Origin: Oscillospiraceae bacterium
GTDB taxonomy: Bacteria > Bacillota > Clostridia > Oscillospirales > Oscillospiraceae
NCBI GenBank assembly: GCA_017538965.1
Contig: JAFYHU010000044.1
Coordinates: forward strand, 1 to 48,509
Reading direction: 5' to 3'
Length of the DNA stretch: 48,509 nt
The notes below the pieces were generated by a model. That model was not told where the DNA came from. It did no database searches and saw nothing but the letters and a program-made list of their open reading frames with translations. Both the position numbers and the translations under genes were made by a program. Numbering within the stretch: the first letter of the stretch is position 1; every line of letters starts with the position of its first letter. Below are positions 1-48,509 of the stretch, one piece after another.

Positions 1-40
1 AGACAGACAGACAGACAGACAAACAGACAAACAGACAGGA
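1..40. repeat. Tetranucleotide (ACAG/ACAA) tandem repeat
   Basis: The first 40 bases are an uninterrupted run of ACAG units with a few ACAA variants, and the run may continue upstream of the window. Tandem tetranucleotides vary in copy number by slippage in many bacteria. No open frame runs through it into a gene here, so no role can be assigned. It may simply mark an assembly or locus edge. Confidence 0.7.
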
Positions 41-70
41 TAAGTCTGTTTATTTATCGATAGAGAAAAG

Positions 71-110
71 ACGCTTCCGGCAGTAGAGGAACCTCCGCTG
101 CCGGGGGCGT
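71..110 (+). terminator. Long hairpin, possible terminator
   Basis: Arms at 71-83 and 98-110 pair almost completely (two G-T wobbles), and an inner GAGG/CCTC stem closes on an AA loop. A T-rich tract (TATTGTGTTTT) follows. This would end a transcript entering from upstream of the window. The T-run is interrupted, so a plain structural hairpin is also possible. Confidence 0.45.
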
Positions 111-210
111 TATTGTGTTTTGGCAGAGCTTTTCTACGTATGAATACACAACGTGTAAACCGCATTTCGGAAGGATCTTCTGTAAAACCAATCGAATAGA
201 GAATTGAAAA

Positions 211-315
211 ATGAATATTTTTACTGCGTTTAATGAAGCGTATGTACTGCCCACGAGAGTCATGCTGAAATCTCTTATCGAGAATCAACCGGACGCTCTG
301 ACCATGAAAAAATGA
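211..315 (+). pseudogene. Truncated GT8-family glycosyltransferase (N-terminal stub)
   Basis: A 34-codon frame begins MNIFTAFNEAYVLPTRVMLK and continues SLIENQPDAL before a TGA. This matches the first strand, helix and second strand of family GT8 glycosyltransferases (the MNI-x-DENYLPPLKVMLxSL type), which are normally 270-330 residues. Everything after residue 34 is missing and the next gene starts 18 bp later. It is best read as the remnant of a polysaccharide-locus glycosyltransferase removed by deletion. It has no strong ribosome site. Family assignment rests on a short stretch, but the pattern is distinctive. Confidence 0.6.
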
Positions 316-333
316 TTTTAAGGATAAGAAAAA

Positions 334-1233
334 ATGATGGAATGCCCTATCGCGGTGGTCGTGACCTGGAACCGACTTCCGCTGCTGCAAAAGTGTATAG
401 AGAAGCTGGAGGCGCAGACGGCGACGTGTGATATTCTTGTGGTGAACAATGCTTCAACGGACGGCACGGCGGAGTGGCTGGTGGAGCGTGAGGCAGAAAA
501 TGACCGCCTGCATGTAAAGAGCAACGACTCAAATCTCGGCGGCGCGGGCGGTTTCAATTTTGGCCTGCGCTGGGCAGTGGAGGCCGGGTACAAACAACTC
601 TGGATGATAGACGACGACTGCCAGCCGGAGCCGGACGCGCTGGAAAAACTGCTGGAGGCGGACGCGCTGCTGGGCGGTAAGTACGGCTGGCTGTCGAGCG
701 TCGTGCTGTGGACAGACGGCAGTGAGTGCAAAATGAATCGCCAGAAGCTCAAAAAGAGCTTTTACGATTACAGTCCGTTGCTGAAATACGGTTTGGTGCA
801 GGCCGAGCAGGCGACCTTCGCATCTCTCCTCCTGCGTGCAGACACGGTGCGCCGCGTCGGATTGCCCATCAAGGAGTATTTCATTTGGGGCGACGACATC
901 GAATACACCCGCCGAATCGCCGTGCGAGAGTGTGTGCCGTGCTTCGTGGCCGGGCAAAGTCAGGTTGTCCACGCCATGGAGGACAACAACGGCAGCAGCA
1001 TTGCGACCGACCGGCCGGAGCGCATTGACCGCTACCGTTTTGCCTACCGCAATGATGCCTTTACTTACCGGCAGGAGGGCGTTAAGGGCATCTGCTATTA
1101 TCTGGCGAAGTGCGCTCTAAATTTTTGGCGTATCCTTTTGAAAGCCCCCGACCGAAGGGGAAAACGAATTCGGGTGCTGCTGTGCGGCATGGTCCTGGGC
1201 ATATTCTTCCAGCCGAAAATCGAAAAAACGTAA
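334..1233 (+). CDS. GlfT2-like family 2 glycosyltransferase
   Basis: A 299-residue cytoplasmic glycosyltransferase that should transfer a sugar from a nucleotide donor to a growing surface polysaccharide. The GT-A fold starts with VVVTWNR (about 8-14). The metal-binding DDD lies at 93-95 in MIDDDCQPEP, and a WGDDIE motif at 185-190 supplies the probable catalytic base. WGDD-type motifs with DDD are typical of GlfT2-like galactofuranosyltransferases and some rhamnosyltransferases, so UDP-galactofuranose is the favoured donor. A broken UDP-galactopyranose mutase at 9554 agrees with that. The start has AAGGA about 10 bases upstream; an adjacent ATG at 337 is equally possible. It is the first intact gene of the locus, about 40 bp before the next glycosyltransferase. 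Acceptor and linkage cannot be read from sequence. Confidence 0.8.
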   Translation: MMECPIAVVVTWNRLPLLQKCIEKLEAQTATCDILVVNNASTDGTAEWLVEREAENDRLHVKSNDSNLGGAGGFNFGLRWAVEAGYKQLWMIDDDCQPEPDALEKLLEADALLGGKYGWLSSVVLWTDGSECKMNRQKLKKSFYDYSPLLKYGLVQAEQATFASLLLRADTVRRVGLPIKEYFIWGDDIEYTRRIAVRECVPCFVAGQSQVVHAMEDNNGSSIATDRPERIDRYRFAYRNDAFTYRQEGVKGICYYLAKCALNFWRILLKAPDRRGKRIRVLLCGMVLGIFFQPKIEKT

Positions 1234-1272
1234 CGTCGCTCCCGACACGGGAAAAGCTTTTCGGAGGTTTCC

Positions 1273-2265
1273 ATGCAGAGTTTGACGGTCTCAATCATTA
1301 TACCGGTATACAATGTGGCGCCGTATTTGGAGGCGTGCCTCCGAAGCGTCTGCGGACAAAGCTATGAGCATCTGGAAATCATTCTGACAGACGACGGTTC
1401 CACAGACGGCAGTGGGACTATCTGTGAGGCTTGGGGCGAAAAGGACCTGCGCGTCCGGGTAATCCACCAGGCGAACGGGGGCGTCTCCAGCGCACGCAAT
1501 GCAGGATTGCACGCTTGTACCGGCGATCTGATCTGCTTTGTGGACTCCGACGACTGGCTTGCGCCCGACATGATAGAGAAGATGGTCGCTTGCCTGTGTG
1601 AAAACGGAGCGGACGCGGCCATGTGTGGGTTCGTAGATTACCCCCACGGCGCGCCGGTGAAAAAAGGCGTTTTCCCCGTGCAGCCGTGCGGCTTTTCGGG
1701 CACGGTCTATCAGATGCTTCGAAGAGATGGAAGCTTTACGTCTCTCTGGGCAAAGCTGTTTAAGCGGGAGCTGGTTTTCCGGGACGGCCAATTCATATCG
1801 TTTAACCCGGATCTAGCCTATGGAGAAGACGAGGTGTGGCTTCTTCAAGTCCTTCAGCGCAGCATAAAAACGGCTTTTCTTCCTCAAGCGCTGTACAACT
1901 GGCGACCGCGCGCGGGCAGTGTGACGAGAGCGGATACCGTCGACGAAAAGCAGTTGAGTATTCTTGCGTCAAAGAAGAGAGCCCTTTCTCTGCTCCCAGA
2001 TGATCCAAAAATACGCACTCTGGCAAGAAGCCGGATCTATAACGACTGCTTCTCATTGAAAACACGCGCCTATTGTACAAATGACCGCGAGACCTTTCAG
2101 ACCGTCAGCCGAGCGATCCGGCCCATGCGGCGAGACTTTCTGCGTTCTCCGGAATTTCTTTCGCTGCGCAAATGCAAGTTGCTTGTTCTGAATGCTGAAA
2201 TGCGCCTCGGGCTACCAGCCGGGCTGGTAAAGAAAACAGATGCGCTCACGCATGGATTCCGCTGA
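1273..2265 (+). CDS. GT2 family A glycosyltransferase
   Basis: A 330-residue family 2 glycosyltransferase. The Rossmann-like nucleotide-sugar domain begins SIIIPVYNVAPYLE. It carries the donor-binding DDGSTD at 40-45 and the metal-binding DSDDW at 91-95, with a later GEDEVW segment (about 182) as the likely catalytic ED. Residues after about 230 form a variable C-terminal part that probably recognises the acceptor. GGAGG lies 5 bases upstream of the ATG. It follows the GlfT2-like gene in the same direction and adds one sugar of the repeat unit on the cytoplasmic side. Specificity is unknown. Confidence 0.85.
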   Translation: MQSLTVSIIIPVYNVAPYLEACLRSVCGQSYEHLEIILTDDGSTDGSGTICEAWGEKDLRVRVIHQANGGVSSARNAGLHACTGDLICFVDSDDWLAPDMIEKMVACLCENGADAAMCGFVDYPHGAPVKKGVFPVQPCGFSGTVYQMLRRDGSFTSLWAKLFKRELVFRDGQFISFNPDLAYGEDEVWLLQVLQRSIKTAFLPQALYNWRPRAGSVTRADTVDEKQLSILASKKRALSLLPDDPKIRTLARSRIYNDCFSLKTRAYCTNDRETFQTVSRAIRPMRRDFLRSPEFLSLRKCKLLVLNAEMRLGLPAGLVKKTDALTHGFR

Positions 2266-2321
2266 TGACCGGGTATAAAAGCGCATAGGTGCTTATTCAG
2301 ACAGGAGAATGGAGAGCATAA

Positions 2322-3296
2322 ATGATCTCAGTAATCGTTCCCGTATATAATGTGGAGCCCTATTTGCCCCGGTGCATCAAAAGCATACTCCAACAGACCT
2401 ATACGGATTTTGAGTTGCTCCTTGTCGACGATGGATCAACGGACAGCTCTGGAGCAATCTGCGACGAGTTTGTTGAAAAGGATAGCCGCATCCGCGTGTT
2501 TCATAAAGAAAACGGCAGTATGTCCGATGCGCGAAATTATGGTCTGGACAGGACGTGTGGAGAATTTGTCGCATTCGTAGACTCGGACGACTATGTTGGA
2601 CCGGATTATCTGCGAATTCTGGCCGAAACGCAGGCGCAGTTTCAGGCTGATATGGTTATGTTGGAAATGAGCGGAGGACCATCAACAGGTTTTAAGTTCA
2701 TTCCTTCTCAAGACGCGAGGCGCGCCCTTTCGCCCAAGGAAGCTCTGCGGGAAATCATCATGGGCAGCGTCAGTCCCTGCGATAAACTCTTTAAGCGAAC
2801 TTTATTTGATAGAAAACGTTTTCTGACAGGATTTATATACGAAGATCTCCATACGATACCATATCTGTTGGAAGACTGTCGAATCTGTGCGCACAGTACC
2901 TCAGTACAGTATTATTACTGTGGGCGCAAAGGCAGTGTTTCGAGTACAATTACATTCCATAAGATCAAAATGTGGAACGAAGGGGTCGAAAAACTGTATC
3001 AATATGTAGAGAGCATGGATCCCGAAATGATCGATTGTGTTATATACAGATACGCGTGTGATGGAATATTTGTTATTCTTGAAAGAATGTTGGATTCTCC
3101 TGACTACACAGCCACAGCCAAGACGTTTCGAGACAGGCATCTTGACTGGTGGAAACGGGCTTTGCACAATCCGTATCTGAGCTTAAGGAAAAAAGCTAAG
3201 GTGCTTCTCATTCTGACAAACGTCAACCTCTATCGGGCGACCTATGCACGATACCTGAAAGCGAAAGCTATGCTTCCTTCCCGGACGAAGCGATAA
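2322..3296 (+). CDS. GT2 family A glycosyltransferase
   Basis: A 324-residue family 2 glycosyltransferase with ISVIVPVYNVEPYL at the N-terminus, DDGSTD near 36-41 and DSDDY near 87-91. The C-terminal half is AT-richer than the first 250 bp, as in other genes of this locus that keep a constant front end and exchange their back end. The ATG is preceded by GGAG/GAGAG within 15 bases. It ends 11 bp before the exporter permease, so it is probably translated from the same message. Donor and acceptor are not predictable. Confidence 0.85.
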   Translation: MISVIVPVYNVEPYLPRCIKSILQQTYTDFELLLVDDGSTDSSGAICDEFVEKDSRIRVFHKENGSMSDARNYGLDRTCGEFVAFVDSDDYVGPDYLRILAETQAQFQADMVMLEMSGGPSTGFKFIPSQDARRALSPKEALREIIMGSVSPCDKLFKRTLFDRKRFLTGFIYEDLHTIPYLLEDCRICAHSTSVQYYYCGRKGSVSSTITFHKIKMWNEGVEKLYQYVESMDPEMIDCVIYRYACDGIFVILERMLDSPDYTATAKTFRDRHLDWWKRALHNPYLSLRKKAKVLLILTNVNLYRATYARYLKAKAMLPSRTKR

Positions 3297-3307
3297 TTGG
3301 AGTAGCC

Positions 3308-4177
3308 ATGACCGAATCTCAAACCTTCAAAACAAATATCTCGTCGGAGCATCGCCTTTTTGACTTGCACCTGCGGGAGACCCTACAGTACCGGGATCTG
3401 ATCCTCCTGTTTGTCAAGCGCGACTTCGTTGCCCTGTACAAGCAAACGATCCTCGGCCCGGCCTGGGCGATCATCCAGCCGCTCATGACGACAGTGGTCT
3501 TCACGATCATTTTCGGCCGTCTGGCGCGCCTGACCACTCTGGACACAGCGGGCGACTTTGTGCTGCCCGGCTTCCTGTTCTATATGTCCGGCAACATCTG
3601 CTGGACATATTTCTCGACCACGCTGGACGCCACCTCTAAAACCTTCCTCAACAACCGGGCCACGATGGGCAAGGTCTATTACCCGCGCCTGGTGTCTCCA
3701 ATCGCCACGGCGTTATCCGGCATGATCGCGTTTGCGATCCAATTTGTGCTGTTTCTGTGTATCTGGCTCTGCTACGTTCTGCGCGGCGGAACAAGTATTT
3801 CGGTCACGCCGATGCTTCTGATGGCGCCGCTCTGTGTTTTGCAGTTGATTGTCCTGTCCGTCGGCTGCGGCATCATTATCTCCTCTGCCACGACAAAGTA
3901 CCGTGACCTCGCGATGGCGGTTGGATTTGGCATTCAACTCTGGCAGTACGGCTCGCCCATCGCCTACGGTCTCCAGCTTGTCCCGGAGAAGTGGATGGGG
4001 TTGTATATGCTAAATCCCATGACACCGATCCTCACGACCTTCCGCTGCGCCATGTTCGGCTTCGGGTACTTCAATCTGGGCTACTACCTGCTCGGTTGGG
4101 TGGTAAGCCTTGCGTTGTTCTTCCTCGGCCTGATCCTGTTCAGCCGAATCGAGCGAACGTTTATGGACACGATTTAA
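3308..4177 (+). CDS. wzm: Polysaccharide ABC exporter permease (Wzm/TagG type)
   Basis: A 289-residue ABC-2 type integral membrane protein. After a cytoplasmic amphipathic N-terminus (DLILLFVKRDFVALYKQT, the usual start of this family) come about six hydrophobic segments between residues 55 and 280. The family signature LGPAWAIIQPLMTT leads into the first membrane helix. Two copies form the channel that moves an undecaprenyl-linked polysaccharide across the membrane, powered by Wzt. Normally wzm and wzt are adjacent or overlap; here 690 bp containing a reversed toxin-antitoxin pair separates them. The start has GGAG 6 bases upstream and lies 11 bp after the previous gene. A teichoic-acid or O-antigen-like substrate cannot be distinguished. 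Confidence 0.88.
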   Translation: MTESQTFKTNISSEHRLFDLHLRETLQYRDLILLFVKRDFVALYKQTILGPAWAIIQPLMTTVVFTIIFGRLARLTTLDTAGDFVLPGFLFYMSGNICWTYFSTTLDATSKTFLNNRATMGKVYYPRLVSPIATALSGMIAFAIQFVLFLCIWLCYVLRGGTSISVTPMLLMAPLCVLQLIVLSVGCGIIISSATTKYRDLAMAVGFGIQLWQYGSPIAYGLQLVPEKWMGLYMLNPMTPILTTFRCAMFGFGYFNLGYYLLGWVVSLALFFLGLILFSRIERTFMDTI

Positions 4178-4180
4178 AAA

Positions 4181-4200
4181 GACCGGGCATACGCCCGGTC
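4181..4200 (-). terminator. Terminator of the brnTA pair
   Basis: GACCGGGC and GCCCGGTC pair perfectly around a 4-base loop. Read on the minus strand the hairpin is followed at once by TTTTTAAAT, the form of a Rho-independent terminator for brnA. On the plus strand it lies four bases after the wzm stop, without a T-run. It could still weaken read-through from wzm to wzt. Confidence 0.75.
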
Positions 4201-4218
4201 ACAGCGGCTCTTGTTTTA

Positions 4219-4542
4219 TCAAAGACTGCGGGACACCATTTGGGGATCGTTGATGGCGTTGTCCAATAAACGGCTCAAAAAACCCGTGTAGCCTTTCCCG
4301 GTTGCTTTGGCTTTTTCCAGCGTCGCCGGCGATACCCGGAGGGCGATGACCGGCTTCACGGTCTCGCTCCGTCTTGCTCTGGCAATCGCGGCCATCTCGG
4401 CGTATTGCTCAAGAGACAGCTCCGGCGCGTCCTCGTCGGGTGTGACCGGCCTGACCGCGGCGGCTTCGATCTCACGAATCTGCGCCTCGGTCGGCTTCTG
4501 TCCGCTGCGGATAACGGTCCGGACAATGTTTTCATTCTCCAT
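4219..4542 (-). CDS. brnA: BrnA-family antitoxin
   Basis: A 107-residue antitoxin. The first 65 residues are charged and probably flexible. The C-terminal part (VKPVIALRVSPATLEKAKAT and following, about 62-97) is the ribbon-helix-helix DNA-binding domain of BrnA antitoxins, ending in a helix with GFLSRLLDNAI. BrnA binds the BrnT nuclease to block it, and the complex represses its own promoter. The ATG lies inside the last codons of brnT (11-bp overlap) with AAGGAG 8 bases upstream, so synthesis is coupled to the toxin. Toxin-first order is normal for brnTA. Family membership is inferred from motif and gene pairing. Confidence 0.82.
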   Translation of the reverse strand: MENENIVRTVIRSGQKPTEAQIREIEAAAVRPVTPDEDAPELSLEQYAEMAAIARARRSETVKPVIALRVSPATLEKAKATGKGYTGFLSRLLDNAINDPQMVSRSL

Positions 4543-4819
4543 AATAGATTCTCCTTTCTCTGGGGGTGGCCATTCTCGCGGAAATCAGGCGGGAAGCGTC
4601 CCCTCGCATGGTATAAACGACATAAAGGATTCCCTGCACGCAGCCTAGCACTACAAAACGGTCTTCCTCAAAACTGTGCAGCTTATCATAGTATTCGATC
4701 CGCTCCTCATCGGCGAATACCAGTGCGGCAGTCTCAAAGCTGATCCCGTGCTTTTGAATGTTGGTTTGGTTTTTGTTTTCGTCCCATTCAACGATGGTTT
4801 CGGCAATGATTGTTTTCAT
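4532..4819 (-). CDS. brnT: BrnT-family ribonuclease toxin
   Basis: A 95-residue protein of the BrnT family, RelE-like endoribonucleases that stop growth by cutting RNA until bound by BrnA. Family marks are visible in order: EWDENKNQTNIQKHGISFE near the start, then the acidic DEERIEYYDKLHS strand, and finally RLISARMATPRERRIYYGE at the C-terminus, which carries the conserved basic residues. The length is normal. The frame is open upstream, but the ATG at 4819 begins the family homology and sits 6 bases below a TATACT -10 box with no ribosome site, so the message is probably leaderless. It is encoded opposite to the polysaccharide genes and looks intact. Confidence 0.85.
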   Translation of the reverse strand: MKTIIAETIVEWDENKNQTNIQKHGISFETAALVFADEERIEYYDKLHSFEEDRFVVLGCVQGILYVVYTMRGDASRLISARMATPRERRIYYGE

Positions 4820-4823
4820 ATGT

Positions 4824-4854
4824 AAAGTATAACGAAAAGTATTACGTTTGTCAA
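4824..4854 (-). promoter_or_regulatory. brnTA promoter with direct-repeat operator
   Basis: On the minus strand TTGACA (4849-4854) and TATACT (4826-4831) are 17 bp apart, and transcription should begin at or next to the brnT ATG. On the plus strand two 11-bp direct repeats, AAAGTATAACG (4824-4834) and AAAGTATTACG (4836-4846), differ at one base and cover the -10 and spacer. They are a good candidate site for BrnTA self-repression. The -35 box overlaps the AAGGA that serves wzt on the other strand. Confidence 0.75.
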
Positions 4855-4865
4855 GGATGTATATG

Positions 4866-6152
4866 ATGGAAGAACTCATGCTAAAGATCGACAACGTGTC
4901 GAAGCAATATGTGCTGGGACAGATCGGCGGGACGACCCTGCGGGACGAACTGCAGCGTCGCCGCGCGAAGCGCCGGGGCGAAGAGGATCCCACCCGGACG
5001 ATCGGCGCGCGTGACTACAAGCAGGGCGAGACCTTTCTGGCGCTGGACGGGGTCTCCATTGACGTAAAGAAGGGCGAGCGCGTCGGCATCATCGGACACA
5101 ACGGCGCGGGCAAATCCACGCTTTTGAAGCTCATCTCCCGCGTGACCGCGCCCACCGGTGGCAGGATCGGCCTGAACGGGCGCGTGGTCTCCATGCTGGA
5201 GGTCGGCACCGGCTTCCACGGGGAACTCACAGGCCGCGAGAATATCTATATGAACGGCGCGATCCTCGGCATGAAAAAAAAGGAGATCGACGCCAAGCTT
5301 GAGGACATCATCGAGTTTTCCGAGTGCCGCCAGTTCATCGATACCCCGGTCAAGCGCTATTCCAGCGGCATGTATGTCAAGCTCGCCTTCTCCGTTGCCG
5401 CGCATCTGGACGCGGAGATCATGATCATGGACGAGATCCTAGCCGTTGGCGACATGGCCTTCCAGAAGAAATGCCTCGAGAAAATGAATGACGTTTCCAG
5501 AACCGAGGGCCGTACCATCCTCTACGTCTCCCACAACATGAACACCATCCGCCAGCTCTGCGACCGCGTGATCGTGCTAGATCACGGGAAGGTCGTATTT
5601 GACGGGGACGTGGAAGATGGAATTGGGGCGTATATGGGGAGCGTGAATAACGGTTTTCGCTTATTTAATGACTGTAGTCGCTTGCCCAGGGAGAAATATG
5701 CCGATGGCTCTATAGTTATTAATTCAGTCGAAATCCTTGACGTTCAGGAGCCCGCAATATATTCCGGAGAAAATGTGTCTGTTGAAATAAAATACAGCTC
5801 AAACCGCGACTATTCCAGTTTGGCTTTTCGCATGATACTCTTTTCAGAGAACAGAGTCATCGTTGGAATGACCTCAACAGAATCAATTATCTATGCAAAG
5901 AGAGGAAATAATTCTTTAAAACTTCAATTTGACTTATCGGTTCTTGCGTCAGGTATCTATTACGCACGAATTGTTCTTTATGAGATTGATTCCTTTGCCG
6001 GTGAGGTAATACATGATGTTGTTCAGGATGCATTCTGCCTGGTAATCGACAAACGGAACAATCAAAATAGTACGAATAAAATGTGGAAAAAGGGTGTTTG
6101 GGGCAATATCCAATTCCCTGACGCAAAGGTGATAGAATGCGGAAGTATATAA
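4866..6152 (+). CDS. wzt: Polysaccharide ABC exporter ATPase with carbohydrate-binding C-terminus (Wzt type)
   Basis: The nucleotide-binding subunit paired with Wzm. Counting from this start, Walker A GHNGAGKST is at about 77-85, the YSSGM signature at 165-169 and Walker B IMIMDE at 185-190, then the SHN switch. Residues after about 275 form an extra beta-rich domain with the position and length of the Wzt C-terminal domain, which in studied systems recognises the modified end of the polysaccharide. Base composition drops sharply near 5640, exactly where that domain begins, suggesting it was exchanged. The frame opens at TTG 4848; AAGGA at 4853-4857 favours ATG 4863 or 4866, and ATG 4878 is also possible. 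The 3' end overlaps the next gene by 16 bp. Confidence 0.87.
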   Translation: MEELMLKIDNVSKQYVLGQIGGTTLRDELQRRRAKRRGEEDPTRTIGARDYKQGETFLALDGVSIDVKKGERVGIIGHNGAGKSTLLKLISRVTAPTGGRIGLNGRVVSMLEVGTGFHGELTGRENIYMNGAILGMKKKEIDAKLEDIIEFSECRQFIDTPVKRYSSGMYVKLAFSVAAHLDAEIMIMDEILAVGDMAFQKKCLEKMNDVSRTEGRTILYVSHNMNTIRQLCDRVIVLDHGKVVFDGDVEDGIGAYMGSVNNGFRLFNDCSRLPREKYADGSIVINSVEILDVQEPAIYSGENVSVEIKYSSNRDYSSLAFRMILFSENRVIVGMTSTESIIYAKRGNNSLKLQFDLSVLASGIYYARIVLYEIDSFAGEVIHDVVQDAFCLVIDKRNNQNSTNKMWKKGVWGNIQFPDAKVIECGSI

Positions 6153-7252
6153 AACTAAGTGCATATCTCAACCAAAATCTTGGCGACGATTTGATGGTTG
6201 AAATCCTGCTGAAAAGATATCCTGACATCATATTCTTCTATGACGAGCCGCACCATCCTTGCGGCGGTTCCACCTTTACGCAGTATCCCAACTTTTTTAA
6301 CATAGAAAAACTTTATATGAAATGGCAAAGAAAATGGGGAGCAATCAATCATTTTTTTAACATGATTACGCTCAGCTATAAAAGAGATCTCTTATATAAG
6401 CTGTTCCTACGTTGCTTACGGAAGCAATACATTGCTTCCGTATATATCGGAGGGTCTTTATTCCAGCAGCATGTAAATGCTCCCGAACACGATTTTGAAA
6501 AGTTACGTTATAGGCCGCTCTTTATTATCGGGGCAAATTTTGGGCCATATACAGACGAAGAATTCTATCAATCTTATTGTGCTTTTTTTAGGGAATGCAA
6601 GAGTGTCTGCTTTCGGGACCAAAAGAGCTATTCTCTCTTCTCGGAATTAAATAATGTCCGGTGGGCACCTGATGTGGTCTTCAATCTTCCGGTAGCTTCT
6701 CAGAAGCGACACGGGAAAAGAATTATTATTTCTCTCATCAATCCAGATAACAGATCCTATATGGAGGGCTGTGCACTCTCGTATGAAAACTTTCTGGGAA
6801 ACTTCTGTACAGTTGCCAGTAATAAAGGATATACCCCTGTCCTCACCTCGTTTTGTTGTAACGAGGGTGACGAAGCAGAGATTGTCAGGATATGGGAACG
6901 TTTAAGCCCGGCTGTACAATCGCGCACAGAACGATTTGCCTATCACACACCGGACAATCTTGATGCTTTGTTCTCTGGCGCATGCTTTGTTCTGGCGACT
7001 AGATTTCATGCTATGATTCTGGCTCTTTTATACGAACTCCCCTTCTTCAGTATTGCATATAACGAAAAATGCACAAATGTGCTGAACGATCTTCACATCA
7101 AGTCTTGGTGTTCTCTGGATATGTTGAGTTCTCTTGACGCGGAAACAGTTTTAGAAATGGATAGGCGAGTAATTGATATCAATTCCTGTATTGCATCAGC
7201 CCCCAAACAATTTGAAGATCTGGATCGCTTTCTGAATAGACAAAAGTCATGA
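6137..7252 (+). CDS. Polysaccharide pyruvyl transferase family protein
   Basis: A 371-residue protein of the CsaB/WcaK polysaccharide pyruvyltransferase family, which adds a pyruvyl ketal from phosphoenolpyruvate to a sugar of a surface polymer. Recognisable elements are NLGDDLM near 14-20, YIGGSLF near 103, a central FGPY, and the C-terminal ATRFHAMILALLYELPF that ends the GT-B-like fold. It overlaps wzt by 16 bp and shares the AT-rich composition of the wzt C-terminal domain, so the two probably arrived together. A negatively charged pyruvate cap could be what the Wzt C-terminal domain reads, but that is inference. Confidence 0.8.
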   Translation: MRKYIKLSAYLNQNLGDDLMVEILLKRYPDIIFFYDEPHHPCGGSTFTQYPNFFNIEKLYMKWQRKWGAINHFFNMITLSYKRDLLYKLFLRCLRKQYIASVYIGGSLFQQHVNAPEHDFEKLRYRPLFIIGANFGPYTDEEFYQSYCAFFRECKSVCFRDQKSYSLFSELNNVRWAPDVVFNLPVASQKRHGKRIIISLINPDNRSYMEGCALSYENFLGNFCTVASNKGYTPVLTSFCCNEGDEAEIVRIWERLSPAVQSRTERFAYHTPDNLDALFSGACFVLATRFHAMILALLYELPFFSIAYNEKCTNVLNDLHIKSWCSLDMLSSLDAETVLEMDRRVIDINSCIASAPKQFEDLDRFLNRQKS

Positions 7253-7346
7253 TTGATGATGAAAGACATCTTCTTGGAAATTGGCTTTTTCATACTACAG
7301 ACAGTTTGATTTTGCCATTAGGAAATAGTGCTCTGGAGGTTTTTCC

Positions 7347-8522
7347 ATGCCACAGATCAGTGTAATCGTCCCTGTTTATAACGTCGAACCCTATCTGCGC
7401 CGCTGCGTAGACAGCATCCTTGCCCAGACATTCACAGACTTTGAGCTGATTCTTGTGGACGATGGAAGCACCGACAGAAGCGGTGCAATCTGCGACGCGT
7501 TCGCACAGCGGGATTTGCGCGTTCGTGTTATCCGCCAAGAGAATGGCGGGCAGTCCAGTGCACGGAACGCGGGGTTAGATGCTGCACGGGGAACATATAT
7601 CTGTTTCATCGACAGTGATGACAGTGTAAGCAAAGATCTTCTTGAGAAGGCTATTCACCCGCTTTTGAATGGCGCAGAGTTATCGGTATTTCAACATTGT
7701 GAGATATTTCCGAAAGGCCTAGAGAATGAATCAGAATACATACCCGGCGATATTGCAATACATGATCAGCAGGAAAGGTTGGAATTCATTGTTTCTCAGT
7801 TGTTGCAGGGAAAGATTGGGTGGGGAATGGGGCGTATGTTTCGGAGAGAGATTATTGAAAAGAATCATATCCGTTTTATTGACAACAGGAAAATTTTTGC
7901 AGAAGATCTTTGCTTTTCCCTGTATTATTGCATTTTTGTAAGTAAAATTTCAGTAATTCCAGACGTACTGTATCATTATTATGTAAGAGACGATTCCACT
8001 ATGGGTCAGCAGAAAACCGTGCTGAATGCCGGGAGAATGCAAGAACTATGCAAAGAGCTGTTCACGTTTTACAGCGCACACAGCGAGGGGAAAATCCTTT
8101 TGGAGCATTTCCCGATCATTTACTTTTTTGTTGTTGAAAATGAGATAAATAGAAATCGGAAGGAACTCGGACTCTCTATGTTTGACATGAGAAAAAGGCT
8201 GGTCGAGAGTATCCGCGATTACTCTTTTCTTCAGAAACAGATGCGAGGTCTGCGAAACGAACGGGAACTGCTTTTTCGCGTATATAAGGATGCCAGGCAG
8301 GTTGGTTATACGATTAACAGAGCGGAGTATTATGCGGGTGGAAATGAAGCCCTGTTTATCCTTAAACGCTTTAGCACTGCCGCAGCCGCTTTTGCGGATA
8401 AAGCCCTGAAGAAACGTTCTACCGGCAGAAACAGGCTTTATAAACCGGGTGCAAGTCATGAAAACGACATTCCGAGTGAACAAAACGAACAGGAAGCTTC
8501 AATTCATTCTAAAGGAAATTGA
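7347..8522 (+). CDS. GT2 family A glycosyltransferase
   Basis: A 391-residue family 2 glycosyltransferase. It begins ISVIVPVYNVEPYLRRCVDS with DDGSTD near 37-42 and DSDDS near 91. Its first roughly 230 bp are closely similar to the next gene (8529) and its broken copy (9757), then the sequences diverge and this one becomes AT-rich. The C-terminal region after about 220 is not recognisable and ends in a charged tail. GGAGG lies 8 bases upstream of the ATG. The preceding 94 bp hold nothing I can identify. It should add one sugar to the lipid-linked polysaccharide; specificity unknown. Confidence 0.83.
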   Translation: MPQISVIVPVYNVEPYLRRCVDSILAQTFTDFELILVDDGSTDRSGAICDAFAQRDLRVRVIRQENGGQSSARNAGLDAARGTYICFIDSDDSVSKDLLEKAIHPLLNGAELSVFQHCEIFPKGLENESEYIPGDIAIHDQQERLEFIVSQLLQGKIGWGMGRMFRREIIEKNHIRFIDNRKIFAEDLCFSLYYCIFVSKISVIPDVLYHYYVRDDSTMGQQKTVLNAGRMQELCKELFTFYSAHSEGKILLEHFPIIYFFVVENEINRNRKELGLSMFDMRKRLVESIRDYSFLQKQMRGLRNERELLFRVYKDARQVGYTINRAEYYAGGNEALFILKRFSTAAAAFADKALKKRSTGRNRLYKPGASHENDIPSEQNEQEASIHSKGN

Positions 8523-8528
8523 GAAACC

Positions 8529-9530
8529 ATGCCCACAATCACCGTCATCGTCCCCATCTACAACGTCGAGCCATATCTGCGCCGCTGCGTGGACAGCATC
8601 CTCGCCCAGACCTTTACCGGCTTTGAGCTTGTCCTCGTGGACGACGGCAGCCCGGACAACTGCGGCGCGATCTGCGACGAGTATGCCGAAAAGGATGCAC
8701 GTATTCGTGTGATCCACCAGGAAAACGGGGGCCTTTCCGCTGCAAGAAACGCCGGGATCGACTGGGCCTTTGCAAACAGCAATAGTAAATGGCTCGCCTT
8801 CGTAGACAGCGACGACTGGGTGCATCCGCGGTATCTGGAGCTTTTATACAGCGCAGTGCAAACGGATCATATCAAGCTCAGCGCTTGTGAAATTGTGGAG
8901 GTGGAGAAACCGACACCCGCGGAGGAAGTTGTTCCGGAAACAGAACTCCTGCCATGGGACGATTATCTTCAAAGAAGCTGGTGTATTCATTCGCCGTGTA
9001 ACAAGCTGTATGTAAAAGAGCTTTTTGAGGGCATGCGCTATCCAGTTGGAAAGCTGCATGAGGACGCATTCCTTACATACAAGCTGCTGATACGCGCGGA
9101 AACGATCAGCTATCTTCCAATGGTATTGTATTACTATTATCATAATCCGCAGGGCATCATGAACAGTCCCTTCTCTCTGAAACGGCTGGACAGCATGGAT
9201 GCGTATGAAGAACGCATTGAATATGTAAAAAGCATAAAAAGCACCAAAGCATTGGCATTCAGTGTCAGAGATTATCTTTCGCACTGCATGTATATCGTCG
9301 ATCTGCTTCGTGCGGAGGAGCACATCCCTGCCGAGGTCAGGAAGGAAAAAGAGCGAGAGATCAAGCAGAGGTGCAGAGTTGTAATTTTCCGGTACGGCCT
9401 GCGCTACGCGCCTCCATGGGAGTACGGATATCTGTATCGTTTTGCCTTCCCGGGGCTACATGGGGTCGGAAAAGCCGTCGTAAAACCCGGAATGAAGATG
9501 TTAAAGATAGGGAAATACAAGGATTTCTGA
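8529..9530 (+). CDS. GT2 family A glycosyltransferase
   Basis: A 333-residue family 2 glycosyltransferase starting ITVIVPIYNVEPYLRRCVDS. The donor-binding motif is DDGSPD, a P in place of the usual T, and the metal motif DSDDW is near 97. A central ENGGLSAARNAGID and a later HEDAFLTYKLL (probable catalytic ED) complete the family pattern. It starts 6 bp after the previous gene. A degenerate second copy follows at 9757, so this is the surviving member of a tandem duplication. Confidence 0.85.
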   Translation: MPTITVIVPIYNVEPYLRRCVDSILAQTFTGFELVLVDDGSPDNCGAICDEYAEKDARIRVIHQENGGLSAARNAGIDWAFANSNSKWLAFVDSDDWVHPRYLELLYSAVQTDHIKLSACEIVEVEKPTPAEEVVPETELLPWDDYLQRSWCIHSPCNKLYVKELFEGMRYPVGKLHEDAFLTYKLLIRAETISYLPMVLYYYYHNPQGIMNSPFSLKRLDSMDAYEERIEYVKSIKSTKALAFSVRDYLSHCMYIVDLLRAEEHIPAEVRKEKEREIKQRCRVVIFRYGLRYAPPWEYGYLYRFAFPGLHGVGKAVVKPGMKMLKIGKYKDF

Positions 9531-9553
9531 GACAAGCGGCATGGGAGGAAACG

Positions 9554-9619
9554 ATGTACGATTATCTGATCGTCGGCGCGGGACTGTACGGCGCGGTATA
9601 CGCCCAGCAGGTAGCGTAG
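9554..9619 (+). pseudogene. glf: Truncated UDP-galactopyranose mutase (glf) stub
   Basis: After a strong GGGAGGA ribosome site an ATG opens MYDYLIVGAGLYGAVYAQQ, and a TAG follows at codon 22. MYDYLIVGAGLxGAVFA is the start of UDP-galactopyranose mutase, including the GxGxxG that binds FAD; the intact enzyme has about 365-390 residues. Only the first beta strand and part of the first helix remain. The enzyme makes UDP-galactofuranose, the likely donor for the first glycosyltransferase in this window. The following 107 bp (9621-9728) hold a short basic frame ending ALKTLKKRYQDL that may be the tail of another lost gene. Confidence 0.72.
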
Positions 9620-9756
9620 CGTGAGAAAGAAGCGCCGCATGAACTGCCACAATGTTGTCAGAAAGATCATAGGCGACAGTTGCTTTGAAGCGTTGAAAAC
9701 GCTGAAAAAACGATATCAGGATTTGTGAATCATCTTTTTCGATGGAGAATCGACTC

Positions 9757-10151
9757 ATGCCCACAATCACTGTCATCGTCCTCATCTACAACGTCGAGCC
9801 ATGGCTACGCTGCTGCGTAGACAGCATCCTCCTCCAAACCTTTACAGATTTTGAGCTTGTCCTCGTGGACGACGGGAATCCGGACAACTGTGGGGCATTT
9901 TGTGATGAATATGCAGAAAAGGACTCGCGCATTCATGTGATCCACCAGGAAAACGGGGGCTGCTGCGCCGCAAGAAATGTCGGGATCGACTGAGCCTTCG
10001 CAAACAGCAACAGTGAATGGTTCACTTTCGTAGACAGCGACGACTGGATGCACCCACGGTATCTGGAGCTTTTATACAGTGCGGTGCCGAAGTCAGAAAG
10101 GAAAAAGAGAAGGAGATCAGGCAGAGGTACGCTATCATCTGCCGATATTAA
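9757..10151 (+). pseudogene. Degenerate GT2 glycosyltransferase (duplicate of the gene at 8529)
   Basis: The first 78 codons repeat the start of the 8529 gene closely (PTITVIVLIYNVEPWLRCC, DDGNPD). A Trp codon has become TGA at 9991-9993. Past that stop the frame continues through FVDSDDWMHPRYLELLYSAV and then jumps to the equivalent of 9330 in the parent (EVRKEKEKEIRQR), with loss of roughly 470 bp. It ends in TAA at 10149-10151. The junction falls in a TGC present at both parent positions, consistent with microhomology deletion. Several conserved residues are also changed (P to L, R to C). It cannot make a working enzyme. Confidence 0.88.
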
Positions 10152-10259
10152 CTTTTCTGCAAAAACCTTCGTCAATTAATAGTTGCACACTCCGCTCGCA
10201 TGTGCGATAATTCTTTTGTGTTAATCTATTTTTCACAAACTTATTTTACCACAAACAAA

Positions 10260-10303
10260 AAGCCGAGGCGACCCTTCTGGGCTGTCTCGACTTCTTGTTT
10301 TTT
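10260..10303 (+). terminator. Rho-independent terminator after the polysaccharide locus
   Basis: Arms at 10260-10274 and 10279-10293 pair at 13 of 15 positions (two G-T) around a TTCT loop and are followed by CTTGTTTTTT. The form and orientation suit termination of rightward transcription from the glycosyltransferase genes. Confidence 0.7.
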
Positions 10304-10502
10304 ACAGGCTGTTTTGCTACAGTCTCTTTTTCTTTACTTCCGTCCAAATTCCATTCATTTCAGCTCACTTTTTTTCTGTTTTTGGTGATTTTCGATAATT
10401 ATTATTAGAAAAGCCAATTTAAAGCTTTCTTTCTTTTTCAGAAAGAATTTTTCAATTCTTTTAGCCATTTTCACCAAAAATGCTCACGAAAATGCAGATG
10501 AA

Positions 10503-10534
10503 GGGATCAGGCTTCAAGCGCCTGATCCCTTTTT
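10503..10534. terminator. Convergent terminator hairpin
   Basis: GGGATCAGGC (10503-10512) pairs perfectly with GCCTGATCCC (10520-10529) and is followed on the plus strand by TTTTT. On the minus strand, just after the Old Yellow Enzyme gene, the hairpin has no clean T-run. It is a strong stop for rightward messages and probably also a 3' end for the leftward gene. Confidence 0.7.
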
Positions 10535-10586
10535 CTGCTGTATGGGGATGGTCTGATGACCTTTCCTTTCGGAAAGAGAAGTATTT

Positions 10587-12791
10587 TCAGATCTTTCTTG
10601 CTGCAAGGTTGCCGGCTGCGATTGCTTCTGCAATATTGAACGGCGCATTGCAGTCGCCAACCGCGACAGCGGGGATGGAAAGCCCTTCGATCAGTTCCGT
10701 GTTCGGCAGCATGTCGCGTGCATCGACGACGGTCTCGCAGGGAATCACAATGTCGCATCCGGTCTCGCCGTCAATGACGATTTCACCGTCGCGGACTTCT
10801 TTGATCGAAGCATTCGGCCAGAGACGCATACCGTTGGCGTAAAGCATCGGGATGGTGAACTGTTTCACCCAGGAAGACTGGCCCTTGTCCAGCTTGTCTT
10901 TGGGTTCCGAAGAAACCATGGTGACATGTTTCCCGAGCGCGATCAGATACTGGGCAGTATCCACGGCCTGGGCATTGCCGCCGAGAATGGTCACATGGTC
11001 GCCGACATTCGGGCCGACGTCGTCGATCGAGATGACGGAGGTATTGCCGTTCGATTTGAGCTCCAGTTCGGGACGCTTGCCGCCGACAGCGAGGATGACG
11101 TAGTCCGGCGCTTCCTTCTCGATCATCTCGCGAGTGACCTCGGTGCCGGTGACAACATTGACTCCCTTGACCTCCTGCTGGCGGATCAGATACTTCCGGA
11201 GGTCTTCCAGATTCTCATGCGGTCCCTTGATGGCATTGGCAAAGGCCAGCAGACCGCCGAGCATGCCGTTCTTCTCATAGAGCGTGACATCATAGCCGCG
11301 CTCGGCCGCGATACGGGCCGCTTCCATGCCGGCCGGGCCGCCGCCGATGACCATGACTTTCTTTTCGCCGTCTGCAGGCAGCGGGGTTGCGCCTTCGGGC
11401 ATCACTTCGCGCCTTGCACGCTGGGTAGCGGCGTTCACGCGGCAGTGCTCATAGACCTTCCCTTCTTCGTTATAGTCGAAGTGGCAGTGCATGCAGCGGC
11501 AGCAAGGGGCGATCTCATCGAGACGTCCCTCGCGGAGCTTGTTGACATACTCCGTATCCACAGTGAGCGGACGGTTCATAATGAAGAAGTCGCACATGCC
11601 GTTTGCAATCGCGTCGTTGAAGAACTTCGGCGCGTAAGCGGGGTTCATGCAGGTGACGGTGCCGACAGGGATGGTCACGGCCTGCTTGATCTCCTGTGCG
11701 ACCTTGAGCATCATGCCGTAGGCATCGTGGTTGGCGAGGAGCTTGCCTTCGAAGTGACGGGAGAAGTCAAAGCGCGTGCCGTCGGCCGCGGTACCGATGA
11801 TGCCGTTGCCGGTGAAGTAGAGGTCGGAAGCGAACTGGCAGACGTGCATGCGGAACACGCCGAGACGGACATGGAGCGAGTCGGCGCCGAAATCCTCGAG
11901 GGCCTTGCAGATTTTGCAGTTCTCTTCGACCGTGGTGGAGAGATCGGCCTCGCCGATGTTGATGTCATTCTCCTCAATGCCGTTGAACAGCACCTGTACG
12001 GGGAAGTCTTTTCCGCAGAGCTCCTTGATGCCGGTAATAATCTCGCCGACAAAGCGGGCACGGTTTTCAAAGCTCTGAGGGCCGTATTCATCGTCGCGAT
12101 GGTTTCTCTGGCGGGAGAAGAAGGCCTGGCCGATGTTGTTGCCCGCGGCGTTGATTTCGACCGCATCAAAGCCCAGATCCTGCATTTTCTTCGCACCCTT
12201 GATGAAGTCTTCCTGTACCAGTTTGACTTCTTCGGCAGTCAGGTGCTCGGCAAAAGCGGAAGCATACTGGGGAGCAGTTGCGGCATCAAAACCGCTGAAG
12301 GAACGGCCCATGCAGCTGAGCTGGTAGCCGATGTAGCCGCCAGCGGCATGGACGCCGTCCACGACCGCTTTCACGTGGGAAGTCTCGATATCGGTTGCGC
12401 GGCTGCTCGGGAAATGCTCGTGGAATTTCAGGAAGTCTTCTACCCATACCATCTCAACGCCGCCTTTGGCAAAGTTGGCATAGTATTCGACAGCCTCCTC
12501 CTCGCTGCCCAGCTGGGTATCCGAACCGGCAGCAGACTTGACCATACGGTGGCTCAGGTTCAGTCCGCCGAACTTCCAGGGGCTGAACACTGCAGAGAGG
12601 TCGGAATCCTGATCACGGAAATCGTAATCCTGCGGATTCATCCCGGCCAACACCTGATGGACATTGACATCTGCCGCTTCTGCACCCTTGTCCTCCGCAA
12701 ATGCGGCGACAGGGCTCAGCAGACTGGTAGCGGCAATGCCCAGGGCGCCTGCAGCTGTTCCTTTCAGAAAGTCGCGTCTTGAAATGTTCAC
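10587..12791 (-). CDS. Tat-exported Old Yellow Enzyme-type FMN/4Fe-4S/FAD oxidoreductase
   Basis: A 734-residue reductase built like 2,4-dienoyl-CoA reductase (FadH) but with an export signal. In order: a Tat signal SRRDFLK (RR at 5-6) and hydrophobic stretch; an FMN-binding TIM barrel of the Old Yellow Enzyme family (about 65-410) with the GxNNIGQAFFSRQRNHRDD segment; a Cys cluster at 430/433/436 and 450 for a 4Fe-4S centre; and a FAD/NAD(P) domain starting VIGGGPAG (481-488). Electrons should pass FAD to Fe-S to FMN and on to an unsaturated substrate, outside the membrane. It starts at GTG with AAGGAGG 7 bases upstream, 59 bp after the XRE regulator and perhaps on its message. The true acceptor is unknown; exported reductases of this type serve anaerobic respiration in gut bacteria. 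Confidence 0.85.
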   Translation of the reverse strand: MNISRRDFLKGTAAGALGIAATSLLSPVAAFAEDKGAEAADVNVHQVLAGMNPQDYDFRDQDSDLSAVFSPWKFGGLNLSHRMVKSAAGSDTQLGSEEEAVEYYANFAKGGVEMVWVEDFLKFHEHFPSSRATDIETSHVKAVVDGVHAAGGYIGYQLSCMGRSFSGFDAATAPQYASAFAEHLTAEEVKLVQEDFIKGAKKMQDLGFDAVEINAAGNNIGQAFFSRQRNHRDDEYGPQSFENRARFVGEIITGIKELCGKDFPVQVLFNGIEENDINIGEADLSTTVEENCKICKALEDFGADSLHVRLGVFRMHVCQFASDLYFTGNGIIGTAADGTRFDFSRHFEGKLLANHDAYGMMLKVAQEIKQAVTIPVGTVTCMNPAYAPKFFNDAIANGMCDFFIMNRPLTVDTEYVNKLREGRLDEIAPCCRCMHCHFDYNEEGKVYEHCRVNAATQRARREVMPEGATPLPADGEKKVMVIGGGPAGMEAARIAAERGYDVTLYEKNGMLGGLLAFANAIKGPHENLEDLRKYLIRQQEVKGVNVVTGTEVTREMIEKEAPDYVILAVGGKRPELELKSNGNTSVISIDDVGPNVGDHVTILGGNAQAVDTAQYLIALGKHVTMVSSEPKDKLDKGQSSWVKQFTIPMLYANGMRLWPNASIKEVRDGEIVIDGETGCDIVIPCETVVDARDMLPNTELIEGLSIPAVAVGDCNAPFNIAEAIAAGNLAARKI

Positions 12792-12849
12792 GCTGTTTCC
12801 TCCTTTTTATTATTTGCCGTAACGGCTGAAATACAGAATTGCAATGCAG

Positions 12850-13326
12850 TTACCAGAGATCTACGGAACCGTATTCCTCGCCTTTTACCCAGTAGGCTTT
12901 GTTCTGGTCAACCCGGATATAGACGGAATCCACATCCTTGCTGAGACGGGCTAAAATGGCATCCGGCGTGATCTCGCCGCCAAGCGGAGACTGGATGATG
13001 ATTTCCGTTTTCCGGGGAAGCGCCTTCTTCGGAGCCGGAGCGGCTTTCTCGGCCTTTTTCTTCGTTTTGGGCGCGGCCTTCGTCTTCTTTTCCGCGGGTT
13101 TGGCTTTCTTCGAAGCGGGTTTGTCTTTCTTTTCAGCCGGCTTGGTTTTTTTGACTTCGGGCTCAATCACCTCGCCGTGGATATTCTTCACGGCATCGAT
13201 GATCTTGGCGCTGGCTTTCATGCGTCCGGATTCGATGGAAGCAACCGCAGAGGGGCTTACACCGATCGTTTTGGCAAAGGCAGCCTGGGAGAGTTTGGTT
13301 TTTTCACGGAGTTCTTTGAGGTCCAT
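12850..13326 (-). CDS. XRE-family DNA-binding protein fused to a DUF6465-like domain
   Basis: A 158-residue protein in three parts. Residues 1-52 form a short XRE helix-turn-helix (LSQAAFAKTIGVSPSAVASI). Residues 53-105 are a Lys/Ala/Pro-rich linker with repeated KPAEKK/KPASKK units. The C-terminal 50 residues, with EIIIQSPLGGEITPDAIL, then VDSVYIRVDQNKAYWV and the GSVDLW ending, match DUF6465, normally a stand-alone domain of unknown role in clostridia. The linker resembles histone-like tails and may bind DNA non-specifically. It precedes the Tat reductase on the same strand, so it may control it. The start is ATG with AAGGAATG upstream. Confidence 0.72.
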   Translation of the reverse strand: MDLKELREKTKLSQAAFAKTIGVSPSAVASIESGRMKASAKIIDAVKNIHGEVIEPEVKKTKPAEKKDKPASKKAKPAEKKTKAAPKTKKKAEKAAPAPKKALPRKTEIIIQSPLGGEITPDAILARLSKDVDSVYIRVDQNKAYWVKGEEYGSVDLW

Positions 13327-13362
13327 TTGTAAGAGTCATTCCTTTCTTTTGGATTTGATTCT

Positions 13363-13391
13363 ATTTTAACACCTGTTTCGGGATTCGTCCA
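13363..13391 (-). promoter_or_regulatory. Promoter of the XRE-DUF6465 gene
   Basis: On the minus strand TGGACG (13386-13391) and TAAAAT (13363-13368) are separated by 17 bp, about 37 bp upstream of the ATG. The -35 box matches four of six consensus bases. Confidence 0.5.
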
Positions 13392-13439
13392 CTGTTTTCC
13401 TGCTTTCCCGTCAGAAACAGCAGAAAGCCGCGGCTGCTC

Positions 13440-13468
13440 TTGTCAAGCGTTTTTCCATATGGTAAAAT
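13440..13468 (+). promoter_or_regulatory. hflK promoter
   Basis: TTGTCA (13440-13445) and TAAAAT (13463-13468) with a 17-bp spacer lie about 34 bp before the hflK start. This is a good vegetative-sigma match. No operator is obvious. Confidence 0.65.
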
Positions 13469-13501
13469 ATTATAGATTTTTACAAGGAGGGAGGGCTTTC
13501 T

Positions 13502-14572
13502 TTGCCTGATTTCAAAGGCTTTACCGGCCGGGAGTTCCGGGAAGGAAATTTCCGGGATGTCAACGTCGGGCCGGACGGCAGCTACAGTTCCGGACCAAGC
13601 AGCGCACCGCAGCGCAAGAGGCCGGATCTGAAAACATGGAGCCGGCGTATTCTCGTTGTCGTGCTGATCCTCGTGGTGCTGCTGACGGTCCTTGGTTCGT
13701 ATTATAATGTCAGCGAGCAGGAAAACGCCGTTGTCACCATGTTCGGGAAGGTTGTCCGCACGGACACCGCCGGTCTGTACTTTAAGATTCCTTTCCTGCA
13801 GCAGGTGCACATGGTGGATATTACCACGCACGGGACAGGCATCGGCTATTCCGTCGGCGCAAACGGACAGAACATCATAAACAGTTTCGACGGGATCATG
13901 ATCACAAAGGATTTCAATCTGATCAATATTGATTTTTATCTGGAGTACAAGGTCAGCGATCCGGTTGCCTATCTGTTCAATTCGCGGGAACCGGAGCAGA
14001 TTCTGAACAACATCGCGCTGGCAAGCATTCGAAGCACGGTGATCGACTATACGGTGGACGAAGCCATGACCACCGGAAAGAGCGCCATTCAGGCCGATGT
14101 CAAGGACAAGATGGTTCGGGAGCTGCAGGAGCAGAACATCGGCATTCAGGTTGTGAACATCACGATTCAGGACGCCGAGCCGCCAACACAGGAGATCATC
14201 CTCGCCTTTAAGGAAGTGGAAACCGCCAAGCAATCAGCCGAAACGCGCATCAATCAGGCCAGAAAGTATGAAAACGAGCAGATTCCCGCAGCAGAGGCAC
14301 AGGCCGACCGCATCGTCCAGAGTGCAGAAGCACAGAAGGCAGCACGCATCGCCGAAGCCGAGGGACAGGTCGCGCGCTTCAACGCCATGTACGAGCAGTA
14401 TGCCCGGAATCCGCTGATTACCAAGCAGCGTATGTTCTATGAAACGCTTGAAGATCTGCTGCCCGACCTGAAGGTGATCATCACCGACGGAAGCACACAG
14501 ACCATGTTCCCGGTTGACAGCTTTGTCACCGAAAGCGATTCCGGAGCAGCAAGGGAGGCGATGAATCCGTGA
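13502..14572 (+). CDS. hflK: SPFH-domain membrane protease regulator HflK
   Basis: A 356-residue HflK. A Gly/Ser-rich cytoplasmic tail (1-48) is followed by one membrane helix (about 50-67), the SPFH/band-7 domain (SEQENAVVTMFGKVVRTDTAGLYFKIPF and on) and a long Ala/Glu/Gln-rich coiled coil (about 225-290). HflK and HflC assemble into a large ring or cage on the outer face of the membrane that encloses FtsH and limits its proteolysis. The frame starts at TTG with AAGGAGGG about 10 bases upstream; no earlier ATG fits the family start. The stop overlaps hflC by 4 bp, so the two are translationally coupled. Confidence 0.92.
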   Translation: MPDFKGFTGREFREGNFRDVNVGPDGSYSSGPSSAPQRKRPDLKTWSRRILVVVLILVVLLTVLGSYYNVSEQENAVVTMFGKVVRTDTAGLYFKIPFLQQVHMVDITTHGTGIGYSVGANGQNIINSFDGIMITKDFNLINIDFYLEYKVSDPVAYLFNSREPEQILNNIALASIRSTVIDYTVDEAMTTGKSAIQADVKDKMVRELQEQNIGIQVVNITIQDAEPPTQEIILAFKEVETAKQSAETRINQARKYENEQIPAAEAQADRIVQSAEAQKAARIAEAEGQVARFNAMYEQYARNPLITKQRMFYETLEDLLPDLKVIITDGSTQTMFPVDSFVTESDSGAAREAMNP

Positions 14573-15447
14573 GCAAAGCAAAAAAAGTGACTGCACTCGT
14601 TCTGGTATTGCTGATAATCTTTGTGCTCTGCAATACGCTTTATACCGTACAGCCAAAGGAATATGTTGCGGTTCGGCAATTCGGACGTATTGTCAACGTG
14701 ATCGACAGTCCCGGTCTGAAGGCTAAAATTCCTTTTATTCAGACCATTCAGCGCATTTCCGCCGCAACGATTCTCTATGATATCCCCGCTTCCGACGTCA
14801 TAACCAAAGACAAAAAATCCATGATTTCGGACAACTATGTGCTATGGCGCGTTACCAATCCGACGCTTTACATTCAGACTCTGAACGCGATTGAAGCCCG
14901 CGCCGCCGAACGCATCGAGGCCGCCGTCTACAACAGTCTGAAGAAGATTATTTCCAATATGACGCAGGATGAGATCATCGCCGCCCGCGGTGAACGTCTG
15001 ACGCAGCTGATTACCGAGGATGCAAACGCTGATATCCGTGTGTACGGGATTGAAATCGTCCAGTCGCAAATCAAGGCGCTTGACCTTCCGGAAGATAACA
15101 AGGCTGCCGTCTTTACCCGAATGATTTCCGAGCGTGAAAACATTGCAGCCGGGTACACGGCAGAAGGTGCCGCTGAGGCGCAGAAGATCCGCAACGAAAC
15201 GGATCGCAAAGTGACGGTCATGACCGCCGAAGCCGAAAAAGAGGCCGCAACCATTCTGGCAGAGGGGGAAAGCGAATACATGCGCATTCTTCAGGATGCC
15301 TACAACACCGACGAGAAAGCGGAGTTTTACAATTACACCCGTTCTCTGGACGCCCTGAAAGCATCTCTGACCGGCGGGAACAAGACGATCATGCTTGATA
15401 AGGATTCGGAGCTTGCCCGTATTCTTTACGGAGATTTTGAAGGCTGA
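14569..15447 (+). CDS. hflC: SPFH-domain membrane protease regulator HflC
   Basis: A 292-residue HflC. A single membrane helix (about 7-24) leads into the SPFH domain (VQPKEYVAVRQFGRIVNVID) and a coiled-coil region with GAAEAQKIRNETDRK (about 200-240). It partners with HflK around FtsH. The GTG start overlaps the hflK stop (GTGA). The C-terminal residues after about 260, with GNKTIMLDKDSE, are standard. A hairpin terminator lies 34 bp downstream between this gene and the convergent flavoprotein. Confidence 0.92.
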   Translation: MSKAKKVTALVLVLLIIFVLCNTLYTVQPKEYVAVRQFGRIVNVIDSPGLKAKIPFIQTIQRISAATILYDIPASDVITKDKKSMISDNYVLWRVTNPTLYIQTLNAIEARAAERIEAAVYNSLKKIISNMTQDEIIAARGERLTQLITEDANADIRVYGIEIVQSQIKALDLPEDNKAAVFTRMISERENIAAGYTAEGAAEAQKIRNETDRKVTVMTAEAEKEAATILAEGESEYMRILQDAYNTDEKAEFYNYTRSLDALKASLTGGNKTIMLDKDSELARILYGDFEG

Positions 15448-15480
15448 ACCGCTGTTAAAATTTCAGAAGCAACCAAAAAA

Positions 15481-15504
15481 ATCCGCCGGCAGAAGCCGGC
15501 GGAT
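15481..15504 (-). terminator. Terminator of the Tat flavoprotein gene
   Basis: ATCCGCCGGC and GCCGGCGGAT pair perfectly around AGAA. On the minus strand TTTTTTGGTT follows immediately, so it ends the leftward flavoprotein message. It lies between convergent genes and can also limit read-through from hflC. Confidence 0.85.
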
Positions 15505-15519
15505 CTGTTCGTTTGGGGA

Positions 15520-17451
15520 TTATTCCTTGATGTACTCTACTGCTTCGGTGGCGGCAATGTAGCCGGAGTCGACGCAAAGGCCATAGCAGAAGCCGGGGAC
15601 ATCATAGTAGGGGCTGTAGTACATCGAGCCGTTGTCGGTGCCGACGACGTACAGGCCCTGCATCGGAGTGTTGTCCGGCTTCAGGGCACGCAGCTGGTCG
15701 TCCGTGCGGACGCCGCCGAAGGTGCTCCATGCCGAAGGCTCGCACTGAACCGCATAGAAGGGTCCCGTCTCGACCTTGCTGAGGTACCAGGGATTGGTGC
15801 CGAACTCTTCGTCCACGCCCTTGTCGCAGTACTCATTGTACTTTGCAACGGTCTCGGGCAGGTTGGTCAGGCCGAAGGCCTCGGCGAGCTCTTCCAGCGT
15901 ATCGGCCTTGGCAATCCAGCCTTCCGCGATACCTTCTTCGAGGTCCTCGGGAAGGGCGGTAAGGATACGATCTTTGAAGTAGTTGCCGATGAACCATACA
16001 CCTTCGTCGGTGGTTGCGCCCTTGGCGATGGTGTACTCATACAGGCCCTGGGTGGCCATGGCGTCAACATAAGCCTGGTCGACAATGCCGTACCACGGAG
16101 CGTTGAGGATAATCTGCTCGGAGCCGTAGCTCATCGGGTAGTCGCAGAGGAGGCCTTCGTTGATGAAGCGCTTGCCTTCCTGATCAACCAGCAGGTTGCC
16201 GTAGAGACCGAACTTGAAGGCCAGGTTCTGATCGTACTTGTCCTGCTTGGCCGGACGGGAGGCCTTGGAGTTGGTTCCGCCGTATTCGCAGGGGCAGTAA
16301 CCGAAGGTCTTGTTGAGCACTGCGCCAACGTCTTCGGCCATCATGATGCCGTCGCCGGTGCAGAGGCTGTTGCCGCCGGCCGCCGCGTTCAGCTTGCGGG
16401 TCTTCAGGAACTTCTCCTGCAGGTCGCGGTTGCCGAGATAGCCGCCCGAAGCGATGATGACGGCTTTCGCGTTGACGGTCACATTCGTGCCGTCCGCCTT
16501 CTTGGCAGTGACGCCGACAGCCTTGTCGCCATCCATGAGCAGGCCGGTCGCGGTGGTGTTGAAGAGAACCTGAACGCCGTTGTCCTCAAGAGCCTTGTTC
16601 CAGAGCTCGACACGGTTGTCCAGCGCATTGGTAATCAGGTGGAAGCCGCCCTTTTCATTGATGAACGGGGTCTCAAAACGGAAGTTGACTTCCTTCATCT
16701 CATAGCCGATGCCGACCAGGTTCTCCACCGCGTTCTTGCTCTCGTCGAGGCAGCGGTGAATCAGGGCCGGGTTCGGGGTCCAGTGGGTATAGTCCATGAC
16801 ATGCTGGAAGACATCGTCAACCGTCAGAGTGGTGCCGCCTTCCTTAGCATGCAGAACCGAGGTGTCGACGGCGAAGGGTCCGGAGACCTTGATGCCGTTG
16901 ACGCCGGCAACCGAGCTTGCCTTTTCAATGGTCAGAACCTTGGCTCCCAGTTTGCCTGCGCTGATCGAGGCCATGAAACCCGAGCCGCCGCAGCCGATGA
17001 CGCAGATGTCGACATCATAGGTCTCATCCGCACCGGCAGTGGCTTCCACGGTCTTGGCAAGCCAGGCTTCCTTGTCGCCGCCGGCCTGCGCCACGCAGTC
17101 GGCAATCGCTTCCTTGACGGCACGTGAGGAATTCGAGGCGCCGGTGATGCCGTCGAGGCCGCCGGCCTGATTCTCGATGATCGCGGGGATCAGCTTATCC
17201 TGAACCTGCGAGAAGAGGATCGGGGTTTCGTTCTGGGAAAGGATCTCGACGTCCTCCAGTTTGTCCTCGCTGAAGGTGCACTTTACGGTGACATAGCTGA
17301 GGTTGCCGTACGCAGTGGCCTCATAGGAACCGGGTTTGTAGGTACCCGCGGCGCTGGCGGCAGGGATGCCCGCAATGCCCATGGCGGCAAGGCCGACGGC
17401 GCCTGCAGCAGTCCCTTTCAGGAAGTCGCGGCGGGTAATGTTCTTGCTCAT
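15520..17451 (-). CDS. Tat-exported fumarate reductase-like flavoprotein with covalent-FMN domain
   Basis: A 643-residue exported reductase. Residues 1-35 are a Tat signal (ITRRDFLKG, RR at 7-8). Residues 36-120 are an FMN_bind domain; GLDGITGAS with Thr103 is the motif to which ApbE attaches FMN. Residues 145-640 are a fumarate reductase/succinate dehydrogenase-type FAD domain (VIGCGGSGFMAS, 152-159), with GGVRTDDQ and NGSMYYSPYYD near the end. This order is that of FrdA/UrdA-like enzymes that reduce fumarate, urocanate or other enoates. Electrons should arrive from the membrane through FMN. The frame is open upstream, but ATG 17451 has AAGGAG spaced correctly and starts the Tat motif. The substrate is not decidable from sequence. 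Confidence 0.87.
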   Translation of the reverse strand: MSKNITRRDFLKGTAAGAVGLAAMGIAGIPAASAAGTYKPGSYEATAYGNLSYVTVKCTFSEDKLEDVEILSQNETPILFSQVQDKLIPAIIENQAGGLDGITGASNSSRAVKEAIADCVAQAGGDKEAWLAKTVEATAGADETYDVDICVIGCGGSGFMASISAGKLGAKVLTIEKASSVAGVNGIKVSGPFAVDTSVLHAKEGGTTLTVDDVFQHVMDYTHWTPNPALIHRCLDESKNAVENLVGIGYEMKEVNFRFETPFINEKGGFHLITNALDNRVELWNKALEDNGVQVLFNTTATGLLMDGDKAVGVTAKKADGTNVTVNAKAVIIASGGYLGNRDLQEKFLKTRKLNAAAGGNSLCTGDGIMMAEDVGAVLNKTFGYCPCEYGGTNSKASRPAKQDKYDQNLAFKFGLYGNLLVDQEGKRFINEGLLCDYPMSYGSEQIILNAPWYGIVDQAYVDAMATQGLYEYTIAKGATTDEGVWFIGNYFKDRILTALPEDLEEGIAEGWIAKADTLEELAEAFGLTNLPETVAKYNEYCDKGVDEEFGTNPWYLSKVETGPFYAVQCEPSAWSTFGGVRTDDQLRALKPDNTPMQGLYVVGTDNGSMYYSPYYDVPGFCYGLCVDSGYIAATEAVEYIKE

Positions 17452-17499
17452 GTTGCATTTCTCCTTTAATATATTTATTTTGGATATTTGCTGACGAAT

Positions 17500-17529
17500 A
17501 TTATAGCGCAGGATCTGTCTCCATGTCAA
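17500..17529 (-). promoter_or_regulatory. Promoter of the Tat flavoprotein gene
   Basis: On the minus strand a consensus TTGACA (17524-17529) and a consensus TATAAT (17500-17505) are 18 bp apart, 48 bp upstream of the start. Both boxes are perfect, implying high basal expression. Confidence 0.8.
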
Positions 17530-17589
17530 GAAACAGCAGATCGAATGATGCGTCAAAAACATAGAAAAAATGCGTTAAGGCAGCGGTAT

Positions 17590-18462
17590 TCATAGATTCC
17601 CGGGGTATACATATTTCAGCTGCCGGCCGGCCAGATCCGCGAGCCGAATAATCACACTTCTATTCGTCGGTTGTGCGTTCAGCATTCGATACCGCGGGAA
17701 AAAGCGGGTAATATGAAGCGGAATGTCCTCTCCGTGCGGGAGCGAGCAAATCCAGTCCGTCATGGCCTGCATTTCCTCCTCCGAATCGTTCATTCCCGGG
17801 ACGATCAGACTGGTCAGTTCCACATGACACTGTTTCGCCGCTTTCGAAATAAAGCGCTTTACGGTCTCCAGATCGCCGCCCAGGGTCTTCCGATAGGTTT
17901 CTTTCCGGAAGCTTTTCAGATCAATATTCAGCGCGTCGACAAGAGGAAGAACGGCATCTGCGATTTCTCCGTTCACGCAGCCGTTGGTCACCAGAACGAC
18001 TTTCAGATTTCTTTCACGGAGGAGCTTTGCGGAATCCCGGACAAATTCCCAGGCAATCAGCGGTTCGTTATAGGTAAACGCGACACCGATGTTTCCCCTT
18101 CCGACCAGCTGCAGCGCCAGATCGGTCAGCGCCTCCGGGGAAATCAGATTCTCCTCTTCATTCCTGTCCCGGCGAAATTCATGACCGTCGGACATGGAGA
18201 TTTCCCAGTTCTGGCAGAAAGGGCAGTTCAGATTGCAGCCGTAGCTTCCGAGGGAAAGAATGCTCGAGCCGGGATAAAATCTTTTCAGCGGTTTCTTTTC
18301 AATCGGATCAAGCGCCAGCGAGGTAGCAAAACCGTAATTCAGCGGGACCACTCTTCCGTATTTCGTGCCGCGCGCACGGCACTTGCCGGTCTTTCCTTCT
18401 TCAATCCGACAGGCATGCGGGCAAACCGGGCAGACCGCAAAACGAACAGAAGAATCAGACAT
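17590..18462 (-). CDS. AmmeMemoRadiSam system radical SAM enzyme (AmrS-like)
   Basis: A 290-residue radical SAM protein related to pyruvate formate-lyase activating enzyme. The SAM-binding 4Fe-4S cluster motif CxxxCxxC is at 76/80/83 (GCNLNCPFCQNW). An additional N-terminal cysteine cluster (CPVCPHAC, 11/14/18, and C28) is typical of AmrS. Further marks are FTYNEPLIAWEF and IDLKSFRKETY. It acts with MEMO and AMMECR1 proteins in a conserved trio whose reaction I do not know to be established. It overlaps the MEMO-AMMECR1 gene by 8 bp, so the two are co-translated. ATG 18462 has GAGG 9 bases upstream; an in-frame TTG at 18477 is less likely. Confidence 0.87.
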   Translation of the reverse strand: MSDSSVRFAVCPVCPHACRIEEGKTGKCRARGTKYGRVVPLNYGFATSLALDPIEKKPLKRFYPGSSILSLGSYGCNLNCPFCQNWEISMSDGHEFRRDRNEEENLISPEALTDLALQLVGRGNIGVAFTYNEPLIAWEFVRDSAKLLRERNLKVVLVTNGCVNGEIADAVLPLVDALNIDLKSFRKETYRKTLGGDLETVKRFISKAAKQCHVELTSLIVPGMNDSEEEMQAMTDWICSLPHGEDIPLHITRFFPRYRMLNAQPTNRSVIIRLADLAGRQLKYVYPGNL

Positions 18463-19843
18463 GACGAACGACCTCAAAACGCTCCATTTCGAATTCTTTC
18501 TCCCGTTCCGACAGACCTGCCTTCCTCAAGGCGATCGACAGCTGTTCCTCCACGGTGTCCACTCCGTCCAGATTCGGCAGCAGAAGCCCTCTTCGAAAGC
18601 CTTTGGTAACAATGACGCCGTAGCGCTTGACGTCCAGCTGATCCCGGGAACTTATTTTCTCCGGGTTTCCGAGCACATCCACGCTGATTTCCAGCGCATC
18701 CAGTTCGTCCGGACGCACCGGGCTGAAGCGGGGATCCTTTGTCGAAGCGCTGATTCCGTTCCCGATGATTTCTTCCGCAATGCTGTTTTGAGTCGGCTGA
18801 ATGGTGCCGATACAGCCGCGCAGTCTCCCGTCTTTATGCAGGGAAACGAACACGCCTGCCTTCCGGCAGAGCATTTCCGGAGGAAGACCGTCGGGAAGTT
18901 TTATCCGCTTTCTCTCTCCCACCCAGGCGTTGATGGTGTCTCGCGCCAGCCTGACATAGGGGTCTTCGTTTTGGCGTTTCTGATCCAGGATCGTTTTCTG
19001 CCGCGCACGCCATTCCTCCAGACAGTGTCTGGACGGATCCTCTCCCGTAACGCGATAGGTGCACACCCCGTAGCCGACGCCGAAGGGCCCTTCGTGGCTC
19101 AGTTTCTCGACTTCCACGGATTTGCCGTCCAAAGCGCCCGCCAGAATGCAGAAGCTGCGATGCCCGCACTCCGCTGCCTTCTCGCAGAAGGTTTCATCAA
19201 AATCCAGGAGCTCGTCAAAGGCGGCACGCCCCATGACATCCATGATGCGCGCATCGTATTCCGGCCCTTCCTTCGAAAGACCGTAGGGCCCCTCTCTGAG
19301 AAGCTTATGGGAAAGGTCTCCGCTGCCGACAATCAGCACGCGCCTGTTCAGCAAATCCGCCGTATGGCTGATCATCTGACCGAGACGGTAATGGTCGGAC
19401 AGCGGAAGCCCGGACAGACCGATCCGGACCAGTCGATAATCCGTAATATATTGGTTTACATAATATAGAGGAATCAGCGTCCCGTGGTCCAGCTCCGGAC
19501 TCCTCTCTCCCAGTGTGCCGGCCGGAAAGCCGGCAGCATCCGCCTGATCGGAAAGCGCTTCGACAAAAGCACTGTCATAGTCCGCACGGATTTTCAGCTG
19601 CGGAGCACGAAACTGCCGCATGTCCCCTTCTGCGCTCTCGCCCGGTGAAATATGGAAATAGTCCGCATACATCACGGAATGGGGCGAAAGAAGCACAAGG
19701 GTTTCCGGCTTCAGGGCACCGACAAAAGCGGCTGCTTGTCGAAAGGCGGCATCCGTTGCCGAAATCTTCTTCTCTTCCCCTCTGCCGACCTCCGGCAGGA
19801 TGATCGGCGGGTGCGGAACCATGATCGCGCCAAGTACCGACAT
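18455..19843 (-). CDS. Fused MEMO-AMMECR1 protein of the AmmeMemoRadiSam system
   Basis: A 462-residue two-domain protein. Residues 1-265 form a MEMO/LigB-like extradiol-dioxygenase fold with the metal-ligand histidines recognisable at H11 (VPHPP), H120 (ELDHG) and H179 (SGDLSH). Residues about 290-460 are an AMMECR1 domain with its invariant LRGCIGT at 341-347. The system often encodes these parts separately; here they are joined, with the radical SAM gene immediately downstream. MEMO family members bind iron or copper. The start at ATG 19843 has AAGGAG 7 bases upstream, while the longer frame to 19864 lacks one. The reaction and substrate are unknown. Confidence 0.87.
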   Translation of the reverse strand: MSVLGAIMVPHPPIILPEVGRGEEKKISATDAAFRQAAAFVGALKPETLVLLSPHSVMYADYFHISPGESAEGDMRQFRAPQLKIRADYDSAFVEALSDQADAAGFPAGTLGERSPELDHGTLIPLYYVNQYITDYRLVRIGLSGLPLSDHYRLGQMISHTADLLNRRVLIVGSGDLSHKLLREGPYGLSKEGPEYDARIMDVMGRAAFDELLDFDETFCEKAAECGHRSFCILAGALDGKSVEVEKLSHEGPFGVGYGVCTYRVTGEDPSRHCLEEWRARQKTILDQKRQNEDPYVRLARDTINAWVGERKRIKLPDGLPPEMLCRKAGVFVSLHKDGRLRGCIGTIQPTQNSIAEEIIGNGISASTKDPRFSPVRPDELDALEISVDVLGNPEKISSRDQLDVKRYGVIVTKGFRRGLLLPNLDGVDTVEEQLSIALRKAGLSEREKEFEMERFEVVRHV

Positions 19844-19866
19844 ATGTATTCTCCTTTTCTCCATTT

Positions 19867-19886
19867 TTTTGCCTGTACAGGCAAAA
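19867..19886. promoter_or_regulatory. 20-bp perfect palindrome upstream of the MEMO-AMMECR1 gene
   Basis: TTTTGCCTGTACAGGCAAAA is a perfect inverted repeat with no spacer, 24-43 bp ahead of the MEMO-AMMECR1 start. A hairpin from it would have no proper loop, so a dimeric repressor site fits better than a terminator. No adjacent regulator is an obvious match. Confidence 0.55.
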
Positions 19887-19895
19887 TGAAAGGCC

Positions 19896-19922
19896 GCCTC
19901 TCCGCTTTCTGCGCGTTGAGGC
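19896..19922 (-). terminator. Weak hairpin after the LysM peptide gene
   Basis: Read on the minus strand, GCCTC pairs with GAGGC and an inner CGC with GCG, followed by GGCCTTTCATTTT. It may end the export operon before the AmmeMemoRadiSam genes. The stem is short and the T-run broken. Confidence 0.35.
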
Positions 19923-19973
19923 AGTCTTCCGAAATGACGGACCGCTCTCAGCAGGCAGCGAGCGTGTCCGTTG

Positions 19974-20192
19974 CTATCCCTTTACGGGGATCAGCAGTTT
20001 TGTTCCCGGGACGACGGCATTGACATCCGAATTCAGGTCTCTGAGCGTATCAGCCGTTGTGCCGAAGCGATGGGCAAGAACGGGAATGCTTTCTCCGCGC
20101 CGTACGGTATAGACAAATACGGTTCCCGAATAATCTCCTCCGCTGACCTGTTTGAGCAGGTCCTCCTCCATAGGGATCATTCCTTTCGGCAT
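19974..20192 (-). CDS. Double-glycine leader peptide with LysM domain (probable C39-exporter cargo)
   Basis: A 72-residue protein. Residues 1-19 (MPKGMIPMEEDLLKQVSGG) have the layout of a double-glycine leader: GG at 18-19, hydrophobic residues at -4 (V), -7 (L) and -12 (M), and acidic residues between. After the GG come 53 residues that are nearly all one LysM repeat (VYTVRRGESIPVLAHRFGTT, then NSDVNAVVPGTKLLIP), a fold that binds peptidoglycan or chitin sugars. The gene is last in the export operon, 11 bp after the DUF218 gene, with AAGGAG 7 bases upstream. A C39 peptidase-transporter in the same operon could cut after GG and export the LysM peptide. Motifs and linkage are seen; cleavage and export are inferred. 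A cytosolic LysM protein is the alternative. Confidence 0.75.
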   Translation of the reverse strand: MPKGMIPMEEDLLKQVSGGDYSGTVFVYTVRRGESIPVLAHRFGTTADTLRDLNSDVNAVVPGTKLLIPVKG

Positions 20193-20203
20193 ATTCTTTC
20201 TCC

Positions 20204-21643
20204 TTAAATCACAACGGTAAGCGCAGCGCTGATCACGGCGATTACCACAGCCGCCGTCAACTGCTGATAGCGGCTCTCGGACAGAAGGCCGACAAACTCA
20301 CGAAGGAAGGCATTCGGCCAGAAATACCACTTTGTATGACTGCCCATTCCATCGATGTTCCAGCCCATTTCTTCGGCCAGAATGCCGCCGCGGCATACAT
20401 GGTAACTGGAAGTGGAAAAGGCTACTCTGGCGTTCTGATTCTGTCGGGCAATCAGGTCCTTGGAAAAGGTCAGATTCTCTTTTGTCGTCTGCGAGCGGTT
20501 TTCCTTCAGGATCTCATCCTGCGGAATGCCTTTCTCCAGCAAGTAGGCCGCCATGGCTTCGGATTCGGAAAGCGGTTCATCGCTCCCCTGTCCGCCGCTG
20601 GGCACAAGAACTGCCCTTTTCCCGGTTGCGGCAGCCTGGGCGTCGGCAAAGGCAAGGGCCCTTTCCACTCTCCCGCGAATCAGCGGATACAGGCTTCCGT
20701 CCGGGCGGATCCGGCATCCGAGAATAATGACGTAATCCTTGTCGAATGCCGGCTGGTGCCGGCCGGCCTCAAAGGCGCGGATCACCGTAGCCGTCAGCAG
20801 ACATTCGAAATAGACGAACCATCCCGCATAGACGTTGCAGAGAACGTTTCGCATGGAAAAGGTATAATGGGAATACGACAGGCGAACGCCGAGATACGCA
20901 CCCCCGATAATCAGAATCGCCGCGGCGATGCCCAGCATGTTGGCCGGGCGAAAACCCTCATGCGCAAGCAGGAACAGATTGCTGACCGCCATGACGGCAG
21001 CAAAGGCGCCGATCACGTAGGCAGTCCAACGCATGAAGGTCTGCGCCGAAGCGATGAGACCGACAAGCAGAGACCAGACGGTGCCGGCATTTTTTCCGTT
21101 TAAAAACGAGAACAGGTACTGGACGCGCAGAAAACTGAGGACAAAGAAGAAAATGGCAAGGCCGAAGAGACGGATCGACCGATAAGAGAAGCATCTTGTT
21201 TTCTTCTCCCGCAGCGAAGCCGCATACAGGATGGCAGAGACGGTAAGGAAGCAGCCGGTCAGGCATACGACCAGATATTCCCATCCGGTAAAGTTCCAGG
21301 TAATGCTGTCCGTGATGATGCCGAACGGCAGAGAATGCATGGTCATGACGATCTCACCGGCATAGAAGCTGTCTTCCGGCAGACCGTCCCAAAAAACGGC
21401 TGTTTCCGTCACGCCTCTCTGAAGAGCAGAAAAGCGGATTTCCGTTTCCCGTCCGTCTTCCGAAGGTTTTATATCCGAAACCCGGATAATCCCTTCCGGG
21501 TCGAAACGAACCGTCAGGTCACCGCCTTCGGGCGGCGTTTCAAAGAAGAGACTGAGGCCGTCTGACCCGAACACCATGCAGAGGAACAGAATCAGCGTCC
21601 AGATCAGAACTGCAAACAGGATCCCTAACAGAACTTTTTTCAT
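20204..21643 (-). CDS. Multi-pass membrane protein with DUF218 (YdcF/SanA/ElyC-like) domain
   Basis: A 479-residue membrane protein. One helix near the N-terminus is followed by a beta-rich external segment (about 35-125), then about six more hydrophobic segments (about 125-300) and a DUF218 domain (about 310-440: VIILGCRIRPDG, then VPSGGQGSDEPLSESEAM and ENRSQTTKENLTFSKDL). A final helix closes the protein. DUF218 proteins such as SanA and ElyC affect the cell envelope and lipid-carrier metabolism, but their chemistry is unsettled. It lies between the exporter genes and the LysM peptide (16 and 11 bp gaps), so it probably serves the same system. ATG 21643 has a close AGGGAG; a longer frame to 21715 would overlap the upstream gene. 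Confidence 0.75.
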   Translation of the reverse strand: MKKVLLGILFAVLIWTLILFLCMVFGSDGLSLFFETPPEGGDLTVRFDPEGIIRVSDIKPSEDGRETEIRFSALQRGVTETAVFWDGLPEDSFYAGEIVMTMHSLPFGIITDSITWNFTGWEYLVVCLTGCFLTVSAILYAASLREKKTRCFSYRSIRLFGLAIFFFVLSFLRVQYLFSFLNGKNAGTVWSLLVGLIASAQTFMRWTAYVIGAFAAVMAVSNLFLLAHEGFRPANMLGIAAAILIIGGAYLGVRLSYSHYTFSMRNVLCNVYAGWFVYFECLLTATVIRAFEAGRHQPAFDKDYVIILGCRIRPDGSLYPLIRGRVERALAFADAQAAATGKRAVLVPSGGQGSDEPLSESEAMAAYLLEKGIPQDEILKENRSQTTKENLTFSKDLIARQNQNARVAFSTSSYHVCRGGILAEEMGWNIDGMGSHTKWYFWPNAFLREFVGLLSESRYQQLTAAVVIAVISAALTVVI

Positions 21644-21659
21644 TTCTCCCTGCGGTGAA

Positions 21660-23843
21660 TCAGGTATCCAGACGCTGGCGGGCAACAAGCTCCGCAAAAT
21701 AGCCGTTTTTGGCAATCAGTTCATCATAGGTTCCGTCTTCCATGATATGGCCTTTGTCCAGCACCAGGATACGGTCGCAGTTGCGGATGGTGCTCAGGCG
21801 GTGTGCAATCACGATGCGCGTGCACTTCATCTTATCCAAAGCATCTGAAACCTGCTTCTGGGTCTTGTTGTCGAGAGCGCTGGTCGCTTCGTCAAACATC
21901 AGGATTTTCGGTTTCGGCGCAACTGCGCGTGCAATCATCAGGCGCTGTTTCTGGCCGCCGGAAATACCGCCCTGGCCCTCCGAAAGGATCGTATTCATGC
22001 CCATGGGCATGGCGCGGATATCATCGGCAATGCCGGCGATCTCCGCAGCTTCCCAGGCTTCATCCAGCGTCAGCTGCGGCGCCGAAATGACGATGTTGGA
22101 GTAGATATCGCCCTGGAAAAGGCTTCCGTCCTGCGTGACGACGCCCATGCGCCGCCGCAGAGAGCGGAGATCCAGCTTTGTCATATCCTTGCCGTCATAG
22201 TAGATCGCGCCCCGTTCCGGGATTTCAAAGCCGAGAAGCAGGCGCATCAGCGTCGACTTTCCGCAGCCTGTTCTTCCGACAAGGGCAATGTATTCCCCTG
22301 CCTTGATTTTCAGGCTCATGCCGTCGACCACATAAGGCATGTTCTCGTTATAGCGGAAATAGACATTGGAAAGCTCGATGTTCCCTTTCAGCGAGGTCAC
22401 CATCGTCTTGTTTTCCGAAGACTCCGGCTCGGTCTTCAGGATCGGCTCGGCCATTTCCAGAATCGGTTTGATCTGCGCAATGGAAAGCGCAACGTTGGAC
22501 ATGGCGGTAAAGGCGCCCATGACGGAACCGAAGGCAGTATTGAAGGCGATATATTCCGAACCGGAGACGTTTGTTTTCACCGCCAGATAGTAGAGAATAA
22601 TGGTGCCGCCAAGGGAGATAGCCAGACTGATTGCAGAGTTTGCCTTGATGAAAGCCGGCGGATTATAGCTGTACTCGGCGGCTTCGGAATAGCATTTCGC
22701 CCAGCGTGAAAAAGCTCTCTTTTCGGCTCCGGCCAGCTTGATCTTCTGCACGCCGGTAATCAGACCGTAGCTGAGACCGCTTTCCTTTGCGCTCTTCTGC
22801 ATGACCTTCCGGCTGATGTTCATCTGCATGAAGGTCGAAAACACGCTGACGAGGACCGTCACCACAATGATCAGCAGCGCCGGCACCACCAGAGCAGACG
22901 CATAATGGAAGATCTGGGTAATGTACATCAGCGACATCACCGAAGTCAGGCCCATGGAAAACACGTTTCCAAGAAGCAGCGTACAAAGCTGGTTGACGGC
23001 GCTGTAGCGGCTGGAGAGTTCGCCCGAGGAATAATTCCGGAAGAAGTTTGCCGGCAGGTTCATGACGCGCATCATCATGGCAGCTTCCACGGAAAGCGAG
23101 GTTTTGATCTCAATGCGGTTCATCATCAGTTCCCGCACGATGCTGATAATCTGGGTGGAGACCAGGACGCAGAGCATGAAAACAGCCGTTCCGTAAAGGA
23201 GCGCATAGTTCCCGCTTTCCAGGACAAAGCCGGTCAGGGCTTTTGTCAGGTACGTCATCATCATGCCGAAGAGAGTTGCGGCAAAGGTCAGCACAACAAT
23301 CATCGTAAGGTCGCCGGAGTTCAGGCAGCCCCACATGTAGGCAATCAGGTCCGGAATTCCGAGCTTCTTCAGAGGAAGAGGCTTATAAAAGCAGATCGCA
23401 TCCTCATCAAGCAGCGCGGCTGTTTTTGCGTTCAGGCTGACCTTTTTGCCGGTGGAAGGATCCCGGTAGGTATAGCCGATAAAGGGCTTCGGCAGAAGCG
23501 CCACCGGCATCCCGTCCTCCTTGCGGAAGGCAAGCATGGGACCGAAAGCATCCTTATACCAGCCCTTTTCAAGGCGGACATTGCGCCGCATCAGACCATG
23601 CGGGCGCAGGCAGAATTCCAGCTGTTCATCCGGGTCCCGGATGGAATCCGGAATCTCAGCAGGTTTGTAATGATAAAATTTTAAAATCTCATCGATGGCT
23701 TCCTTGGTAACGATGCGGTCGCTGTCCACGATGCCGGCCTTCTGTTTGCCGAGCACGACGGCAGCCATGCGGAAGATGGACTCTTCAAAGACCTCCTGGT
23801 CCCGTACCTTGCGTTCTCTGATCTGTTCGTCAAACCAACCCAC
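21660..23843 (-). CDS. NHLP/NHLM-type peptide export ABC transporter without peptidase domain
   Basis: About 727 residues. An N-terminal region (1-165) starting GWFDEQIRERK lacks C39 residues and is typical of the second ABC protein in NHLP/NHLM bacteriocin export systems. A six-helix transporter domain follows (about 170-450). The ATPase has GRTGCGKST (Walker A), ISGGQKQR (signature) and ILMFDEATSALD (Walker B). It should dimerise with the peptidase-bearing transporter upstream, 15 bp away. The frame could begin at GTG 23852, but GTG 23843 gives the family-like start and has a G-rich ribosome site 8 bases upstream, so I chose it. Confidence 0.85.
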   Translation of the reverse strand: MGWFDEQIRERKVRDQEVFEESIFRMAAVVLGKQKAGIVDSDRIVTKEAIDEILKFYHYKPAEIPDSIRDPDEQLEFCLRPHGLMRRNVRLEKGWYKDAFGPMLAFRKEDGMPVALLPKPFIGYTYRDPSTGKKVSLNAKTAALLDEDAICFYKPLPLKKLGIPDLIAYMWGCLNSGDLTMIVVLTFAATLFGMMMTYLTKALTGFVLESGNYALLYGTAVFMLCVLVSTQIISIVRELMMNRIEIKTSLSVEAAMMMRVMNLPANFFRNYSSGELSSRYSAVNQLCTLLLGNVFSMGLTSVMSLMYITQIFHYASALVVPALLIIVVTVLVSVFSTFMQMNISRKVMQKSAKESGLSYGLITGVQKIKLAGAEKRAFSRWAKCYSEAAEYSYNPPAFIKANSAISLAISLGGTIILYYLAVKTNVSGSEYIAFNTAFGSVMGAFTAMSNVALSIAQIKPILEMAEPILKTEPESSENKTMVTSLKGNIELSNVYFRYNENMPYVVDGMSLKIKAGEYIALVGRTGCGKSTLMRLLLGFEIPERGAIYYDGKDMTKLDLRSLRRRMGVVTQDGSLFQGDIYSNIVISAPQLTLDEAWEAAEIAGIADDIRAMPMGMNTILSEGQGGISGGQKQRLMIARAVAPKPKILMFDEATSALDNKTQKQVSDALDKMKCTRIVIAHRLSTIRNCDRILVLDKGHIMEDGTYDELIAKNGYFAELVARQRLDT

Positions 23844-23858
23844 GATCCGCACCCCCCA

Positions 23859-26039
23859 TCAGTCGCTGGAAATCAGGTCGGCATAATAGCCGCCTTTTGC
23901 ATACAGGTCTTCATGTGTGCCGCGTTCCACGACCACGCCCTTGTTCAGAACAATGATTTCGTCGCAGTCGCGGATGGTGCTGAGACGGTGCGCAATGACA
24001 ATGCAGGTAATTCCGCGGTCCTTGACCGCCTTGACCAGCTCGTATTCCGTCTTGGCATCCAGCGCCGAGGTCGCCTCATCCATAATGATGATCGACGGAT
24101 CCTGCGCCAGAACACGGGCAATTTCAAGGCGCTGCCGCTGGCCGCCCGAGAGATCTTTTCCGCCTTCCGTCAGCTTTCCGTAAAAACCGCCTTCGCGCGC
24201 CATGATGTCGTCATAGATCTGGGCATCCCGCGCCGCGAGAATCATTTCAAAGTCCTCGATGGAATCGTCCCACATCTTGATGTTGTTGGCAATGGTATCT
24301 TCAAAAAGAACAATATCCTGATCAACCACGGCCACGGAACCGGTAAACACGCTGTGATCGATCTCGGAAAGCGGTTTCCCGTCAAACAGAATCTCGCCTT
24401 CCCAGGGCTGATAGAGGCCGGAGATCAGCTTTGCCAGCGTTGATTTGCCGCAGCCGGAGGTACCGACAAAGGCCACCCGGCTGCCCGGCTTCATGGACAT
24501 CGAAAAGTCCTGAATCAGGGGATCTGCCAGTCGGGAATACCCAAAGGTAATATGCTTGAGTTCTACGGTTCCGGTCAGCTTGGAATAGTCAGCATCCTCG
24601 TCCAGCGGCATTTCCTTGAAAACACTGTCGGCGGGATACTGCATCACGTCTTCAACGCGTTCCATATCCGTCCGCATCTCCTGGATGGTCTGGCCGGCCG
24701 AAATCAGCGTCATGGCCGGCGCCATGAAGGAGCTCAGGAAGCCCTGAAAGATCATAATGCTACCAAGGGTGAATTCCCCTCTCATGGTCAGGAAAACACC
24801 GAGCACCATAACAGCGGAATTGGCGATCAGGCTGAGAAGCGCAGGGATGGCACCGAGATACTGGTTCAGCCTGGCATAGCGTACCTGCTGCGTATTGACG
24901 GAAGCCTGATAACCGGCCCACTTCTGAAAGAACCCGTTTTCGGCACCGCTGGATTTGATGGTTTCGACCATCTGGATGCCGGACACCGTGGCAGAGGCCA
25001 GTTTCCCGGCATCCCTCATCTGGACGCGGGTAATGTTCACTCTTTTTTTCGAAATCAGCCTGGATACCAGCAGATTCAGGATGATGGTCGTGATGCCGAC
25101 GAGCGTCAGAATCACGCTGTAGCGCAGCATCAGAACCAGATAGAAGATCATCATGATGGTATTCAGCGCAAGCGGAGTAAAGGTGTTGACCAGGGTGCTC
25201 GCAATGGAAGCGTTGGTGCCCTGGCGCTGCAGAATGTCACCGGCCAGCCGCTGGGAGAAGAATTCCATCGGCATACGCAGAACCTTCCACATGAAGGTGC
25301 TGCTGCCTTCGATCGCCATCTTGCCGTTGATCTTCAGGGAATAGACCGCCTGCACCCAGGCGACAATGACCTGTGCCAGAGCAAACAGCGACATCAGCAA
25401 AATAAACGGGTTCAGCAGCTCCGTGTTCGTACCTGACAGGAGGTAGTCCATAAAGAAGCGCGTAAACACCGGTTGAATGATGCCGAACAGATAGCCGATG
25501 ACGGTTGAAAGCAAAACAAAAGCCACGGCTGCACCGGCACCGGTCAGCCGCTTTTTTGCAAAGTCAAGCGTGCTTTTCTTTTTTCCGCCCGGCTTGAAAT
25601 TCGGACCCGGAGTAATCTGCAGACAAATACCCGTAAAGGAGCGGTCAAAATCCTCTAACGGGACTTTCACCTCTCCTCTGGCAGGATCGTTGATATAGGC
25701 ATACTTTCCCCGGAATCCGTCGAGAACAACAAAGTGATTAAAGTTCCAGTGGATGATGCAGGGAAACAGGATATCTTCCCGAAGCGCTTCGACTTCACAG
25801 CGAAAACCTTCAGCTTCAAAGCCGTAGTTTCTTGCCGCAAGCAGGACGTTCCGCGCATTGGAACCGTCACGGGAAACACCGCAGTCGAGACGGACCTGTT
25901 CCAGCGGCACCCAAAGGCCGTAGTACGCCATTACCATGGCAAGGGAAGCCGCCCCGCATTCCAGTGCTTCCATCTGCATGATCACCGGAACTTTGGCTCT
26001 TCCCTTTGACACAGGCTTTTTGACCTTTTTCTCCCCCAT
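23859..26039 (-). CDS. C39 peptidase-containing NHLP/NHLM-type peptide export ABC transporter
   Basis: A 726-residue bifunctional exporter. Residues 15-150 are a C39 cysteine peptidase: catalytic Cys in MEALECGAASLAMVMAYYG, His in WNFNHFVVLDG, Asp in YINDPARG. These enzymes cut leader peptides after GG during export. The membrane domain (about 165-450) is followed by an ATPase with GTSGCGKST, LSGGQRQR and IIIMDEATSALD. The candidate substrate is the LysM peptide at the operon end, the only GG-leader gene I found. It starts at ATG 10 bp after the adaptor gene. All catalytic and ATPase motifs look intact. Confidence 0.9.
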   Translation of the reverse strand: MGEKKVKKPVSKGRAKVPVIMQMEALECGAASLAMVMAYYGLWVPLEQVRLDCGVSRDGSNARNVLLAARNYGFEAEGFRCEVEALREDILFPCIIHWNFNHFVVLDGFRGKYAYINDPARGEVKVPLEDFDRSFTGICLQITPGPNFKPGGKKKSTLDFAKKRLTGAGAAVAFVLLSTVIGYLFGIIQPVFTRFFMDYLLSGTNTELLNPFILLMSLFALAQVIVAWVQAVYSLKINGKMAIEGSSTFMWKVLRMPMEFFSQRLAGDILQRQGTNASIASTLVNTFTPLALNTIMMIFYLVLMLRYSVILTLVGITTIILNLLVSRLISKKRVNITRVQMRDAGKLASATVSGIQMVETIKSSGAENGFFQKWAGYQASVNTQQVRYARLNQYLGAIPALLSLIANSAVMVLGVFLTMRGEFTLGSIMIFQGFLSSFMAPAMTLISAGQTIQEMRTDMERVEDVMQYPADSVFKEMPLDEDADYSKLTGTVELKHITFGYSRLADPLIQDFSMSMKPGSRVAFVGTSGCGKSTLAKLISGLYQPWEGEILFDGKPLSEIDHSVFTGSVAVVDQDIVLFEDTIANNIKMWDDSIEDFEMILAARDAQIYDDIMAREGGFYGKLTEGGKDLSGGQRQRLEIARVLAQDPSIIIMDEATSALDAKTEYELVKAVKDRGITCIVIAHRLSTIRDCDEIIVLNKGVVVERGTHEDLYAKGGYYADLISSD

Positions 26040-26049
26040 TTTCAGGCCC

Positions 26050-26466
26050 TCAGTTGAACAGCAGGCTGAGAACCTGTGTCTGCTTCAATACGACTTTGGC
26101 GGAATAGGTCCCGTTTTCCAGCGTGGTCTCCGCGACGGCAAAGGTGCTACCGTTTGCACTGTGGCCGACGCTTGTTACCTTGGCCGTGGTATCTCCCACC
26201 GCCACCTTCATGCCACTCTTGATCATCTTTTCCAGATTCGGGTCATCGATTTTGATGACCATGCTCCCGTCATTGACGGTCGCGGTAGCGCTGGCAAAGG
26301 TATCAATGGTAGCGACAGAACTCCAGATCAGGCATCCGACAAGCAGCAGAATGATGGCTGCCAGAATCAGCCACACCGTGGGGTTTGTTACATGGAGATA
26401 GTCGTGCAGCTGCTCCGGAGAGGAAATCTGATCCAGACTCTTTTTACGAAACAGTTGATTGTCCAT
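26050..26466 (-). CDS. Short HlyD-like adaptor of the NHLM export system
   Basis: A 138-residue protein starting FRKKSLDQISSPEQLHDYLH, as in the membrane-fusion proteins of NHLM peptide exporters, followed by one membrane helix (about 30-52). The rest is a small beta domain with two lipoyl-like halves (VIKIDDPNLEKMIKSGMKVAVGD and following). Full-length adaptors have about 400 residues with long coiled-coil arms that reach an outer-membrane channel; these are absent, as expected in a single-membrane cell. It lies between the STAS and C39 transporter genes with gaps near 10 bp. The role is inferred from the N-terminal signature and context. Confidence 0.75.
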   Translation of the reverse strand: MDNQLFRKKSLDQISSPEQLHDYLHVTNPTVWLILAAIILLLVGCLIWSSVATIDTFASATATVNDGSMVIKIDDPNLEKMIKSGMKVAVGDTTAKVTSVGHSANGSTFAVAETTLENGTYSAKVVLKQTQVLSLLFN

Positions 26467-26476
26467 GGGTGCCTCT

Positions 26477-26776
26477 TTACTCTATTGTCAGAATATCAAC
26501 GAATCCCGTCACTTCGAAGATTTCCATGATGACATCACTGACATTGATCAGTTTCATGCTCCCCTGCTTTGCCATGCTTTTCTGCGCAGAGAGAAGAACG
26601 CGGAGCCCGGCAGAGGAAATGTATTCCAAGTTCTGGAAATCGAGGACCAGTTCCTTCAGCCCGTCCATGCTTTCGCGCAGACTTTCTTCCAGCTGGGGAG
26701 CCGTCGTCGTATCCAGACGCCCCTCCAGGGAAACCGTCAGCACTTCGCCTGTCAGATTCTTGTTGATGTTCAGCAT
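26477..26776 (-). CDS. STAS-domain (anti-anti-sigma factor-like) protein
   Basis: A 99-residue single STAS domain with SLEGRLDTTTAPQLEESL and LVLDFQNLEYISSAGLRVLL. The Ser of ISSAGLR is the residue phosphorylated in SpoIIAA/RsbV-type anti-sigma antagonists. No anti-sigma kinase or sigma factor is nearby, so partners must be elsewhere or the domain has been reused to control the exporter. It is the first gene of the export operon, 10 bp before the adaptor. ATG 26776 has GGAGGG 7 bases upstream; the in-frame ATG at 26791 has no ribosome site and was rejected. Confidence 0.85.
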   Translation of the reverse strand: MLNINKNLTGEVLTVSLEGRLDTTTAPQLEESLRESMDGLKELVLDFQNLEYISSAGLRVLLSAQKSMAKQGSMKLINVSDVIMEIFEVTGFVDILTIE

Positions 26777-26825
26777 GATATTGCCCTCCATTTATGAAAA
26801 TTCAATTGATTACTTAGAAGTTGCC

Positions 26826-26854
26826 ATTATATTATTTTATTGTTCTCTGTCCAA
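26826..26854 (-). promoter_or_regulatory. Promoter of the peptide-export operon
   Basis: On the minus strand TTGGAC (26849-26854), a 17-bp spacer and TATAAT (26826-26831) lie 50 bp before the STAS gene. The -35 box sits inside the first of two 11-bp tandem repeats, so a bound regulator could contact RNA polymerase directly. Confidence 0.75.
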
Positions 26855-26870
26855 CAAATGTCCAACAAAT
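26849..26870. promoter_or_regulatory. Two perfect 11-bp tandem repeats at the export promoter
   Basis: GTCCAACAAAT occurs twice head to tail, at 26849-26859 and 26860-26870. Together with the next bases it forms a 16-bp perfect palindrome ACAAATCCGGATTTGT at 26865-26880. An 11-bp direct-repeat period equals about one helical turn and is the spacing bound by OmpR-like winged helices, including SARP activators, two of which are encoded nearby. The binding protein is inferred. Confidence 0.65.
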
Positions 26871-26897
26871 CCGGATTTGTGCCAAAATGCCATCCTC

Positions 26898-28022
26898 TCA
26901 CACGTAGACGCGCGGAACGCGTTTTGTGACCGAACAGAGCAGTTCATAGGGGATGGTCTGCGCAGCATCGGAAAGCATCATGATATCGTTTTCGGGGCCG
27001 AACAGCTCGACCTCGCTGCCGACCTCGGCTTGCGGATGATCGGTAAGGTCAACCATGCACATATCCATACAGATTGTCCCGCACTGCGGAACCGACTTTG
27101 CGCCGATCCGATAGCTGCATCTGCCGGAGCTCAGGCGCGGAAGCCCGTCCGCATACCCCGCTGCGATCACGCCCATGCGGGTCAGCCTTTTCGTCTCAAA
27201 GCGTCTGCCGTAACTGACAAAGGTACCGGGCTCATAGTACTTGATTGTGCTGACCGTCGTCACAAGCCGCATGGCCGGACGCAGCCCCAGCTTTCCTTCG
27301 TCTCCGTAACCGTAAAGCAGCAGACCGGGGCGAACCATGTTCAGGAATGTCTCGGGTTTTCGAATCACGGCTCCGGAGTTGGCACAGTGGCAGATGGGAA
27401 AGGAAATCCCTTCTCTTTCCTTCAGCGTGCTTATCATCCGGGTAAAAAGGGCAAACTGTGCGTCCGTGTAAGCCCGGCTTTCCGCATCGTCCTCATCCGA
27501 GACAGAAAAATGCGTGTAAATTCCTTCATATTCCAGGTTCGGCAGCCGGTACGAACGAACAATGTTGCGGACGCCTTCTTCAAAATAATCCCCTGCGCAG
27601 AGATAGCCGAGACGCGACATTCCCGTATCCAGTTTGATATGCAGCCTGAGTGTCTGTCCGAGCCTTCCGGCTTCCCGAGAGTATTCCTCCGCCTTTGCCA
27701 GACAGGTTGCCGTCTGCGTCAGATTGTTTTCCAACAGCAGAGCAGTATATTCAACCGGCGTATGGCCGAGAATCAGAATCGGCATGGTGATGTCGTTCCT
27801 TCGAAGCTCCAGCGCCTCATCCAGACAGCTTACGGCAAGATAATCCGCGCCTTCTTTCTGCAGGAGCGCAGCCACGCGAAGCGAACCGTGGCCGTAGGCA
27901 TCGGCTTTGACAACGCCGAGAAACCTGCATTCAGAAGGCAGAACAGAACGTATGGCGTGATAGTTATGAGAAATGGCGGACAGGCTGATTTCCGCCCAGG
28001 TTCGTTTTGTCGGATAATCCAA
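26898..28022 (-). CDS. alr: Alanine racemase
   Basis: A 374-residue PLP-dependent alanine racemase that makes D-alanine for peptidoglycan and teichoic acids. The PLP lysine is in VVKADAYGHG (K39). The catalytic tyrosine is in AGYADGLPR (near 270), and GTICMDMCMVD marks the C-terminal domain. Length is normal. The frame starts at TTG with GGAAGGA about 9 bases upstream; the nearer ATG is in another frame. It lies 60 bp after the response regulator on the same strand with no clear terminator, so it may be on the kinase/regulator message. Confidence 0.92.
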   Translation of the reverse strand: MDYPTKRTWAEISLSAISHNYHAIRSVLPSECRFLGVVKADAYGHGSLRVAALLQKEGADYLAVSCLDEALELRRNDITMPILILGHTPVEYTALLLENNLTQTATCLAKAEEYSREAGRLGQTLRLHIKLDTGMSRLGYLCAGDYFEEGVRNIVRSYRLPNLEYEGIYTHFSVSDEDDAESRAYTDAQFALFTRMISTLKEREGISFPICHCANSGAVIRKPETFLNMVRPGLLLYGYGDEGKLGLRPAMRLVTTVSTIKYYEPGTFVSYGRRFETKRLTRMGVIAAGYADGLPRLSSGRCSYRIGAKSVPQCGTICMDMCMVDLTDHPQAEVGSEVELFGPENDIMMLSDAAQTIPYELLCSVTKRVPRVYV

Positions 28023-28082
28023 AGCATCTCATCCTTCCGTGGTCATCAGTATACCATGCCCGATTCGCAACGGTCAAGGGCA

Positions 28083-28889
28083 TCAGGAAGATTGTTCCCG
28101 AAGAAGTCTGTCCAGATATGCTTCCGTCTGGCTTGCCCAGGAATAGGCGCTCATATATTCTCCGCGATATTCATTGATCGTTTCGCGATCGCCGTCCAGG
28201 AAACGGTACAGGTCACTGTCCAGACGGTCCGGCAGAATGCGCATCCATCCGCTCTGAATCTCAAAGATTTCTGCGATGCCCGCTTCCTCCAGCGTGCTTC
28301 GCAGACTGCGAATCACGACATCCATCTGTTTCTGCATGGCCCGGTCATAAAAGGCATCTTCCCAGAGCACGGCAAAGGCTTCCGGCCTTGAAACGTTTCC
28401 TCCATGCCTGTCAACCAGATACGCCAGCAGTTCCTTGGATTTTGAACGTTTGAAAACAACCGGCTTTCCATCAACGAGGATATCAAAATTCCCGAATGTT
28501 TTGACAAAGATATGGGATGAGGCCGGGCGGTTTTTTCCGGAGAGAGCATAATTAACCTCCGCGTAGAGCTTTTCCCGGTTGATCGGTTTCAGCAGATAGC
28601 CGGAGGCGTGCAGCTTGAACGCATCCAGAGCATATTCCGCATATCCCGTAAGAAAGATAATCGCCGTACCGGGGTGCATCTCGCGGATCCGGGCGGCAAG
28701 TTCCAGCCCGTTCATCGCCGGCATATCGATATCCAGCAGCGCAATATCCGGCGTATGTTCTTCCAGCCAGTCCAGCGCTTCCAGGGGCCCTGCAAATCCT
28801 TCCACCCTGTCAAACTGGGGAAGGTCGCGAAACAGGGACAGCGTCAGCTGCAGGACCAGCGGTTCATCGTCAACACAGATGGCAGTCAT
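28083..28889 (-). CDS. Response regulator with SARP-type (winged-helix plus BTAD) output
   Basis: A 268-residue regulator. The receiver (1-120) is complete: acidic pair D7 D8, phospho-acceptor D53 in ALLDIDMP, Thr in FLTGYAEY near 81, and Lys in LLKPIN near 103. A winged-helix domain follows (KTFGNFDILVDGKPVVFKRS), then a helical BTAD-like region rich in Tyr and Asp (DSDLYRFLDG, YRGEYMSAYSWAS). This is the layout of SARP-like activators, which bind 11-bp direct repeats. It overlaps the LytS-type kinase by 4 bp (ATGA), so the pair form a two-component system. ATG 28889 has GGAGG 8 bases upstream. The repeats at 26849 are a likely target. Confidence 0.85.
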   Translation of the reverse strand: MTAICVDDEPLVLQLTLSLFRDLPQFDRVEGFAGPLEALDWLEEHTPDIALLDIDMPAMNGLELAARIREMHPGTAIIFLTGYAEYALDAFKLHASGYLLKPINREKLYAEVNYALSGKNRPASSHIFVKTFGNFDILVDGKPVVFKRSKSKELLAYLVDRHGGNVSRPEAFAVLWEDAFYDRAMQKQMDVVIRSLRSTLEEAGIAEIFEIQSGWMRILPDRLDSDLYRFLDGDRETINEYRGEYMSAYSWASQTEAYLDRLLREQSS

Positions 28890-29755
28890 TTTTCTTTCCT
28901 CCCGGGGTTTGCGGGTATTTTGATCGTGACGGTTGTCCCCTTCCAGATTTCGCTGTCGATGGACATCGAGCCCTGGCACATCTTTTCTATGCGCTCACGC
29001 ACATTGCGGATGCCGATGTGGCTCCCGTCCGACTCCAGGGGAGCGTTAACATCAAAGCCCCGCCCGTTGTCGCGGATGGTGATGACATGATCTCTGTCAT
29101 CCTCATAGCTGGAAACGATCACTTCTCCTCCGTATTTTCCGCGGACGCCGTGCCGGATCGCATTTTCCACCATCGGCTGTACGCTCAGAGCGGGAAGCTC
29201 AAAATCATCGTCCCGGATATCATAGATGATCCGGATGGAGGGGATCCTGAGCATCTCAATATCCGCATAGATTTTGGTATGCTCCAGTTCCTTTTGAAAC
29301 GGTATCAGCGACGACTGGCCGAGCGATTCGATATTCATTCTCAGATAGGCGCCGAATTTCTCCGTCGTATCAAAAGCCTTCTCCGGATCGATCCGGCATA
29401 ATGCCTGGATTGTTGAAAGCGTATTAAACAGAAAATGCGGCTGAATCTGTGAAATCATGAGCTGAATCCGCTGTTCCGCGACCAGCGCCTGTTCATGCTC
29501 CCGTTCCATCTTCTGATGCAGCCGGAAAACGGCAAACACGCAGGCAACCGCCAGAACCGGCACCAGCCAGCCCGGCGTACCGGTCAGCAGAATCTCCGCC
29601 GTGAGAAGGCAGCAGAGCAGCAGAATGACCGCCAGAAGAATCAGTTTCTGATTGCGTCTGAAATACCGGTCCGTCAGCACGGTCACAATGAGCCCTATCA
29701 GCAGCAGGCCCAGCGTCAATATCAGTTTCCATAGATTTGAAGCATCCGGAGCCAT
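28886..29755 (-). CDS. LytS-type membrane sensor histidine kinase
   Basis: A 289-residue kinase of the His_kinase (LytS/YehU) class. Three hydrophobic segments (about 9-28, 37-58 and 62-80) form a small membrane sensor with little external sequence. A short coiled coil leads to QIQPHFLFNTL, with the phospho-accepting H107. The ATPase domain has MVENAIRHG (N box) and IRDNGRGF (G1). It is coupled by a 4-bp overlap to the SARP-type regulator. The signal is unknown. Start ATG with AAGGG 6 bases upstream. Confidence 0.88.
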   Translation of the reverse strand: MAPDASNLWKLILTLGLLLIGLIVTVLTDRYFRRNQKLILLAVILLLCCLLTAEILLTGTPGWLVPVLAVACVFAVFRLHQKMEREHEQALVAEQRIQLMISQIQPHFLFNTLSTIQALCRIDPEKAFDTTEKFGAYLRMNIESLGQSSLIPFQKELEHTKIYADIEMLRIPSIRIIYDIRDDDFELPALSVQPMVENAIRHGVRGKYGGEVIVSSYEDDRDHVITIRDNGRGFDVNAPLESDGSHIGIRNVRERIEKMCQGSMSIDSEIWKGTTVTIKIPANPGRKEK

Positions 29756-29807
29756 GGATAACCCTTTCCGTCGTATCGTACATCCGTTTGGCAGATTGTC
29801 TTACGGT

Positions 29808-29844
29808 ATTATTTCACATTCTCTTTCCGAAGTCAATCATTGAC
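29808..29844 (-). promoter_or_regulatory. Kinase/regulator promoter with palindromic operator
   Basis: On the minus strand TTGACT (29831-29836), a 17-bp spacer and AATAAT (29808-29813) lie 53 bp before the kinase gene. The -35 box is inside the inverted repeat GTCAAT-C-ATTGAC (29832-29844), which could bind a dimeric regulator. Confidence 0.5.
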
Positions 29845-29865
29845 GCCGTTTTCCGGAAGAAAAAA

Positions 29866-29904
29866 GACTGCGGAGGAAAGCTTTCGGCTTTCTCCCCCGC
29901 AGTC
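29866..29904 (-). terminator. Terminator of the solute-binding lipoprotein gene
   Basis: GACTGCGG (29866-29873) pairs with CCGCAGTC (29897-29904), and inner GAAAGC/GCTTTC extends the stem. On the minus strand TTTTTTCTTCC follows at once. This is a strong Rho-independent terminator placed 22 bp after the stop. Confidence 0.88.
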
Positions 29905-29926
29905 AATGATTCTCTTGTCCGTCTTC

Positions 29927-32434
29927 TTACCTCTGTTCGTTTACATACAGCGTGGCTTTGCTCTGAATCAGTTTGGCGGCCTCCTCAGCGCTGCGCTGGC
30001 CGGCGAAGAACGGAGCAGCCCCTTCGGTTATGATCGCTTTCATGCTGTCATCCATCCCCAGAACGCGTGTTGTTGCATTGATCATTTTTTCGACAAGCGC
30101 CACATCTTCTTCGGAAACAATCCGGTATTGATAGATTCCGCCGTTCAGCATTGTGCTGTCCCGTTCCGCTTCTTTTCGACTCCCGTCTTCGTTCAGGACA
30201 AAGCTGCCATCCGGATTTCTCTCGTATTGAACCGTCATGGCGTTCTGTTTCATTTCTTCATACACGGTAAGATTGGTCGGAAAGGCCGCATAGGTAAACT
30301 GCTCCTGATAATCCGGGAGGAAGAACTGCCGGACGAACTGCCAGGCCGCTTCCTTGTCTTTGCAGCCGGCCGTAATGGCAAAGGAATTGCCGATCTGGGC
30401 AAACATGCTCCCGAAGCCGTTTTCCGTAGGATATCCGACGAAGGTACACGGCGCACCGCCGAGGCCGACCGTATTGACCTGGGCATCTTCAAAGCAGTTG
30501 AAATTGCATTGCTTCAGCAGCTGCATACCGGAAAGAATTCTTGCATCCGAATCCATGTCAGCAAGCGTCGGGTTTTCCGCTTCCCAGTCAAAGGCAGCGG
30601 GAAAGCCGTTGACAAACTCAAGCAGCTGAATAAAGCTGTCGGAATCAAAGCGGCACTCTCCCGTAGTCCAGTCTACATAGTCTTCCAGTTCGAGGTAGAG
30701 CAGGAAGGTCAGAACATCGTCGCTGGTTATGAAGCGGTCAAATACCGTGCTGTCCGGGTTTTCGGCACGAAGAATCTGCATGGCATCCTGAAGCTGGCTC
30801 ATCGTCCAGCCCATCTGATCCCCGACGCGCTCGCTCAGCCCGGCGGTTGTCAGAACATAGAAGTTGCTGACGGTCTGAACAAGCTTCCCGTTTTGTTCAA
30901 AAGCCGAAAGCACATGCTCATTCAGATCGGAGCGGCTGAGTTCGGGATCCGCATCGATCATCGGATACAGGTCCTCCAGCAGGCCGGAGGAACCGAAACG
31001 GTCTGCGGAAAGCAGGCTGATGTCGATCAGGTCCGGAGCATTGCCCGCAATGATTTCCGTCTGGAGCCGATTGACGCCGGCATTCCAGTCCGCTTCATCT
31101 TCGCTGCTGTAATCATTATATTCCGAGTAATCCGTTACCTCAATGCGATAATTCGGATTGCTCCGGTTAAAACGAATCACCATTTCGCTGGTGAAGGGGT
31201 ACAGATTCAGGACCGCCAGGCGAAGGATCGTCTTTTCATTGGGATCATAATCGGCGGAAGGGCTGAGCACGCTCAGTTCATTTCGGATTCCCTTGGAAGA
31301 TTCGCGGCTGTGAACGGCAGCAATCCGGTTATCCGAGAGCACGCAGAAACTGTCTTCCGCACTGTGCATGACATCGCTTTCCGTCCATCCGAGAATTCTG
31401 CTGATCTCTCCGTCTTCCAGGTTCAGGCTGTAAAGCACGTCGCCAGCGCTGTACCAGATGCTGCTGCTGTCCGGACCGGCGTAAAGCATGTCGATATAGT
31501 TGTCGGTCTGCCAGATGTTTTCAACCGCATCGGTTTTCCCGTTCAGTATGCCGACGACAGGCTTGCCGTTTTCATACAGGGAAACCGCAACTCGCCCGTC
31601 CGGAAGAGAAACAAGACGTTCTGCCGCACTGTCGAGAGAAACGGTCCGGACAATGCTTCCTGTTTTCTCGTCCAGGATGCAGATACGATTGTCTTCAAAG
31701 AAATTGCCTTTTCCGACAAACCACTCGCTGACAGACAGGCAGATCTGTCCGTTTTCATCCGCAGCGATGGCGTTCATCTGCAGCGTATAATTCCCCTCTG
31801 CCTGTTCAACGCTTGCCGCATGGCTGTCAAGGCTGTCAAGCGGGAAGCGGGAAACGGGTGTTCCGTCCTTCCTGATCCCGCTCAGAACATACAGATCTCT
31901 GCTTTCCAGTTTCTCATCAGAGGAAATGTTGTCTCCTTCCGCCGCAGCTTCTGCCGCAGATTCTCCCGAAGCACCCGGCTTTGTAAGCGTATGCTTCTCA
32001 AGAATCCAGAGTTCGTCATCCTTGCCGGCACACAGCTTTTCAAATACGATGCTTTCCTGCTCCCCTTCGGAGGCTTCGGTTTCCGGAACGTAATTGATTC
32101 TTTCCACGGATCCGTCGGTCGTTATCCTGCAGAGGATCGGGCCGTAAACCCAATACTGTTCCTCCCATTCAGGGGTTACCCCATCGGGAGTTCTGTCTTC
32201 CAGAACGCCGAGAGCAGTAAAGTAAAGATCATCCCCGAATACCGTTCCGTTCTGAAGCGCAGACGTCAGGCTGCTGTCGGTCAGGTCGAAGCAGCAATTC
32301 TGATAGTGAAGAACGGCTTCCGTTTTTTCGGCCTCCGCCTCCCGGGTTTCCGGTATTTCTTCTGTCTTGCCGCAGCCTGTCAGCAGGCTGAAGCAAAGAA
32401 CGAGCATCAAAAGCACGGCAATCTTTCTTTTCAT
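29927..32434 (-). CDS. Large solute-binding-protein-like lipoprotein
   Basis: An 835-residue exported lipoprotein with the lipobox LLTGC (Cys21). Residues about 60-400 contain repeated short beta strands with Asp/Gly turns (RICILDEKTGSIVRTVSL, LVSLPDGRVAVSLYENGK), suggesting a beta-propeller. Residues about 410-800 resemble a family 1 ABC sugar-binding protein (LRLAVLNLYPFTSEMVIRFN, then NAPDLIDISLLSADRFGSSG and KEAAWQFVRQFF). Ordinary binding proteins have about 420 residues and neighbour permease genes; none is present. It lies between the two REC-SARP regulators and may sense a ligand for them, or borrow a transporter encoded elsewhere. GGAGG lies 5 bases before the ATG. Confidence 0.75.
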   Translation of the reverse strand: MKRKIAVLLMLVLCFSLLTGCGKTEEIPETREAEAEKTEAVLHYQNCCFDLTDSSLTSALQNGTVFGDDLYFTALGVLEDRTPDGVTPEWEEQYWVYGPILCRITTDGSVERINYVPETEASEGEQESIVFEKLCAGKDDELWILEKHTLTKPGASGESAAEAAAEGDNISSDEKLESRDLYVLSGIRKDGTPVSRFPLDSLDSHAASVEQAEGNYTLQMNAIAADENGQICLSVSEWFVGKGNFFEDNRICILDEKTGSIVRTVSLDSAAERLVSLPDGRVAVSLYENGKPVVGILNGKTDAVENIWQTDNYIDMLYAGPDSSSIWYSAGDVLYSLNLEDGEISRILGWTESDVMHSAEDSFCVLSDNRIAAVHSRESSKGIRNELSVLSPSADYDPNEKTILRLAVLNLYPFTSEMVIRFNRSNPNYRIEVTDYSEYNDYSSEDEADWNAGVNRLQTEIIAGNAPDLIDISLLSADRFGSSGLLEDLYPMIDADPELSRSDLNEHVLSAFEQNGKLVQTVSNFYVLTTAGLSERVGDQMGWTMSQLQDAMQILRAENPDSTVFDRFITSDDVLTFLLYLELEDYVDWTTGECRFDSDSFIQLLEFVNGFPAAFDWEAENPTLADMDSDARILSGMQLLKQCNFNCFEDAQVNTVGLGGAPCTFVGYPTENGFGSMFAQIGNSFAITAGCKDKEAAWQFVRQFFLPDYQEQFTYAAFPTNLTVYEEMKQNAMTVQYERNPDGSFVLNEDGSRKEAERDSTMLNGGIYQYRIVSEEDVALVEKMINATTRVLGMDDSMKAIITEGAAPFFAGQRSAEEAAKLIQSKATLYVNEQR

Positions 32435-32583
32435 GAATGCCTCCTGCGGTTAAAATGGAATGTCCGGATACTATCACAGCCTTTATCACAGAACTGTCAC
32501 ACGCAGCACGGCTGAAACAGCATTCGGCATGATATCACAACAGCTTCAAAATGTCCAGCCGTCTGCCAGGCGCATTTCTTTTA

Positions 32584-32613
32584 TTGGACAATCACGAAAC
32601 AGTCTGTTATAAT
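32584..32613 (+). promoter_or_regulatory. Promoter of the 32680 gene pair
   Basis: TTGGAC (32584-32589) and consensus TATAAT (32608-32613) are 18 bp apart, 66 bp upstream of the start. The -35 sequence TTGGACA is the same as that of the export operon promoter. GGACATT also occurs on the other strand nearby, so a shared regulator is possible. Confidence 0.65.
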
Positions 32614-32624
32614 ACGGGCAATCA

Positions 32625-32662
32625 GGCGTTTCGGCCGTTTCGGCCGAGTTTTTTGAAACGCC
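32625..32662 (+). promoter_or_regulatory. Leader hairpin in the 5' untranslated region
   Basis: GGCGTTTC (32625-32632) pairs with GAAACGCC (32655-32662). The loop contains a second stem CGGCC/GGCCG made from tandem GTTTCGGCC units and a T6 run. It lies between the promoter and the ribosome site at 32668-32672. It could act as an attenuator or mRNA stabiliser. Confidence 0.5.
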
Positions 32663-32679
32663 GCTGCAGGAGTGGGATT

Positions 32680-33174
32680 ATGGCAAACACAATGATTGAT
32701 CGCAGACTCTATGACGCTATTGTAAACTTTGAAGAATCAGAGGCTGCGCAGGATTATTATTACTCCGTCATGAATGCCGAAATGCTGCGCGACGGAAAAA
32801 AAGACACGGTCAGGAACCAGATTCTGCGTGTCTATTCCATGCTGTTCTGTGACGATCTCGGCGCCGTTCCCGGTCAGATTGCAAGCCCCGATGACGTGGA
32901 AGCAACAGCCGACCGTCTCCACACCGGCAATATGGGTTTTGACCGAAAGCACTGGTACCGCATGCAGCATCACTTCCCCGTCATAGACGAAGACAATTAT
33001 GATCGCTTTGCTGCTCTGGTAATTTCGGATCTGAATGCCGGACCTCTTCATGAAGCCGCTCTGAACGACGGTGACATGCTGCTGGTCGGCGCTCCCGATC
33101 CGCTGCACATGACAAAGGAGGAACTTGACAGGCAGGTCGTACGCGTTGTTCGTATTGAAGGAGCGGTTCAATGA
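32680..33174 (+). CDS. Protein of unknown function
   Basis: A 164-residue soluble protein I do not recognise. It has no signal peptide or membrane segment. The first half is helical and rich in Tyr, Asp and Glu (FEESEAAQDYYYSVMNAEML); the second has HTGNMGFDRKHWYRMQHHFP, then DMLLVGAPDPLHMTKEELDR. The ATG at 32680 has AGGAG 7 bases upstream; an open frame to 32551 crosses the promoter and was rejected. Its stop overlaps the degenerate REC-SARP regulator (ATGA), so the two are co-translated and probably act together. Confidence 0.8.
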   Translation: MANTMIDRRLYDAIVNFEESEAAQDYYYSVMNAEMLRDGKKDTVRNQILRVYSMLFCDDLGAVPGQIASPDDVEATADRLHTGNMGFDRKHWYRMQHHFPVIDEDNYDRFAALVISDLNAGPLHEAALNDGDMLLVGAPDPLHMTKEELDRQVVRVVRIEGAVQ

Positions 33175-33983
33175 GAGTCTTTACGGTAAACAGCAATTCC
33201 GAAACCCTCCAGCAGATCTCCGATCTGATTTGCGCTCTGTACCCGAATGCAGAACAGAGAAGTTTTCTGAGCAGTCTGGAAGCTCTTGCCGCCGCCCGTG
33301 AACAGGAGGTTGACGTTGCCGTGCTGGATGTCATGCTTCCGGAAATGAGCGGTCTGGACCTCGGCCAGTATCTGATCGATCTGAATCCTCTCGTGAATCT
33401 CATTTATCTGACCCACACCCGTGACTGCGGTTTTGATGTCATGGCGCTCCATGCCAGCGGCTGCCTGCTCAAGCCGGTCACGCAGGCAGAAATCGAACGC
33501 GAGTTTTCAGACCTGCGGCACCCGACCATTCTGAAAAAGCAAAAACGTCTCTTTGCTCAGACATTCGGGAATTTTGAGCTGTTTGTCGACGGCAAACCGG
33601 TACTGTTTAAATATTCCAAGACAAAAGAAATCGTTGCCCTGCTGATCAACAACCGCGGCGCGCAGACGACAAACGGAGAGATTATTGCCGCTCTCTGGGA
33701 GGATGACGGAGATCCGGAAAAAAAGAGTTCGTATCTCAGCAATCTCCGGCAGGATCTCCAGAATACGTTCAACCGTTTGAAGCTGCACGGAATTCTCCTC
33801 AAGCAGCGCGGCAGTCTGGCCATCGCCGTTGACCGCATCGAATGTGACCTCTACGACTGGCTGGAGAAGAAAGAAAAATCCCGCTATCAATATCTCGGCG
33901 ATTACATGAATCAATACAGCTGGGCGGAATACATCCATGCCGAGCTGGATGAAATCAGCTATGCGATGGAAGACTCCGACTGA
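33171..33983 (+). CDS. SARP-type regulator with degenerate receiver domain
   Basis: A 270-residue paralogue of the regulator at 28083 with the same layout. The receiver keeps D53 (AVLDVMLPE), Thr near 81 (YLTHT) and Lys near 103 (LLKPVT), but the acidic pair that binds Mg2+ is replaced by N7 S8 (FTVNSNSE). Normal phosphorylation is therefore doubtful, and it may work as an atypical receiver. The winged helix begins QTFGNFELFVDGKPVLFKYS and the BTAD-like part has CDLYDWLEK and YLGDYMNQYSWAEY. It overlaps the unknown 164-residue gene by 4 bp with AAGGAG upstream. No kinase is adjacent. Confidence 0.83.
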   Translation: MRVFTVNSNSETLQQISDLICALYPNAEQRSFLSSLEALAAAREQEVDVAVLDVMLPEMSGLDLGQYLIDLNPLVNLIYLTHTRDCGFDVMALHASGCLLKPVTQAEIEREFSDLRHPTILKKQKRLFAQTFGNFELFVDGKPVLFKYSKTKEIVALLINNRGAQTTNGEIIAALWEDDGDPEKKSSYLSNLRQDLQNTFNRLKLHGILLKQRGSLAIAVDRIECDLYDWLEKKEKSRYQYLGDYMNQYSWAEYIHAELDEISYAMEDSD

Positions 33984-33997
33984 GCTTCTGTGCATAA

Positions 33998-34040
33998 AAG
34001 AATAACGGGATGTCCGTTTTCCGGGCATCCCGTTATTCTT
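33998..34040. terminator. Convergent 18-bp-stem terminator
   Basis: AAGAATAACGGGATGTCC pairs with GGGCATCCCGTTATTCTT around GTTTTCC (one G-T pair). It lies between the rightward REC-SARP gene and the leftward FMN protein gene and can stop transcription from both sides. Confidence 0.85.
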
Positions 34041-34060
34041 ATATGCGTTCTGGATGTCGC

Positions 34061-35029
34061 TCAGCGATACCGGTCCATGCAGCGGAAGCAATCCTCCATC
34101 ATATCGTCCATAATCTTCCGGACAGGTTGGATATCATGCAGGATACCGCTGATCTGACCGATGGTCAGAATGCCGTCGTCGAGGTTTCCGGTTTCAAAAG
34201 CGGTTTTCAGGCGTCGGCCGGAGATGTAGGGGGCGAGCTCCTGTATGGACGCACCGTTCATCTCCATCTCTCTGACTTTGACGGCAAGGCCGTTGTTTAA
34301 AACACGGGTTGTGTTCTGAAAGCGTCGGAGAACAAGGGTTGTGCCGGTCTCGTCCAGGCGTTGGGCAACCATCTCTTTGCCCTCCCGCAAAGCCGGAGCC
34401 TCTTCCGAAAGGAAGAAGCGGCTTCCTACCGTCGCGCCTTCACAGCCAAGCATCAGGGCCGCAGCCAGACCGCGGCCGTCACCGACACCGCCGCAGGCAA
34501 TCACGGGGATGTCGAGTGCGTCGACCGCCGCAGGCCAGAGGGCAATGGATCCGACGTCATTTTCTCCGACGTGGCCGGCTGCTTCGGTACCGTCCATGAT
34601 GACCGCATCACAGCCGATCTTCTGAGCGGTTTTGGCATGCCGGACGGCTGTGCACTTGTGAATGACAGTCATCCCGGCGCCTTTCATGGTCTCCATGAAG
34701 GCTTCGGGGGCACGCCCTGAGGTTTCCATGATGCGGATCCCCTCTTCGATGCAGACGCGCACATAGGACGGGTAATCCGGCGGAGCAAGGGACGGCATCA
34801 GAGTAAGGTTCACCGCGAAAGGTTTGTCCGTGAGTGTCCGGCATTTTCTGATTTCCTGACGCAGTTCCTCGGCGTTCGGAAACGTGGCCGAAGACATCAC
34901 TCCCAGACCGCCGGCATTCGATACCGCAGCGACCAGCTCAGCCTTTGCCAGCCACTGCATGGCGCCGAGCAGAATCGGCCGTTCGATGCCGAGCATACGG
35001 GTTATGCGGGTTTCCAGTTTTCTTTCCAT
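34061..35029 (-). CDS. NMO/FabK-like FMN oxidoreductase
   Basis: A 322-residue TIM-barrel flavoprotein of the nitronate monooxygenase/enoyl-ACP reductase II family. RPILLGAMQWLAKAELVAAV and SNAGGLGVMSSATF form the start, AAGHVGE resembles the FabK GGHxGE segment, and CGGVGDGRGLAAALMLGCEG binds the FMN phosphate. In this acyl-CoA cluster it is more likely to reduce an enoyl thioester or pass electrons than to oxidise nitroalkanes; that is inference. ATG 35029 has GAGGA 5 bases upstream. A GTG at 35041 overlapping the previous stop is possible. Confidence 0.8.
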   Translation of the reverse strand: MERKLETRITRMLGIERPILLGAMQWLAKAELVAAVSNAGGLGVMSSATFPNAEELRQEIRKCRTLTDKPFAVNLTLMPSLAPPDYPSYVRVCIEEGIRIMETSGRAPEAFMETMKGAGMTVIHKCTAVRHAKTAQKIGCDAVIMDGTEAAGHVGENDVGSIALWPAAVDALDIPVIACGGVGDGRGLAAALMLGCEGATVGSRFFLSEEAPALREGKEMVAQRLDETGTTLVLRRFQNTTRVLNNGLAVKVREMEMNGASIQELAPYISGRRLKTAFETGNLDDGILTIGQISGILHDIQPVRKIMDDMMEDCFRCMDRYR

Positions 35030-35037
35030 GGCGGTCC

Positions 35038-36381
35038 TCACTCTTTGATATTGCGAATCCGCAGACCCTGCTGTTCCGCAGAATGAATCAGTTCCGTACG
35101 GAAGTCGGGATGCGCGATTGAAATCAGCGCTTCCGCGCGCTCCCAGGTGGTTTTGGCCCGCAGATCGGCGATGCCGTATTCCGTAATCACGAACTGGCTG
35201 TAGCTGCGCGGCACCGTGACGATCTGACAGGGGCTGAGGCTGGGCTGAATGCGCGAGTGTATTTTCCCGTTTCCGTCCGTAAAGGTGGATGAAAGGCAGA
35301 TCAGGCCTTTGCCGTTCTTTGAATGCGCTGCGGCAATCAGAAAGTCGAGCTGTCCGCCGGTCCCTGAAATCTGCCGTATACCGGAGGTTTCGGAAGCCGT
35401 CTGTCCGTAAAGATCGACTTCAATGGCATTGTTGAGGCAGACCATGTTGTCGTTGCGGGCAATGAGGAAGGGGTCGTTGGTATAATCCACCGGGGCCAGC
35501 AGGCAGTCCGGATTCCCGTCCAGGAAGTCATAGAGCTTCTGCGTTCCCATGGCGAAGGTATAGACGATCTTTCCCGGATCCGTGGTCTTGTATTTTCCGG
35601 TAATGCATCCCGCCTCGGCCATCGAAACATAGGCATCACAGAGCATCTCGGTGTGCACGCCCAGATCCTTCAGTCCCGCCTTCGCGATCAGTTCTCCCAC
35701 AGCGTTGGGCATGGCGCCGATGCCGAGCTGGATGCAGGCGCGGTCTCCCACCAGGCTGACCACGAGCTCCGCGATCTTCCGATCCACCTCGGTCGGCGGC
35801 GGAGTCGGGGCTTCGATCATCGGGTAGTTCGGTCCCTTCACGAAACAGTCGATCCGGGATACATGTACCCTGCTCTCCTCGTCGCAGAAGGTACGCGGGA
35901 CATTTTCGTTCACTTCGGCAATTACGTAGTCCGTGTTTCGGAGATATGCAGGTGTAATGGAGGACGAGGTACCGAGGCTGACATAGCCTTCGGAATCCGG
36001 CGGTGAAACCATGATCATCAGGACATTCAGCCGGCCGACGAGACCGGAGAGAATGGTTTTCGGTCCCTGATGATAGTTCATCGGAATATAGCGGCAGAGC
36101 CCTTTGTCGCAGAGCTTCCGGCTGGCAGGTGAAAAATGCCAGTCATTGTACATCAGATGCTCCATCTTCGGATCTGCGAGCACCGCCTTCGGCGGGAAAA
36201 GGCAGGTCGTCGAGCGCAGAATGATGTCGTGCAGCCCGGGCACCCGTTTTGCAAAGGCCGCATCCAGATACATGGATGCCATCGCAAACTCGGAATAGGC
36301 TACCTGGTCGCCGTCCTTTACGACCGCGACTGCCTCATCGACAGGTTTGAATTTCGATTCGTAGTCGGTTTTCCAGTCCAT
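35038..36381 (-). CDS. Acetyl-CoA hydrolase/transferase family CoA-transferase
   Basis: A 447-residue CoA-transferase of the 4-hydroxybutyrate/butyryl-CoA:acetate class. The catalytic glutamate is in GVHTEMLCDAY. CoA-binding segments GIGAMPNAVGEL and SGTGGQLDFL follow the family, and VPRSYSQFVITEYGIADL closes it. It exchanges CoA between a carboxylate and acetyl-CoA, so it can activate the pathway acid without ATP or release the product. It overlaps or abuts the NMO-like gene downstream and is 18 bp from the crotonase upstream. Acyl specificity cannot be told from sequence. Confidence 0.87.
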   Translation of the reverse strand: MDWKTDYESKFKPVDEAVAVVKDGDQVAYSEFAMASMYLDAAFAKRVPGLHDIILRSTTCLFPPKAVLADPKMEHLMYNDWHFSPASRKLCDKGLCRYIPMNYHQGPKTILSGLVGRLNVLMIMVSPPDSEGYVSLGTSSSITPAYLRNTDYVIAEVNENVPRTFCDEESRVHVSRIDCFVKGPNYPMIEAPTPPPTEVDRKIAELVVSLVGDRACIQLGIGAMPNAVGELIAKAGLKDLGVHTEMLCDAYVSMAEAGCITGKYKTTDPGKIVYTFAMGTQKLYDFLDGNPDCLLAPVDYTNDPFLIARNDNMVCLNNAIEVDLYGQTASETSGIRQISGTGGQLDFLIAAAHSKNGKGLICLSSTFTDGNGKIHSRIQPSLSPCQIVTVPRSYSQFVITEYGIADLRAKTTWERAEALISIAHPDFRTELIHSAEQQGLRIRNIKE

Positions 36382-36399
36382 GCGAAAACCTCCGATGGC

Positions 36400-37191
36400 T
36401 TATTTCCCCTGAAAACGGGGTTTGCGGCGTTCGAGGGCGGCGGTCAGGCCCTCCAGGCAGTCGTCGCTCTGGGAAGCGAAAATCTGGCTGATGGCCTCAT
36501 AGTCGCGGTTCTGCTCGAAGCTGGTTGAAACGGCGTTGCGCAGGACGCGCTTCTGCAGCATCAGCGCCAGCGCCGGTCCCTGTGCAAGCTGCACGGCGAC
36601 ATGCTCGGCCGCAGGCATCAGTTCCTCCGCCGGCACAACCTTGTTGACGAGGCCGAGGCTTAAAAGCTCGTCTGCCTTCAGGGTCTTCGCCGAGAACAGA
36701 ATCTCGCAGGCCTTGTAATATCCGACCCGCTGTACGAGAAACCAGGTCGCCCCGCTGTCCGGGCAGAAGCCGAGCCCTGTAAAGGAATAGCCGAACTGCG
36801 CCTTCTCCGAAGCAATCAGAATATCACAGGCCATCGCCATCGCGATGCCGGCGCCGAAAGCCGGCCCGTTGACAGCGGCAACAACCGGTTTTTTTACATT
36901 GTAGAGCAGCCGCACCATGTCGGCAGTGCTGTCGACATCATATACCGCGCGCAGGCGGTCTTTGTTCATTGCGGCAAGCTCCTGCAGGTTTCCGCCCGAA
37001 GTAAAGCCTCTGCCTTCCCCGGTCAGCAGCAGAACTTTGACCGCGCTGTCTTCCTCTGCTTTCCGGATGGCATCATCGATTTCGAGGACAAAGTCCTGCG
37101 TAAACGAGTTCAGTGTCTCCGGACGATTCATTGTGATCCTGGCGACGCCGTTCTCGACCCGGTAGAGCGGGGTTCTTTCGCTGCTTTCCAT
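36400..37191 (-). CDS. Crotonase-family protein, PaaG-like isomerase type
   Basis: A 263-residue crotonase-fold protein. The oxyanion-hole segments are GFTSGGNLQEL and NGPAFGAGIAMAMACD. The two glutamates needed by enoyl-CoA hydratases are absent: the first is A in GAGIAMAM and the second is F in GYSFTGLG. Instead it has Asp in FCPDSGATW, the pattern of PaaG-like enoyl-CoA isomerases. It therefore probably moves a double bond rather than adding water. ATG 37191 has AGGGAG upstream; an ATG at 37212 overlapping the previous stop is possible. The encoded neighbours are flavoproteins and a CoA-transferase. Confidence 0.82.
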   Translation of the reverse strand: MESSERTPLYRVENGVARITMNRPETLNSFTQDFVLEIDDAIRKAEEDSAVKVLLLTGEGRGFTSGGNLQELAAMNKDRLRAVYDVDSTADMVRLLYNVKKPVVAAVNGPAFGAGIAMAMACDILIASEKAQFGYSFTGLGFCPDSGATWFLVQRVGYYKACEILFSAKTLKADELLSLGLVNKVVPAEELMPAAEHVAVQLAQGPALALMLQKRVLRNAVSTSFEQNRDYEAISQIFASQSDDCLEGLTAALERRKPRFQGK

Positions 37192-37208
37192 GTTGCTCCC
37201 TTCCCGCT

Positions 37209-38177
37209 TCATTCCAGCATGGCGGCTTTCGCACGCAGTGTCTCTTCTGCTTCCCGGACCGTATCATGGATGATATCCGCACAGGATTTGATCTCGTGGA
37301 TTCTTCCGATACTCTGGCCGAACAGGAATGCGGCGCCTTCGGTATCGCCCTCTGTCAGAGCCTGCAGGAGTTTCTTGCCGGATACCGCACGCACAATATC
37401 CGAAGGAGCGGCTCCGTTTTTCTCAAGCTCGTTGACCTTTGCGAGCACCGAGTTCTTTACGCCGCGCGCCTGCAGCGTTGTATGGCAGAAGAGGTCGGTA
37501 TCGGTTTCGTTGAGCTGCAGAATCCAGTTCTTGATATTCGGATGAACCCAGCATTCCTCGGAAGCGATGAAGCGTGTGGCCATCATGATTCCGTCCGCAC
37601 CGAGGCAGAGGGCTGCCGCCATCGACTTGCCGTCAACCATGCCGCCGGTGGCCAGAACGGGAATCTTCACACTCTCGCAGACTTTCGGCAGAAGCACCGA
37701 AGTCGCAACATTATCCGACAGCGGATGACCGCCTTCCTCAACACCGGCTACGATGACCGCATCGTAGCCCAGTTTTTCGATTTTAACGGCGTGGCGAACC
37801 GCTCCGACTTTATGGGTGATCTTTACGCCCGCTGCGTGCAGCATGGGGATAAAGTCGGTAGCAAAGAGGCCTGAGACCTCAATGTTCGTGACCTTTTCCT
37901 CCGCGCAGACGCGGAAAAAGTCCATAAAGGTCTCATCCGTAATGCGAAAGCTTTTCATCAGCGTGATATTCACGCCGAAGGGCTTGTCGGTCAGCGCTTT
38001 GACCTCTCGGATGGCCTCGCGCAGCGCGTCGCCGCTCAGATACTGATCCGCTGTGATGCAGCCCAGGCCGCCGGCGTTCGAGATGGCGGCGCAGAGGTGC
38101 GCGTCGGTCGTCCACAGCATACCGCCGCAGATGATGGGATACTCGATCCCGAAGAGTTCGGTGATTCTTGTCTTCAT
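37209..38177 (-). CDS. NMO/FabK-like FMN oxidoreductase, second copy
   Basis: A 322-residue paralogue of the 34061 gene. It has YPIICGGMLWTTDAHLCAAI, SNAGGLGCITADQYL, the EEGGHPLSDN segment, and TGGMVDGKSMAAALCLGADG for FMN. Family members include nitronate monooxygenase and the FabK enoyl reductase. ATG 38177 has GGAGG 5 bases upstream; a longer frame to 38189 lacks a ribosome site. A conserved 74-nt non-coding element fills the gap between the thiolase and this gene, so its expression may be set separately from the upstream genes. Confidence 0.8.
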   Translation of the reverse strand: MKTRITELFGIEYPIICGGMLWTTDAHLCAAISNAGGLGCITADQYLSGDALREAIREVKALTDKPFGVNITLMKSFRITDETFMDFFRVCAEEKVTNIEVSGLFATDFIPMLHAAGVKITHKVGAVRHAVKIEKLGYDAVIVAGVEEGGHPLSDNVATSVLLPKVCESVKIPVLATGGMVDGKSMAAALCLGADGIMMATRFIASEECWVHPNIKNWILQLNETDTDLFCHTTLQARGVKNSVLAKVNELEKNGAAPSDIVRAVSGKKLLQALTEGDTEGAAFLFGQSIGRIHEIKSCADIIHDTVREAEETLRAKAAMLE

Positions 38178-38210
38178 AGCTGCCTCCATTCAAAAATTCG
38201 TTCACTCATG

Positions 38211-38284
38211 ATGCGCGGCGGGGAAAGGTCTGTGCGAGGGATATCTATATCTTCCGCGCAATTGCAGAAAGCCTAAGTCGGGCT
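38211..38284 (-). ncRNA. Candidate structured RNA element, copy B
   Basis: A 74-nt segment directly after the thiolase stop and before the second NMO-like gene. It aligns without gaps to copy A at 41955-42028; I count 54 of 74 identical bases. On the minus strand both have a short AGCC/GGCT (here) 5' stem and the closing stem TGCGCGG/CCGCGCA. Between them lie an inner hairpin (here GATA-TAGA-TATC), the constant CTCGCAC, and then CCCCG. It matches no riboswitch class I know. A duplicated protein-binding site or relic repeat is the alternative. Confidence 0.6.
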
Positions 38285-38285
38285 T

Positions 38286-39470
38286 TTACAGCCTCTCAAA
38301 TATGCCTGCGGCGCCCATGCCTCCGCCGATGCACATGGATACAAGGCCGTACTTCCCGTCACGGCGGCGCAGCTCTCCAAGGAGCTTCATGGTCAGGTAG
38401 GCCCCCGTGCAGCCGAGAGGATGCCCGAAGGCGATCCCGCCGCCGCTGACGTTGACGATCTCTTCCTTCAGTCCCAGCAGATCGATGCAGGCGAGCGACT
38501 GGGATGCAAAGGCCTCGTTCAGTTCAATCAGATCGATGTCCTTCAGCCGGAGGCCGGCGACATCGAGCGCTTTCGGGATGGCCTCGACCGGACCGATGCC
38601 CATATAGCCGGGATGTACGCCGCGCACGGCAAAGCCGACGAACCTTGCCAGCGGAGTCAGCCCCTGCTGAATGGCAAAGTCCTCCTCCATCAAAACCACA
38701 AAAGCCGCGGCGTCGTTCATCTGCGAGGAGTTGCCGGCCGTCACGCTGCCGCCCATGCGGAAGAGAGGCTTGAGCTTCGACAGGCCCTCAATCGTGGTAT
38801 CGGGACGGACACATTCGTCCGTGTCAAAGACGAAGGTCTCGAAGCCTGGCGTGCCGTCCTCGTTCTTTTTCGGTCTCTTGGCCTGAACCGGGATGATTTC
38901 CTCTTTGAATTTTCCTGTCTGAATCGCCGCAGCAGCTTTCTGGTGACTCGCGCAGGCAAAGGCGTCCTGCCGTTCCCGCGAAATGCCGTACTTCTCTGCA
39001 ACATTCTCTGCTGTGATGCCCATGGTATCGAAGTTGTCCGGATAACTGCCGAAGCTCACGGCATCGGGGATGATGGCCACGCGGTGCATCTGAACCTTGC
39101 TCATATTCTCGAGACCGCCGGCCACGATGCACTTTGCCTGTCCGGCCATGATGGCGTTGGCAGCCGAGGCGATCGACTGCAGACCGGAAGCACAGAAGCG
39201 GTTGACGGTCTGTCCGGCCGTCGTCAGCGGGAAACCCGAGCTGTCTGCCAGCAGACGCCCGATATTCAGGCCCTGCTCGGCTTCGGGTATGGCGCAGCCG
39301 CAGATCAGATCCTCTGCCAGCGCAGGATCGAAAGCCGGATTCTTTGCGAGGATGCCTTTCAGGACCTGTGAACCGAAATCCACACAGCCGGTATAGCGCA
39401 GGCTGCCCTTGATGGCTTTGGCAACGGCACTGCGTCCGTAAGCGACGATGACTGCATTTTTACGTTCCAT
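38286..39470 (-). CDS. Thiolase (acetyl-CoA C-acyltransferase family)
   Basis: A 394-residue thiolase that joins two acyl-CoA units or cleaves 3-ketoacyl-CoA with CoA. The nucleophilic Cys is in [10 protein letters not shown] (about 88), His in [10 protein letters not shown] (about 350) and the second Cys in [10 protein letters not shown] near the end. Length is typical. It starts 12 bp after the fused dehydrogenase/hydratase gene with GGAGG 7 bases upstream, so the two form a beta-oxidation core. Chain-length preference, and biosynthetic versus degradative use, cannot be decided. Confidence 0.92.
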
Positions 39471-39482
39471 TGCGGTACCTCC

Positions 39483-41786
39483 TCAGTTCCTTACCGGTTT
39501 TCCGGTGGCGACCATGCCTTTGATGCGCTCGAGGGTTTTTTCATTCTCGCAGAGTTCCATGAAGGCCTTCCGTTCGAGGAAGAGAATATCCTCTTCCGTA
39601 ACCGGTTCGCCGGCCAGCGCGTCGCCGCCGCTGAAGATGCGCGCAAGCTTTTCGACAATGACGGCGTCATAGGCTGTCATCATGCGTCCCTGCAGCATTA
39701 CATTGACCGTCGCCATCAGATGCGTAAAGCCGCTTTCGCCGGCCGCAGTGACCGTGCCTTTCACGGGCGGCAACCAGCCCGCCTCTGCCAGTCGGATTGC
39801 CGTTGCCTTCGCCTGTTCCAGCAATGCGTCAGCCTTGGCGATGATGAAGTCGCCCCGACGGAGATAGCCGTTTTTCATTGCTTCTTCGGCGCTCATGCTG
39901 TATTTTGCCTGAGCAATCGGAAGAACCAGTTCGTCGATCGCCGCAATGATCCGGGCCATCTGCCCGTACTGCAGGCCTTCCGTTGCCCGGAAGAGAAGCT
40001 CCGCGCAGCCGCCTCCCGAGGGGACGAGACCGACGCCCATTTCGACGAGCCCCGCATAAAGCTCCTGATGCGCAACGACACTGCCGCAGTGAAGCATCAG
40101 CTCGGCGCTTCCGCCCAGCGCCTGTCCCCGTGCGGCACATACGACAGGTTTTTTCAGATACTTGAGGCGCAGATTCGCCTTCTGGAAAATCTCAACACCC
40201 TTTTCGAGCATTTTCAGCTGTCCCGTCTCAATCGCCCCGGCGACTTCGTACAGATTTGCGCCGGCGCCCAGATTCGGTCCGGGATTGCAGATCACCATGG
40301 CCCGGAATGCGTTCGATTGTTCCACCTCTTCCGCCGCCTGCAGCATCAGCTGCGCCGCGGGGATTGTATAGGTGTTGGCCTTGGTGCGCAGGCTGAACAG
40401 CGCAACGCCGTCGCCCATATCCGTCAGAACCGCATCGCTGTTCTCGGCTACCGTCTTTTCCCGGAAGACTTCAAGCTGAAGATATTTCGGAACCGGTTTG
40501 GACTCGCCCGCATAGAAGGCGCCGTCTTTCGCAACCTTTTCCTTTGCCCAGGCAGGCGGCATCAGGCCCTGTTTCTCCATGAGCGCAAGAATCTCTTCGG
40601 CGCCGAGCAGATCGCAGAGTTCAAAGGGGCCTTTCACCCAGTTATAGCCGCCTTTCAGCGCGGCGTCAATGTCTCGCCAGTCAAAGCTGATATCCCCGGC
40701 TGCCATCATGCTCAGCCACATCGGTTCGAGTACAACGCGGCGTACAAAAGGTGTCTCCGGGAAATCTCCGAAGAGCACGGCGCGCAGGCGCTCGCGCTTG
40801 TCTTTGATGGCACCGAATTCGCCCATATTCTCCCGCTGCAGCGGGATATATTCCTGATTCTGCCAGTCCCAGACAAAGCGCTCGGTCCCTTTGGGGCTCT
40901 TTTCCTTTTTATAGAATCCGGAGCCGGTCTTGTTGCCCAGATAGCCTCGCGCGGTAATATCGTACAGCACAGCCGGCTTGTTCCGGAAGGGCTTTTCATA
41001 GTCGGGGATCGGCGCGTCCGCCATATAGTCGACGGTGTGGACGCTGATATCGAGGCCGACGAGGTCCAGCAGCTTGAATGCGCCCTGCTTCGGTCTGTAT
41101 ATCAGATCGCCTGTGAGCGCGTCGGCCTTCGCAAAGCCGTATTTCTCGTCCACCGCTGCATTCATGGCCGAGGTCAGAGCCATCGATCCGATGCGGTTTG
41201 CAATGAAGCCGGGAGAATCCTTGCAGAGAATCGGACTCTTGCCGAAGCGGTCATTGATCAGGGCCTTTACCCTCTCGATGACATCCGGATCCGTTTCGGG
41301 ATGGGGAATCAGTTCAACCAGATCCATATAGCGCACGGGATTGAAGAAATGAATGCCAAGAAATCGGCGCTGAAACTTCTGCGGCAGTTTCTCTGCAATA
41401 TCGGCAATGGAGATATTTGAGGTATTGGTGCCGACAATGCAGCTCTCTCCGGCGTTTTCAAAGATGAATGCCATCGTGCTCTGCTTTACCTTCAGGTCTT
41501 CGGCAACGGCTTCAATCACCAGGTCGCAGTCTTCCAGAAGGGTTGCTTCTTCCTGCATGTCGGCCGGACGCAGCGCGGCACGGATTCGTGCCTCCGCCGA
41601 GCCTTTCATTTCACCTTTTTTCAGAATGTCCTCCACGGCTTTGGCGGCTCTGTCCCGCCCGCTGACGGTCCCCTTTCCGCGAACCATCAGGATCACGTCC
41701 AGCCCGGCCCGTGCTCCGCAGGCCGCAATGGCCGCGCCCATGGTCCCGGCGCCGACAACGGCCATTTTACGAATCGTTTTTCCCAT
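39483..41786 (-). CDS. 3-hydroxyacyl-CoA dehydrogenase/enoyl-CoA hydratase fusion (FadN-like)
   Basis: A 767-residue bifunctional enzyme. An N-terminal NAD-binding domain (VVGAGTMGAAIA, about 10-21) is followed by dehydrogenase helices: catalytic His and Glu in IHFFNPVRYMDLVELIP, Asn in FIANRIG. A second dehydrogenase-type domain lies about 300-420. The C-terminal crotonase domain (about 450-700) keeps both hydratase glutamates (GGSAEL, GLVEMGVGL). Dehydrogenase-first order is that of Bacillus FadN rather than E. coli FadB. It catalyses hydration of enoyl-CoA and oxidation to ketoacyl-CoA for the following thiolase. ATG 41786 has AAGGAG 5 bases upstream; the longer frame lacks one. Confidence 0.9.
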   Translation of the reverse strand: MGKTIRKMAVVGAGTMGAAIAACGARAGLDVILMVRGKGTVSGRDRAAKAVEDILKKGEMKGSAEARIRAALRPADMQEEATLLEDCDLVIEAVAEDLKVKQSTMAFIFENAGESCIVGTNTSNISIADIAEKLPQKFQRRFLGIHFFNPVRYMDLVELIPHPETDPDVIERVKALINDRFGKSPILCKDSPGFIANRIGSMALTSAMNAAVDEKYGFAKADALTGDLIYRPKQGAFKLLDLVGLDISVHTVDYMADAPIPDYEKPFRNKPAVLYDITARGYLGNKTGSGFYKKEKSPKGTERFVWDWQNQEYIPLQRENMGEFGAIKDKRERLRAVLFGDFPETPFVRRVVLEPMWLSMMAAGDISFDWRDIDAALKGGYNWVKGPFELCDLLGAEEILALMEKQGLMPPAWAKEKVAKDGAFYAGESKPVPKYLQLEVFREKTVAENSDAVLTDMGDGVALFSLRTKANTYTIPAAQLMLQAAEEVEQSNAFRAMVICNPGPNLGAGANLYEVAGAIETGQLKMLEKGVEIFQKANLRLKYLKKPVVCAARGQALGGSAELMLHCGSVVAHQELYAGLVEMGVGLVPSGGGCAELLFRATEGLQYGQMARIIAAIDELVLPIAQAKYSMSAEEAMKNGYLRRGDFIIAKADALLEQAKATAIRLAEAGWLPPVKGTVTAAGESGFTHLMATVNVMLQGRMMTAYDAVIVEKLARIFSGGDALAGEPVTEEDILFLERKAFMELCENEKTLERIKGMVATGKPVRN

Positions 41787-41871
41787 ATAAACTCCTTTCG
41801 TACTTTCGTATATATCGTTCAAAGTAAAAATGCTCCCACTCAACTGAGCCCGTTTCGCGGCAAGTTAAGGT

Positions 41872-41921
41872 CCTGCCCCTCAGCAAGCCCCTGCGGCCGC
41901 GAATAATAAGTTTGGGGCAGG
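41872..41921 (-). promoter_or_regulatory. Long stem-loop in the leader of the leftward acyl-CoA operon
   Basis: On the minus strand CCTGCCCC (41921-41914) pairs perfectly with GGGGCAGG (41879-41872) around a loop of about 34 nt that includes the palindrome GCGGCCGC. It lies downstream of RNA element copy A in the same leader and could be the switching part of an attenuator. Confidence 0.45.
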
Positions 41922-41954
41922 CTTTCTCCAGCCGGGGAAACGTTCTCTGCTTTT

Positions 41955-42028
41955 ATGCGCGGCGGGGGAAGTTTCGTGCGAGAGACTGCCTTCTCTTCCG
42001 CGCAACGGCAGACAGCCAAGACCAGGCC
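41955..42028 (-). ncRNA. Candidate structured RNA element, copy A
   Basis: A 74-nt segment in the leader of the leftward acyl-CoA operon, starting about 28 nt after the predicted transcription start. It matches copy B at 38211-38284 without gaps. The closing stem TGCGCGG/CCGCGCA is identical. The inner hairpin here is AGAGA-AGGCAG-TCTCT, a different sequence that still pairs. The first base pair of the 5' stem is G-T here and A-T in copy B. Conserved unpaired stretches are GAAGA next to the stem, CTCGCAC and CTT/CCCC. Confidence 0.6.
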
Positions 42029-42043
42029 GGACCGTTTTTCATC

Positions 42044-42060
42044 TGGGCCGACCAGTTGAT
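42044..42060. promoter_or_regulatory. GntR/FadR-type operator 1
   Basis: TGGGCCGACCAGTTGAT shares 15 of 17 bases with the site at 42252 and contains the TGGk-NNN-ACCA core typical of FadR-subfamily GntR proteins. It covers the predicted start point of the leftward promoter, the position for simple repression. Confidence 0.65.
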
Positions 42061-42062
42061 TA

Positions 42063-42091
42063 ATTATAGCACGCTCTTTCCTGTAATGCAA
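42063..42091 (-). promoter_or_regulatory. Promoter of the leftward acyl-CoA operon
   Basis: On the minus strand TTGCAT (42086-42091) and consensus TATAAT (42063-42068) are 17 bp apart. Transcription should start near 42056, inside operator 1. Confidence 0.75.
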
Positions 42092-42251
42092 GTTGCCTTT
42101 TAGTTATTTTTACGAACATTTCTTGATTTTCCCGGAATTGACTCTTGCGGATTTGTGCATTTTGGTATATACTACTTATTGATATTGATTTTGTTTGAAA
42201 GCATTTCGCTTCCGATATTCCTATCATTTGAAAAGGAGAATTCCGGTCACT

Positions 42252-42268
42252 TGGTCGGACCAGTTGAT
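42252..42268. promoter_or_regulatory. GntR/FadR-type operator 2
   Basis: TGGTCGGACCAGTTGAT contains the perfect palindrome TGGT-CGG-ACCA. It ends a few bases before the regulator start codon and lies downstream of the likely rightward promoter. Binding there would block elongation or initiation of the regulator's own message. The regulator just downstream is the obvious ligand. Confidence 0.68.
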
Positions 42269-42271
42269 ATT

Positions 42272-42982
42272 ATGTCAATCGGTGTCATCGATGTTCCTTC
42301 ACGAAAATCGCTTTTTGTCAACCGAATTGAAGAGCAGATTCTCACGGGCCGGATGAAGGTGGGCGACAGTCTTCCCTCCGAGCGGCAGCTCGAGGAAGAG
42401 ACGCACATCAGCAAGACGGTCATTCATGCCGGTCTGGTCGAGCTTGAACAAAAAGGTTTTCTTGAGATTACGCCGCGCCGCGGCGCCGTTGTCGCCAATT
42501 ACGAAGAAACCGGCACCATGGAGACGCTCAATGCTCTGATTCGCCTGAACGGCGGAAATATGACGAAAAAGCAGACCCGCAGTTTTCTCGAAGCGCGGAT
42601 TGCGATCGAAGGCTCCGCGCTGCAGCGTCTTTGCGAGAACCGCACGGAAGATGACATCCGTTATCTTGAGGCGATCATTGACGAAGCCGATCGCCTTCTG
42701 GAGAGCGAACATGTGGACGAAGCTGCGCTTGCCGAGGTGCTGTTCCGCTATCACCGGGGCATCTGCGTCAGAAGCCGGAACGAGTTCTTCCCTCTCCTGC
42801 TCAACGAGTTCCGGCCGATCATCATGGAGTTCTGGCTGCGGTCGATTCACCGGTTCGGTGCGGTCTCGAACGTGCATCTTGCCAAACGCTATCTTGACTT
42901 CATCCGCAGCAGGGACGCCGCAGGCGCCTTCCGCCGTCTCGAGCGCAGCGTCAAGGAATATCTTGACAGCATTGACGGTTAA
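42272..42982 (+). CDS. FadR-subfamily GntR transcriptional regulator
   Basis: A 236-residue regulator. The N-terminal winged helix-turn-helix (LFVNRIEEQILTGRMKVGDS, then LPSERQLEEETHISKTVIHA) is the GntR domain. The remaining all-helical FCD domain has the usual Asp/His positions (EARIAIEGSAL, YHRGICVRSRNEF) that bind a metal and a carboxylate or acyl-CoA effector. It probably represses both divergent operons through the two sites upstream. The start is uncertain: ATG 42272 fits the domain start but has no ribosome site; AAGGAG at 42233 lies before an in-frame TTG at 42251. The effector is unknown. Confidence 0.85.
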   Translation: MSIGVIDVPSRKSLFVNRIEEQILTGRMKVGDSLPSERQLEEETHISKTVIHAGLVELEQKGFLEITPRRGAVVANYEETGTMETLNALIRLNGGNMTKKQTRSFLEARIAIEGSALQRLCENRTEDDIRYLEAIIDEADRLLESEHVDEAALAEVLFRYHRGICVRSRNEFFPLLLNEFRPIIMEFWLRSIHRFGAVSNVHLAKRYLDFIRSRDAAGAFRRLERSVKEYLDSIDG

Positions 42983-43032
42983 TAATAAAAGGAACAAACA
43001 AAAATACACCACAAAAAAAGAGGAGGAAAAAC

Positions 43033-44727
43033 ATGAGCGAAGAAAAAGCATACCTGAAGGCTTTGGACGAAGCCGCCGCCAGGAACGCAGAGCTTGCGCG
43101 CAAACAGTACGATGCCGAGATTCCCGAGGTCATCGCCTACGAGGACAAGCCGTGCAAATGGTGGTTCAATTACTGGGCTGAGAAGAACCCCGGCAAGCCC
43201 TATGCCATTCTGGGCGATCTGGTTCTCCCCTACGCCTACTGCAACGACGTCGCCCGTCGTCTTGCCAATGCCTTTCTGTCCCTCGGCGTAAAGAAGGGCG
43301 ACCGCATCGCCATCATGGCACCGAATGTACCGCAGTACCTGCTGGCCATGCATGCGGTCTGGAAGATCGGCGCCATCGAAGTTCCGGCAAACCCCCTGTA
43401 CACGGTGCCCGAATTGACCGGTCAGTTCAATGACAGCGGTGCTGAGACCGTCGTAGTTATGGCCGCCTTCGCGCCCAAGGCGATCGCGATGCTGCAGGAT
43501 CCGAAGTGCGCCGTCAAGCGCGTCATCGCCTTCCAGCTGCCCTCCGGTGCGGTTGAGCTGCCGCAGGTGGAAGGTCTTTACGACTTCAACGCCCTGGTCG
43601 GTTCGAATCCGAACACCGAGCCCGACATTGAAGTCGGCATGGATGATCCGATCCGTCTGCAGTATACCGGCGGCACTACCGGCGTGCCCAAAGGCTGCGT
43701 CCTGACGAACAAGATGGTCTATTCGATGGGCTATCGCACGGCCATCTGGACGACCCGGAACTTCACGCTCGTTCCCGGTGATGAGGTCAGAACCCTGGCC
43801 GCCATTCCCCTGAACCATGTCTATGGCTTCAATGCGAACGTCGGCATTACCCTCACCATCGGCGGCAGCATCGTCGTCGTGCCGAAGCCGACGCCGGACG
43901 CGCTGCTCGCTGAGATTGTGAAAAACAAACCCAACATTTTTGCGGCAGTACCCGCAATGCTGATCGGTCTGCTGAACACACCTCAGGTTCAGGCCGGCGA
44001 AGCCGATATCAGTTCGCTGAAGGGGATTTTCTGCGGTTCGGCCCCGTGCCCGGTCGCAGTCATGGAGCAGCTGGAAGAAAAGACCGGCGCAACCATTGTC
44101 GAGGGCTACGGCATGAGCGAGACCTCGAACATTCTGACCATCAACCCGATGCATGTCCGCAAGGCAGGCTCGGTCGGCGTTGCAGTACCGGATACCGACC
44201 TTGTCGTCGTAGACGCGGTGGACGGCAAGACCCCGGTGCCTCTGGGCGAGACGGGAGAACTGATCTGCCGCGGCCCGCAGGTCATGGAGATGTATTGGGA
44301 GAATCCAGAAGCCACCGCTGCAACGATCCGCGACGGCTGGCTGTATACGGCAGACGTTGTTCTGATGGATGAAGACGGCTTCATCTTTATCAAGGACCGC
44401 AAGAAGGATATGATCATCGTCAACGGCTTCAATGTCTTCCCGCGCGAGATCGACGAGGCAATGTTCGCCAATCCTAAGGTCAAGGAAGCCTGCGCAGTAG
44501 GCATCGTGCATCCGAAGAAGGGCGAGGCCCCGGTTCTGTATACCGTCCTGAAGGAAGGCGAGACCATGACGGCAGAGGAAGCGGAACAGTATCTGCGTCA
44601 GTCCCTCGCCCCCTATAAGATTCCCATTGACTATGTGTTCATCGCCGAGCTGCCGCGCACCGCAGCCGGAAAAGCCGACCGCAAGGCGCTCAGCGCCATG
44701 TACAAAGAAGCCGCCAACATTACCTGA
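43033..44727 (+). CDS. AMP-forming acyl-CoA synthetase
   Basis: A 564-residue member of the ANL superfamily that activates a carboxylic acid through an acyl-adenylate to acyl-CoA. The P-loop is YTGGTTGVPKG (211-221), followed by GYGMSET, DGWLYTAD and the hinge DRKKDMIIVNGFNVFP. The catalytic lysine is in RTAAGKADRK near the C-terminus. Such enzymes act on long-chain or aromatic acids; the substrate pocket cannot be read reliably. It starts 50 bp after the regulator with AGGAGG upstream and ends 10 bp before the hydratase gene. Confidence 0.9.
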   Translation: MSEEKAYLKALDEAAARNAELARKQYDAEIPEVIAYEDKPCKWWFNYWAEKNPGKPYAILGDLVLPYAYCNDVARRLANAFLSLGVKKGDRIAIMAPNVPQYLLAMHAVWKIGAIEVPANPLYTVPELTGQFNDSGAETVVVMAAFAPKAIAMLQDPKCAVKRVIAFQLPSGAVELPQVEGLYDFNALVGSNPNTEPDIEVGMDDPIRLQYTGGTTGVPKGCVLTNKMVYSMGYRTAIWTTRNFTLVPGDEVRTLAAIPLNHVYGFNANVGITLTIGGSIVVVPKPTPDALLAEIVKNKPNIFAAVPAMLIGLLNTPQVQAGEADISSLKGIFCGSAPCPVAVMEQLEEKTGATIVEGYGMSETSNILTINPMHVRKAGSVGVAVPDTDLVVVDAVDGKTPVPLGETGELICRGPQVMEMYWENPEATAATIRDGWLYTADVVLMDEDGFIFIKDRKKDMIIVNGFNVFPREIDEAMFANPKVKEACAVGIVHPKKGEAPVLYTVLKEGETMTAEEAEQYLRQSLAPYKIPIDYVFIAELPRTAAGKADRKALSAMYKEAANIT

Positions 44728-44737
44728 GGATAAGAGA

Positions 44738-45514
44738 ATGTTTGAAGGCAAGTATTTTCTGTTTCACCTGGAAAAGGGCATCGGCACGCTGACGCTGAAT
44801 CGTCCTCCTTACAACATCTTCGAAGCCGGCTTTTATACTGAGCTCTCCGAGGTTGAGGACTTCATCTCCGCGCAGGAAGGAATTCGATGCCTGATTATCA
44901 ACGCCAACGGCAAATGCTTTTCGGCCGGCATCGACCTGAACTATCTGCAGGGGGTCAGTTCCGCTTATGTGCTTGAGAAGCTGCCATGGCTGCAGAAAAT
45001 CTACGGCTTCTGGCAGGAGCAGAACTATCCTGTCATTGCCGCCGTACAGGGAATGTGCACCGGCTCGGGCCTGGAGTTTATTCTCGGGGCGGATATCCGT
45101 ATTGCCGCGGAAGATGCGCGCTTCTCGCTTCCCGAAGTTCAGCTCGGGCTTTCGCCCGACATGGGCGGCACTTCACGCCTGACCCGCCTCGTCGGGCTCG
45201 GTCAGGCCAAGCGTCTGATCCTAACCGGGGAAGAAGTCGGTGCCGAAGAAGCTCTGCGCATCGGTCTGGTGGAAGCGGTCGTCCCGCTCGAAGAGCTGAA
45301 TGCGCGCGCTCTGAAGATGGCTAAAACCATCGCGCGCAGCCCGGAAGCCGCCGTCCGCTTCGCCAAGAAAGGCGTCAATCTGACCGATGAAGGCGGCCTG
45401 CGCGCCGGGCAGATTTTTGAGCAGGCGCAGTCGACCTACTGCTGCGGCACCGAAGATCTGCAGAAAGCCGTCGCTGCATACCTGGCGATGATTTCCGCAA
45501 AAGGGAAAAAATAA
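44738..45514 (+). CDS. Enoyl-CoA hydratase
   Basis: A 258-residue crotonase-family protein with both hydratase glutamates: E in GSGLEFILGAD and E in FSLPEVQLGL. The oxyanion-hole segments CFSAGIDLNYL and GMCTGSGLEF are intact. Unlike the PaaG-like protein at 36400 it should add water to an enoyl-CoA, for example the CoA ester made by the preceding ligase. The true start is ATG 44738 with GAGGA 7 bases upstream; the frame open to 44627 overlaps the ligase and lacks homology. Confidence 0.88.
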   Translation: MFEGKYFLFHLEKGIGTLTLNRPPYNIFEAGFYTELSEVEDFISAQEGIRCLIINANGKCFSAGIDLNYLQGVSSAYVLEKLPWLQKIYGFWQEQNYPVIAAVQGMCTGSGLEFILGADIRIAAEDARFSLPEVQLGLSPDMGGTSRLTRLVGLGQAKRLILTGEEVGAEEALRIGLVEAVVPLEELNARALKMAKTIARSPEAAVRFAKKGVNLTDEGGLRAGQIFEQAQSTYCCGTEDLQKAVAAYLAMISAKGKK

Positions 45515-45546
45515 ACATAGAAAACCGAAAAAGGAGGAATGTACAC

Positions 45547-47100
45547 ATGCCCAGATATGATATTGTGGTTGTAGGGGCCGGCAACGCCGGAATGTCCGCA
45601 GCTCTCCAGTGTCAGCTCGCCGGGATGAAAACCCTGCTGATTGAACAGCACAACCTGCCCGGCGGTGCGGCAACCAGCTTTGTGCGCGGCCGTTTCGAGA
45701 TCGACCCGACGCTGCATGAGCTCTGCGACTACGGCCCGGCCGACAACCCCGGCGACCTGAGGAACCTGCTGGACAAGTACGGCGTCAAACTGGACTTCTA
45801 TGAGTGCCCGGAGTGCTTCCGCTGCATCTCGACCTACCGCGACGGTACACCCATGGATGTAACCATGCCCGCAGGGATTCCGGCGTTCATAGACAAGATG
45901 GAAGGCTATGTGCCCGGTTCCCGTGAGAAGATGGAGCAACTGTTCGACCTGTTTCAGGTGGTTCTGGACGGCATTGCCTACATCACCGCGTCCCGCGGCA
46001 ACCCCGATCCGAAGATTCTCGGCACCACCTATGCCAACATGCTGAAAACCGGTGCCTACAGCACGCAGGAGGTTTTTGACGCTCTGGAGCTGCCTGAACG
46101 CTGTCAGGACATCCTGTCGGTCTACTGGAGCTATCTCGGCGTTGACATGGAGCATCTCGCTTTCATCCACTACGCCGCAATGGTCCACAAATATGTCTCG
46201 CGCGGCGCCTACATCCCGGCCCACACCTCTCACCAGCTGTCCACTGCCATGATTGAGCGCTTCCGCGAGCTCGGCGGCGACGTCTGGTTCAACTGCCGCG
46301 CGGAAGAGTTCCTCTTCCAGGGCGATCACTGCGTCGGTGTGAAAACCAACATGGGCACGGTCGACTGCATGTATGTGCTTGCGAACATCAACCCGGACCT
46401 GATCTACGGCAACATGATGCCGAAAGAGCTGATTCCCGAGCGGGAAAAGAAACTCGTAAAGGCCAGAAACCGGAAACTCGGCGGCCGCATGTACACGATG
46501 TACCTCTGCCTCGATGCTTCCCCGGAAGAACTCGGCATCAAGGACTATACCATCTTCATGCCCGGTACGGCTGACTCCGTTGCCGAATACAACAACATCA
46601 TGGGCGGCATGAAGACCAACGAATTTACCATCTTCGTCTGCAACAATCTGACCAACCCGAACTTCTCGCCGCCCGGCACCTGCGTCTGCTCGTTCACAAG
46701 CTTCGGCTCGCCGGTCGACTGGAACGACCTCTCCCAGGAGGACTACTTCCGCTTCAAGACCGAAGGCGCCATGAAGATGATGAACACCTTCAAAGAGAAA
46801 ACCGGCATCGATCTGACCGGTCATGTGGAAGAGATCGAAGTCAGCTCGCCCTGGACCTTTGCACGCTATCTGGGCGTGCCGGAAGGTGCCGTCTACGGCT
46901 ATGAGGCCCGTGACTGGGACGGCATGATGGCCAGAATGCAGATGATCGGCTTTGACTATCCCATCAAGGGTCTGCGTCCCGTCGGGGCAGCAGGTCCGCG
47001 CAGCGACGGCTTTACTGCCTCGATGATCTGCGGCCAGCTGATGGCCGGCAGCGCGCTGATGGATCTGAAGAAATGGAAGGAAGAAGGAGGGAAAGCGTAA
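45547..47100 (+). CDS. CrtI/phytoene desaturase-like FAD oxidoreductase
   Basis: A 517-residue flavoprotein. FAD binds at VVVGAGNAGMSAALQCQLAG (about 7-26), followed by LPGGAATSF, the segment after the dinucleotide fold in phytoene desaturase/retinol saturase-like proteins. The C-terminal FAD motif is PVGAAGPRSDGFTASMICGQ. Members desaturate, saturate or isomerise long polyenes. In this cluster, which has no acyl-CoA dehydrogenase, it may reduce or oxidise a C=C bond of the pathway substrate. It overlaps the next gene by one base (TAATG), so it probably forms a complex with the flavin/2Fe-2S reductase. The function is inferred. Confidence 0.75.
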   Translation: MPRYDIVVVGAGNAGMSAALQCQLAGMKTLLIEQHNLPGGAATSFVRGRFEIDPTLHELCDYGPADNPGDLRNLLDKYGVKLDFYECPECFRCISTYRDGTPMDVTMPAGIPAFIDKMEGYVPGSREKMEQLFDLFQVVLDGIAYITASRGNPDPKILGTTYANMLKTGAYSTQEVFDALELPERCQDILSVYWSYLGVDMEHLAFIHYAAMVHKYVSRGAYIPAHTSHQLSTAMIERFRELGGDVWFNCRAEEFLFQGDHCVGVKTNMGTVDCMYVLANINPDLIYGNMMPKELIPEREKKLVKARNRKLGGRMYTMYLCLDASPEELGIKDYTIFMPGTADSVAEYNNIMGGMKTNEFTIFVCNNLTNPNFSPPGTCVCSFTSFGSPVDWNDLSQEDYFRFKTEGAMKMMNTFKEKTGIDLTGHVEEIEVSSPWTFARYLGVPEGAVYGYEARDWDGMMARMQMIGFDYPIKGLRPVGAAGPRSDGFTASMICGQLMAGSALMDLKKWKEEGGKA

Positions 47101-48314
47101 TGGCAGAACTGAATATTCAAATCAGTGCGGATCCCCGGATTGACATGCAGAAATTCGCAACCATGGCCAAGGTTCGCGAAGAAGCCATCCAGGCCGCTCC
47201 CGCTGAAGAAGTCAACGGCATTTTCGCCATCAATGAAAACGCCAAAGCGCTGCATCCCGACGTGATGAAGCTCGTCATCGACGAGATCATCGACCATGGC
47301 GCAGCGGAAGCGAAGACCTATATCCTGAAAAAAGCGGACGGCGGTTCCCTGCCCTATTTCCGTGCAGGCCAGTATCTGTCTCTGAAGCTCCCGCTGGACG
47401 GCAGTTTTGTCACGCGTTCCTATTCTCTCTGCCTTTCGCCGAAGGACGCGCTGGACGGCAGGTACGCCATCACCATCCGCACCAACCCCGGCGGCTTTGT
47501 CGCCGATAAGCTCCTCGCCAGCCTGAAGGTCGGCGACACGCTGCTCTCGTCCGGCCCGCAGGGCTTCTTCTACTACGAGGCGCTGCGCGACAAAAAACAG
47601 GTCATCGGCCTCGCCGGCGGCTCGGGCATCACGCCCTTCCTATCTCTGGCCAACGCCATCTGCGACGGCACCGAGGATTTCGATCTGACCCTGCTTTACG
47701 GTTCGCGCACCGAAGAGAGCATCCTCTTCCGCGCCGAGCTGGACGCCATCGCTGCCAAATGTCCGAAGTTCAGGGTGGTTCATGTGCTCTCGGACGAAAA
47801 GAAAGACGGCTGGGAGAGCGGCTTCATCACGGCCGATATGATCCGCAGATACGCCCCGGCGGACGGCGAGTATTCCGTCTATCTCTGCGGCCCCGAGGCC
47901 ATGTACCGCTTCCTGAAGCCCGAGATAGCCAAACTGAACCTGCCCGAGCGCCTCTTCCGCCGCAAGCTCATCGACGTCACCAAGACGCCGTGGGAGTGCG
48001 AGGATTATCCGCAGGACAAGCGCGGCAAAAGCTTTACCATCAAAGTGAAACAGGCCGCGGACGAGTACGAGATCCCCGCCTCGGCGGACGAGCCCGTTCT
48101 CGTTGCCATTGAGCGCGCCGGCATCAAGGCGCCGTCCCGCTGCCGTGCCGGCGAATGCGGCTGGTGCCGCTCGCGTCTGCTTGAGGGCACAGTCTTCATT
48201 CCGCAGGAGAACGAGATGCGCCGCTGGGCGGACAAGCATTACGGCTATATTCATCCCTGCTGCAGCTTTCCGACCTCGAATCTCGTTCTTGAGGTTCCCG
48301 GCGAGTTTTTCTGA
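47100..48314 (+). CDS. FAD/NAD(P)H oxidoreductase with C-terminal 2Fe-2S ferredoxin domain
   Basis: A 404-residue electron-transfer protein. Residues 1-75 are an extra segment I do not recognise. Residues about 76-300 are a ferredoxin-NADP reductase fold: RSYSLCLSP for FAD, GLAGGSGITPFLSL and YLCGPEAMYRFL for the pyridine nucleotide. Residues about 315-404 are a plant-type 2Fe-2S ferredoxin with C348, C353 and C356 (CRAGECGWC) and a fourth Cys in HPCCS. It should carry electrons between NAD(P)H and the CrtI-like partner, whose stop it overlaps. A strong terminator follows. Confidence 0.87.
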   Translation: MAELNIQISADPRIDMQKFATMAKVREEAIQAAPAEEVNGIFAINENAKALHPDVMKLVIDEIIDHGAAEAKTYILKKADGGSLPYFRAGQYLSLKLPLDGSFVTRSYSLCLSPKDALDGRYAITIRTNPGGFVADKLLASLKVGDTLLSSGPQGFFYYEALRDKKQVIGLAGGSGITPFLSLANAICDGTEDFDLTLLYGSRTEESILFRAELDAIAAKCPKFRVVHVLSDEKKDGWESGFITADMIRRYAPADGEYSVYLCGPEAMYRFLKPEIAKLNLPERLFRRKLIDVTKTPWECEDYPQDKRGKSFTIKVKQAADEYEIPASADEPVLVAIERAGIKAPSRCRAGECGWCRSRLLEGTVFIPQENEMRRWADKHYGYIHPCCSFPTSNLVLEVPGEFF

Positions 48315-48333
48315 GAACGAACCTTCGCTTATG

Positions 48334-48366
48334 AAAATGCACAGAGGCCTGTCCTCTGTGCATTTT
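48334..48366 (+). terminator. Terminator of the rightward acyl-CoA operon
   Basis: AAAATGCACAGAGG pairs perfectly with CCTCTGTGCATTTT around CCTGT, and the stem ends in a T-run. It is a strong Rho-independent terminator 20 bp after the last gene. Confidence 0.9.
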
Positions 48367-48370
48367 TAAC

Positions 48371-48509
48371 ATTGGTAGACAACCACTGGCTATGCCAGTG
48401 GCAAAAAAGGCTTTAGCTATGGACAAAAATAAAACTCCCCATTACAGTAGGTGAAAGGTTTGCCGACCAACACCAATGAAAATGAGGAGGTCTTCCATGG
48501 AGAAAGACA
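48371..48509 (+). mobile_element. Left end of an IS200/IS605-like element (partial)
   Basis: CCACTGGC-TAT-GCCAGTGG (48383-48401) is a perfect 8-bp hairpin with a 3-nt loop, the kind of subterminal structure recognised by Y1 transposases of IS200/IS605 elements. About 95 bp later a strong GAGGAGG site precedes an ATG. The outer boundary is not defined by inverted repeats, as expected for this family. The element runs out of the window. Confidence 0.55.
48497..48509 (+). CDS. tnpA: Start of a probable IS200/IS605 transposase (partial)
   Basis: Only MEKD and one base of the next codon are visible, preceded by GAGGAGG with 6-7 bases spacing. Y1 transposases of gut Firmicutes often begin this way, and the hairpin upstream agrees. 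The call rests mainly on context. Confidence 0.45.

Follow-up and report, generated by a model that had tools for sequence, protein, structure and literature searches.

A bacteriocin-type pump appears to send out bare wall-binding domains in a group of gut bacteria, many of ruminant origin

In the excerpted text of PMC2887384, the NHLM exporter is described as handling NHLP and N11P natural-product precursors, and genomes with up to 29 precursors are reported. The exporter of MccV, according to the excerpt of PMC10231218, secreted EGF and eglin C with the leader cut off, which indicates that a double-glycine (GG)/C39 system is able to carry folded small proteins. SARP-controlled Streptomyces promoters, as far as the excerpt of PMC5930380 describes them, contain direct repeats with 11-bp spacing near the core promoter, and the DNA-binding fold is OmpR-like. 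We here describe a window, i.e. the whole analysed stretch of 48,509 nucleotides from an Oscillospiraceae bacterium (contig JAFYHU010000044.1 of assembly GCA_017538965.1), in which an NHLM-type exporter is encoded together with a small LysM protein carrying a GG leader. In a full-text literature search that included few subscription journals, no report on GG-leader LysM, CW_7 or SH3 proteins was recognised by title or by the start of the abstract.

The exporter operon and its LysM precursor

Open reading frames and profile searches revealed a six-gene operon (19974-26791, minus strand) consisting of an NHLM-type exporter, a DUF218 membrane protein and the GG-leader LysM protein (Table 1). All six genes that a first-pass annotation had named (STAS, short HlyD-like protein, C39-ABC, second ABC, DUF218 and the 72-residue LysM protein) were found, and the gaps of 10-16 bp which it had reported were approximately obtained when likely start codons were used. 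An alternative ATG of the STAS gene lies at 26776, which had been the operon end in that annotation; the second ABC subunit might start at 23843, judging by its relatives, and the listed ORF of DUF218 extends to 21715, with a likely ATG at 21643.

Both ABC subunits exceeded their NCBIfam cut-offs, with 933.8 against 853.3 for the C39-ABC (TIGR03796) and 741.8 against 709.4 for the second ABC (TIGR03797); the exporter is of the NHLM type. The HlyD-like protein scored 33.3 against a cut-off of 156.2 for the full-length adaptor (TIGR03794), matching positions 2-84 of 421 only; of the 80 named loci, 73 have a relative next to the exporter. The STAS gene stood immediately 5′ of the exporter in just 15 of the 66 named loci whose upstream sequence extends over 1 kb or more, which weakened the candidacy of STAS as a constant exporter component. 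DUF218 adjoined the window-type LysM gene in all seven named loci having that LysM type. In NCBIfam and Pfam profile searches, none of the operon proteins matched a maturation enzyme.

Table 1. Features of the exporter operon and of the region upstream of it, in window coordinates
Feature	Position	Strand	Evidence
GG-leader LysM protein, 72 aa, putative cargo	19974..20192	-	PF01476 31.9 bits
Predicted mature single LysM domain, 53 aa, DYSGTV...	19977..20135	-	translation; predicted cleavage
Double-glycine leader MPKGMIPMEEDLLKQVSGG, 19 aa	20136..20192	-	sequence; fits profile of 120 precursors
DUF218 membrane protein	20204..~21643	-	PF02698 85 bits
Second ABC subunit, without C39	21660..23852	-	TIGR03797 741.8 bits
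C39 peptidase-permease-ATPase subunit	23859..26039	-	TIGR03796 933.8 bits; Peptidase_C39 111.8 bits, residues 17-146
Truncated HlyD-like adaptor, 138 aa	26050..26466	-	TIGR03794 33.3 bits, N-terminus only
STAS-domain protein	26477..26791	-	PF01740 63 bits
Direct repeat TTGGACA-N4-TTGGACA, 11-bp spacing, putative operator, before STAS	26848..26865	-	function putative
Response regulator, OmpR/SARP-like C-terminus, likely ATG 28889	28083..28889	-	Response_reg 92.8 bits
Sensor histidine kinase	28886..29755	-	His_kinase 69.5 bits
Lipoprotein-like, solute-binding domain; first gene downstream of the window's promoter copy	29927..32434	-	SBP_bac_1 40.8 bits
Regulon promoter TGTGACAGTTCTGTGATAAAGGCTGTGATAGTAT	32468..32501	-	33 bp before lipoprotein gene

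The LysM domain matched the full PF01476 model (1-43) with residues 28-69 of the protein, well above the gathering score of 20.9. In the leader, the three positions for which hydrophobic residues had been claimed are occupied by V (-4), L (-7) and M (-12), and cleavage after GG would yield the 53-residue product predicted earlier. An alignment of the window protein with seven orthologues, which are 41-50% identical to it, showed an invariant GG. No NCBIfam family was matched by the window protein at E 0.001, nor were the NHase-/Nif11-related leader models (TIGR03793, TIGR03798). When 391 genomes of the class were searched, none of the matches listed outside its own genome (E 1e-11) covered the leader, because all of them began at or after model position 24; a general clostridial trait was thought unlikely after this search. 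With GG, the three hydrophobic positions and a C39 exporter next to it, the LysM protein bears, as the comparison supports, all marks of a GG-leader precursor of that exporter.

Short wall-binding proteins across the genus

Short LysM ORFs were collected from genomes of the genus in a leader-blind search with PF01476; of the 81 examined, 80 carried a GG leader (22/22 and 58/59), and in the single exception the contig end falls exactly at GG. A GG leader was likewise present in all 20 short CW_7 ORFs, the leader of L192 having been read by hand for this count, while none of eight long LysM proteins showed a GG leader. One long protein (L175) was flagged by the loose leader pattern through GA, not GG. 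The 80 named exporter loci were searched with LysM, CW_7 and SH3 models that had been seeded with GG proteins of the group, the same loci supplying three of the four seeds for SH3. There, all 26 short LysM ORFs and 13 of 15 short CW_7 ORFs kept GG; owing to this seeding, the leader-blind searches are the fair test of leader frequency. Of the two remaining CW_7 ORFs, L254 is truncated where its contig begins, and L257 is the second frame of an apparently frame-shifted gene. A plain leader-pattern scan misses real genes, as it gave nothing in the G363 locus, yet LysM and CW_7 genes are present there. Loss of GG from a LysM protein beside an intact exporter, which would have spoken against the first-pass annotation, was seen neither in these ORFs nor in the window-type orthologues (7/7).

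GG-LysM genes were present in 32 of 36 exporter-bearing genomes and in 1 of 25 others (Fisher p 8e-12), and for CW_7 genes the corresponding numbers were 27 (of 36) and 1 (of 25). Because the genomes are related to one another and some of them incomplete, these counts do not represent independent events. Four of the 36 genomes had the exporter and no GG-LysM, and cargo without a detected exporter occurred in G454 (GG-LysM) and G406 (CW_7). Of 111 short GG-LysM matches, 43 were located within 20 kb of a C39-ABC, spread over 21 of 33 genomes, with contig ends hiding others; for 68 genes no exporter was found within this distance. One set of 30 rows in the tree of the exporters (SH-aLRT 95) contained 16 of the 17 LysM/CW_7 loci. 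The comparison supports the earlier reading of the window protein as a GG-leader precursor of the neighbouring exporter.

A single leader type and a single exporter family were common to three kinds of wall-binding domain (LysM, CW_7 and SH3-like). Where LysM and CW_7 proteins were scanned individually, Pfam showed no domain beyond the wall-binding one. Source habitats named in record titles of the group include the rumen, abomasum and intestine of ruminants.

For the alignment of GG-leader precursors, a looser leader pattern was used, which kept 103 of 150 sequences and dropped 47; a strict pattern kept 92 and dropped 58, losing many real precursors. The alignment of 122 precursors comprised 99 of the 103 together with the window protein, 4 LysM ORFs added by similarity and 18 sequences taken back from the 47. 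Chance matches (L251:14814, L255:9031, L261:4075) and one sequence with unread letters (L286:9084) were excluded. As the set was hand-checked, the frequencies at -7, -4 and GG are partly circular. Selection had required only these positions, and -12 was hydrophobic in 119 of 120 precursors.

Dispersed cargo genes and their promoter

The LysM protein had been called the only visible cargo. This held within the operon; genome-wide it did not, as five further genes for short LysM proteins with GG leaders and many additional GG-leader genes were found outside the operon. Four of the LysM copies are near-identical, and a long protein with two LysM domains is encoded at C46. That another GG peptide might be the substrate had been raised as an objection; GG-leader genes are indeed numerous, but they look like further cargo rather than a replacement for LysM. 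Only two ABC proteins of the genome matched TIGR03796 from its first position, the C39 end. The other of the two belongs to a second NHLM system of this genome, which includes two radical SAM proteins, a methyltransferase-like protein and its own Nif11-type precursors.

A promoter of the form TGTGAY-N5-TGTGAY-N8-TGnTAnnnT, in which a direct repeat with 11-bp spacing lies upstream of an extended -10, occurred at 30 sites in the genome, against none for the reversed pattern. A GG-leader ORF followed within 120 nt at 21 of the 30 sites, and at 14 of 22 after removal of the 8 own-genome sites first seen, compared with 46 of 6000 random places; no GG-leader ORF was found within this distance at the other 9. 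The promoter was present in 25 of 61 genomes of the genus, with controls giving 0 in 61/61, and 15 of the 36 exporter-bearing genomes lacked it at one mismatch. Some of the genes carrying it encode Cys-rich or zinc-ribbon-like GG proteins without known wall affinity. The window operon has another repeat type before STAS, YTGGACA-N4-YTGGACA, of which this is the single exact copy in the window, and a regulon site before its LysM gene was not found. The response regulator scored 24.8 bits with Trans_reg_C, below the Pfam cut-off of 26.2, and had no BTAD match.

As 21 of the 30 promoter sites stand before GG-leader genes, LysM is not the only predicted cargo. The genes that the pump probably serves form a dispersed regulon for small GG-leader proteins, several of which are bare wall-binding domains. 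According to the proposed mechanism, the NHLM-type exporter would cut GG-leader precursors and then export them: the C39 domain would cut behind GG and so remove the leader of 19 residues, after which the free 53-residue LysM domain would be released by the ABC pair. The expected ligand of this domain outside the cell would be peptidoglycan or a different GlcNAc polymer, although a single LysM is often a weak binder. Relatives may export bare CW_7 pairs and SH3-like domains likewise. The operon LysM gene would be one member of the dispersed set, in which many cargo genes outside the operon may be switched on jointly from the promoter with 11-bp-spaced repeats, most likely by the kinase and the OmpR/SARP-like regulator whose genes lie a short way upstream of the exporter genes. 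Considering the leader and its conservation, the domains, the co-occurrence with the exporter, the frequent adjacency and the common promoter, all of which are sequence features, we assign a probability of about 0.75 to this reading as a whole.

Possible roles and comparison with known systems

We give even odds to a wider interpretation, in which gut Oscillospiraceae, many of them from ruminants, would have adapted an exporter of bacteriocin type to the secretion of small folded domains. About 20 or more GG-leader proteins would belong to a regulon under two-component control, and its recurrent core, the bare LysM, CW_7 and SH3-like modules, would act outside the cell as a wall coat or as wall-directed weapons without a catalytic part. 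A role in antagonism is a tentative possibility: the exported domains might be bacteriocin-like weapons that bind the walls of competitors and disturb growth or lysis. Leader and exporter are of bacteriocin type, one genome holds many diverse cargo genes, four LysM copies are near-identical, and 6 of the 122 GG precursors matched a CTB bacteriocin model and 1 a class IIb model (E 0.001); the finding of the wall-binding domain alone in the LysM and CW_7 proteins argues against such a role. Equally tentative is a self-coating role, in which the proteins would cover or shield the wall of the producer itself, e.g. against ruminant-stomach lysozyme or autolysins, or act as surface scaffolds. The common leader type and exporter family of the three domain kinds, the link of DUF218 to the window-type LysM gene and the ruminant sources given in the record titles are consistent with this, while the presence of the promoter before Cys-rich and zinc-ribbon-like proteins is not readily explained by it.

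It is considerably less probable that the GG proteins are signals sensed by the nearby kinase and regulator, with the wall-binding part only restricting diffusion. Kinase, regulator and solute-binding lipoprotein are encoded just upstream and the lipoprotein gene has the regulon promoter, but pheromone precursors are usually short and few, whereas at least 20 different GG-leader genes are found here. Precursors of modified peptides (RiPPs), as known for NHLM exporters, are improbable. The exporter families are those of NHLP/N11P systems and 28 of the 122 GG precursors near such exporters matched a Nif11-type leader model, but the operon proteins matched no maturation enzyme, in contrast to the second NHLM system, and the window protein, itself unmatched in NCBIfam, has a complete LysM domain as its mature part. 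A coincidental GG in a LysM protein acting inside the cell, as the cytoplasmic YgaU does, is hardly credible, given the invariant GG in the orthologues, the leader in nearly all short and no long LysM proteins of the genus and its absence from the listed matches outside the genome.

If export of bare wall-binding domains is confirmed, complete folded binding domains would join bacteriocins, pheromones and RiPPs as natural cargo of C39/GG systems, and gut bacteria would have a way to export small wall-binding proteins independently of Sec. The promoter offers a handle to find much of the genome's cargo without protein similarity, including small genes unnamed by family models, and naturally produced free LysM, CW_7 and SH3-like domains could serve as wall probes.

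The locus resembles the NHLM systems of PMC2887384, as excerpted, in both ABC subunits, the GG cleavage motif and the many precursors per genome. It differs in its predicted cargo, in which a short leader precedes an intact wall-binding domain, whereas NHLP/N11P precursors have a long NHase-/Nif11-type leader and a small modifiable core; also, the HlyD-like protein has only 138 aa and the operon contains no matched maturation enzyme. With class II bacteriocins it shares the short leader, the hydrophobic residues at -4, -7 and -12, the C39 exporter and an operon without modification enzyme, but here the mature part is LysM, sister genes encode CW_7 and SH3-like domains, the cargo has no known antimicrobial activity, and dispersed genes have a common promoter. 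Long LysM proteins (SafA-like and others), which are probably Sec-exported, contain the same domain but are long and lack the GG leader (0/8). As in SARP promoters, direct repeats with 11-bp spacing lie next to the -10, here also before GG-leader genes, although the repeat sequence and the phylum are others, the regulator is fused to a receiver domain and its binding is putative. The MccV type I system, in the excerpt of PMC10231218, likewise combines a GG-type leader and a C39 exporter and frees folded small proteins after leader removal; its cargo was engineered in E. coli, whereas the cargo of the present exporter would be natural and wall-binding.

The exporter operon and its LysM protein

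All six genes that the first-pass annotation had placed in one export operon (STAS, short HlyD-like, C39-ABC, second ABC, DUF218 and a 72-aa LysM protein) were found there, on the minus strand. NCBIfam models placed one ABC protein in each of the two NHLM exporter subunit families, both over cut-off, and the HlyD-like protein covered only positions 2-84 of 421 of its model; C39, STAS, DUF218 and LysM domains were detected with Pfam. The 72-aa protein consisted, as had been proposed, of a 19-aa leader ending in VSGG and a single complete LysM domain. Its double glycine (GG) was invariant in an alignment of eight sequences, the window protein and its orthologues, and DUF218 directly adjoined the orthologue at all seven loci having one. 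In a relative, the neighbour of a GG-leader CW_7 gene was a sensor that might act together with the STAS protein; it combined Cache, HAMP, SpoIIE phosphatase and anti-sigma kinase-like domains. The AmmeMemoRadiSam gene neighbouring the window operon (part A over cut-off, part B below) and its putative radical SAM partner are apparently unrelated to the exporter.

Location of features (L, fetched loci; C, contigs of the genome holding the window; bare coordinates, window)
Feature	Location	Remark
Window LysM copy	19974-20192, minus, in the exporter operon (19974-26791)	GG leader, short ORF
Four near-identical 83-aa LysM proteins	L009:943-1194, L009:3194-3445, L010:4246-4497, L011:9051-9302	three different leaders: ELRDVAGG, ELSEVTGG (x2), ELNGVSGG
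78-aa LysM protein	C26	GG leader
346-aa LysM protein	C46	no GG leader
Seventh GG protein	C20:46132	LysM-like
GG-peptide arrays	L079:4723-7901, L080:4218-5276	
Second NHLM system	L022 and L023 (C63 end, C44 start)	apparently split across two contig ends
Sensor beside CW_7 gene	L075:7750-10470, minus	
Recurrent ~140-aa GG-leader family	L076:6152-6583; L247:1166-1591, 1650-2075; L248:209-631	
TTGGACA repeat, 11-bp spacing	26848-26865	before STAS gene
AmmeMemoRadiSam gene	18455-19864	
Apparent radical SAM partner	17590-18477	putative

Double-glycine leaders on short proteins with wall-binding domains

LysM occurred at eight places in the genome holding the window (completeness 93.9%); six were short ORFs, all with a GG leader, and the other two lay in one long protein. 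The four near-identical genes were almost the same in DNA 3' of the GG with diverged leaders, and three were followed by a leftover repeat of their own 3' end, which suggests recent duplication or gene conversion. Other GG genes encoded zinc-ribbon-like and Cys-rich proteins and an SH3-like protein (SH3_3, 22.2 bits, under the cut-off of 27). A DNA pattern for E-L/F-x-x-V-x-G-G matched 21 times, versus 5 for the reversed pattern. The GG-peptide arrays had short, variable, often Cys-rich cores, several with a longer common leader, MKLTGKLK...DDELDQVSGG. Among 122 precursors, the 120 fitting the required -7, -4 and GG positions gave the consensus E-L-S-D-E-E-L-E-x-V-(A/S)-G-G; 119 of them had L, I, M or V at position -12, which had not been required.

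Leader-blind Pfam models detected LysM in 56 and CW_7 in 28 of 61 genus genomes. Among the matches listed, 22 of 30 LysM loci were short ORFs (under 200 aa, stop to stop), and all 22 carried the leader versus none of the eight long proteins; all 20 CW_7 loci were short and leader-bearing, one leader (L192) being read by hand. In a second test on 67 further short LysM matches among those listed outside the window's genome (59 obtained), the leader was present in 58 of 59; the sole exception was cut by a contig end, so that its sequence opened directly with GG. The exporter was over cut-off in 36 genus genomes. GG-leader LysM proteins, counted with a model that includes the leader (G414 was excluded, its only match lying in a long frame), occurred in 32/36 exporter-bearing and 1/25 other genomes, and CW_7 in 27/36 and 1/25. 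In the 23 better genomes the counts with and without exporter were 11/14 versus 1/9 (LysM) and 9/14 versus 0/9 (CW_7). A C39-ABC gene lay within 20 kb of 43 of 111 short GG-leader LysM matches.

Of 91 candidate ABC proteins in the window's genome, 75 were scored with TIGR03796, and only two of these matched the start of the model, which is the C39 part; in the remaining scored proteins the match began at position 97 or later. The second C39-ABC clustered with two radical SAM proteins (one scored 378.6 bits against the ACGX model, whose cut-off is 400), two Nif11-type precursors rich in Cys and a methyltransferase-like protein; together they make up a separate RiPP cluster. The window exporter is therefore, among TIGR03796-type C39 proteins, the natural candidate for serving the plain GG proteins.

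A promoter shared by scattered GG genes

Two TGTGAC repeats with 11-bp spacing and an extended -10 were common to the upstream regions of many scattered GG genes. The pattern TGTGAYNNNNNTGTGAYNNNNNNNNTGNTANNNT yielded 30 sites in the window's genome at up to two mismatches, and its reverse none. A GG-leader ORF started within 120 nt of 21 sites (14 of 22 without the eight own-genome sites first noticed), versus 46 of 6000 random places in fetched stretches of this genome; in two of the remaining nine it lay 181 and 303 nt downstream, and seven stood before lipoprotein-like, membrane and other proteins. At up to one mismatch, sites occurred in 25 of the 61 genus genomes (controls, 0 in 61/61), and at least three sites in 21/36 exporter-bearing versus 2/25 other genomes (p 5e-5). 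At relatives' loci (L419-L446), a GG-leader ORF followed within 150 nt of 15 of 27 sites. The stretches with peptide arrays carried the promoter as well.

The window's own site lies 33 bp upstream of a lipoprotein gene. Next come genes for a histidine kinase and for a response regulator whose C-terminus is OmpR/SARP-like; alanine racemase and then the exporter operon follow. Since SARP proteins are described as binding 11-bp-spaced repeats (PMC5930380), this response regulator is our best guess for the protein acting on the promoter. The TTGGACA repeat, a related form of which also lay upstream of some scattered LysM genes, perhaps points to another regulator of this type.

Wider distribution and proposed mechanism

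Leader-covering matches to the first GG-leader LysM model (E < 1e-12) were found in four of 150 family genomes, all four with the exporter. C39-ABC was over cut-off in 47 of 400 family genomes; at 43 loci around C39-ABC matches scanned with a GG pattern that overlooked some real genes, GG-leader LysM or CW_7 genes lay near the exporter in the genus and at 3 of 4 loci of one sister genus (g84), some other genera had zinc-ribbon-like or other GG peptides, and many loci gave none. Among listed matches from 391 class genomes (few close relatives, part of the candidates scored), none outside the window's genome covered the leader part of the model (E 1e-11), so the leader-LysM combination looks lineage-specific. 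The titles of 80 named exporter loci were nearly all Firmicutes groups, many mentioning ruminant gut sites; the closest, at 84% identity, came from an Oscillospiraceae MAG of goat ileum. With models seeded with GG proteins of this group (three of four SH3 seeds from these loci themselves), GG was present in 26/26 LysM, 13/15 CW_7 and 6/6 SH3-like short ORFs; the two CW_7 exceptions were cut by a contig start (L254) or the second frame of an apparently frame-shifted gene (L257). A quickly built tree of 81 C39-ABC proteins placed 16 of 17 LysM/CW_7 loci in one 30-row set (SH-aLRT 95), together with nine loci without detected cargo and five with other GG peptides. This clustering exceeded all 500 shuffles, and four of five SH3 loci formed a set of their own. 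The ~140-aa family gave no Pfam match for two members scanned one by one, and is perhaps all-beta.

In the proposed mechanism, kinase and regulator would switch on the scattered GG genes, the C39 domain would recognise the ribosomal precursors and cut after GG, and the exported LysM, CW_7 and SH3-like products would bind wall glycans outside the cell. Strong comparative evidence supports the predicted steps as far as precursors of this exporter, beyond which cleavage, export, wall binding and benefit are inferred; the evidence was decisive neither for attack on competitors nor for coating of the own wall.

Full-text searches found no report of a natural set of GG cargo made up of bare wall-binding domains and sharing a promoter, and the main text of a study of rumen bacteriocins (PMC13289728) contains neither LysM nor NHLM. 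Exporter, leader and domains are each already known, and release of folded small proteins by a GG/C39 system has been shown elsewhere, where the MccV exporter secreted EGF and eglin C (PMC10231218). The NHLP/N11P precursors, as presented in PMC2887384, differ in carrying variable cores, rich in modifiable residues, at their ends.
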